Position numbers and translations under genes: made by a program. Of a stretch of DNA of 39,487 bases, positions 1 through 39,487 are shown piece by piece. Each line of letters starts with the position of its first letter. Position 1 is the first letter of the stretch. This stretch comes from Candidatus Methylomirabilota bacterium (GTDB taxonomy: Bacteria; Methylomirabilota; Methylomirabilia; Rokubacteriales; CSP1-6): NCBI GenBank assembly GCA_035936835.1, contig DASYVT010000021.1, positions 1-39,487 on the forward strand, given 5' to 3'. The notes beneath the pieces are model-generated. The model was not told the origin of the DNA, made no database searches, and saw only the letters and a program-made list of their open reading frames with translations.

Positions 1-2
1 GC

Positions 3-524
3 CGAGGCCACGGCACCAAGTGCTTCGGCCTCTCGGGGCACGTGGCGAGGCCGGGCCTGGTCGAGGTAGAGATGGGCGCGACGCTGCGCGATCTCCTCGA
101 GCGTATTGGTGGCGGAGCGGCCGGGGGCGGCGTGACCGGGGGCCCCGCACTCAAGGGCGCGGTCCTGGGCGGGCCCTCGGGCATCATCGTGCCGCCGCGC
201 GATTTCGACGAGCCTCTCCTGCCCGGCGGCCGCGTGAATCCGGGAACGGGCGGCATCGTGGCCATCGACGAGACGGTCTCGGTGCGTGACGTGGTGAGGA
301 CGCTGCTCGACTTCAACACGCGGGAATCCTGTGGCAAGTGCACGCCCTGTCGCGAGGGCACGGCCCGGCTCCGCGACATGCTCGATGCCGAGGCCTCCCT
401 CGATCACGCCGCCGTCGCGGAGCTCTCCGAGGTTGTGCGCGTGGCCTCGCTCTGCGGCCTGGGCCAGGCCGCCCCGCTGTCCATCCTGTCCGCCCTGCGC
501 GAGTTCCCGGCGGAGCTACGATAG
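3..524 (+). CDS. fdsB: NAD-dependent formate dehydrogenase beta subunit, NuoF/HoxF-like (5' partial)
   Basis: Only the C-terminal ~173 residues are present; the frame is open to the left edge of the window, so the Met at 42 is internal. The visible part holds the SLBB-like segment that follows the FMN/NADH domain (GTKCFGLSGHV near the edge), then the NuoF-type 4Fe-4S domain with ESCGKCTPCREGT and the fourth cysteine in SLCGLG. Proteins of this family oxidise or reduce NAD(H) at FMN and pass electrons along Fe-S clusters. HoxF and NuoF share the fold; I choose the formate dehydrogenase subunit because the next gene, 5 bp downstream, is a formate dehydrogenase catalytic subunit with the FdsA layout. 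The two are surely co-transcribed. Confidence 0.88.
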   Translation, partial: RGHGTKCFGLSGHVARPGLVEVEMGATLRDLLERIGGGAAGGGVTGGPALKGAVLGGPSGIIVPPRDFDEPLLPGGRVNPGTGGIVAIDETVSVRDVVRTLLDFNTRESCGKCTPCREGTARLRDMLDAEASLDHAAVAELSEVVRVASLCGLGQAAPLSILSALREFPAELR

Positions 525-529
525 ACACC

Positions 530-3202
530 GTGAAGCTGACCATCGACGGGCGGGACGTCGAGGTCGCGGCCGGGGCCACGGTGCTGGACGCCGTCAACCG
601 CCTGCGTATCCCCCTGCCCCAGCTCTGCAAGGACCCCGACCGCGCGCCGCTCGGCGCCTGCCGCACCTGCCTCGTCCACGTCGAGGGGCAGCGCGGGCTG
701 CCGGCCTCATGCCACCTCCCCGCGCGCGACGGCATGGTCGTCCAGACCCAGCACCCGGACGCGGTCAAGACGCGCAAGGCGGTGCTCGATCTCACCTGGT
801 CCATGCTCACGCCGGGCGAGGGTCGCGACGGCTTCGGCCAGGTCGGCGAAGCCGCCGGGCACCATGCGCTCGCCGCGCCGAGCCATGCAGCGCATCACCA
901 CTTTCCAGTGGACCTGTCCAAGAGCTTCTTCGTCCTCGACCGCGAGGCCTGCATCCTCTGCGGCCGATGCACCACCGCCTGCGACGACGTCCAGCTGATC
1001 GGCGCCATCTCTCTCGTCGGCCGCGGCCACGACATGCGCGTAGGCGTCGCGGGCGATGGCCTGATGGGGTCCTCTGTCTGTACCTCCTGCGGCCAGTGCG
1101 TCGCCACCTGCCCGACGGGCGCGCTGAGACCGAAGGAGGCGCCGGCCAGCATCGAGCGGGAGGTCGAGACCACGTGCCCATACTGCGGCGTCGGCTGCGG
1201 CATCACGCTCAAGGTCAGACAGGACGGCCGGCTCGCGGTCATGGCCGACGACGTGCCGAAGAACCACTCGAGCCTCGGAACCTTGTGCGTCAAGGGACGC
1301 TTCGGCACGGGCTTCGTCCACGCGCGCGATCGGATCACCGTGCCCATGATCAAGCGCGACGGCGAGTGGCGCGAGGTGACGTGGGACGAGGCGCTCGACG
1401 CAGCCGCCGACGGGTTGGCGAGGAACCATGGCCGCTTCGGCGCCTTCGCATCGGCCAAGGCCACCAACGAGGACGGCTACATCATCCAGAAGCTCGCGCG
1501 CGTGGTCATGGGCACCAATAACGTGGACCACTGCACGCGGCTCTGCCACTCGCCCACGGTCGAGGCCATGCTGACCTCCATGGGCTCGGGCGCGACGTCG
1601 AACTCCTACCAGGACTACGAGGAGGCGGGCTGCCTGATGGTCGTGGGGGCGGACGCCTCAGCCAACCACCCCGTCATCGCGATTCGCCTGCGCCGCGCCG
1701 TGACCCGCGGCGCCAGGCTCATCGTGGTCAACCCCAAGCGCATCGAGCTCTGCGAGCAGGCGGACCTGTGGATCCAGGAGCGGCCGGGCACCGACGTCGC
1801 GCTCTTCAACTCGATGGCCAAGGTCATCCTCGACGAGGGCCTAGCCAACCTCGACTTCATCCGCTCTCGCACCGAGGGCTTCGAGGCCTGGGCCGCCTCC
1901 CTCGAGCCCTACACGCTGGACTACGCTGAAGAGATCACGGGCGTGCCGCAGGCGGCCATCGCGGAAGCCGCACGCTGGTATGCGCGGCCGGCCTTCTCGG
2001 GCTCCTGCCTCATCTGGGGCATGGGCATCACCCAGCACGTGAACGGCACGGCCAACGCGCATGCGCTCCTGAACCTGTCGCTGGCGGCGGGACAGATGGG
2101 TTTCACGGGATCGGGAATCTCACCGCTCCGCGGCCAGAACAACGTCCAGGGCTGTGGCGACGCGGGCGCCATCCCGACGAATCTCCCCGGCTATGCCGAC
2201 TACTCGCCCGCGAGTCTCCAGCGCTTCGAGAAGGCGTGGGGCGTGAGGCTGCCCGCCACGCCGGGGCTCGTCGTCACGGAGATGACCGAGGGGTGCTTCG
2301 ACGGGACGATCCGCGCCATGTACGTCGTCGGCGAGAACCCCATGCTGGCGGAGCCGGACCTCAATCACGTCGCGAAGGCTCTCAACCAGCTCGACTGCCT
2401 GATCGTCCAGGACCTCTTCATGCACGAGACGGCCGACCTCGCCCATATCTTCCTGCCGGCCGCCGCCTTCGCCGAGAAGGACGGCACCTTCACCAACTCC
2501 GAGCGCCGCGTGCAGCGCGTGAGGAAAGCCATCGAGCCGCCCGGTAAGGCCAGGGCCGACTGGTGGATCACCTCCGAGCTGGCGAAGCGCGTGGCGCGGC
2601 GGCTGGGCGCGCCGGCTCCGGGCTTCGACTTCGCCCATCCTTCGGACATCTTCGACGAGATGGCTCGGCTCTGGCCGGCCATCGGAGGGCTCTCCTACGC
2701 GAGGCTGGAAGCAGGCGGAATCCAGTGGCCCTGCCCGACGGCAGATCACCCGGGTACGCGCTTCCTGTACGGCGAGGACTTTCCGACTGGGCGGGCCCGC
2801 TTCGTGCCGGTCAGCCAAGGGGAGACGGCGGCCGAGCTGCCCGACAGCGACTACCCCTTCGTGCTCAACACGGGGCGCTTGCTCTACCACTGGCACGGCG
2901 GCACGCTGACTCGGCGTGTGCAGGGTCTCCTCGAGCTGGCGCCGCGACTTGAGATCGCTGTCAACCCGGCGGACGCGCGGCGGCTGGGCTTCGACGAGGG
3001 CGGCGCGCTCAGGGTGATCTCCCGCCGCGGCGAGCTCAGCGGCTACGCCCACGTGACCGAGGCGGTGCGTCCGGGCGCGATCTTCGTCCCCTTCGTCAAG
3101 CTCGCCGACTCGGCCGCCAACTTCCTCACCAATTCGGCCCACGACCCCACGTCCAAGATCCCCGAGTACAAGGTCTGCGCCGTGAGGCTCGAGAGGGTCT
3201 AA
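530..3202 (+). CDS. fdsA: NAD-dependent formate dehydrogenase alpha subunit (Mo/W bis-MGD)
   Basis: 890 aa from a GTG start 5 bp after the fdsB stop; longer upstream reading only runs through fdsB in another frame. It oxidises formate to CO2, or the reverse, at a bis-MGD molybdenum or tungsten centre. Domains in order: a 2Fe-2S ferredoxin domain (Cys 33, 44, 47, 61); two 4Fe-4S clusters (Cys 141/144/147/151 and 184/187/190/194); the catalytic-domain 4Fe-4S motif TCPYCGVGCG (from Cys 216); then the molybdopterin oxidoreductase body and a C-terminal dinucleotide-binding domain. The metal ligand position, CTRLCHSPTV, is Cys 339 rather than selenocysteine. No FdsC/FdsD maturation genes follow; the next gene is convergent and overlaps the stop codon. 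Confidence 0.95.
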   Translation: MKLTIDGRDVEVAAGATVLDAVNRLRIPLPQLCKDPDRAPLGACRTCLVHVEGQRGLPASCHLPARDGMVVQTQHPDAVKTRKAVLDLTWSMLTPGEGRDGFGQVGEAAGHHALAAPSHAAHHHFPVDLSKSFFVLDREACILCGRCTTACDDVQLIGAISLVGRGHDMRVGVAGDGLMGSSVCTSCGQCVATCPTGALRPKEAPASIEREVETTCPYCGVGCGITLKVRQDGRLAVMADDVPKNHSSLGTLCVKGRFGTGFVHARDRITVPMIKRDGEWREVTWDEALDAAADGLARNHGRFGAFASAKATNEDGYIIQKLARVVMGTNNVDHCTRLCHSPTVEAMLTSMGSGATSNSYQDYEEAGCLMVVGADASANHPVIAIRLRRAVTRGARLIVVNPKRIELCEQADLWIQERPGTDVALFNSMAKVILDEGLANLDFIRSRTEGFEAWAASLEPYTLDYAEEITGVPQAAIAEAARWYARPAFSGSCLIWGMGITQHVNGTANAHALLNLSLAAGQMGFTGSGISPLRGQNNVQGCGDAGAIPTNLPGYADYSPASLQRFEKAWGVRLPATPGLVVTEMTEGCFDGTIRAMYVVGENPMLAEPDLNHVAKALNQLDCLIVQDLFMHETADLAHIFLPAAAFAEKDGTFTNSERRVQRVRKAIEPPGKARADWWITSELAKRVARRLGAPAPGFDFAHPSDIFDEMARLWPAIGGLSYARLEAGGIQWPCPTADHPGTRFLYGEDFPTGRARFVPVSQGETAAELPDSDYPFVLNTGRLLYHWHGGTLTRRVQGLLELAPRLEIAVNPADARRLGFDEGGALRVISRRGELSGYAHVTEAVRPGAIFVPFVKLADSAANFLTNSAHDPTSKIPEYKVCAVRLERV

Positions 3203-4050
3203 TCGGGAAGCTCCCGGAGGAAGTCGTCGAGGATGCGGGAGAAGGCGTCGGGGGCGTCGAGGACCAGGTGGTGGTAGACGCCCAGCATGGTGACGAGCCT
3301 GGCGTTCGGGATGGCCGCCGCCATCCGCTCGGCCATCTCCTGCGGCATGATCGGTGAGAGCTCTCCGCGCACGAGGAGTGTCGGCGCCTTGATGTCGGGC
3401 AAGAGCGCCCAGCCGTCCACCGGCTTCCGGGCGCCGTTGCACTGGGGGTCGAAGCGGTAGAGAAATTTCCCTTCGCGCTCGGCAATGCCTTCGCGGCCCA
3501 GGTGTTCGAGGAGGTCGGGCTCGGCCAGCGTCTCGGCCGGCAGGAGCCTGAAGCTCCTGAGCGCAAGGTCGAGCGTCTCGTGGCGCCGGGGACCGCGGTG
3601 CCCCCGCTTGTGCATAGCCTGGAGGCGCTCGGTGGGCAAAGACGGGCGGCTGTCCACCACGCAGAGCGCCCGCACCCGGTCCGAGTGCCAGGCTGAAAAG
3701 CCCATCGAGTTGTGGCCGCCCATCGAATGCCCCACCACCACCATCCGCTCCCAGCCCAGCTGGTCCATGACGCCGACCAGGTCCGAGGCGAACTCCGCCG
3801 TGCCGTAGCGGGCATCGGGCGCCCAGTCGCTCTGCCCGTGCCCCCGCTGGTCGAGGGATATAATGTGAAACCTGTCAACGAAGGACGGCACCACGGCGTC
3901 AAACCAGTGTGAGTGGGCCGAGCCGCCGTGGAGGAAGCAGAGGGCAGGCCGGCCGGGCTGCCCCCACTCGAGGGCCCGGAGGGTCATGCCGTTGACGGTG
4001 AATGAGCGCCGCGCGGCCGCGTCACACGCATAGGAGGGTTGGGAAGCCAT
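3199..4050 (-). CDS. alpha/beta-fold hydrolase
   Basis: 283 aa. It has the oxyanion motif FLHGGSAHSH near residue 39, the nucleophile elbow GHSMGG with Ser 109, a likely acidic residue in RGELSPIM, and the late histidine pair in GVYHHL. No signal peptide is seen, so it is probably cytosolic. The substrate cannot be named; the fold covers esterases, C-C hydrolases, epoxide hydrolases and haloperoxidase-like enzymes. I choose the ATG at 4050 over the one at 4059 because a TACAAT hexamer at 4063-4058 sits 7 nt upstream and would overlap the earlier ATG. Its stop codon overlaps that of fdsA in a convergent pair. Confidence 0.88.
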   Translation of the reverse strand: MASQPSYACDAAARRSFTVNGMTLRALEWGQPGRPALCFLHGGSAHSHWFDAVVPSFVDRFHIISLDQRGHGQSDWAPDARYGTAEFASDLVGVMDQLGWERMVVVGHSMGGHNSMGFSAWHSDRVRALCVVDSRPSLPTERLQAMHKRGHRGPRRHETLDLALRSFRLLPAETLAEPDLLEHLGREGIAEREGKFLYRFDPQCNGARKPVDGWALLPDIKAPTLLVRGELSPIMPQEMAERMAAAIPNARLVTMLGVYHHLVLDAPDAFSRILDDFLRELPD

Positions 4051-4057
4051 GGGCAGC

Positions 4058-4063
4058 ATTGTA
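4058..4063 (-). promoter_or_regulatory. -10-like hexamer TACAAT, 7 nt before ATG 4050
   Basis: The reverse strand reads GC-TACAAT followed by 7 nt and then ATG. No Shine-Dalgarno sequence lies between them, so a transcript starting the usual distance after a -10 box would begin at or next to the start codon. It fits a pattern repeated across this window. No convincing -35 box is visible. Confidence 0.55.
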
Positions 4064-4124
4064 GCGCGGCGCCCAGAAAAAACTTTCCGCTGATCGCGCT
4101 TACCCTGTAGATTCAGGAGTGCGA

Positions 4125-5540
4125 ATGGATCCTGTCCCGGTACCGGCCGACCACACAGAACGCTCCGTCCTCTACGGAGCCCTCGTGGTGGGCACGCTCG
4201 TCGCGATCGTCGCGACGGGCTGGGTGCTCCTGTCGCCCTCCCTGCTCCTCCAGCGCCAGGTCGCCGCGGCGACCACCCAGCCGGCCCAGATGGTGCCTTC
4301 CGCACAGCCCGCCGAGCGGCCGGTGCGCGGGCGGGTGCTGGACGCCGAGAGCGGCGCGCCGTTGGCGGGCGCGTCGGTCTGGGTCGGCCCCACCGAGACC
4401 CGAACCGACGACGAAGGCCGCTTCACCACGGAGCCCCTCAAGCCCGGCGCCTCATTCCTCGTCAAGGTCCCGGGCTATGAGCTTCGCCGCCTGACGGCGG
4501 ACACGGACCGGGTGACCGTGGCGCTCGTGCCCAAGGTGGTGCGCGCCGCCTACCTGACCTACTACGGCGTGGCCGACAAGGGCATCCGCGACCGGGTGCT
4601 CGAGCTCGTGGCGCGCACCGAGCTCAACGCCGTGGTGATCGACGTCAAGGGCGATCGCGGCCTCATCCCCTACCGCACCGCCGTGCCGCTGGCCCTCGAG
4701 GCTGGCGCGCAGGGGCCGGTCATCATCAAGGACTTCGACGGGCTCATGGCCTCGCTCAAGGCGCGTAACATCTACACCATCGCGCGCATCGTCACCTTCA
4801 AGGATCACGTGCTCGCCCAGCACCGCCCCGACTGGGCCATCATCGACACGCGCACGGGCCAGCCCTGGCTCGACAACGAGAAGCTCGCCTGGGTGGATCC
4901 CTTCCGCGAGGAGGTCTGGGACTACGCCATCGCCGTGGCCAAGGAGGCTGTGGCCAAGGGCTTCGACGAGGTCCAGTTCGACTACGTCCGCTTTCCGACC
5001 GACGGCAAGCTCTCGGCGGCCAAGTACTCCCAGCCCAACAACACGCAGACGCGGCTGCCCGCCATCGCCGGCTTCCTCGCCAAGGCGCGCCGCGAGCTCG
5101 GGCCGACAGGAGCCTTCCTCGCCGCCGACGTCTTCGGCTACACCGCCTTCAACGACAACGACACCGACATCGGGCAGCGCGTCGAGGAGCTCGCCCTGCA
5201 CCTCGACTACATCTGCCCCATGGTCTACCCCTCCGGCTATCACCGGGGCATCCCCGGGGTGCGCAACCCGGTGGCCCAGCCCTACGAGATCGTCAAAGAG
5301 AGCGTGAGACTGACGCGGAAGCGCTCGGCCACCCTCACCGTCCAGGTCAGGCCCTGGCTTCAGGACTTCCGCGACTATGCCTTCGACAAGCGCATATTCG
5401 GCGTCAACGAGGTCCGCGCTCAGATCCGCGGGGCGCGCGACGGGGGGGCGGTGGGCTTCATGCTGTGGAACCCCAGGAACGACTACACGGGCGGCGCGCT
5501 CGCCCCAAAAACGACGGCCACGGCGAGGGCCATCCCCTAG
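4125..5540 (+). CDS. DUF4015 putative glycoside hydrolase with membrane anchor and carboxypeptidase-regulatory-like domain
   Basis: 471 aa from ATG 4125, which has AGGAG at 4115-4119; a GTG at 4119 is a less likely start. One N-terminal membrane segment (about residues 16-37) anchors it, followed by a Thr/Gln/Pro-rich linker. A carboxypeptidase-regulatory-like beta-sandwich (about 66-135, RGRVLDAESGAPLAGASV) precedes a DUF4015 TIM-barrel domain (about 140-465) with the signature FDEVQFDYVRFPTDG and VYPSGYHRG. The family is predicted to act on polysaccharide, but I know of no settled substrate. The next gene, 2 bp downstream, is a secreted polysaccharide deacetylase, so a shared role in envelope or exopolysaccharide trimming is reasonable inference. 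Confidence 0.88.
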   Translation: MDPVPVPADHTERSVLYGALVVGTLVAIVATGWVLLSPSLLLQRQVAAATTQPAQMVPSAQPAERPVRGRVLDAESGAPLAGASVWVGPTETRTDDEGRFTTEPLKPGASFLVKVPGYELRRLTADTDRVTVALVPKVVRAAYLTYYGVADKGIRDRVLELVARTELNAVVIDVKGDRGLIPYRTAVPLALEAGAQGPVIIKDFDGLMASLKARNIYTIARIVTFKDHVLAQHRPDWAIIDTRTGQPWLDNEKLAWVDPFREEVWDYAIAVAKEAVAKGFDEVQFDYVRFPTDGKLSAAKYSQPNNTQTRLPAIAGFLAKARRELGPTGAFLAADVFGYTAFNDNDTDIGQRVEELALHLDYICPMVYPSGYHRGIPGVRNPVAQPYEIVKESVRLTRKRSATLTVQVRPWLQDFRDYAFDKRIFGVNEVRAQIRGARDGGAVGFMLWNPRNDYTGGALAPKTTATARAIP

Positions 5541-5542
5541 GC

Positions 5543-6511
5543 GTGTCCCGCCACCTCCGCGCCATCGCGCTCGCTGCCGCAGTCCATGCTACCGCAGCGC
5601 TCGTTCCCGCGGCTGCCTCGGCCGGGTCGCTTCAGCCGAACGAGCTCGGGCGCGTGATGATCCTCGAGTACCACAAGGTGGATCAGCCCGAGGAGCGCTG
5701 GACCCGCACCCCCGCCAACTTCCGCGGCGATCTTGAGCGCCTCTGGGAGCGCGGCTACCGCTTGGTGGCACTCAACGATCTCCTTGACGGCCGGATCGCC
5801 ATCCCGCGAGGCACGACGCCTGTCGTCCTCACCTTCGACGATTCGTCACCCGGCCAGTTCAGGCTGATCGAGCGGAACGGCGACTGGGTGCCGGACCCCG
5901 ACTGCGCCGTCGGCATCCTCGAGGCCTTCGAGCGCCAGCACCCGGGGTTCGGCCGCGCGGCGACCTTCTACGTCCTGCCGGGGGCCGATCCGCCCAACCG
6001 CCTGTTCAACCAGAAGGATTTGGCGGGGCGCAAGCTCCAGTACCTGGCGGCCCAGGGCTACGAGATCGGCAACCACACGCTCTGGCACGCGAATCTCGCG
6101 AAGTATTCCGAGCGCGTGGTGCGCCGGCAGCTCGCGACGGCGCAGGAGTGGATCCAGCGCCACGTGCCCGGCTACCGCATCCGGACGCTGGCGCTGCCCA
6201 TGGGCGCCTACCCCCAGGATATTCGCTGGGCCATCGAGGGAGTGGAGGGCCAGGTCGCCTACCGCCATGACGCCGTCCTCAAGGTCGCGGGCGGCGCGGC
6301 GCCGTCGCCGCACGCGCGCGTCTTCGACCCCTACCACCTGCCGCGCATCCAGGCGCTCGAGAGCGAGCTCGCCCACTGGCTGGGCTACTTCGAGCGGAAC
6401 CCGCAGGAGCGTTACGTCAGCGACGGCGATGCGTCGGTGATCACCGTACCGCCGGGCACCCTCGACAAGGTCCGGCGATCACCCGGAGCGAAAGTGGTGG
6501 AGCGGCAATAA
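5543..6511 (+). CDS. secreted polysaccharide deacetylase (NodB homology)
   Basis: 322 aa from GTG 5543, chosen because it begins a clear signal peptide (about residues 1-28, ending AAASAG) right after the stop of the DUF4015 gene. Family members remove N- or O-acetyl groups from chitin-like or peptidoglycan polymers with a metal ion. Visible motifs: ILEYHKV near 40, the metal/catalytic motif LTFDD (Asp 99/100), and the metal histidines in GNHTLWH (His 178 and 182). An insertion between the two motifs makes it longer than a minimal NodB domain. The pairing with a DUF4015 protein suggests one extracytoplasmic function. The exact polymer is unknown. Confidence 0.88.
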   Translation: MSRHLRAIALAAAVHATAALVPAAASAGSLQPNELGRVMILEYHKVDQPEERWTRTPANFRGDLERLWERGYRLVALNDLLDGRIAIPRGTTPVVLTFDDSSPGQFRLIERNGDWVPDPDCAVGILEAFERQHPGFGRAATFYVLPGADPPNRLFNQKDLAGRKLQYLAAQGYEIGNHTLWHANLAKYSERVVRRQLATAQEWIQRHVPGYRIRTLALPMGAYPQDIRWAIEGVEGQVAYRHDAVLKVAGGAAPSPHARVFDPYHLPRIQALESELAHWLGYFERNPQERYVSDGDASVITVPPGTLDKVRRSPGAKVVERQ

Positions 6512-6518
6512 AGGAGGG

Positions 6519-8843
6519 TTACTTATAGATGAGGTACGACGCGCGCCGCTGGAGAAAGCTCGCCCGATCCGCTTCAGCCCACTGCTTCAGGCGCGCGAGA
6601 GAGTCCCCTCGCAGAAGAGCCCAGATCGTCGAGCGGTTGACGAGGAGGTTCTGGATGCGCGTCGCCCGGAACTGCCTTGGGTAGCGCTCGAGCAGCGCCC
6701 GCCCAATGGTGAGGCCCACCGTCACCGGGCGAAGTGCGTCGCGGTCAGTGACCACGAGCCGCACCCCGCCCAGCAACTGCCCCGAGTAGACGCTGGCGTC
6801 GGGCTGGAAGTTAAGCGGCTGGAAGGTCACGCCGGGCATGGCCGCCGCGTTGAGGGCATCGGCCAGACCGCCGGGGTCGGTGATCCACGGCGCCCCGACC
6901 ACCTCGAAGGGCGTCGCGGTGCCCCGCCCCACGGAGAGATTCGTCGCCTCCAGAAGCCCGACGCCCGGGTACAGGAGCGCCTCAGTCAGTGAACGGATGT
7001 TCGGCGAAGGGTTGACCCAGGGCAGCCCCGTCTGGTCGAACCACATGCTCCGCTCCCAGTGCTCGAGCGGCACGACGGTCAGCGTGACGGGGATCTTCCG
7101 CTCGCCCGCGACCATCTTGGCGAACTCGCCGAGAGTCATCCCGCTCCGGACGGGGATCGGGTGCGGAGCCGTGAAGGAGCGCAGGTCGGCGTCCATCACG
7201 GGGCCTTCGACGATGACTCCGGTGAGCGGGTTCGGCCGGTCGAGAACGACCACGGAGATGTGGTGAGAGGCCGCTTCCTCGAGGATGTACACGAGCGTCG
7301 TCAGATAGGTGTAGAAGCGCACCCCCACGTCCTGGATGTCGAAGACGAGAGTGTCGAGCCCGCGGAGCATCGTGGCCGTGGGCCGTCTGTCGCTGCCGTA
7401 GAGGCTCCAGATGGTCAGGCCCGTTGCCGGGTGCGTGCCGTGGGACACGCGCGCGTCCAATGCACCGTCGAGCCCGTGCTCGGGCGAGAAGACGGCCTGT
7501 AGCCTCACGCCCTGGGCCTTGGCGAGGAGATCGACGTTGCGCCTGCCCTCGGCGTCCACGCCGGTCTGGTTCGTCACGAGCCCGATGACCCGGCCCTTGA
7601 GCTGCGCCCAATCCTCGATCTCGAGGACGTCGAGGCCGGTGCGGGTCTTGATGCGCGACAGCCCGTCGCCCGTGGCGCGGGCGGCTGGCTGTGTCTCGCC
7701 CTCGTCGGCCACGGGCACGGTGTTGGGCGCAAGGAGCTTGACGCCCACGATGGCGCTCACGCGCCGGCGCAGCTCGAAAACGGAACCCTTGCCCGCCGGG
7801 TGGACGGGGTTCGCCAGAATGATGACGTAGGTCCGGGTCGGCGGATCCATCAAGATGGACGTGCCCGTGAATCCAGTGTGCCCGACCGAGCCCATCGGAA
7901 AGAACGAGCCCAGGGTGCGCGAGTAATTCGAGGCCATGTCCCAGCCGAGCCCGCGCGTCGCTTCGCCCGCCCCGTTCGGCGCGAACATGGCGTGGACCGA
8001 CGCGCTGGAGAGATAGCGGCGCCCGCCGTCCATGCCGTCGCCGAGCAGCATCCGGCAGAAGCGCCCGAGGTCGTCCGCCGTCGAAAAGAGCCCCGCGTGC
8101 CCCGCGACGCCGTGGAGCTGGAGGGCGCGCGGGTCGTGGACCACGCCGCGCAGCATCTGGCCATGGAAGAACTCGGTCGGCGCGATGCGGGCGCGCCAGG
8201 CGGCCGGCGGGTTGAAGGTCGTGTCCCGCATGCCGAGCGGCTGGTAGAAGCGCTTCCGTGTGAAGCGGTCGAGCGGCTCGCCGCTCACCCGGCGCACGAG
8301 CTCCGCGAGCACGATGAAGCCCGTGTCGCTGTAGCGGAAGGGCGCCGTCGGCGACGGCTCCGACACGCCCGCGGCGAGCAGCCGCATGCCGTCGGGGAGG
8401 CCCTTGGCCATGGCCTCGCTGGACGGCAGGTCGGCGAATCCCGCCGTGTGGGTCAGCACCCGCCGCACGGTCAGCCAGGCCAGCGGCGGACCCTGGAACT
8501 CCTTGAGGTAGCGGCCGAGGGGCGCGTCGAGGGCGAGCTTGCGGTCGTCCACGAGGGCGAGAATCGCGGGGGTCGTCGCCACGACCTTCGTCAGCGAGGC
8601 GATATCGAAGATGGTGTCGGTGGTCATCGGCTCCACGGCCGGCGTCACGGCGCGGGAGCCCAGGGCCTTGCGGTAGAGCACGCGGTTGCCCTGGCCGACC
8701 AGGATGACGGCGCCGGGCGTGTCGCCCCCGGCGACCGACTCGCGCACGACCAGATCGAGGTCCGACCAGTCGAGGCTCTGGGCCGCCGCGGCGGCAGGGA
8801 ACAGGAGGAAGGCGGCCAGGAGGGCCGCGGCGCGCCTCAGCAT
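6519..8843 (-). CDS. secreted fusion: serine beta-lactamase-like domain + DUF1343/NamZ exo-N-acetylmuramidase-like domain
   Basis: 774 aa from ATG 8843, which starts a signal peptide (about 1-22, ending AAAAAQ). Residues ~25-360 are a class C beta-lactamase/penicillin-binding-protein fold with SLTK (Ser 83, Lys 86), the second motif YSD (Tyr 171) and GHTGFTG as the third motif. Residues ~390-774 are a DUF1343 domain (VTNQTGVD, SPEHGLDG, FDIQDVGVRFYTY, LDRPNPLTG), the family of NamZ exo-N-acetylmuramidases (GH171). The fusion would place a peptide-acting or esterase-like serine enzyme and a MurNAc-releasing enzyme in one periplasmic protein. Known: both domains relate to peptidoglycan. Inferred: the protein helps cell-wall turnover or MurNAc scavenging. 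Confidence 0.9.
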   Translation of the reverse strand: MLRRAAALLAAFLLFPAAAAAQSLDWSDLDLVVRESVAGGDTPGAVILVGQGNRVLYRKALGSRAVTPAVEPMTTDTIFDIASLTKVVATTPAILALVDDRKLALDAPLGRYLKEFQGPPLAWLTVRRVLTHTAGFADLPSSEAMAKGLPDGMRLLAAGVSEPSPTAPFRYSDTGFIVLAELVRRVSGEPLDRFTRKRFYQPLGMRDTTFNPPAAWRARIAPTEFFHGQMLRGVVHDPRALQLHGVAGHAGLFSTADDLGRFCRMLLGDGMDGGRRYLSSASVHAMFAPNGAGEATRGLGWDMASNYSRTLGSFFPMGSVGHTGFTGTSILMDPPTRTYVIILANPVHPAGKGSVFELRRRVSAIVGVKLLAPNTVPVADEGETQPAARATGDGLSRIKTRTGLDVLEIEDWAQLKGRVIGLVTNQTGVDAEGRRNVDLLAKAQGVRLQAVFSPEHGLDGALDARVSHGTHPATGLTIWSLYGSDRRPTATMLRGLDTLVFDIQDVGVRFYTYLTTLVYILEEAASHHISVVVLDRPNPLTGVIVEGPVMDADLRSFTAPHPIPVRSGMTLGEFAKMVAGERKIPVTLTVVPLEHWERSMWFDQTGLPWVNPSPNIRSLTEALLYPGVGLLEATNLSVGRGTATPFEVVGAPWITDPGGLADALNAAAMPGVTFQPLNFQPDASVYSGQLLGGVRLVVTDRDALRPVTVGLTIGRALLERYPRQFRATRIQNLLVNRSTIWALLRGDSLARLKQWAEADRASFLQRRASYLIYK

Positions 8844-8849
8844 GGTTCC

Positions 8850-8855
8850 ATGATA
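8850..8855 (-). promoter_or_regulatory. -10-like hexamer TATCAT, 6 nt before ATG 8843
   Basis: The reverse strand reads TATCAT, then GGAACC, then the start codon of the beta-lactamase/NamZ-like fusion. The gap is too short for a usual leader, so a leaderless or near-leaderless transcript is likely. GGAA in the gap could act as a weak ribosome site if transcription starts further upstream. Confidence 0.45.
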
Positions 8856-8900
8856 AGGGCCGCCCGGGGCGACGGCCGGGGAAAATCGCCGCCCCCGTGC

Positions 8901-8906
8901 TAGGAT
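8901..8906 (+). promoter_or_regulatory. -10-like hexamer TAGGAT with upstream TGC, 9 nt before ATG 8916
   Basis: TGC-TAGGAT looks like an extended -10 element. Only 9 nt (TCCACCGTC) separate it from the ATG, with no Shine-Dalgarno sequence. It sits back to back with the promoter of the divergent fusion gene at 8843. Confidence 0.5.
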
Positions 8907-8915
8907 TCCACCGTC

Positions 8916-9818
8916 ATGCAGCGGATCTTCGTTACGGGCGCCACGGGCTTCGTGGGGCACGCCGTGGTGCGGGCGCTCGTCGCCCACGGCTTCCTCGTGC
9001 GGTGCCTGGTGAGACAGGGCTCCGAGGCGGCGCTCAAGGGCTTCGAGTCCATCGACCGCGTCCCGGGCGATGTGCTCGAGCCCGACAAGCTCGCCGCCTC
9101 CGTCGAAGGATGCGGGGCGGTCGTCAACCTGGTCGGCATCATCCGCGAGCACCGCACGCGCGGCATCACCTTCGACCGTCTGCACACGGAAGCGACGGCG
9201 AACATGGTGGCGGTCGCCCACGAGGCCGGAGTCAAGCGTTATATCCAGATGAGCGCCGTCGGCACGCGGCCGGGCGCAACGTCGCGCTACCACCAGAGTA
9301 AGTGGCAGGCCGAGGAGATCGTCCGCGCGAGCGCGCTCGACTGGACGATCATCCGGCCCTCGCTGATCTACGGTCCGGGCGACGAGTTCGTCTCCGTGCT
9401 GGCCCGCATGGTCCGCCGCCTGCCCGCCGTGCCCGTGCTGGGCGACGGCCAGTACCGCGTCCAGCCGGTCGCCGTCGAGCACGTCGCGGAGGGCTTCGCG
9501 CGCGCACTCCGGCTCGCAACGGCCGCAGCGCAGACCTACGAGATCGGCGGGCCCGAGCCCTGCCGCTTCGTGGATCTCCTCGATCTGATCGGCGCGGCGC
9601 TCGGACTGCCGCGGGTCCGCAAGGTCTATGTGCCGCTTGGAGTGGTGAAGGCGATGACGGCCGCCTTGGGCTGGCTGCCCTTCTTCCCGGTGACCACGGA
9701 TCAGCTGATCATGCTGGAGGAGGGCAACGTCACCGACCCCAGCCGCTTCTACACCGACTTCGGGATCACTCCCGAGCCGCTGGCCCAGGGGCTCAAGCGC
9801 ATGCTCGAGACGCCGTGA
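8916..9818 (+). CDS. NDUFA9-like atypical SDR / NAD(P)-binding epimerase
   Basis: 300 aa. The N-terminal Rossmann motif TGATGFVG (residues 7-14), followed by VNLVGII, SAVGTRPGATSRYHQSKWQAE with the Tyr-x3-Lys pair, IIRPSLIYGPGDEF and a QPVAVEHVAEGF segment, match the atypical-5 SDR subfamily that includes the complex I accessory subunit NDUFA9 and bacterial homologues. Such proteins bind NAD(P)(H), and bacterial members are often annotated as complex I or quinone-biosynthesis accessory proteins. The substrate is not known. Its stop overlaps the GTG start of the next small gene, so the two are translationally coupled. Confidence 0.85.
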   Translation: MQRIFVTGATGFVGHAVVRALVAHGFLVRCLVRQGSEAALKGFESIDRVPGDVLEPDKLAASVEGCGAVVNLVGIIREHRTRGITFDRLHTEATANMVAVAHEAGVKRYIQMSAVGTRPGATSRYHQSKWQAEEIVRASALDWTIIRPSLIYGPGDEFVSVLARMVRRLPAVPVLGDGQYRVQPVAVEHVAEGFARALRLATAAAQTYEIGGPEPCRFVDLLDLIGAALGLPRVRKVYVPLGVVKAMTAALGWLPFFPVTTDQLIMLEEGNVTDPSRFYTDFGITPEPLAQGLKRMLETP

Positions 9819-10282
9819 CGGACCACCCCTTCAAGACCACCGGGCTTCGCCACGGCACGGACGATCCCCGCGGCCTGATCGAGCGCATCGACGCGCAGCT
9901 GACGGAGCGCATCGAAGAGGCGGTGGAGATGGCCGCGCTCCACCTGCTCGTCGAGCTCCGCAAGCGGCACAACCGCCCGGCGCCGGAGACGGACAGCCGT
10001 GAGGACCGTGAGGAGTTCCAGTCCCTGGCTGGCGACCTCCTCGCGCATCTTGGGCGGGCCTTCGACGCTGGTCTCGATGCGGAGCGCCGCCCGGACCTGG
10101 AGCGGGCGCGGGCCGGGGGCGCCGATCCGCGCGCGCGTGAGCTGCGCGGCCAGATCTTCCTCGCCCGGCAGCTGCCCGACTACTGGCAGCGCCTCGAGAT
10201 CCACCGGGCGGCCCATGCCGAGGCGCACCTCGCTGCCCCGCCCCCGACAACGGGCTTCCTGAAGCGCCTGTTCAACCCCTAG
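9815..10282 (+). CDS. hypothetical protein, coupled to the NDUFA9-like gene
   Basis: 155 aa from GTG 9815, which overlaps the preceding stop as GTGA. I do not recognise the family. The protein is highly charged and largely helical in appearance, with no signal peptide or membrane segment, and has a helical core around residues 25-85 (ERIEEAVEMAALHLLVELR, then FQSLAGDLLAHLGRAF). It ends in a short Pro-rich stretch and a basic tail (GFLKRLFNP). The overlap implies co-expression with the upstream SDR and perhaps an accessory role. Its stop codon overlaps that of the convergent small coiled-coil gene. Confidence 0.7.
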   Translation: MTDHPFKTTGLRHGTDDPRGLIERIDAQLTERIEEAVEMAALHLLVELRKRHNRPAPETDSREDREEFQSLAGDLLAHLGRAFDAGLDAERRPDLERARAGGADPRARELRGQIFLARQLPDYWQRLEIHRAAHAEAHLAAPPPTTGFLKRLFNP

Positions 10283-10557
10283 GCAGCCCTCAGCGTCCCG
10301 GCCCCGGTCTCCTCGAGTTCGAGCTGGGCGACGGCCCAGAGGTCCTCGCAGGAGTCCAGCGCCTTCTGCCAGCCGGCGTACTGCTCCAGCAGCGCCTGGC
10401 GCTTGGCGGCGAGCCGCGCCTCCGCCTCGTCGAGGCGTGCGCGGAGATCAGGCAGCTGTCTGGCCGAGACCTTGGCGACCCCGGCCCGGGTCGAAGCGGC
10501 TATGCGATCCAGCAACCGGTTCAGCTCATCCCTAAGCAGGCAATCCAGCGGGTTCAT
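10279..10557 (-). CDS. small helical/coiled-coil hypothetical protein
   Basis: 92 aa. The ATG at 10557 is preceded on the reverse strand by GGGAGGGA, a good ribosome site, which supports it being real. The sequence is mainly one or two amphipathic helices: residues ~5-75 carry regularly spaced Leu/Ala among Arg/Glu (QLPDLRARLDEAEARLAAKR), suggesting a coiled coil. No family is recognised. It has its own leader, unlike many neighbours, and a promoter probably lies in the AT-rich patch near 10590-10605. It converges on, and overlaps by 4 bp, the gene ending at 10282. Confidence 0.65.
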   Translation of the reverse strand: MNPLDCLLRDELNRLLDRIAASTRAGVAKVSARQLPDLRARLDEAEARLAAKRQALLEQYAGWQKALDSCEDLWAVAQLELEETGAGTLRAA

Positions 10558-10748
10558 GTGTCCCTCCCGTCCCCTATCTAATGATGGGCCTTAATACTAA
10601 ACATACGACGAGTGACACGTCAAGCCCTTTCGACTTCCGCCTGACCTGCCCGCGCCTCGCTGCCTCCATGCCACTGAGACGGTAGACCCGGGCGAGAGCT
10701 TCGGTCCGCGCGTCACGACGCTGAGATTTCCCTCTCGCTCTTGAGTTG

Positions 10749-10777
10749 AACATCTGTTATGGTCAGCAACATATGTT
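10749..10777. promoter_or_regulatory. paired palindromes around the chrB -10 box and start codon (candidate operator)
   Basis: AACATCTGTT (10749-10758) and the perfect palindrome AACATATGTT (10768-10777) lie 19 bp apart, start to start. The hexamer TATGGT at 10758-10763, 9 nt before the ATG at 10773, touches the first palindrome and lies just upstream of the second, which itself contains the chrB start codon. A dimeric regulator on these boxes would block both transcription and early elongation. ChrB proteins are reported to regulate chr operons, so autoregulation is a fair inference; another regulator is possible. The preceding 10558-10748 holds no gene that I can support. Confidence 0.55.
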
Positions 10778-11699
10778 ACAGCCATGGTTGCTTCTCCTGC
10801 TGAGCCTGCCGCCCCGCCCATCGAGCCTGCGCGTACGCGCATGGCGCAGGCTCAAGGTACTGGGCGCCGTCGCGCTCAAGAGCGGGGCCTACCTCCTGCC
10901 CTTCTCCCCCGACCGCTACGAGCAGTTCCAGTGGCTCGCCCAGGAAGTCCAGAAGGACCGGGGCGAGGCGACCCTCCTCAAGGTGGACCGCGTGGAGAAC
11001 ATGAAAGAGCCCGAGGTCGTCCGGCTCTTCGATGAGGCCCGCAACGCCGACTACGCCTCCCTCACGGACCGCTACAGGAAGCTCGGCTCGGCCAAACGGC
11101 CGCGCGCGGCTGAAGAATTGGCACGGCTCGCGCGCGAGCTGGATCGCTTGGCCGACATCGACTTTTTCGAAGCCCCAGGCCGCCAGCAGGCGCTGCGTGC
11201 CAAGGAAGCGGCAGAGCGGCGGGTGACCGGACTGCCCAAGGCAGGCGCGCGGCCGGCGGGACGGCTGGACCTGGAAGCCCTCCAGGGCCGCCGCTGGGCC
11301 ACCCGCCCGCGGCCGCACGTGGACCGCATCGCTTCGGCGTGGCTCATCAAGCGCTTCCTCGATCCGGCCGCCGAGTTCGTCTTCGCCGCGGCCGACGAGC
11401 TGCCGGCCGACGCCATCCCCTTCGACATGGCGGGCGTCGAGTTCGGCCACCAGGGCGATCACTGCACCTTCGAGACCCTGCTTCACCGCTCGGGGCTTCG
11501 CGACCGTCGCCTGGCGGCCATCGCCGAGATCGTCCACGAGGCCGATGTCCGCGACGGAAAATTCCAGCGAGAAGAAGCGCGCGGCCTCGATCTGGTCCTG
11601 CGCGGGCTCCTCGCCGCGATCAAGGATGACCACGAGGCGCTGGCACAGGGCCTGACCCTGTTCGACGGACTGTACTCGACGATTGGAGAGCGCCGATGA
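10773..11699 (+). CDS. chrB: chromate resistance protein ChrB, full length
   Basis: 308 aa from ATG 10773; this start gives the expected ChrB N-terminus (WLLLLLSLPPRPSSLRVRAW), while an in-frame TTG at 10746 would add nine unlike residues. The N-terminal half (about 1-150) is the ChrB_N domain, including GAVALKSGAYLLP. The C-terminal ChrB domain (about 170-300) has HVDRIASAWLIKRF, GVEFGHQGDHCTF and IVHEADVRD, with conserved His, Cys and Asp that could bind a metal or oxyanion. ChrB is known as a chromate-sensing regulator or accessory factor for the ChrA efflux pump. It is the first gene of an eight-gene run, and its stop overlaps chrA as ATGA. Confidence 0.92.
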   Translation: MLQPWLLLLLSLPPRPSSLRVRAWRRLKVLGAVALKSGAYLLPFSPDRYEQFQWLAQEVQKDRGEATLLKVDRVENMKEPEVVRLFDEARNADYASLTDRYRKLGSAKRPRAAEELARLARELDRLADIDFFEAPGRQQALRAKEAAERRVTGLPKAGARPAGRLDLEALQGRRWATRPRPHVDRIASAWLIKRFLDPAAEFVFAAADELPADAIPFDMAGVEFGHQGDHCTFETLLHRSGLRDRRLAAIAEIVHEADVRDGKFQREEARGLDLVLRGLLAAIKDDHEALAQGLTLFDGLYSTIGERR

Positions 11700-12865
11700 G
11701 CGAGCCGCGAACGACCTGGAGCCTCATACGCTACTTCCTCTATCTCGGCAGTCTCGGATTCGGCGGGCCCGCGGCGCTGGTGGGCTACATGCAGCGCGAC
11801 CTCGTCGAGAGCCGCGCCTGGTTCACGAAGGACGAATACGTGAAAGGTCTGGCGCTCTCTCAGCTGGCGCCGGGGCCCCTCGCCGCCCAGCTCGCGATCT
11901 GTCTCGGCTACAGTCACGGCCGGATCTGGGGCGCGACGCTGGTCGGCGTGGCCTTCATCGTGCCGTCCTTTCTCATGACGGTGGCGCTGGGCGCGCTGTA
12001 CGTCGGCTATGGCGGGCTGTCCTGGATGCAGGCGGTCTTCTACGGAGTCGGCGCGGCGGTGATCGGCATCATCGTCCGCTCGGCCTGGAGGCTGGCCAAG
12101 CTGACCATGGCCAGGGACAGGCTGCTCTGGGGCGTCTTCGCCATCATGGCCGTGGTGACGGCGTGGACAGAGTCGGAGATGGCGGCCCTCTTCATCCTCT
12201 CGGGCATCGTCATCATGCTGATCAAGGCGCCGCCCCGGCGCCTGCTGGCCCTGGTCGGCTCGAGCAAGTCGCTCCTGAGCGCCGCGTGGCCTGCGCTGCT
12301 CCTGACGGGCCTCGGGTCCCCCGCCACCTCCGGCATCCTCGCCCAGATCCTGTGGTTCTTCACCAAGGCGGGCGCTTTCGTCTTCGGGAGCGGGCTCGCC
12401 ATCGTGCCGTTCCTCTACGGCGGCGTGGTGCAAGAGCACCAATGGCTCAATGACAAGCAGTTCCTCGACGCCGTCGCGGTCGCCATGATCACCCCGGGGC
12501 CGGTGGTCATCACGGTCGCCTTCATCGGCTACCTCGTGGCCGGTCTGGGCGGGGCCATCGCGGCGGGCATCGGCGTCTTCCTGCCGGTGTACCTCTTCGT
12601 GATCGTGCTCTACCCCTTCTTCGACCGGTGGAGCCGCATCGCACAGGTCAAGGCCTTCGTGATGGGCGTGACGGCGGCGGCGGCAGGAGCCATCGCCGGC
12701 GCCTGCTTCGTCCTCGGCAGGCGGGCGATCTTCGACGTGCCGACCGCCGCGCTCGCGGTGGCCGTCTTCCTCCTGCTGTGGCGGTTCAAGGTCCCGGAGC
12801 CGATCCTCATCATCGCGGCCGGCCTGGTAGGGCTGAGCGTGTTCTGGCTGCGGGGCGCCCTATGA
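11696..12865 (+). CDS. chrA: chromate transporter ChrA, long-chain (two-domain) type
   Basis: 389 aa inner-membrane protein with about 10-12 hydrophobic segments. The two homologous halves of the long-chain CHR family are visible: GFGGPAALVGYMQRDLV with LSQLAPGPLAAQLA in the first, and FGSGLAIVPFLYGGVV with VAMITPGPVVITVAFIGY in the second. Known members export chromate. It overlaps chrB (ATGA, 11696-11699) and the next gene (ATGA, 12862-12865), so the expression is coupled. Actual substrate could be chromate, sulfate or another oxyanion; the two flanking ChrB-family genes favour chromate. Confidence 0.94.
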   Translation: MSEPRTTWSLIRYFLYLGSLGFGGPAALVGYMQRDLVESRAWFTKDEYVKGLALSQLAPGPLAAQLAICLGYSHGRIWGATLVGVAFIVPSFLMTVALGALYVGYGGLSWMQAVFYGVGAAVIGIIVRSAWRLAKLTMARDRLLWGVFAIMAVVTAWTESEMAALFILSGIVIMLIKAPPRRLLALVGSSKSLLSAAWPALLLTGLGSPATSGILAQILWFFTKAGAFVFGSGLAIVPFLYGGVVQEHQWLNDKQFLDAVAVAMITPGPVVITVAFIGYLVAGLGGAIAAGIGVFLPVYLFVIVLYPFFDRWSRIAQVKAFVMGVTAAAAGAIAGACFVLGRRAIFDVPTAALAVAVFLLLWRFKVPEPILIIAAGLVGLSVFWLRGAL

Positions 12866-13452
12866 GAGCGCTCCTGGTCACGTGCCTCATTCTTCTCACC
12901 GCGGGAATCCTGGATGCTCAGCCACCCGGGGGTTGGCTCTTCGGCGCTACCGGACGCGGCACCGCTCGTTGGACTGAAGAGGCGACGGGCCTGACGTATC
13001 GAGGCGGCGCCGCCTTCGGCTGGGCCGTGCTGCCGGCCTCCTCGCTCCGCGACGGCTTCGTGCAGGCGCGCTTCAAGCCGATCTCCGGGCGCGAGGATCA
13101 GGCGGGAGGCGTGGTGTGGCGCTGGCGTGACGCCGACAACTACTACGTCGCGCGGGCCAATGCGCTCGAGGACAACGTCGTCGCCTACAAGGTGGTCGGC
13201 GGGCGGCGCATCACGATCGCTCCAGTCGGTGCCCCGGAAGGCACCTACGGGGTCAAGGCGAAGGTGGCGAGCGGCGTGTGGCATACACTCCGCATCGAGT
13301 TCCAGGGAGCCGAGGCGGCGGTGATCTACGACGGCAGTCGGCTCTTTACGGTACGCGATGACACCTTCCGCGAAGCCGGCAAGATCGGCGTCTGGTCCAA
13401 GGCCGACAGCATCACGGAGTTCGAACCCCCTCAATTTGGAGGCAAGCCATGA
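12862..13452 (+). CDS. secreted LamG/DUF1080-like beta-sandwich protein
   Basis: 196 aa with a signal peptide (about 1-20, ending GILDAQ). The mature part looks like a concanavalin-like sandwich of the 3-keto-disaccharide hydrolase/DUF1080 type: FVQARFKPISGREDQAGGV, WRWRDADNYYVARANALEDN, GVWHTLRIEFQG, and IGVWSKADS near the end. Such domains bind or cleave carbohydrate, but no catalytic residues can be named here. Being secreted and locked into a chromate operon by ATGA overlaps at both ends is unexpected; a role in periplasmic or surface binding is possible but unproved. Confidence 0.82.
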   Translation: MRALLVTCLILLTAGILDAQPPGGWLFGATGRGTARWTEEATGLTYRGGAAFGWAVLPASSLRDGFVQARFKPISGREDQAGGVVWRWRDADNYYVARANALEDNVVAYKVVGGRRITIAPVGAPEGTYGVKAKVASGVWHTLRIEFQGAEAAVIYDGSRLFTVRDDTFREAGKIGVWSKADSITEFEPPQFGGKP

Positions 13453-13868
13453 CACATCAGAAGGTCCTTTTCGTCTGTCTGCACGGCGCGGCCAAGAGCG
13501 TCCTGGCCGCCGCCGATTTCGAGCGCATGGCCAAGGAGCGCGGCCTGTCCATCGCCGCCGAGTCGGCGGGCACCGAGCCCGATGCCGAGATCGCGCCGCC
13601 GGTGCTGGCTGCGCTCAAGGCCGAGGGCGTGGACATGGCCGGGCGAAAGCCCAGGCTCGTGACGCGCGAGATGGCGGCCGGCGCCACGCGAGTCGTCGCC
13701 TTCGGCTGCGATCTCGGTGTCGCGGTCCCCGCAGGTGTCACGATCGACCAATGGACGGACGTGCCCGCGGTAAGTGCCGGCCTGCCGGCAGCCCGCGCCG
13801 TCATTCGCGCTCACCTCGAGCGGCTTCTCGCCGCGTACGAAGGATCGCCGCCGCGAATGGAAACATGA
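13449..13868 (+). CDS. low-molecular-weight phosphatase / ArsC-like protein with altered P-loop
   Basis: 139 aa. The fold and motif order match LMW tyrosine phosphatases and thioredoxin-type arsenate reductases: N-terminal VLFVCLHGAAKS, AESAGTEPD, and the late DQWTDVP with Asp 100 and Asp 104. The P-loop is CLHGAAKS: Cys 10 is kept, but the residue at the place of the invariant Arg of Cx5R is Lys 16. This may weaken phosphatase or arsenate reductase activity or change the oxyanion bound. It is coupled upstream by ATGA and separated from the DUF1259 gene by 1 bp. I would not call it an arsenate reductase from sequence alone. Confidence 0.85.
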   Translation: MTHQKVLFVCLHGAAKSVLAAADFERMAKERGLSIAAESAGTEPDAEIAPPVLAALKAEGVDMAGRKPRLVTREMAAGATRVVAFGCDLGVAVPAGVTIDQWTDVPAVSAGLPAARAVIRAHLERLLAAYEGSPPRMET

Positions 13869-13869
13869 C

Positions 13870-14799
13870 ATGACTCTGACACGATCACGACAGTTGGTCC
13901 TGGCCCTGGCTCTTGGAGCACTCAACATTCTCGCGACATCGGCCGACACCGCGGAACGCACGGCGGAATCGAATGTGGCCGACTGGCAGCCTATAGCGGA
14001 GGCGTTCGGCAGGCCCGGCACACTGCTGCCAGGTGACATCTATCGTGTAGGTCTACCGAGGACGGATCTGACCGTCACCGTCCAAGGGGTGCAGGTCAAG
14101 GCCGGATTCGCACTTGGATCGTATGCCGCGTTCAAGAAGATGGGCGCGAGCGCCATGGTCATGGGCGACCTCGTCTTGCTCGACCAGGAAATCAATCCCG
14201 TTATGTCGGGCCTCCATGAGCGTGGATTGATAGTGACGGCGCTTCACAACCACTTGATCAACCTGTCGCCACACGTGATGTACCTGCACTACACCGGCCA
14301 CGGCGCCCCCGCGGATCTTGCGCGAAGCCTACGAGCCGCGCTGTCAGTCACGGGCACGCCGTTCGGGCCGCCTGCGCAGGGTACGGGGGGCGAGCTCGGC
14401 ATCCCCAAGACGCAGGTCGACGCCGTCATCGGGCGCACCGGCACGATCAACAACGGCGTCCTCCAGTTCTCGGTCGCCCGCGCCGAGCGAATCACCGAGG
14501 GAAAGGTGCTTCTGCTGCCCGGCATGGGAGTGGCGACGGTCATCAACCTTCAGCCCACCGGAGACGGCAAGGCCGCCGCGACGGGGGACTTCGTCCTAGT
14601 CGCCCGCGAGGTCAATCCCGTGGCGCGGGCCCTTCAGGCCCATGGCATCCAGGTCACCGCCATTCATCAGCACGCCCTGGCCGACAATCCGAGACTCTTC
14701 TACATGCACTTCTGGGCCAACGACGACGCGGTTCAGCTCGCCCGCGGACTCAGGGCCGCGCTGGACTTGACAAATAGCCCGAAGGAGAAACCCCAATGA
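13870..14799 (+). CDS. secreted double DUF1259 (LppY/LpqO family) protein
   Basis: 309 aa from ATG 13870; an ATG at 13865 runs into a stop at once. A signal peptide covers about residues 1-27. Two DUF1259 repeats follow, about 38-165 and 180-300, with paralogous landmarks: VMGDLVLLDQEINPVMSGL against DFVLVAREVNPVARALQAH, and ALHNHLINLSPHVMYLHY against AIHQHALADNPRLFYMHF. The His-rich motif in each copy (HNH, HQH, plus YLHY/YMHF) suggests a metal or small-ligand site. No biochemical function is established to my knowledge. The place between two oxyanion-related genes argues for a periplasmic binding or processing role. Confidence 0.87.
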   Translation: MTLTRSRQLVLALALGALNILATSADTAERTAESNVADWQPIAEAFGRPGTLLPGDIYRVGLPRTDLTVTVQGVQVKAGFALGSYAAFKKMGASAMVMGDLVLLDQEINPVMSGLHERGLIVTALHNHLINLSPHVMYLHYTGHGAPADLARSLRAALSVTGTPFGPPAQGTGGELGIPKTQVDAVIGRTGTINNGVLQFSVARAERITEGKVLLLPGMGVATVINLQPTGDGKAAATGDFVLVAREVNPVARALQAHGIQVTAIHQHALADNPRLFYMHFWANDDAVQLARGLRAALDLTNSPKEKPQ

Positions 14800-15230
14800 A
14801 ATGGGTCGCGCGCGCGAAGGCCCGCGTGGACAGGATCGCCTGCCCATGGCTCATCCGCCGCTTCATCGACAAGCAAGCGGAGTTCCTCTTCGTCCCTGAT
14901 GCCGAGGTGATGGCAACGGCCGCGCGCGAGAGCGCGACGCCCTACGACGTGCCGGGGGTCGAGCTCGGCCATCAGGGGGAGCGCTGCTCCTTCGACGCCT
15001 TCCTCGACAAGTACCGCCTCACCGACCCCGCGCTCCAGGCGCTCGCCCTCATCGTGCGCGGCGCTGACACCGACGCGCGCGGCATCGCGAAGGAGGCCTG
15101 GGGGCTCTACGCCGTGGCGAGCGGCTTCCGCGAAATCAGCCGCGACGACTTCGAGAACATGGAGCGCCAGTTCCCCGTCTACGACGCGCTCTATGCCTAC
15201 TGCCGGAGCGGGCTGCCGCGTGGGGCGTGA
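14796..15230 (+). CDS. ChrB C-terminal-domain-only protein
   Basis: 144 aa, equal to the C-terminal domain of ChrB without the N-terminal half. It carries the same landmarks as the full-length ChrB at 10773: ARVDRIACPWLIRRF, GVELGHQGERCSF and IVRGADTDA. So this operon holds two paralogues of one domain, one fused and one free. The free form keeps the His and Cys of GHQGxxC. It starts inside the end of the DUF1259 gene (ATGA) and overlaps the start of the MFS gene. It may be an enzyme or sensor subunit; the function of the stand-alone domain is not settled. Confidence 0.9.
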   Translation: MKWVARAKARVDRIACPWLIRRFIDKQAEFLFVPDAEVMATAARESATPYDVPGVELGHQGERCSFDAFLDKYRLTDPALQALALIVRGADTDARGIAKEAWGLYAVASGFREISRDDFENMERQFPVYDALYAYCRSGLPRGA

Positions 15231-16371
15231 CGCCCGGCTCGTCTTCGTCGCGAAGACGGCCCGCACCTTCTGTTACGGCTTCCTCGGCGTCCTGCTCCCG
15301 GTTTATCTCAGCGAACTGGGGTTCGACGCCCGCGAGTTGGGAATCGCCGTCACCCTGACCCTCCTCGCCAGCGCGGCCATGACCTTCGGGATCCGCTGGC
15401 CGGCCGAGCGCTGGGGCCCACGCGCCGCCCTCATGACACAAGCCGCGCTCATCGCCGTCTCGGCCGTGGTCTTCCTGTTGACGCGCCAGCCGTGGGTGGT
15501 CGTGGCGGCGGCCATGGCCGGGAACCTGGCGGTCGGCACCGGTGAAACCGGCCCCTTCCTCTCGCTCGAGCAGGTGATCGTCACCCGCGACACGCCGCGC
15601 GAGCGACTGACCACCACGCTCAGCTGGTACAACCTAAGCGGATACGCCGCCGCGGGCCTGGGCGCCGCCGCCGTCACGCAGCTCGGCACCTCCCCCCAGC
15701 CGCTCTTCCTGCTCTTCCTCCTGAGTGGCGTCGCGCAGATGGTGACGTACGGGCTCATGCGGCGGGAGCCGCCGCGCCACGCCGCGGCGCGGCACGCCGA
15801 AGGCACGCCGTCGCGGCCCTTCGTGCGCCGCCTCGCCGTCATCTTCGCCCTCGACTCCTTCGCCGGCGGCTTCGTCGTCCAGAGCCTGATCGCCTATTGG
15901 TTCTACACACGCTTCGGCCTCGGCCTCGACACGCTCGGCTGGATCTTCTTCGGCGCCCAAATCCTCTCGGGGCTCTCGCTCCTGCTGGCGGCCCGTGCGG
16001 CGCCGCGGCTCGGGCTCGTCAATACCATGGTCTTCTCCCACCTGATCTCCAATGTGCTCTTGCTCGCCGTGGCCCTGTCGCCCGTGGCATGGCTCGCCAT
16101 CGCGTTCCTCCTCGCTCGCCACCTCCTGTCGCAAATGGACGTGCCGACCCGCCAAACATTCCTGATGCTGGCGGTGCGCGACCACGAGCGGGAGCACGCC
16201 GCGGCGATCACCAACATGAGCCGGAGCCTCGCCCAGTCCGTAAGTCCCGCACTCACGGGCTTTGCGATGCAGGGCCTGTCGCTGACGATGCCGTTTTTCC
16301 TCGGCGCAGGCCTCAAGATCGTCTACGACCTGTGGCTGTACGCCACCATCCGCCATGTGAAGACGTCATGA
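15220..16371 (+). CDS. MFS transporter
   Basis: 383 aa from GTG 15220; an ATG at 15193 would add nine residues and overlap further with the preceding gene. GGAG at 15205-15208 lies upstream. About 11-12 membrane segments in two halves are visible, with the loop RWPAERWGPRAAL after the second helix resembling the MFS signature, and a cytoplasmic loop rich in Arg/His around residues 175-200. Late motifs MDVPTRQTFLMLAV and EREHAAAITNMSRS resemble major facilitator efflux proteins. The substrate is unknown. As the seventh gene of the chromate run it may export a product of the accessory enzymes. It overlaps the next gene by ATGA. Confidence 0.88.
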   Translation: MGRDARLVFVAKTARTFCYGFLGVLLPVYLSELGFDARELGIAVTLTLLASAAMTFGIRWPAERWGPRAALMTQAALIAVSAVVFLLTRQPWVVVAAAMAGNLAVGTGETGPFLSLEQVIVTRDTPRERLTTTLSWYNLSGYAAAGLGAAAVTQLGTSPQPLFLLFLLSGVAQMVTYGLMRREPPRHAAARHAEGTPSRPFVRRLAVIFALDSFAGGFVVQSLIAYWFYTRFGLGLDTLGWIFFGAQILSGLSLLLAARAAPRLGLVNTMVFSHLISNVLLLAVALSPVAWLAIAFLLARHLLSQMDVPTRQTFLMLAVRDHEREHAAAITNMSRSLAQSVSPALTGFAMQGLSLTMPFFLGAGLKIVYDLWLYATIRHVKTS

Positions 16372-17351
16372 CGCTTCTCCTAACCCGGAGCGACGTGGCC
16401 GACCTGCTACCCATGGACGCGTGCATCGAGGCTGTCGAGCATGCCTTCAGGCTGCACGGCGAAGGCCGGGCGGACCCACCCGGCATCCTGGGCGTCCACG
16501 CGCGCGATGGAGGCTTCCACATCAAGGCGGGCATCCTCGATCTCGGCCGCCGTTATTTCGCCGCCAAGACCAATGCCAATTTTCCAGGAAATCCGGAGCG
16601 CTTCGGGCTGCCGACCATCCAGGGAGTGCTACTCCTCGCCGATGCGGAGCGGGGCGCTCCCCTGGCGCTCATGGACTCGGCCGAGATCACGGCGCTCCGC
16701 ACAGGCGCCGCGACCGCGGTCGCGGCGCGCCACCTCGCGCGCCCGGATGCCGCGGTGGTCACGGTGTGCGGATGCGGGTTGCAAGGGCGGGTACAGCTCC
16801 GCGCGCTGGCCGCCGTGCTGCGTCTCACCCGTGCCTATGCCATCGACCGTGATCCGGCCCGGGCGGCCGGCTTTGCCAGCGAGATGTCCCAGGCGCTCGG
16901 CTTTGAAGTCCTGGCGGCCGACGATCTCGACGCGGCGGTCCGGGCCAGCGATATCTGCGTCACCTGCACCCCATCGCGCACACCGATCCTTGGGCGCGCC
17001 CCGGTCGCCCGTGGGACTTTTATCGCGGCGGTCGGCGCCGACAATGAAGACAAGCAGGAGATCGAGCCGGCGCTCATGGCCTCCTGCGCCATCGTGGTGG
17101 ACGTCCTCGAACAGGCCGCCACGATCGGCGACCTGCACCACGCCATCACAGCCGGGGCGGTGACCACGAGAGACGTGCGCGCCGAGCTTGGACAGGTGGT
17201 CGCCGGGCTCCGGCCGGGCCGCCGCTCTGACGACGAGATCGTCGTCTTCGACAGCACCGGCATGGCGCTCCAGGACGTGGCCGCGGCGGCCGCCGTCTAC
17301 GAGCGTGCCGTCCGAGCCGGGCGTGGGCTCGAGGTCAACCTGGCCGCCTGA
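16368..17351 (+). CDS. ornithine cyclodeaminase / mu-crystallin family protein
   Basis: 327 aa from ATG 16368, overlapping the MFS stop. The family uses NAD(P) for cyclodeamination of ornithine or for imine reduction or alanine dehydrogenation. Landmarks: AAKTNANFPGNPERFGLPTIQG, the nucleotide-site lead-in LALMDSAEITALRTGAATAVAA, the Rossmann turn VCGCGLQGRVQLRAL, and TCTPSRTPIL and AAVGADNEDKQEIE. These indicate an intact enzyme. Which substrate it uses cannot be told: many family members are not true ornithine cyclodeaminases. It ends the eight-gene operon, and a new promoter follows for the SRPBCC gene. Confidence 0.9.
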   Translation: MTLLLTRSDVADLLPMDACIEAVEHAFRLHGEGRADPPGILGVHARDGGFHIKAGILDLGRRYFAAKTNANFPGNPERFGLPTIQGVLLLADAERGAPLALMDSAEITALRTGAATAVAARHLARPDAAVVTVCGCGLQGRVQLRALAAVLRLTRAYAIDRDPARAAGFASEMSQALGFEVLAADDLDAAVRASDICVTCTPSRTPILGRAPVARGTFIAAVGADNEDKQEIEPALMASCAIVVDVLEQAATIGDLHHAITAGAVTTRDVRAELGQVVAGLRPGRRSDDEIVVFDSTGMALQDVAAAAAVYERAVRAGRGLEVNLAA

Positions 17352-17358
17352 CGGGTGC

Positions 17359-17364
17359 TACACT
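17359..17364 (+). promoter_or_regulatory. -10-like hexamer TACACT with upstream TGC, 7 nt before GTG 17372
   Basis: TGC-TACACT is followed by TGGCGCC and then GTG, with no Shine-Dalgarno sequence. It lies in the 20 bp between the cyclodeaminase-like gene and the SRPBCC gene, so the latter probably has its own leaderless transcript. Confidence 0.5.
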
Positions 17365-17371
17365 TGGCGCC

Positions 17372-17779
17372 GTGAAAAGCCGGACCATTCGCCAGACGGT
17401 GACGCTGCCCGCCTCCCCGCGCATGGTCTTCAAGGCGCTCGCGGACTCGAAGCAGCACTCCGCGTTCACCGGCTCGAAGGCGCAGATACCGAAGCGGGCG
17501 GGGAGCAAGATGACCGCCTACGGCGGGTACATCTCCGGGAATGTCCTGGGGCTCTGGCCGAGGATGGGGCTGCTTCAGACGTGGCGCACCACCGAGTGGC
17601 CCAAGGGCGCTCCGGACTCGCGGCTCGAGATCAGGCTCGCGCCCTCGGGGAAGGGCACGCGACTCACCATGATCCACTCCGCCGTGCCGGCTTCACAGGC
17701 CGCGCGATATGCAGCCGGCTGGAAGGCCTTCTACTGGGCGCCACTCCGCCGCTACCTCAAGCGCCGCTCAGCGAAGTAG
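17372..17779 (+). CDS. SRPBCC / AHSA1-like domain protein
   Basis: 135 aa. One START-like helix-grip domain of the AHSA1 type: the N-terminal strand IRQTVTLPASPRMVFKALAD, then AFTGSKAQIPKRAGSKMTAYGGYISG, WRTTEWPKGAPDSRLEI, and a C-terminal helix with the conserved GWKAFYWAPL. Members bind hydrophobic ligands or act as small regulatory partners; the bacterial role is usually unknown. Twenty bp separate it from the previous gene, and its 3' end overlaps the convergent SDR gene by 12 bp. Confidence 0.87.
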   Translation: MKSRTIRQTVTLPASPRMVFKALADSKQHSAFTGSKAQIPKRAGSKMTAYGGYISGNVLGLWPRMGLLQTWRTTEWPKGAPDSRLEIRLAPSGKGTRLTMIHSAVPASQAARYAAGWKAFYWAPLRRYLKRRSAK

Positions 17780-18544
17780 CCGGCGCAGGCCGAGATCCAC
17801 CAGGCGCGGGGCGATGACGCTCGCGATCGCAAAGATCCAGGACGGCCGGAAGGGATAGACCTCCGGGCGCGGCCGCCTGACGCAGCGGAGGATGCACCGG
17901 GCGACGTGCTCGGACGACTGGATCGGGCCGTGGGGTCCCGGCCCGGCGCGCCGCGCCTCGACCTCGTGGAACTCCGTGGCCGTGCCGATCGGGTACACGA
18001 GGCTCACCGAGATGCCCGTGCCCGCGAGCTCCACCCGCAGCGTCTCGCTGAACCCGCCGAGCGCGAACTTGGTGGCGCTGTACGCGCCGCGAAAGGGCAC
18101 GCCGCGGCGCCCGACGATGGACGAGACATTGATGATGTGCCCCCGCCCCTGCCGCCTCATCCACGGCAGCACGGCCTGCGTGGCCGTAAAGACCGCGATG
18201 ACGTTGAGCTCGAGGAGGCCGCGGAACTCGTCGGGCTTGGTGTCTTCCACCGTGGCGGACAGCCCCCGCCCGGCGTTGTTGACGAGGACGTCGATGCGTC
18301 CCCAGCGGGAGGCGACGTCGTCCACCATGGCGCGCACCGCGCCCGCATCGGTCACGTCGGCGCCGTAGACCGCCGCCTCGCCTCCGGAGGCCGCGATCTG
18401 CTTCGCCAGGCGGTCGAGACGCTCGCGCCGCCGCGCGCAGACGGCCACGCGCATCCCCGCTCCTGCCAGGCCACGCGCCGTCGCTTCCCCGATCCCGGCC
18501 GACGCGCCGGTGACGATCGCCACCCTGCCGGCGAGCGAGCTCAA
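17768..18544 (-). CDS. short-chain dehydrogenase/reductase
   Basis: 258 aa. Classical SDR: cofactor motif VTGASAGIG (residues 11-19), NNAG, and the catalytic set Ser in NVSSIVG with YSATK. The Arg-rich segment CARRRERLD after the second strand suggests NADP(H) preference. The substrate is unknown. The start is a TTG at 18544, which gives the expected N-terminus but is a rare start, so a few residues are uncertain. It lies 16 bp after the class III aminotransferase and is likely in the same transcript. The C-terminal tail beyond the domain is hydrophobic and may touch the membrane. Confidence 0.88.
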   Translation of the reverse strand: MSSLAGRVAIVTGASAGIGEATARGLAGAGMRVAVCARRRERLDRLAKQIAASGGEAAVYGADVTDAGAVRAMVDDVASRWGRIDVLVNNAGRGLSATVEDTKPDEFRGLLELNVIAVFTATQAVLPWMRRQGRGHIINVSSIVGRRGVPFRGAYSATKFALGGFSETLRVELAGTGISVSLVYPIGTATEFHEVEARRAGPGPHGPIQSSEHVARCILRCVRRPRPEVYPFRPSWIFAIASVIAPRLVDLGLRRLLR

Positions 18545-18560
18545 CGCGGTGGGCCTGCGG

Positions 18561-19916
18561 CTACTTGCCGGTGACGGCCTTGACGGCTTCCTGGGTGACC
18601 GAGACCATCCGGTCGAGCTGCTCCTCGGTGATGACCAGCGCCGGACAGAAGAAGATGTTCTCCATCCGCGCGCGCGTGATCACGCCGCGCTTGCTCATTT
18701 CCTGCATGAGCCGCGCGCCGATCTTTTGGTCCGCGCCGTAAGACTTCTTCGTCGCCTTGTCCTCGACCAGCTCGACGGCCGCCAGCAGCCCCTTGCCCGA
18801 ACGGATGTCGCCGACGTTCGGATGACTGTCGAAAGCCGCGTGCAGGGCCTTGTGCAGGCGCATGCCGAGCGCGGCCGAGCGCTCCGCGAGCCGCTCGCGC
18901 TCCATGATCTCCACGTTCTTGAGGCCGACGGCGCAGCAGGTCGGGTGCCCCGAGTAGGTGTAGGCGTGCATCCACTTGTCCTCGGGCTTGACCGAGTCCA
19001 TGGCCTCCTTGACGTCCTTGGAGACCATGATGCCGCCGAGCGGGAGATAGCCCGAGGACACGCCCTTGGCGAAGGACATGATGTCGGGCAGCACGTTCCA
19101 GTGCGTCATCGCGAACCAGTGACCTGTTCGGCAAAAACCGGTGATTACTTCGTCGGCGATGAAGAGGACCTGGTGCTTGTCGCACACCTTGCGCACCAGC
19201 GGGAAGTAGTCGTCGCTCGGATAGATGACGCCGCCGCCGCCGTGGATGGGCTCGGCGATGAAGGCCGCCACCGTGTCGGCGCCTTCGCGCAGGATCGCCT
19301 CCTCGAGCAGGCGCGCCGCGGTCTGCCCCGCCGTCTCGCCAGGCTTGGCGCCCTCCTGGCGGTACGGGTAGCAGGTCGGGATGTGGACGAAGCCCGGCAC
19401 CCGGGGCTCGAACATCTTCCAGTAGGGCGGCATGCCGGTGGCGCTCATCGCCTGGAGCGTCACGCCGTGGTAGGAGTTGAAGCGCGAGATCACCTTGACC
19501 TTGTCGGGCTTGCCCTTGGCCTTCCAGTAGAAGCGCGCCGTCTTGAACGCTGATTCATTCGACTCGGCCCCGCCGCACGTGAAGAAGACCCCCTGCATGT
19601 TCGGGTACGAGATCGAGATGAGCTTCTCCGCGAGCTGCACCGCCGGGATGTTCGACGAGCCCGCGTAGGCCGAGAAGTAGGCCAGCTCGCTCATCTGCGC
19701 CGCGGCGGCCTTCGCCAGCTCCTCTCGGCCGTGGCCGACGTTGGTGTTCCAGAGCCCCGCCAGGCCGTCGATGTACTCTCGCCCCTGGATGTCGGTGATC
19801 GTGGCGCCGCGGCCCTTGACGTAGACCATGGGCTCGAGGTGATCGCTCGGGTGATGCAGCGGGTGGATCAGGTGATCCTGGTCGGACTTGATCAGCTCTG
19901 CGGCCTGCACGGCCAT
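18561..19916 (-). CDS. class III (omega-type) PLP aminotransferase
   Basis: 451 aa, with GAGGAGG on the reverse strand before the ATG at 19916. Fold type I PLP enzyme: FFTCGGAESNESAFKTAR, SYHGVTLQAMSATG, IADEVITGFCRTG with the PLP-contacting Asp, and the Schiff-base lysine Lys 284 in FAKGVSSGY. The overall sequence resembles pyruvate-dependent aminotransferases acting on beta-alanine, taurine, putrescine or other terminal amines. Such enzymes convert an amine to an aldehyde, so the SDR immediately downstream could act on the product; this is inference. The exact amine cannot be read from the sequence. Confidence 0.93.
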   Translation of the reverse strand: MAVQAAELIKSDQDHLIHPLHHPSDHLEPMVYVKGRGATITDIQGREYIDGLAGLWNTNVGHGREELAKAAAAQMSELAYFSAYAGSSNIPAVQLAEKLISISYPNMQGVFFTCGGAESNESAFKTARFYWKAKGKPDKVKVISRFNSYHGVTLQAMSATGMPPYWKMFEPRVPGFVHIPTCYPYRQEGAKPGETAGQTAARLLEEAILREGADTVAAFIAEPIHGGGGVIYPSDDYFPLVRKVCDKHQVLFIADEVITGFCRTGHWFAMTHWNVLPDIMSFAKGVSSGYLPLGGIMVSKDVKEAMDSVKPEDKWMHAYTYSGHPTCCAVGLKNVEIMERERLAERSAALGMRLHKALHAAFDSHPNVGDIRSGKGLLAAVELVEDKATKKSYGADQKIGARLMQEMSKRGVITRARMENIFFCPALVITEEQLDRMVSVTQEAVKAVTGK

Positions 19917-19936
19917 CGGATGCCTCCTCGAGTGGA

Positions 19937-20347
19937 TCAGCGATGATAAATGGACTGGGCGGGCAAATGCGCCCGGTAGTCGCCGCCGGGGATCGGCACG
20001 GCCTGGGAGACCGGCCCGACGTACCAGTAGATGTACGCCGTGACCTGCCTCCCTCCGGCCAACCGCACCCCAACCTCCCCGCGATGATACTGGCTGCCCT
20101 CGGCGGAGTCCAGCGCCAGCCAGAGGCCGGGGTCCTTGAGCCGGTAGACCTCGCCGCGGATCACGCCGCCTCCGTCCCGCAACGCGGCCGGGTAGCGGCC
20201 CAGATCGAAGAGGAGGCCGGCGACCTCGCCTGCGCCCACGGAGTCGGCGCGGCCCGCGAGCAGCGCGTGGAGCCGGAAGCCGCGCATGAGCGTGCCGTAC
20301 ACGAAGAGCAGAGGCTCAGCGTCCACGGAGCAGGGACTCGAAGTCAC
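19937..20347 (-). CDS. gamma-glutamylcyclotransferase-like protein (AIG2/GGCT fold)
   Basis: 136 aa from GTG 20347, or GTG 20326 if shorter. It has FVYGTLMRG at the start of the domain, the central GEVYRL, and LDSAEGSQYHRGEV with the likely catalytic Glu, then AYIYWYVG. The family cleaves gamma-glutamyl amines or peptides to 5-oxoproline. It overlaps the end of the membrane-anchored hydrolase gene by 32 bp and precedes the class III aminotransferase by 20 bp, so it is inside the operon that starts with the disulfide oxidoreductase. A link to thiol (glutathione-like) metabolism is possible. Confidence 0.88.
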   Translation of the reverse strand: MTSSPCSVDAEPLLFVYGTLMRGFRLHALLAGRADSVGAGEVAGLLFDLGRYPAALRDGGGVIRGEVYRLKDPGLWLALDSAEGSQYHRGEVGVRLAGGRQVTAYIYWYVGPVSQAVPIPGGDYRAHLPAQSIYHR

Positions 20348-21137
20348 GCAGCGCGGCGGCGTAGCGGGCGCCCGCCACCCACATGAAATCGTTGTGATGC
20401 GCGCCCGGAATCACGACCAAGGTCTTGGGCCCAGGCGCCCTCTCGAAGAGGCGCCGGCCGTGCCAGAGCGGCACGATCTCGTCGGCCTCGCCGTGCATGA
20501 CCAGCACGGGGCATCGCACCCGGCCGATCTTGTCCACGTTGCGGAACTTGTCGACGGGGAAGACCGGGATCCACGTCACAACCCGGAAGGCCGTGAGGAA
20601 GGGGCTCTCGAGAACGAGCCCGCCGACGAATCGGCGCGCCGCCAGGTCCACCGCCGCGCCTGCCCCGAGCGAGCGGCCATAGAGGATGATCCGCTCGGGC
20701 GGAACTCGTAGATTTTGCGTCAGGTACTCGTACGCGGCATCGATATCGGCATAGACGTTCCGCTCTGACGGCTGCCCGTCGGAGAGACCGTAGCCGCGGT
20801 AGTCGTAGGCGAGCACGCTGAAGCCCAGATCTCGCAGGACGGGCAGCAGCGGCAGCACCCAGCCCAGGTCTTCCCCGTTGCCGTGACTGAAGAGCACCGT
20901 GTACGTCGCCCCAGGGTTCGGAAGGTAGACCGCGGCGATCCGCTCGCCGCCGGCGGTAGTCAGCCTGAGAACGTCGGGCGTATCGCGGTAGCTCTTCGCT
21001 GGAGGCAGGAAAATCATGCGGTCCGAGCTGACCCACACCCATCCAAGGACGGCGGCGTAGATGAACGCCAGGGAGAGGACGATGCGGAGGAGCGAGAACT
21101 CGGGGATCAGCAGACGCCTGAGCAAACGGGCGCCCAC
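20316..21137 (-). CDS. membrane-anchored alpha/beta hydrolase (BEM46/ABHD13-like)
   Basis: 273 aa from GTG 21137, selected because AAGGAGG (formed by the end of the preceding gene) lies at the right distance. One N-terminal membrane anchor, about residues 14-36. The body has FSHGNGED (oxyanion region), YDYRGYGLSDG, the nucleophile elbow GRSLGAG with Ser 156, HGEADEIVP with the acid, and GAHHNDF with the histidine. This matches the BEM46-like hydrolases whose substrates are mostly unknown. It starts 5 bp after the disulfide oxidoreductase gene, so the two are surely co-expressed. Confidence 0.9.
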   Translation of the reverse strand: MGARLLRRLLIPEFSLLRIVLSLAFIYAAVLGWVWVSSDRMIFLPPAKSYRDTPDVLRLTTAGGERIAAVYLPNPGATYTVLFSHGNGEDLGWVLPLLPVLRDLGFSVLAYDYRGYGLSDGQPSERNVYADIDAAYEYLTQNLRVPPERIILYGRSLGAGAAVDLAARRFVGGLVLESPFLTAFRVVTWIPVFPVDKFRNVDKIGRVRCPVLVMHGEADEIVPLWHGRRLFERAPGPKTLVVIPGAHHNDFMWVAGARYAAALRDFESLLRGR

Positions 21138-21142
21138 TCCAT

Positions 21143-21796
21143 CTAGACCTCCTTGGCGCTGACGGCCTGGAGCACGGCGTTGACGAAATCGCTCTCCGGG
21201 ATGGCGCCCTCGAACTCGACGCGGTCGTTGATCACGATCTTCGGTACCGCCATGACCTGGTAGCGCTGGGACAGCTCGGGGAACTCCGTCGCCTCGACGC
21301 ACTCGGACCGGACGTGCTCGGAGGCAATCGACATGTGCTGTGCCAGGCGCACGGCCCGCGGGCAGTGCGGTCAGGTGGGCGTGGCGAAGACCTTGATCAT
21401 GACGTCTTCGGTCAGGCCGGCCAGGGCCGCCTTGGTCTCGTCCTTGAGCTGCGCTTCGCCGGTCGAGACGGAAACGATGGAGTCGATCAGGTTGGAGAAC
21501 TCGTAGCCCGCCGGGGTGCCCAGGAAGCGGATGCCGTAGTCCTTAGCGCCCTCGACCGCGACGGCGGGCGTGACCGACACGCCGTAGGCCGCGGCCTCGT
21601 CCCGCTCGATGTGGGGATTCATCACCTTGACGGTGATCTTCTCGGAGAGCGCGGCGACCTCCTTGATGAGCGAGACGGTCTGGGCGTTGTTCTCGGGCCC
21701 GAGCTCGGAGGCGAAGACCGTCAGCGTCACCGGTCCGGTGAGCTTCTCGAACTCCCGCGTGACCGCCTGCTCGTCCTGCGCCGTGAGGTATCCCAT
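21143..21796 (-). CDS. candidate selenoprotein: glutaredoxin-like protein disulfide oxidoreductase with in-frame TGA at the active site
   Basis: One frame of 217 codons, interrupted only by TGA at 21373-21371 (codon 142). On either side the sequence reads VFATPT-U-PHCPRAV, where relatives have a CPxC redox motif, so TGA replaces the first active-site Cys and gives UPHC with Cys 145. Residues ~1-120 form a first thioredoxin fold that has lost its own CxxC (FASELGPENN) but keeps VTPAVAV and LGTPAGYEF; residues ~130-217 form the active fold with the cis-Pro region AVPKIVIND. This is the layout of PDO/AhpF N-terminal-like proteins, which move electrons between thiols. A SECIS-like hairpin lies 16-34 nt after the TGA. 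Ordinary gene calling would report two pieces, 21371-21796 and 21143-21352. A nonsense mutation or base error is the alternative, but its exact position makes selenocysteine more likely. Confidence 0.82.
21337..21355 (-). promoter_or_regulatory. bacterial SECIS-like hairpin after the in-frame TGA
   Basis: In the mRNA, counting from the base after UGA, GUGC (+19 to +22) pairs with GCAC (+28 to +31) around a 5-nt loop GCCUG. A C/A mismatch and two more pairs (+16/+34, +17/+33) extend the stem. The first loop base is G at +23 (position 21348). Known bacterial SECIS models ask for a short loop with G in the first two places, roughly 16-37 nt from UGA, on a stem of at least four pairs; this element meets them. 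The element is inside the coding frame, as expected for bacteria. Folding was done by eye. Confidence 0.6.
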
Positions 21797-21802
21797 GCGC
21801 TC

Positions 21803-21808
21803 AGTATA
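21803..21808 (-). promoter_or_regulatory. -10-like hexamer TATACT, 6 nt before ATG 21796
   Basis: The reverse strand reads TATACT, GAGCGC, ATG. It lies in the 15-bp gap between the ThDP-enzyme gene and the candidate selenoprotein gene. This gives the oxidoreductase its own promoter, although both genes point the same way, and implies a leaderless message. Confidence 0.55.
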
Positions 21809-21811
21809 CCC

Positions 21812-23452
21812 TCACGCCCGCGGCGCGCCCCGCACGATCTCGAGCATGCGGCGGTAGCCGGATGGATCAATGCGCGCGTCGATCAGCGTCGGTCCCGGCG
21901 CGGCCTGCGCGGCGACGAGCGCGCGGGCGAAGCCCGACTCGTCCGCCGCAGTCCAGGCCGTCACGCCGAACGAGCGCGCGAGGAGCGCAAGATCGGGCCC
22001 CCCGTAGCGCATGGACGCGCCGGCGTAGCCCTTCTGCTCCTGCTTGATCTCGATGAGCGAGAGCGCCGCGTCGTTGAACACGATGACGGTGATGGGCAGG
22101 CGCAGTCGCGCGGCCGTCTCGAGCTCGGCCGCGACCATCATGAAGCCGCCGTCGCCCGTGAAGCACACCACCCGCTGCTCGGGGAAGGCGAGCTGGGCGG
22201 CGATGGCCGCCGGCAGCGCGAAGCCCATAGTCGCGAGACCGTTCGAGATCAGGAACTCCCCCGGCTCCACAGCCTGCCAGTACTCGGCGGCCTGGAACAT
22301 GTGGGCGCCGGCGTCCGTGGTCGCGATAGTCCCAGCTGGAGTCAACTCGCGGGTGATCTGGACCACCCGATGCGGCGCCAACCCCGGCACGCCGATCTCG
22401 AGCGCGCGCTGTCGCTCGCGGCGCAGTCTGTCCACCTCGACCACGTCCCAGTCGGCGTGGTGCTGGTGGAGCCGCGGCGCCAGCTCCTCGAGAATGAGGC
22501 CGAGGTCGCCCACCACCTCGAGTGCCGGGGAGAAGTAGCCCCCGCCTCCGACAGCGCTTCGCCCAGGCCCGCCAGAGGGACCCCGCACCAAGGTCAGCAC
22601 GGGGGCTGTGTAGCTCCAGCGGCGCGGGATCAGCTCGACCGTGTCGAGGCCGAATGCGATGATGAGGTCGGCGCGACCAACCACGGGCTCCTCGAGCGCG
22701 CCGCCCGTGAACACGCCCATCGCCAGCGGGTGAGGATCAGGCAGCGCGCCCTTGGCCTTGTAGGTGGTCAGGACGGGCGCGGGCAGCGCTTCGGCAAAGG
22801 CGCGCAGCCACTTCGCGTCGGCGGCGCGGCACTGAAGCCCCGCCAGGACCACGGGCCGCTTGGCTTTCTTGATCAACGCCACCGCGCTATCGAGATCGGC
22901 AGCGGCCGGCTGTGGCAGCGGCGCGGGCGTCGCCGTCGTCGCGAACGGCACGGCAGGCTGGCCCGCAACGTCCGCCGGCAGATCGATATGCACGGGGCCT
23001 CTCGGCTCCTTCATCGCGAGCTGGGCTGCATGGGCGACCCAGTGGCCGGCCGACTCCGCCGTGATGGTGAGGCTGCCTTTCACGACGGGGGCCAGGAAGG
23101 CCGCGTGGTCGAAGGCCTGGTGCGTGGCGAAGCCGAGCGCCGAGGTAGAGTGGCGGTCAGAGAGATAGATCAACGGGCTCCGATCCAGGAAGGCGTGGGC
23201 GAGGCCGGTCGCGCTGGCGCTGACGCCGGGGCCCAACGTTGACAACACCGCGCCCGGAGCGCCGCCGAGCTCGCCCGTCACGGCGGCCATGATGCACGCG
23301 GCGGACTCCTGGTGGCAGAGGACGAAGGACAAACCCTGCGCACGCGCGGCCTCGAGCAGCTCGAGGTTGGAGCCGCCGCCCGGGACACCGAAGATGCGCT
23401 GGACTCCGGCGCGGCGAAGGCCGTCGATCAGGATCTCGGCGACGGTGGGCAT
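21812..23452 (-). CDS. ThDP-dependent enzyme, acetolactate synthase-like
   Basis: 546 aa from ATG 23452, 5 bp after the MaoC gene. Three-domain ThDP decarboxylase/carboligase: the N-terminal PYR domain with the cofactor-activating Glu 49 in LCHQESAAC; a central domain with AKRPVVLAGLQCRAADA; and the C-terminal PP domain with the ThDP/Mg motif GDGGFMMVAAELETAARL (Asp 434) ending near FNDAALSLIEIKQEQ. Relatives include acetolactate synthase, benzoylformate decarboxylase and oxalyl-CoA decarboxylase. Being beside hot-dog dehydratases and an aminotransferase rather than ilv genes, it is more likely a catabolic 2-oxo-acid enzyme than the biosynthetic synthase. The substrate stays open. Confidence 0.9.
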   Translation of the reverse strand: MPTVAEILIDGLRRAGVQRIFGVPGGGSNLELLEAARAQGLSFVLCHQESAACIMAAVTGELGGAPGAVLSTLGPGVSASATGLAHAFLDRSPLIYLSDRHSTSALGFATHQAFDHAAFLAPVVKGSLTITAESAGHWVAHAAQLAMKEPRGPVHIDLPADVAGQPAVPFATTATPAPLPQPAAADLDSAVALIKKAKRPVVLAGLQCRAADAKWLRAFAEALPAPVLTTYKAKGALPDPHPLAMGVFTGGALEEPVVGRADLIIAFGLDTVELIPRRWSYTAPVLTLVRGPSGGPGRSAVGGGGYFSPALEVVGDLGLILEELAPRLHQHHADWDVVEVDRLRRERQRALEIGVPGLAPHRVVQITRELTPAGTIATTDAGAHMFQAAEYWQAVEPGEFLISNGLATMGFALPAAIAAQLAFPEQRVVCFTGDGGFMMVAAELETAARLRLPITVIVFNDAALSLIEIKQEQKGYAGASMRYGGPDLALLARSFGVTAWTAADESGFARALVAAQAAPGPTLIDARIDPSGYRRMLEIVRGAPRA

Positions 23453-23457
23453 CGGCG

Positions 23458-23892
23458 TCAGGACCGAACGGGCAGGATCACTGTCGCGGTGCCTGGGACG
23501 GTCACTTCGCCCGCGTTCTCGAGCCACAGATCGAGGTCGACGCGGCCGTCCGGGCCCTTCTTCTTGACGCGCCCGTGGGCCGCGATGGTCTCGCCGGCGA
23601 AGTTCGGCCGCCGCATCTGGAAGCCGAGCGACTTGACGAAGCCGTCGTCGCCCATCCAGTCGGTGACCACGCGGCAGAGGCAGCCGCGGATGAAGGCCGT
23701 GTTGATGAAGATGTCCTTGTGCCCGGCCTGCTGGGCGAATTCGCGGTCGTGGTGAATCGGGTAGAAGTCCTGGGTGCCCGAGACCTGGGCGACCATGCGC
23801 GTCGGCGTCAGCTCGAGCGAGAAGCCGGTCAGCTCCTCCCCTTCCTGCACGTCGTCCCAGGCCGGACTTGGCCGGCGCGCCATTGCACTCAT
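23458..23892 (-). CDS. MaoC-like hot-dog dehydratase
   Basis: 144 aa from ATG 23892, overlapping the previous stop as ATGA. A single hot-dog domain with the hydratase-2 style motif SGTQDFYPIHHDREFAQQAG, where Asp and His are the expected catalytic pair, then NTAFIRGCLCRVVTDW and MRRPNFAGETI. Such proteins hydrate or dehydrate acyl-CoA or acyl-ACP with (R) specificity. It is coupled to the FAS1-like dehydratase-domain gene, and the two probably form a heterodimer, as is usual for split MaoC pairs. Confidence 0.9.
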   Translation of the reverse strand: MSAMARRPSPAWDDVQEGEELTGFSLELTPTRMVAQVSGTQDFYPIHHDREFAQQAGHKDIFINTAFIRGCLCRVVTDWMGDDGFVKSLGFQMRRPNFAGETIAAHGRVKKKGPDGRVDLDLWLENAGEVTVPGTATVILPVRS

Positions 23893-24386
23893 GCCCGGCT
23901 CACCCCCGTGGCGATCTCTTCGGGCGTGCGGTGGACGAGGATCTGATTGGTCCGCTTGGCAACGACGTCCTCCTTCTGGTTGACGATCGTCGTCTCGGTC
24001 CGGATCCAGACCGAGAGCGGGTCGAGCTTGGTGCCGCGCTGGTGGATGGCGATCACCTTGTGGCTGGCGCCGAGGCGGTCGCCCACCTTCACGGGCTGGA
24101 ACCACTCGAACTCCTGGTTGAGGTTGATCAACCGGTCGCCGGGCGTCGGGATCTGGCGGACCACCGGGAAGATGTCGTAGTCGGCCGGCGGGTACGGCCC
24201 GAGGGAGGCGAAGTAATCCACCATCACGGGCGGGCAGTGCCCGTCCTCGAGAAAGCGCGGGTTCATGTCGTCGAGCATCTGGCAGTGGCGGCGGATGGGC
24301 TCGTGTTCGACCGGGTAGCGCCCCCATCGGAGCGGGGTCTCGTACCCCTCCCACTGCTTCTTCACCGCCTTGACGTCGTAGGCCAC
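23889..24386 (-). CDS. FAS1-like dehydratase-domain (MaoC_dehydrat_N) protein
   Basis: 165 aa from GTG 24386, the only start that leaves the recognisable domain and lies 8 bp after the aminotransferase. A hot-dog domain of the FAS1-like dehydratase type: RYPVEHEPIRRHCQMLDDMN with ARG/GLU-rich helix, CPPVMVDYF, LNLNQEFEWFQPVKVGDRL-type segment near residue 95, and the late strand TETTIVNQKEDVVAKRTNQIL. Such domains pair with MaoC proteins in a half-active/half-structural dimer. The coupling with the MaoC gene (ATGA) supports this. The acyl substrate is unknown. Confidence 0.88.
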   Translation of the reverse strand: MAYDVKAVKKQWEGYETPLRWGRYPVEHEPIRRHCQMLDDMNPRFLEDGHCPPVMVDYFASLGPYPPADYDIFPVVRQIPTPGDRLINLNQEFEWFQPVKVGDRLGASHKVIAIHQRGTKLDPLSVWIRTETTIVNQKEDVVAKRTNQILVHRTPEEIATGVSRA

Positions 24387-24394
24387 GGGGGAAG

Positions 24395-25564
24395 TTAGCC
24401 GGCGAGGCGAGCCAGGACGGGGCGCATCCGGTCGAGCGCCTTGCGGATGTTGGCCTCCGAGTTGGCGTACGACAGGCGCAGGTAACCCTCGCCGTACTGG
24501 CCGAAGGCCGTGCCGCCGAGCACGGCCACGCCGCCTTCCTGGAGGATGGCCTCGGCGACTTCGCTGGAGGGCCGCTTGATCGCCTTGATGTTGGGGAAGA
24601 CGTAGAAGGCGCCCTTGGGCGTCCGGCACGTCACCCCCGGCAGCGCGTTGAGCCCCGCGACGATGATGTCCCGGCGGCGCTTGAACTCCGCCACCATCTG
24701 GCGCACCGGCATCTGGTCGCCCTGGAGCGCGGCGATGCCCGCCCACTGGGTGAACGAGGCGGTGCAGGAGTTCGAGTTGACCATCAGTCGGGCGACGTGC
24801 TCAGCGAGCGGCACCGGCATGACGCCGTAGCCCATGCGCCAGCCCGTCATTGCATAGCTCTTGGAGAAACCATCCAGGATGATGGCGAGATCGCGCATCC
24901 CGGGGAAGCGCGTGATCGACGCGAACTCGCCCTCGTAGAGGAACGCCTTGTAGATCTCGTCGGTCAGCACGGGGATCTGGTACTTGACGGCGATCTCTGC
25001 GATGCGGCCGAGCTGGTCCATACCCAGCACGCCGCCAGTCGGATTCTGCGGGGAGTTGATGATGATGAGCTTGGTCTTCTTCGAGGCGGCTTTCTCGAAG
25101 GCCGCCATGTCGAAGCCGAAGTCGCTCTCCTCGCGAAGCGGGATGGGCACGGGGACGCCGCCCACGAAGTTGATGACCGACTCGTAGATCGGGAAGCCCG
25201 GGTTCGGATAGATGACTTCGTCGCCCGGATTCACCAGCGCGGTGATCACGAAGTACATGATGGGCTTGGCGCCCGGCGTCACCACGATCTCCTCGGGCGC
25301 CACCGGGATGTTGCGCGTTCCGCCTATGTCCTTGGCGATCGCCTCTCGCAGCTCGGGCAGCCCGGCGGCTGGGCCGTAGTGCGTGGCGCCGTCATCGAGG
25401 GCCCGCTTGGCCGCCTCACGGATGTGGGCGGGCGTGTCGAAGTCCGGCTCGCCGATCTCGAGGTGGACGATCTCCTTACCCTGCCGCTCGAGGGCCTTGG
25501 CGCGGGCCAGCACCTCGAAGGCGGACTCGGTACCCAGCCGTGACATGCGCTCGGCAAAATTCAT
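24395..25564 (-). CDS. class I/II PLP aminotransferase (aspartate aminotransferase family)
   Basis: 389 aa from ATG 25564; an ATG at 25591 would add nine residues but lies upstream of the likely -10 box. Motifs: EIGEPDFDTP near residue 35, THYGPAAGLPELREAIA, the substrate-binding INSPQNPTGGV, and the PLP lysine in GFSKSYAMTGWRMGYG (Lys 235). The family moves an amino group between an amino acid and a 2-oxo-acid. It heads a leftward run with two hot-dog proteins and a ThDP enzyme, which together could take an amino acid through a 2-oxo-acid to a thioester or aldehyde product; this order is inference. Confidence 0.93.
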   Translation of the reverse strand: MNFAERMSRLGTESAFEVLARAKALERQGKEIVHLEIGEPDFDTPAHIREAAKRALDDGATHYGPAAGLPELREAIAKDIGGTRNIPVAPEEIVVTPGAKPIMYFVITALVNPGDEVIYPNPGFPIYESVINFVGGVPVPIPLREESDFGFDMAAFEKAASKKTKLIIINSPQNPTGGVLGMDQLGRIAEIAVKYQIPVLTDEIYKAFLYEGEFASITRFPGMRDLAIILDGFSKSYAMTGWRMGYGVMPVPLAEHVARLMVNSNSCTASFTQWAGIAALQGDQMPVRQMVAEFKRRRDIIVAGLNALPGVTCRTPKGAFYVFPNIKAIKRPSSEVAEAILQEGGVAVLGGTAFGQYGEGYLRLSYANSEANIRKALDRMRPVLARLAG

Positions 25565-25574
25565 GATGGCGCCG

Positions 25575-25582
25575 ATTATACT
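25575..25582. promoter_or_regulatory. overlapping divergent -10 boxes (TATAAT on -, TATACT on +)
   Basis: On the reverse strand TATAAT (25580-25575) lies 10 nt before ATG 25564. On the forward strand TATACT (25577-25582) lies 7 nt before ATG 25590. The two hexamers share four base pairs, so one AT-rich core of 8 bp seems to serve both directions, and the two polymerases could not bind at once. Only 25 bp separate the two start codons; neither side has room for a Shine-Dalgarno sequence. Confidence 0.6.
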
Positions 25583-25589
25583 CGACGCC

Positions 25590-26255
25590 ATGGAGCTGGT
25601 GGAGGTCGCGGCGGGCTGGTTCTGGATGGGCTGGGAGGAGGGGCATCCTGGCGAGCGTCCTCGCCACCGCGTCTGGCTCGATGGCTTCGCCATCGCCCAC
25701 GCTCCAGTGACCAACGCCGAGTACAGCCGCTTCCTGGAGGCGGCGGAGGCCGCTCCCCCGCCCTGGTGGGGCGACCCGCGCTTCAGCGATCCGGGGCAGC
25801 CCGTGGTCGGCGTCAACTGGTTCGAGGCGTCGCTGTACTGCGACTGGATGTCGAGCGCGAGCCGCGGACGCTGCCGGCTGCCGACAGAAGCCGAGTGGGA
25901 GAAGGCGGCTCGCGGCGGGCTCGAAGGCGCGCGCTTCCCGTGGGGCAACGACAGGCCGGTGTCAGCGGCCTTCGACAGGCCCCCCCAGATCACGGAGACT
26001 GCCGCCAACCCGCTCGGGCTGGTCGCGCTCTCGGGCGTCTGCCACGAGTGGTGTCTCGACTGGGAGGACGGAATGTACTACGCGACATCACCCGAGCGGA
26101 ACCCGCAGGGGCCGCCGCACGGCACGCGGCGCGTCTCGCGAGGCGGCGCCTGGCGGCACCAGGACCCGTGGAGCCCCGTCGCCCACCGCTCCTCCCTGCC
26201 GCCCGACCTGCGCTACTCCGACTACGGCTTCCGGCTGGTTCGGACTGCGGACTGA
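25590..26255 (+). CDS. formylglycine-generating-enzyme-fold (SUMF1-like) protein
   Basis: 221 aa from ATG 25590. FGE-sulfatase domain landmarks: VEVAAGWFWMG at the start, APVTNAEYSRFLEA, VVGVNWFEASLYCDWMS, RLPTEAEWEKAARGG, FPWGN, RGGAWRH and YGFRLVR at the end. True FGE has two copper-binding cysteines near the C-terminus; here that stretch (residues ~190-210) has none, so sulfatase activation is unlikely. The usual GNVWEW is replaced by SGVCHEWCLDW. It may be one of the many FGE-fold proteins with other or structural roles. It abuts the convergent coiled-coil gene. Confidence 0.86.
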   Translation: MELVEVAAGWFWMGWEEGHPGERPRHRVWLDGFAIAHAPVTNAEYSRFLEAAEAAPPPWWGDPRFSDPGQPVVGVNWFEASLYCDWMSSASRGRCRLPTEAEWEKAARGGLEGARFPWGNDRPVSAAFDRPPQITETAANPLGLVALSGVCHEWCLDWEDGMYYATSPERNPQGPPHGTRRVSRGGAWRHQDPWSPVAHRSSLPPDLRYSDYGFRLVRTAD

Positions 26256-26630
26256 CTACAGACTTGTGCGGAGGTCTTCGATGTCCCGCCGGACTTCCTG
26301 GAATGCGACACGAACGACGGCATGGGTCGCCGCGAAGCCCTCGTTCATCTCCGTGCGCAGGCCGCTACCCAGGCGATCCACGCGTTCAGAGAGGCCGATC
26401 ACGCCTTCCGCAACGCCGCGTATGTCATGCCGAAGGTACTCCGCCACGACGTCGAAATGGCGCCGGGTTTCGGCGGCGGAATCTCGCACTTCCTGGCGCA
26501 GGGTCCCGAACTCCCCTCGCAGGGTCCCGAACTCCTCTCGCAGGGAACCGAACTCCCCTCGCAGGGAACCGAACTCCTCTCGGAGGGCTCCCAGGGCCTG
26601 GTCGAGGTAGGCGCGGGTCTCGGCGTCCAC
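26256..26630 (-). CDS. coiled-coil protein with perfect heptad repeats
   Basis: 124 aa from GTG 26630. Residues ~15-50 are consecutive seven-residue units of the form L-R-x-E-F-G-(S/T), encoded by 21-bp repeats at 26498-26581. A longer helical region follows (about 50-120: RRHFDVVAEYLRHDIRGV, LSERVDRLGSGLRTEMNEGF), typical of a parallel coiled coil. No signal peptide or membrane segment is seen. The family is not one I can name; similar short proteins are common as hypothetical. A TAGAGT hexamer 6 nt upstream of the GTG supports the start. Confidence 0.75.
   Translation of the reverse strand: MDAETRAYLDQALGALREEFGSLRGEFGSLREEFGTLRGEFGTLRQEVRDSAAETRRHFDVVAEYLRHDIRGVAEGVIGLSERVDRLGSGLRTEMNEGFAATHAVVRVAFQEVRRDIEDLRTSL
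26498..26581 (-). repeat. four 21-bp tandem repeats coding heptads
   Basis: Four exact-length units at 26498-26518, 26519-26539, 26540-26560 and 26561-26581. Units 1 and 2 share GGTCCC, units 3 and 4 share GGAACC; units 1 and 3 end CCCCTC, units 2 and 4 end CCTCTC. So the present array looks like a 42-bp pair that was copied. A fifth, decayed unit follows at about 26582. Each unit keeps the frame and adds one heptad. Confidence 0.9.
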
Positions 26631-26636
26631 GGCGCT

Positions 26637-26642
26637 ACTCTA
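26637..26642 (-). promoter_or_regulatory. -10-like hexamer TAGAGT, 6 nt before GTG 26630
   Basis: The reverse strand reads GGGC-TAGAGT, AGCGCC, GTG. It matches the leaderless pattern of the window and has no Shine-Dalgarno sequence before the start. Confidence 0.45.
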
Positions 26643-26693
26643 GCCCTCCGCCCGCATCAATTTCAAGTGTGTCGCCTGGGATACAGCGCCGTA

Positions 26694-27083
26694 TTACGTG
26701 TGAGCGATGACTTCGATCTCGACGAGCGCGCCGGCGGGCAGCTTCGCCACCTGGACGGTCGAGCGGGCCGGCGGCTGCGTCCCCGCGTGGCGCTTGTAGA
26801 CCAGGTTCATCTCGGCGAAATCTTCCATCCGCGCGAGGAACACCGTGGCCTTGACCATCCGGTCGAGTCTGCTGCCGCAGCTGTCGAGGATGGCCTTGAG
26901 GTTGGCGAAGATCTGCTCGGTCTGCTCGCCAACGGATGAGCCCGTGAGCGCGGTCTCGCCGGGCTTGAGAGCGATCTGGCCGGAGACGAAGACGAGATTG
27001 TCCACCTTCATGGCCTGCGAGTAGGGCGCGCCCTGGAGGGGTTCGGGCGCCTTGTTTGTCTGGACCACGAACTTCTTCGCCAT
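26694..27083 (-). CDS. RidA family (YjgF/UK114) protein
   Basis: 129 aa from ATG 27083, with AGGAGA on the reverse strand upstream. RidA proteins hydrolyse reactive enamine/imine products of PLP enzymes. Landmarks: GAPYSQAMKVDNLVFVSGQIALKPG, NLKAILDSCGSRLDRMVKATVFL, and the late RSTVQVAKLPAGALVEIEVIA with the substrate-binding Arg and the acidic Glu. Archetypal RidA proteins use this Arg. Two PLP aminotransferases and an ornithine cyclodeaminase-like enzyme in the window could produce such intermediates, but no direct link is shown. It follows the DinB-like gene by 14 bp. Confidence 0.93.
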   Translation of the reverse strand: MAKKFVVQTNKAPEPLQGAPYSQAMKVDNLVFVSGQIALKPGETALTGSSVGEQTEQIFANLKAILDSCGSRLDRMVKATVFLARMEDFAEMNLVYKRHAGTQPPARSTVQVAKLPAGALVEIEVIAHT

Positions 27084-27097
27084 TGAGTTCTCCTTGA

Positions 27098-27628
27098 CTA
27101 CCAGAGGCTTGCCGGGAGCGGCAGCCCCTCGAAGTCCGATGTGGGTAGCGGTTCCGGCGGCGTGACGCCGAGGTCGGCGGCCAGGGCATAGAGCTGGCGG
27201 AGGTGCCGGGCCGCGTGCCACGTGGTGCGCTCGAGCAGATCGTGGCCGTTCTGCGGACCGTAGCAGACCTCGATGGTGCGAGCGTACTCGGAAGGGCCGG
27301 CGCCCTCGAACCAGCCGGAGACGCGCCCGCGCACGAGCGCGCCGTAGCGCGCGACCGCCGGGCCGTCGACGAGGTCCGGCGGCGCTTTCTCCTGGAGCCA
27401 CGACTCGCGGAGCTCACCCATGTCCATGCCGTCGACATAGGCCAGCGACAGCCTGAAGACGTGGAAGGCCAGATCCCGCACGCTCCGGTCACGCTGGGGC
27501 GGCTTGTGGTCGAGCGCGCTGACGGGGAGCGCGGCCAGCAGACGTCCGGTACATGCCAGGATCCTGTCGAGCCGCGCGCCGAGCTCGAGCGGCGGCAGCT
27601 TGGGAATTCTGCCTGCCGACTGACCCAT
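27098..27628 (-). CDS. DinB-like four-helix metal-binding protein
   Basis: 176 aa. DinB/YfiT superfamily fold: four helices with a histidine triad, here His 56 (LAFHVFRL) and His 138/142 (TTWHAARHLRQL). Members bind a divalent metal, and some are thiol transferases using bacillithiol or mycothiol. The start ATG at 27628 follows the stop of the FG-GAP gene with no gap (TAAATG), so they are coupled. The exact role is unknown; a thiol-transfer function would suit the DinB fold, but no thiol type is indicated. Confidence 0.82.
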   Translation of the reverse strand: MGQSAGRIPKLPPLELGARLDRILACTGRLLAALPVSALDHKPPQRDRSVRDLAFHVFRLSLAYVDGMDMGELRESWLQEKAPPDLVDGPAVARYGALVRGRVSGWFEGAGPSEYARTIEVCYGPQNGHDLLERTTWHAARHLRQLYALAADLGVTPPEPLPTSDFEGLPLPASLW

Positions 27629-28975
27629 TTACCGCACGCTCAAGAACACGTGGAGCCCGCGGCGGTCCGCGACGACGAGGTCAAGCAGGCCGTCGCCGTC
27701 GAGGTCTTCCACCAGAAGGTTGGACTGCACCGGGCCCGTGAGCTGGAGCGCCCAGCGCTCCTCCCAGCGGCCGCCCGTCAGCTCCAGCGCGGCCAGCACG
27801 TCGCGGCCCTGGCGCGGCAGGATGACCTCGAGCCGGCCGTTGCCGCTCATGTCGGCGATCACGGCCTGGTCCTGATTGCGGGACCCGGCCGCATGCGAGG
27901 AGTAGCCCAGGGCCTTCCCCGACGGGACGAGGGACGCGCCCCGCCGCTCGTACGCCACCAAGACGCCCGAGAGATGCGGCGTGTTCACGGCGATCAGCTC
28001 GGGAATGCCGCCGCCCGAGACGTCCGCCGCGCCGATCACGTGCACCCAGCGGTTGCTCTGACCGAAGGCGGGCCCCTCGGCCAGGACCTCGAGCCCGCCT
28101 TCGCGCCAGCCGAGCACGAGGATCGAGGAGCCCTGGCGCGGCGCGCTCTTGACGACGACCACCGCCGGGCGACGGCCTTCGCCGATCGGCGCCATGATCG
28201 CGATCAGGTCCTCGAGGACTGCGGGCGCGCGGACGACGTAGCGGAACCGGATCGTGAGAGCGTTGGGCGCGACGGCGATCACGGTCACGGCCGACGCCTC
28301 GAGCTTGTCTCCGAGGACGCCGTGCGAATAGCGCTCGGTCGGGTCCGACAGGACCACAGCCTGGAGCCCGGAGGAGCCGTCCAGGCTGCCGAGCGTGATC
28401 CGCGAGTCGGGCAGCGCCTGCGCGTCCACGCGTGAAACCACGCGGGGACCGGAGGGGAGGCTTCCGATGAGCACGAGGGCGCCGTCGGCGGCCACGGCCA
28501 GGAGGTCGTCCCAACCCTTTCCCTCGAGGGTGACGGGAACAGGCGAGGTCAGCCGGGACAGGGCGCCACCAACGTCGAACGCGCGAAGCACGCCCTCGCT
28601 CCACACGAGGAGGCGGCCGTCGGGCGACACGGCCACAACCGCGCTCCGCCCCTCGCCGAGCGCGACAACGACAGGCGGGCCGTCGGGGCTCGCGACCTCG
28701 CCGTAGCGTCCCAGCACCTGGAGCTCCGTCCGGCCGAGCTCGAAGATCCACAAGGTGCCGTTGGCGTCGATGCCGGCGAGCCGCTTGGGCGGCAGCGAGA
28801 CAATCCAGCGAAACGGCGCTTCGCCAACGGCGGAGATCACGAGCAGGCGGGGGAAGGTCCCCTTCCCCGCGGCAACCCGGTTCGCGCTGGGCCCGCCGTA
28901 CGAGAGCGGCCACGCCTGCGCCGACGCCGCCAGCGTCAGGATCACAAGTGCCGAGACGAAGAAGCGGACGATCAC
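27629..28975 (-). CDS. secreted FG-GAP/VCBS-repeat protein
   Basis: 448 aa from GTG 28975, which begins a signal peptide (about 1-22: FFVSALVILTLAASAQA). The rest is a series of beta-propeller-like FG-GAP blades: GIPELIAVNTPHL, NGRLEVILPRQGRDVLAALEL, and the last, DLDGDGLLDLVVADRRG, which has a calcium-binding style DxDGDG loop. Such proteins are exported and often bind ligands or mediate adhesion. It sits 4 bp after an enoyl-CoA hydratase gene, an unlikely functional partner, so the join may be only transcriptional. Confidence 0.87.
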   Translation of the reverse strand: MIVRFFVSALVILTLAASAQAWPLSYGGPSANRVAAGKGTFPRLLVISAVGEAPFRWIVSLPPKRLAGIDANGTLWIFELGRTELQVLGRYGEVASPDGPPVVVALGEGRSAVVAVSPDGRLLVWSEGVLRAFDVGGALSRLTSPVPVTLEGKGWDDLLAVAADGALVLIGSLPSGPRVVSRVDAQALPDSRITLGSLDGSSGLQAVVLSDPTERYSHGVLGDKLEASAVTVIAVAPNALTIRFRYVVRAPAVLEDLIAIMAPIGEGRRPAVVVVKSAPRQGSSILVLGWREGGLEVLAEGPAFGQSNRWVHVIGAADVSGGGIPELIAVNTPHLSGVLVAYERRGASLVPSGKALGYSSHAAGSRNQDQAVIADMSGNGRLEVILPRQGRDVLAALELTGGRWEERWALQLTGPVQSNLLVEDLDGDGLLDLVVADRRGLHVFLSVR

Positions 28976-28979
28976 GCTC

Positions 28980-29768
28980 CTATCGGCCGTGGAAGACCAC
29001 CGGCTGCTTCTTGGCAAACGCCGCGACGCCGTTCTTGAAGTCTTCCGTGTGGCCGCTGGCGGCGATGGCCTGAGCCTCGAGCTCCATCTGGGTCTCGAGG
29101 CTTTCCTGCGTGGACTGGTGGAAGAGGAGCTTGGCCCGGCCGAAGGCGAGCGTCGGCCCTTGGGCGAGCTCTGTGGCCAGCGCCGCCACCGCTGCCGGGA
29201 ACTCGGCGTCGGGATGGACGCGGTTGACGAGCCCCCAGTCCATGGCCTCGCGGGCCGAGAGCACTCGGTTGGTGTAGTGGAGCTCGAGCGCGCGCCGCAG
29301 GCCGATCATGCGCGGCAGGAAGTAGGAAGACGAGCCGTCGGGCGAGGCGGCGATCCTGGAATACGCCATGGTGAACTTGGCCGACTCGGCCGCGACCACG
29401 AGGTCCCCGCAGAGCGCCAGGCTCATACCGCCCCCGGCGGCGATGCCGTTGACGGCCATGACGACGGGCTTGGCCGTACGGGTGAGCCGCGAAACCGAGC
29501 CATGGAGATAGGTCGTCAGCTCCTTGATGAGGATGCCGATGCGGTCGGGACTGTCGTTGAAGTCCTTGACGTCGCCACCCGCGCAGAACGCCTTGCCCGC
29601 GCCCGTCACGACGATGCAGCGCACCGCGCGATCCTCGTCCGCGTCGAGCGTGGCGTGGAAGAGATCGCGGCCGAGCGCCAGGTTCAGCGCGTTGTAGGCA
29701 AGGGGGCGGTTCAGCGTGATGGTCGCGACCGCGTCCTCGACGTCATAGCGGATGGTCTCGTAACCCAT
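28980..29768 (-). CDS. enoyl-CoA hydratase/isomerase, PaaG-like
   Basis: 262 aa from ATG 29768 with AAGGAGA upstream. Crotonase fold: LNRPLAYNALNLAL, GAGKAFCAGGDVKDF (oxyanion hole), and VNGIAAGGGMSLALCGDLVVAA. The second catalytic region reads ASPDGSSSYFLPRMIG, with Asp where hydratases have Glu; this form is usual in PaaG-like isomerases of the phenylacetate pathway and relatives. So isomerisation of an enoyl- or epoxy-CoA is as likely as hydration. The substrate cannot be fixed. It lies 22 bp after pyruvate kinase. Confidence 0.92.
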   Translation of the reverse strand: MGYETIRYDVEDAVATITLNRPLAYNALNLALGRDLFHATLDADEDRAVRCIVVTGAGKAFCAGGDVKDFNDSPDRIGILIKELTTYLHGSVSRLTRTAKPVVMAVNGIAAGGGMSLALCGDLVVAAESAKFTMAYSRIAASPDGSSSYFLPRMIGLRRALELHYTNRVLSAREAMDWGLVNRVHPDAEFPAAVAALATELAQGPTLAFGRAKLLFHQSTQESLETQMELEAQAIAASGHTEDFKNGVAAFAKKQPVVFHGR

Positions 29769-29790
29769 GCGACTCTCCTTATGGCGACGC

Positions 29791-31205
29791 TTAACGGCGA
29801 TCGCCGACGCGGTGCAGCTTCAAGAGATTGGTCGTGCCGGTGACCCACATGGGCGCGCCCGAGATGATGACGATCACGTCGCCGTTGCGCACCGTCCCGT
29901 CGCCGAGGAGGGTCGCCTCGACCTCGTGGACCATCTCGTCCGTGGTCTCGACTTTTCTAACGAGGCGGGAGCTGACCCCCCAGTAGAGGCCGAGCCGACG
30001 CTGGACTTCCGGAAAGGGCGTGAGCGCCACCACCGGCACGTCGGGCCGCTCGGAGGAGATAAGCCGCGCGCTGAAGCCCGACTGGGTAAAAGCGACGATG
30101 GCCTTGGCGTGGAGCACCTCGGCGGCGCGGCAGGCCGACTCCGCGACGGCCTCGGGGAAGCCGTACGCCTCCGGGCGAGGCGGCAGGGCCGCGGCCCGCG
30201 AGGTCTCGCGCTCGGCGCGGGCCGCCACGCGCGACATGACCTCGACCGCCTCCACGGGATGCCGGCCCGAAGCCGTCTCGGCCGACAGCATGATCGCGTC
30301 CGCGCCCTCGAAGATGGCCGTGGCGACGTCGGTCACTTCTGCCCGGGTGGGGCGGAGGTAGGTAACCATGGACTCGAGCATCTGCGTGGCGACGATGACG
30401 GGCACCTTGGCGAGCCGCGCCTGCCTGATCACGTCACGCTGGATGATCGGCACCTCTTCGAGCGGCACCTCGAGGCCGAGATCGCCGCGCGCCACCATGA
30501 CCGCGTCCACGAGGGCGAGAATGCCCGGCAGGTTGGCGACGATCTCCGCGCGCTCGAGCTTCGCGATGATGGGCAGGCTCGCCCGCTGCTCCAGGAGGAA
30601 CTTGCGCACCTCCTGGATGTCGGAGGAGGAGCGCACGAACGACACGGCGACGTAATCCACGCCGTGCTCGATCCCGAAGCGGAGATCGTCCTTGTCCTTG
30701 GCCGTGAGACAGGAGACCGGCAGCGGCAGCCCCGGCAGCGACACGCCCTTGTGGTCGGACACGACCCCGCCGGCCGTGATGCGGCAGTGCGCCTCGCGCG
30801 CTTCCACCCGCTCGACGACGAGCTGGATCGTGCCGTCGTCCATCCAGATCTGGTCGCCGGGCTTGAGCGAGGCGAAGAGCTTCGGGTCGTCGAGCGAGGC
30901 GCGCGCGGCCGTTCCCGGCACCGTCTCGGCCGTCAGCACGAAGGGCTCGCCCGCGAGGAGCATGGCGCGGCCGCCGACGAAGTTGCCGAGCCTGCCCTTG
31001 GGGCCCTGGAGGTCCTGGATGATGGTGACCGGGTGACCCCACTCGGCTTCACCGTCGCGGATGGCGCGGATCGCGGCCGCGTGTTCGTCGTGAGTACCGT
31101 GGGAGAAGTTGAGCCGCGCGACGTCCATGCCTGCCGCGACCAGCTTGCGGAGCATGAGCGGCTCCCGGCTGGCCGGGCCAATGGTGCACACGATCCGCGT
31201 GCGTC

Positions 31206-31209
<4 letters not shown>
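29791..31209 (-). CDS. pyk: pyruvate kinase
   Basis: 472 aa from GTG 31209, which overlaps the uvrA stop as GTGA. It transfers phosphate from phosphoenolpyruvate to ADP in glycolysis. Landmarks: [22 protein letters not shown], the B-domain, [14 protein letters not shown] with the catalytic Lys, [17 protein letters not shown] (metal site), ATQMLESM and [12 protein letters not shown]. The C-terminal allosteric domain is present ([30 protein letters not shown]), so length is normal. Coupling to uvrA is unusual and probably reflects compact packing. Confidence 0.96.
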
Positions 31210-33974
<2,765 letters not shown>

Positions 33975-33983
33975 CGGAGCCCC

Positions 33984-33989
33984 ATTCTA
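33984..33989 (-). promoter_or_regulatory. -10-like hexamer TAGAAT, 9 nt before ATG 33974
   Basis: The reverse strand reads GGGC-TAGAAT, 9 nt, ATG. TAG here is the stop codon of the membrane-protein gene. It may give uvrA a promoter of its own with no leader, even though uvrA could also be read from upstream. No LexA-like palindrome is evident. Confidence 0.45.
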
Positions 33990-35486
33990 GCCCTTGCCCG
34001 CGCGCCGAGCGAGCCGGAGCACGAGGGCGGCGGCCGGGGCCGCAACCACGGCGGGGTAGGCCAGCGGCAGCCCCACCCAGCCCGACGAGCCGCCGACCGT
34101 CCACTGCCCCAGGAGCGCTAAGGCGGCGAAGACCGCGAGCCCCACGAACCCCGCCCAGGTGCCCCAGCGGGCGCGCGCCGCGGGGGGCGGCAGCAGCACC
34201 GCCGGCGCGAGGGTGGACGCCGCGAGTCCCAGTGCTGTTAGAACGAGCACCCACGGCTCGGTAGGCCAGAAGCTCGCCACCGCCGCCGCGCCGATGATCG
34301 CCGACCAGAGGCCGAGATCATGGCCGATCTCTCCGCCTCCTGTGACGTCGAGCCCGCCGATCCGCTCGCGAAGCGCCACGCTCGAGGCGAAGAAGCTCGC
34401 GAGCCCGGCCACCGGCACGAGCGCCAGGACGAAGCGCCCCGCGCCCGCGGCCCCAACGCCTGCTGCCCAAGACAAGGACGGCGGCCTCACCAGCCGCTCG
34501 AGGGCGATGCCGCCCAGGAAGATATCGGGGGCGCCGAGCGCGCAGTAGACGGCCCAGCCGATTCCCCAGACGAAGACCGCGAGGAGCCCCGCGCCGACGG
34601 CGGCCATCTGGCGGCGAGTGACCCTGGCAGTTGCGCCATACCCGATGAGAGCGAGCGCGCCGCCCGTCAGCGTGAGCAGAAGCCCCCAGCGCCGCGAGGA
34701 ATCGCCACGCCGGCCGTCCGCCCAGGCGATCCCGGAAGTCGGCGCTCCGGGGACGGCCTTGCCCGCTTCGAAACGCAGCCGCGCCCCCGGAGGACACGTC
34801 AGCTCGTCGCCGGGTCGGAGCGTCACCGACTGCCCTGGCTGGAGCTCCCAGTCGCTCTCGCTCACCCGCGCGCCGTCGCGCGCGCGGACGTGAATCTGGG
34901 CCGGGCCGGTCGCCGTGATCCGGTGCTCCTCCTCGAAGACCAGCACGCCGTGCCCGCGCCCTGCGCGCAGCTCGCGCCCGGCGCTGACCCACGGGCTCGA
35001 AGCGGGAAACCGGAACGCGGGCTGTGAGGCTACCCGCTCCCAGGCGCCCAGCGGGCCCACAGCGGCCCCGCGTGCGACGACCAACAAGGGCACGGCCAGG
35101 CCGAGGATCCCGGCGAGGAGAAGCCACGGCACGAGACGCCCGGCCTTGCGCCAGATCACGAGGAGCCATGCCCCGCCCGCAGCGATCCCGATGCCCCGCC
35201 AGCGCGGCGCGCCGAGCCACGCGGCCACGTCACCCGCCAGCACCAGGCTGGCCCAGAGGAGAAGCCCGGCGACGAGGAGGAAGACGACGACTGGGAAGAG
35301 GGCGTCGCGGGCGGGCTGGGCCGCCCGCGCATCGCCGCCCGCCACCGCGAGCGCCAGGAGCGGAGCGACCAGGAGCAGGAGCCCCGCCCAGACGCCGTCG
35401 GGCCCGCCCTCGAGGACAAGGGCCGGCAGCGCGAGCCACGCGGCCGGGGTGAGCCAGACGGCCAGGGTGCGCGCGCCGGAGATCAC
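33987..35486 (-). CDS. polytopic membrane protein of unknown function
   Basis: 499 aa from GTG 35486, overlapping the stop of the small membrane gene (GTGA). It has about 12-13 hydrophobic segments and one large soluble loop (about residues 150-250) with beta-strand character ([41 protein letters not shown]). I do not recognise a family. The loop plus many helices resembles cytochrome-biogenesis or transporter-like scaffolds, but no heme or cofactor motif is seen. Its partner appears to be the 59-aa protein immediately upstream. Confidence 0.75.
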
Positions 35487-35662
35487 CGGTGGAGGACCAC
35501 CGCCGCCAGCCACGCGAGCGCGGGCGCGACGACGGCGCCGTACCACCACAGCACGGAAAGGCCCGCGACGCGGATGCTGCCGGCCTCGGAGGGCAGCGCG
35601 CCAATGAGCGGGTAGGCGGCCAGCAGGAGCAGCAGGAGGACGGCGGGGAGCGCAGTTCTCAC
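35483..35662 (-). CDS. small two-helix membrane protein
   Basis: 59 aa from GTG 35662. Two hydrophobic stretches, about residues 5-20 (ALPAVLLLLLLAAYPLIGAL) and 34-56, joined by a short loop with Glu/Ser/Arg. It is too short for many annotation pipelines and lies antisense to a region where no forward gene exists. Support: TATGAT 9 nt upstream of the GTG, and a GTGA overlap with the 499-aa membrane-protein gene downstream. It could be a small subunit of that protein. The family is unknown. Confidence 0.65.
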   Translation of the reverse strand: MRTALPAVLLLLLLAAYPLIGALPSEAGSIRVAGLSVLWWYGAVVAPALAWLAAVVLHR

Positions 35663-35671
35663 GACGGCCGC

Positions 35672-35677
35672 ATCATA
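35672..35677 (-). promoter_or_regulatory. -10-like hexamer TATGAT with upstream TTGC, 9 nt before GTG 35662
   Basis: The reverse strand reads TTGC-TATGAT, 9 nt, GTG. This is an extended -10 form, and no Shine-Dalgarno sequence precedes the start. On the other strand a TAGAAT (35689-35694) serves the PIG-L gene, so the two promoters stand back to back. Confidence 0.5.
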
Positions 35678-35688
35678 GCAAATCGGGG

Positions 35689-35694
35689 TAGAAT
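35689..35694 (+). promoter_or_regulatory. -10-like hexamer TAGAAT upstream of the PIG-L gene
   Basis: TAGAAT lies 34 nt before the ATG at 35729, which has a good ribosome site (GAGGAGAGG, about 35719-35726). This gene therefore has a normal leader, unlike its divergent neighbour. The in-frame ATG at 35693 lies inside the hexamer and is unlikely to be used. Confidence 0.5.
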
Positions 35695-35728
35695 GGCCGA
35701 AGCTCTCAACCCCGAACGAGGAGAGGAC

Positions 35729-36430
35729 ATGCCCGAGCGGATCAAGCGTGTGATGGTCGTGACCGCGCACCCGGACGATTCGGAGTTCGGCGCGGGCGGC
35801 ACCGTGGCGAAGCTCACGAGGGAAGGCAAGACCGTCATCTACTGCATTCTCACGAACGGCAACAAGGGCTCGAGCGACCGCAGCATGACACCCGAACGGC
35901 TGGTCGGGATCCGCGAGGAGGAGCAGCGGAACGCCGCGCGCGTTCTTGGAGTAGACACGGTGGACTTCCTCGGTTTCCCGGATTGCGAGCTCGAGAACAC
36001 CCGCGAGTCCCGGATGGCCGTCACGGCCGCCATCAGACGCCACAAGCCGGACCTCATCATCTGTCAGAATCCGAACCGGACGAAGAATCTCGGCGGCTCC
36101 CACCGCGACCACCGGGTGGCCGCCGGCATCGCGCTCGACTGCGTCTACCCCCTGGCGCGGGACCACATGGCGTTCCCCGAGCTGATGGCGCAGGGGCTCG
36201 AGCCGCACAGGGTCAAGGAGGTGCACATGATGTGGTGGGACGACCCCGAGATCGTCGTCGACACCTCCGACACGATCGACCTCAAGATCAAGGCGCTCCA
36301 GTGCCACGTGAGCCAGCTTCCGGACATGGCGGGGATGGAAAAGCGCGTCCGAGAGCGCGGCGCCGTGCTGGGAAAACCGAAGGGCTACGCCTACGCCGAG
36401 ACCTTCGACCGCATCCTGATCGAGCGTTAG
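35729..36430 (+). CDS. PIG-L/LmbE family deacetylase
   Basis: 233 aa from ATG 35729 with GAGGAGAGG upstream. Zinc-dependent N-acetyl-sugar deacetylase fold: metal motif AHPDD (His 14, Asp 16/17), SHRDHR with His 125, Asp 127 and His 128, and the first-strand VMVVT. Family members deacetylate N-acetylglucosaminyl-linked substrates such as mycothiol or bacillithiol precursors, GPI precursors or antibiotic intermediates. No BshA/MshA-like glycosyltransferase is near, so the substrate stays open. The FAAL-like gene follows 48 bp downstream. Confidence 0.92.
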   Translation: MPERIKRVMVVTAHPDDSEFGAGGTVAKLTREGKTVIYCILTNGNKGSSDRSMTPERLVGIREEEQRNAARVLGVDTVDFLGFPDCELENTRESRMAVTAAIRRHKPDLIICQNPNRTKNLGGSHRDHRVAAGIALDCVYPLARDHMAFPELMAQGLEPHRVKEVHMMWWDDPEIVVDTSDTIDLKIKALQCHVSQLPDMAGMEKRVRERGAVLGKPKGYAYAETFDRILIER

Positions 36431-36478
36431 CAGCGGGCCCGGCCCGCGCGCGCACCCTGATCGCGGAGGACTCCCCTG

Positions 36479-38083
36479 ATGGCGGGATCGACAACGACGC
36501 CGACGACGCTGGCGGAGCTGATGGGCCTGAGGGTCTCGGCCGAGCCGGATGCGTCGTACTTCCATCTTTACGACGAGACGGTCACCTACGGCCAGCTCTG
36601 GAAGGAAAGCGCCCGCTACGCCGCCGGGCTCCGCCGCGCGGGCATCGACCGCGGCGACAAGGTCTGCCTGATCTATCCCACGTGCAAGGAGTTCTTCTTC
36701 ACCTTTTTCGGCGCGCTCCGGCTGGGCGCCGTGCCGGTGCCGCTCTACCCGACGCTGGGCGTCGAGGCGACGGCGGGCGTCTTCCGCGACTCCGAGGCCA
36801 AGGCCGTCGCCACCATCGGCTGGTTTCGCAAGGGCGTGGAGGAGAGCCAGGCCGCCGCGTCCAATATCCGGCACGTGCTCGAGCCCCAGGACCTCGAAGT
36901 GGACGGGCCCTCGCCCGCCTTCCCCACGCCTCACGAGACCGACACCGCCTTCATCCAGTACACCTCGGGCAGCACCGGCAATCCTCGCGGCGTGGTGCTG
37001 AGCCACGCCAACGTCACGCAGACCGTCGCCCTCATGGCCGAGGCGGCTCAGCTCACCCGCGAGGACGTGGTCGTGTCGTGGCTGCCGCTTTACCACGACA
37101 TGGGGTTGATCGGCTGCGCCTTCACGCCGTCCTCGATGGGCGCGGACCTGTGGCTCCTGCCGCCCGACCTCAAGAACCCGCGCACCTGGCTCGAGCTCGT
37201 GACCAAGGTGCGGGCGACCTTCACCGTGTCCCCGGACTTCGGCTTCCGCAACTGCGTGCGCAACATCGGCGATGTCTCGGGCATCGATCTCTCCTCGGTC
37301 AAGCAGGCGCTCTCGGGCGCCGAGCCCGTGCGCCTCAGCACCATCGAGGCGTTCGAGAAGAAGTTCGGCGTCCAGAACGTGATCACGCCCTGCTACGGGC
37401 TGGCCGAGGCGACGCTGGCCGTGGCCATCTGGCCGCGGCGGACGCCGCTCCGCCCCGACCCGTCGGGCAGGTTCCTCTCGGTCGGGCAGCCCTGCAGGGG
37501 CGTGTCGGTCAGGATCGCCGACGAGGCGGGGCCGGTCGCGCCAGGGCTCGAGGGCGAGATCTGCGTCAAGAGCCCCGGCGTCATGCAGGGCTACTACAAC
37601 AACCCCGAGGCGACGCGCCGGGTGGTCTCCTCCGACGGTTGGCTGCGCACCGGTGATCTCGGATTCGTCGACCGCGAGGGCTATCTCTTCGTCACCGGGC
37701 GGCTCAAGGACCTCATCATCGTGGGCGGTGAGAACATCGTGCCCGTCGACGTCGAGGAGATCGTGGACCACATCCCCGGCGTGCGGTACTCGGCCGCCGT
37801 CGGCATCGACAGCGAGCGGACCGGCAGCCAGCGCCTCCACGTCGTCGCCGAGGTGCGCGAGGGCGCCGACGACACGGAGGCGTTGAGCGGGATAGTCCGC
37901 GAGATCGTCCAGCGCGTCCACCAGGGGCGCGGCCACCGCCCCGCCCGAGTCCTCCTCGTCCGCCCGGGCACCATCCCCAAGACGTCGAGCGGTAAGATCC
38001 AGCGCTCCCGCCTCGTCCAGATGATCGCCGCCGGCGAGCTGGGCGACCTCCTCGTCTACGCGTCGGGCGCTCACAGGGAATAG
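36479..38083 (+). CDS. fatty-acyl-AMP ligase-like (FAAL) acyl-activating enzyme
   Basis: 534 aa. ANL superfamily enzyme: P-loop YTSGSTGNPRGVVLSHANV (from residue 161), the FAAL/ACS hallmark SWLPLYHDMGLIG, CYGLAEATLAV, DGWLRTGDLGFVDREGYLFVTGRLKDLIIVGGEN (positions ~380-420) and the catalytic C-terminal Lys 506 in SSGKIQRS. It makes acyl-adenylate; FAAL members pass it to an acyl carrier protein, whereas acyl-CoA synthetases use CoA. The YHDMGLIG form leans to FAAL, but I saw no carrier protein or PKS/NRPS gene nearby. It is followed 3 bp downstream by the LLM oxidoreductase. Confidence 0.9.
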   Translation: MAGSTTTPTTLAELMGLRVSAEPDASYFHLYDETVTYGQLWKESARYAAGLRRAGIDRGDKVCLIYPTCKEFFFTFFGALRLGAVPVPLYPTLGVEATAGVFRDSEAKAVATIGWFRKGVEESQAAASNIRHVLEPQDLEVDGPSPAFPTPHETDTAFIQYTSGSTGNPRGVVLSHANVTQTVALMAEAAQLTREDVVVSWLPLYHDMGLIGCAFTPSSMGADLWLLPPDLKNPRTWLELVTKVRATFTVSPDFGFRNCVRNIGDVSGIDLSSVKQALSGAEPVRLSTIEAFEKKFGVQNVITPCYGLAEATLAVAIWPRRTPLRPDPSGRFLSVGQPCRGVSVRIADEAGPVAPGLEGEICVKSPGVMQGYYNNPEATRRVVSSDGWLRTGDLGFVDREGYLFVTGRLKDLIIVGGENIVPVDVEEIVDHIPGVRYSAAVGIDSERTGSQRLHVVAEVREGADDTEALSGIVREIVQRVHQGRGHRPARVLLVRPGTIPKTSSGKIQRSRLVQMIAAGELGDLLVYASGAHRE

Positions 38084-38086
38084 GGC

Positions 38087-39010
38087 GTGGAATTCGGCTG
38101 CCACCTGCCCATTTTCGGTCCCGCCGCGACGCGCACGAGCCTGCTCACCTTCGCGCGAGAGATGGAGCGGCTCGGCTACGAGAGCCTCTGGGCGAGCGAC
38201 CACATCGTCATCCCGCACACGATCCGCTCGCGCTATCCGTACAGCGACACGGGACAGTTCCCGCTCCCGCCGGACGCGACCTTCCTCGAGCCGCTGACGG
38301 CGCTCGCCATGGTCGCCGGGGTGACCGAGCGCGCGAAGCTCGGCACCACGGTCCTCGTCCTGCCCCACCGCCACCCGGTGCTGGCGGCGAAGACGCTGGC
38401 CACGCTCGACCACCTCTCGGGCGGCCGCGTCATCCTGGGCGCGGGCGTCGGGTGGATGCGCGAGGAGATCGAGCTCCTCGGCGCGCCGTTCGCGGAGCGC
38501 GGCGCCTGGTCCGACGAGGCGATCCGGATCATGCGCGCCTGCTGGCGGGACGAGCGCACCAGCTTTCACGGGCGCTTCTTCAACTTCGACGACATCGGCT
38601 GCTTTCCAAAGCCCGTCCGCGGCGACATCCCCATCTGGATGGGTGGGCACGCCAAGCCCGCGCTCAGGCGCATCGTCGCGCTGGCGGACGGCTGGCACGC
38701 GGCCTTCCCCACCGCGGTCGGCCTCGAGAGCGGCCTCGGCGAGCTGCGCGCGGAGTGCGCCAGGCAGAACCGGCGGTTCGACGAGCTGACCATCACGATG
38801 CGCGCGGGCCTCGCCATCCGCCCGGCCCCGGGCGGACCGGACCGCAAGGCGCTCCAGGGCACGCCGGAGGAGATCGTCGAGGATCTCAGGCGCTTCAAGG
38901 CTCTCGGGGTGAGCCACGTGCTGATGGAGGCGAGCTACCGCGACCTCGCCCATATGGTGCGCACCTTCGAGACCTTCGCGCGCGACATCCGGCCGCTCGC
39001 CGAGGCGTAG
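38087..39010 (+). CDS. LLM class F420/FMN-dependent oxidoreductase
   Basis: 307 aa from GTG 38087, 3 bp after the FAAL-like gene. Luciferase-like TIM barrel: LPIFGPAA at the start, ARLGYESLWASDHIV-type segment near residue 30, GTTVLVLPHRHPVLAAKTLATLD, LGAGVGWMREEIELLG, and IPIWMGGHAKPALRR. The GWM-E motif and phosphate-binding GG fit the F420-dependent subgroup common in Actinobacteria and in Methylomirabilota/Rokubacteria. It oxidises or reduces a small organic substrate, identity unknown. Its tight spacing suggests it works with the ligase. Confidence 0.9.
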   Translation: MEFGCHLPIFGPAATRTSLLTFAREMERLGYESLWASDHIVIPHTIRSRYPYSDTGQFPLPPDATFLEPLTALAMVAGVTERAKLGTTVLVLPHRHPVLAAKTLATLDHLSGGRVILGAGVGWMREEIELLGAPFAERGAWSDEAIRIMRACWRDERTSFHGRFFNFDDIGCFPKPVRGDIPIWMGGHAKPALRRIVALADGWHAAFPTAVGLESGLGELRAECARQNRRFDELTITMRAGLAIRPAPGGPDRKALQGTPEEIVEDLRRFKALGVSHVLMEASYRDLAHMVRTFETFARDIRPLAEA

Positions 39011-39019
39011 CGGGGCGCG

Positions 39020-39487
39020 CTACGCGGCGTTGTGGAAGATGACGCCCAACGTGTAGCGCTCGCCTGAGAGGACGCGGCTCACGCCGTGGCGCATGTTGAC
39101 GCGGTGGTGGCCGCGGGCGCCCGCCGCGGGCCGGTATCGCGTCGTGAAGATCACCGCCTCGCCCTGCTCGAGGCGCGCCACGCTGCCCCGCGACTGGGCG
39201 CGCGGGCGCTGCTCGACCAGGAGGAACTCCCCGCCCTCGAAGTCCTTGCCCGGCTCGCTCAGCAGCACCGTCAGCTGGATGGGAAAGACCACCTCGCCGT
39301 AGAGATCCTGGTGAAGGCAGTTGTAGCCTCCGGCATCATAGCGCAGCAGGAGCGGCGTGGGCTTCTTCTGGCCGCGGCGCGCGCAGAGAGCCAGCAGCCC
39401 CGCGAGGTCCGCGGAGTGGCGCACGCGCGTCTTGAGCGCGGCCTCCCATCGGTTGGCGAGGACCGCCAGCGGTGGGTAGGCGCGCTC
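39020..39487 (-). CDS. 2-oxoglutarate/Fe(II) dioxygenase, prolyl-hydroxylase-like (5' partial)
   Basis: The gene runs off the right edge; 155 residues of its C-terminal part are seen, and the GTG at 39424 is internal. The double-stranded beta-helix iron site appears as CLHQDLYGEVVFP (His-x-Asp) and the distal VNMRHGVSRV (His). The Arg in SGERYTLGVIFH near the end would bind 2-oxoglutarate. Substrate could be protein or small molecule. It converges on the LLM gene with a 9-bp gap. Confidence 0.87.
   Translation of the reverse strand, partial: ERAYPPLAVLANRWEAALKTRVRHSADLAGLLALCARRGQKKPTPLLLRYDAGGYNCLHQDLYGEVVFPIQLTVLLSEPGKDFEGGEFLLVEQRPRAQSRGSVARLEQGEAVIFTTRYRPAAGARGHHRVNMRHGVSRVLSGERYTLGVIFHNAA

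Follow-up and report, generated by a model that had tools for sequence, protein, structure and literature searches.

A predicted selenocysteine-containing disulfide oxidoreductase of the TIGR02187 family in Rokubacteria, encoded across an in-frame UGA

The stretch of DNA analysed here, hereafter called the window, measures 39,487 nucleotides and comes from an uncultured environmental bacterium of the Rokubacteria, which belong to the phylum Methylomirabilota. On its reverse strand lies a frame of 218 codons in which the only internal stop is a TGA at residue 142, followed by 75 further residues before the terminal TAG (Table 1). The original prediction had described two apparent open reading frames (ORFs) in one reverse frame parted by this TGA alone, and the arrangement was found exactly so. 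The gene directly upstream (21812-23527) itself ends with TGA (21814-21812); TGA is therefore not a general sense codon. A GGACT / AIG2-like gamma-glutamyl cyclotransferase and a class III aminotransferase lie downstream. In the Pfam neighbour listing, from which overlapping hits were dropped, GGACT appears in 16 of 21 regions, its place being taken in four others, the window included, by a neighbouring hydrolase.

Table 1. Positions of the features discussed. Coordinates without a contig name are those of the window; G000 denotes the genome from which the window comes.
Feature	Position	Strand	Details
Predicted Sec-PDO gene, 217 residues, TGA read as selenocysteine (Sec)	21143..21796	-	ATG 21796-21794, TAG 21145-21143; TIGR02187 and PF13192
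In-frame TGA, predicted Sec142, first residue of the U-P-H-C active site	21371..21373	-	Frame reading, column in relatives
Cys145, last residue of U-P-H-C	21364-21362	-	
Lost N-terminal site, residues 34-37, P-E-N-N	21686..21697	-	Aligned with C-Q-Y-C of Pyrococcus PDO, both Cys gone
Probable bacterial SECIS upper stem-loop, codons +4 to +9 after UGA	21344..21361	-	Silent sites almost invariant, 34 loci
Stem and loop of the probable SECIS	stem 21358-21354 / 21348-21344; loop CGUGC 21353-21349	-	17 nt past UGA
GGACT / AIG2-like gamma-glutamyl cyclotransferase	19937..20347	-	Downstream neighbour in 20/21 regions; ORF cluster, Pfam
Class III aminotransferase	18561..19916	-	Downstream neighbour in 20/21 regions; absent in L183 (G074)
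AhpC-TSA matches bearing one in-frame TGA	G000 C138, C70, C199 (three), C122, C150 (two), C47, C31, C8, C50, C139		L148, L149, L153-L155, L157, L159-L164; no locus for C139

When the TGA is read through, the product scores 250.8 bits with the NCBIfam family TIGR02187 'PDO_seleno_TRX', whose cut-off is 185; the match spans residues 6-211 of 217 and model positions 2-209 of 209, and the Pfam family Thioredoxin_3 (PF13192) is matched at residues 134-209. The 75 codons past the TGA thus continue the same domain, as had been proposed. The mechanical ORF list (threshold of at least 80 aa) represents this disulfide oxidoreductase (PDO) gene by the upstream piece of 141 aa alone (21371-21796), and the truncation anticipated from a gene caller did occur.

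This truncated ORF would be the correct one if the TGA were a true stop, leaving either a pseudogene or a shortened protein of 141 residues deprived of the redox site, a reading to which the change of the codon to AGA, which does not encode Cys, in one close relative (genome G002, see below) could also be counted. However, the substitution pattern past the TGA over 34 loci is that of coding DNA. Indeed, pairwise change per site at codon positions 1, 2 and 3 amounts to 0.157, 0.130 and 0.405 for codons +13 to +68, compared with 0.226, 0.198 and 0.398 for codons -140 to -2. Change being concentrated at third positions past the UGA, the second half behaves as translated, and judged from these rates it is under stronger constraint than the first. 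Many residues past the TGA are moreover invariant in 12 aligned sequences, and if the genes were pseudogenes, 51 of 52 would not have stayed with a single in-frame TGA each, so that a true stop appears very improbable.

The codon was followed in relatives at increasing distance. Within the genus, the PDO gene is present in all five genomes searched (own genome included), with TGA in four and AGA in G002. Within the family, TIGR02187 is matched over the cut-off in 48 of 57 genomes, among which 47 show exactly one in-frame TGA and G002 none. In a phylum sample of 95 genomes searched at E <= 1e-30, 52 had a match and 51 of these genes were flagged with exactly one in-frame TGA, the exception being again the AGA codon; the column itself was read directly in 36 of the 52 genes (L058 and L059 included), the other 16 being counted by the one-TGA flag alone. 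Direct reading in the family took in 35 loci, reduced to 34 distinct ones by leaving out L047, a copy of L004, and in 33 of these 34 the TGA is held in a UPHC or UPYC motif. The TGA accordingly sits where the first Cys of the C-terminal CxxC was expected, in one fixed column and not at random positions of the related genomes.

More distant relatives were taken from a named collection with the search patterns TPTCP[YH]CP and VPK[VI]VIND. Among the best 80 of at least 568 confirmed loci, together with L058 and L059, a Cys codon (TGC or TGT) occupies the Sec column in 70 of 82 loci and TGA in 12, in a sample that leans to Cys forms because the Cys codons of TPTCP[YH]CP cannot match TGA. The loci with Cys are mostly the more distant ones. 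The statement that relatives have Cys at this position thus stands for most distant relatives and fails for close ones, which also carry TGA; the proposed alignment of Cys with U was found as expected in the former. On these alignments, the Sec column of PDO forms a clear Cys/Sec pair between close and distant relatives. The same best 80 of at least 568 loci comprise eight named Rokubacteria loci, all with TGA, six of which are the same protein as family loci already counted and may come from the same assemblies. These shared proteins place the window in the lineage recorded as Candidatus Rokubacteria or Rokuibacteriota.

These counts bear on the suspicion of a sequencing or assembly error hiding a true TGC or TGT codon. 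A single base parts TGA from either, and the genomes are draft assemblies. Nevertheless, a single in-frame TGA is seen again and again, in 51 of the 52 genes, which stem from separately assembled genomes, and the eight named Rokubacteria loci show it as well, with the above reservation on the six repeated proteins. Because the TGA recurs in dozens of separately assembled genomes, a read error is so unlikely that it can practically be set aside.

Two loci deserve separate mention. The gene of G002 (L003, C122:15953-16600) is a near-identical sister of the window's gene with AGA (Arg) in place of TGA and the same hairpin as in the window; this AGA is either a recent loss or an assembly error. 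G002 keeps an in-frame TGA in 10 of its 19 AhpC-TSA matches despite the AGA in its PDO. The second locus, L060 (MGTY01000078.1), is recorded under the name 'Elusimicrobia bacterium GWA2_69_24' and encodes a Sec-type PDO, 69% identical, that pairs with L041 within the Rokubacteria clade (support 0.991). The record probably carries a wrong organism name, unless the gene was acquired by transfer.

Downstream of the UGA, silent sites are almost frozen. Over 34 loci, silent entropy relative to expectation averages 0.11 in codons +4 to +9 (P R A V R L), against 0.80 at 52 further conserved columns whose amino acids have four or six codons, so that the remainder of the PDO gene serves as control. These codons rank lowest of 53 windows of the gene and 0 of 200,000 random draws were as low, which should be taken as a ranking and not as a strict probability since the rows are related. 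The codon just before the UGA (ACC, codon -1) is also invariant in 34 of 34 loci. Hairpin enumeration covered 46 loci, six of them repeating the protein of another locus, and gave a 6 bp stem with -8.9 kcal/mol in this region in 38. The outermost pair is lost in the window and its two nearest relatives (L001-L003), and the stem-loop of the window alone has 5 bp and -5.6 kcal/mol.

The bacterial SECIS model, as set out in the consulted part of a 2026 review (PMC13188914), has a loop of 3-9 nt with G in one of the first two places, a stem of 4-16 bp, a distance of 16-37 nt and a minimum free energy of -7.5 or lower. The loop in the window (5 nt, G second and U next), its 5 bp stem and its 17 nt spacing all lie within these ranges, and the energy of the stem-loop alone (-5.6) lies outside. 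The lost outer pair is thus a mild point against the Sec reading. Variants occur elsewhere: the loop is GGUCC in L055 and L068, a G-U pair of the stem is replaced by A-U in L068, in L058 the corresponding position has a stem with another sequence, and in L070 the best hairpin is found further downstream, at 27 nt from the UGA. Covariation is not measurable among Rokubacteria because the stem hardly varies. RNAalifold, applied to the first 60 bases from the UGA, returned a weak, mixed structure (-9.9), and the 51-base folds of individual loci disagreed with one another. The Rfam model SECIS_1 (RF00031) had no match in the own genome, a result that is uninformative because none of 14 control genomes matched it either.

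The machinery for Sec was looked for in the own genome (4.12 Mb, 99.94% complete) as regards selB, selD and tRNA-Sec, and across the phylum sample of 95 as regards selA. In the own genome, selB (373.5 bits), selA (583.5) and tRNA-Sec (71.3) all lie on contig C235 and selD (347.6 bits) on C183, each above its family cut-off, and ARAGORN classes the tRNA as SeC with anticodon tca. All four components named in the original prediction are therefore present. The selD gene (L015, G000 C183:11015-11956) itself has one in-frame TGA, in the context AACAGUASK, and is a Sec-type SelD. A match to selA was obtained in 83 of the 95 genomes and was not found in six of the 52 PDO-bearing genomes of that sample (G002, G004, G022, G041, G042 and G052). 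These six are drafts of at least 220 contigs, three of them (G004, G022 and G052) being rated 95 to 100% complete, and the absence of selA is tentatively taken as a gap of the draft assemblies.

The AhpC-TSA family has 23 matches in the own genome, 13 of which carry one in-frame TGA (Table 1). In the 12 such genes that were read, the TGA falls in motifs such as TPTU, RWUPYC and TWUPTC, a position that we take, judging by the motif, to be that of the catalytic Cys. The own genome thus seems to have a large selenoproteome, with about a dozen further genes of Sec type, in agreement with a Methylomirabilota genome for which 63 selenoproteins are predicted according to the part of the 2026 review consulted (PMC13188914).

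Given this machinery, decoding of the UGA as Trp or Gly, or near-cognate read-through, in place of Sec insertion is hardly to be expected. The assignment of Sec does rest on sequence, and the hairpin of the window is short; on the other hand, the complete set of Sec genes, the Cys found at this column in most distant relatives, the use of TGA as an ordinary stop next door, the silent-site constraint where a SECIS is expected, and the other genes of the same genome with TGA at sites resembling a redox Cys all argue against it. The selenoprotein reading is supported by the Sec machinery, the fixed TGA column and the Cys/Sec pairing, and we consider with a probability of about 0.93 that the gene is one whole PDO with a predicted Sec at UGA 142 of its active site. 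This corrects an error to be expected from standard gene calling, in a gene that is present in 48 of 57 family genomes.

The product was modelled with AlphaFold2 from 30 sequences (pLDDT 95.2, pTM 0.92), and the model has two fused thioredoxin folds. Its best solved match is the Aquifex PDO 2ayt (Z 33.9, rmsd 1.4 A, 216 residues), followed by the Pyrococcus PDO 1a8l (Z 33.0, rmsd 1.2 A, 213 residues; phmmer E 8.6e-43), the Aeropyrum PDO 2hls (Z 30.0) and the N-terminal module of AhpF (5h29, 6il7, 4xvg and 1zyn, Z 27.4 to 29.7). Foldseek agrees with this ranking of PDO and AhpF structures. The loss of the CxxC of the N-terminal thioredoxin fold, already claimed in the original prediction, is visible in the alignment, where P-E-N-N stands at residues 34-37. 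A review, in its part consulted, describes PDOs as having a CxxC in both folds (PMC7465337); here the C-terminal site is U-P-H-C and the N-terminal CxxC is absent, and we therefore assign the gene to TIGR02187 instead of classing it as a canonical PDO with two sites.

In several other family members a single Cys of the first fold remains. In a set of 110 distinct sequences, a first-fold CxxC is missing from 39 of the 40 rows of Sec type, with the AGA row counted among them, whereas 67 of 70 Cys rows, drawn from the best 80 of at least 568 loci plus L058 and L059, keep it and three do not. L084, L096 and L115, which have Cys at the Sec column, were counted as Cys rows. However, 38 of the 40 Sec-type rows form one Rokubacteria clade (support 0.967) with no Cys member and no N-terminal CxxC in any of the 38. 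Two rows outside it point in opposite directions: L070, from a metagenome-assembled genome named Armatimonadetes, has the TGA form, branches near the Rokubacteria clade and is without N-terminal CxxC, and L058 (G074 C150), of the same class as the window, has a TGA form with the N-terminal CxxC still present and clusters with a Cys form from Vicinamibacteria. Independent support for the pairing is thin since it comes down to these two, and the association of Sec in the C-terminal site with a lost N-terminal CxxC is at present a lead only.

In the mechanism that we propose, UGA 142 would be decoded as Sec by SelB and tRNA-Sec with the aid of the hairpin just downstream (SECIS), yielding a two-domain PDO whose fused thioredoxin folds would resemble the N-terminal module of AhpF. 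The selenol-thiol pair U142/C145 of the C-terminal fold would be its only dithiol-type redox site, because the N-terminal CxxC is lost. The selenolate would attack a disulfide or an oxidised peroxiredoxin, Cys145 would resolve the mixed selenosulfide, and a thioredoxin-reductase-like flavoenzyme would re-reduce the PDO with NADPH. Sequence and comparison show the single frame, the fixed UGA, the Sec machinery, the constrained hairpin, the predicted fold and the lost N-terminal site; from these we infer Sec insertion in the cell, the partners, and a reductase direction as opposed to an oxidase or isomerase one.

The AhpF module is a reductase module. Its presence among the next-closest folds speaks against a role of the Sec-PDO in oxidative folding or disulfide isomerisation in place of peroxiredoxin reduction. 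In Sulfolobus PDO, according to the part of the review consulted (PMC7465337), thiol-transferase activity depends fundamentally on the C-terminal site and isomerase activity requires both sites, and the N-terminal CxxC is missing in 38 of 38 rows of the Rokubacteria clade; a folding or isomerase role is thus rather unlikely. By analogy with the Sulfolobus enzyme, a reductase is the best reading because only the C-terminal site is left, with Sec as the nucleophile. We therefore return to the reductase, and a selenol reductase driven by thioredoxin reductase (TrxR) would be the most likely identity of the Sec-PDO.

As regards its electron route, the same part of that review describes in Sulfolobus a chain from NADPH through thioredoxin reductase and PDO to Bcp peroxiredoxins (PMC7465337). 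Two TrxR-like enzymes (C174, C182) occur in the own genome, one scoring above the cut-off and the other, more distant, below. A relay from TrxR through the Sec-PDO to Sec-peroxiredoxins would be plausible, and delivery to peroxiredoxins in particular is a tentative proposal whose chances we put at a little less than even. If true, the relay would have selenium on both sides, in the Sec-PDO and in the peroxiredoxins. We infer this pathway without help from gene order, as no redox partner adjoining the PDO gene was recognised in 21 regions, and the cyclotransferase and aminotransferase do not suggest a redox role for the neighbourhood and show no evident functional link to the PDO. A broader scenario, in which the PDO of Rokubacteria was converted from an oxidoreductase with two sites into a selenol reductase with one, the N-terminal CxxC being lost as Sec was gained in the C-terminal site, and became a hub from TrxR to many selenium-type peroxiredoxins, is clearly more speculative and, in our opinion, doubtful.

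Soil and groundwater are the usual sources from which Rokubacteria are reported. 'Groundwater' also figures in some record titles among the named-collection relatives listed. A 2020 review, in its part consulted, states that PDOs are found in thermophiles only (PMC7465337). Among the papers listed that join Rokubacteria or Methylomirabilota with selenoproteins, none is by its title on this PDO gene, which is no proof of absence, and a term search in the deep-Sep paper gave no mention of Methylomirabil, Rokubacteria, AhpF, glutaredoxin or TIGR02187.

The Sec form of the PDO/TIGR02187 family is itself already in print, and the Rokubacteria gene adds a member to it. A 'Homolog of AhpF, amino-terminal domain' selenoprotein was listed in the seen part of a 2006 survey with two members, in Carboxydothermus and Symbiobacterium (PMC1794560). 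Similarly, reviews of 2022 and 2026 have table entries for a 'Homolog of AhpF N-terminal domain (Grx-like domain protein)' with TIGR02187 and UxxC (PMC9312934; PMC13188914), the latter placing the family under 'predicted with high confidence' in its part consulted (PMC13188914), and the NCBIfam name of TIGR02187 contains 'seleno'. The gene of the window matches the same family model over its cut-off and has the same UxxC as these entries. Set beside the published Sec members by such table entries, it differs by its lineage and by Sec being practically the sole form (51 of 52 genes), and Rokubacteria can be regarded as an added lineage, practically fixed for the Sec form of the family.

Like the PDOs of Pyrococcus furiosus (1a8l) and Aquifex (2ayt, 2ywm), the product is a whole-length homologue with two thioredoxin folds. 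Unlike the Pyrococcus enzyme, which has CQYC and CPYC, it has P-E-N-N and U-P-H-C, with the first Cys of the C-terminal site replaced by a predicted Sec. The N-terminal module of AhpF (1zyn, 1hyu, 5h29, 6il7) has the same double fold (Z 23.7 to 29.7) and one working dithiol, in the second fold. The gene of the window departs from AhpF by the lack of a flavoprotein part in its 217-residue frame, by the predicted Sec in place of the first Cys, and by an identity of 22 to 28%. Bacterial Sec glutaredoxins and thioredoxins, finally, are single-domain proteins. They belong to other families, but share with the Sec-PDO the UxxC motif, as listed in the part of the 2026 review consulted (PMC13188914), and presumably the same chemistry.
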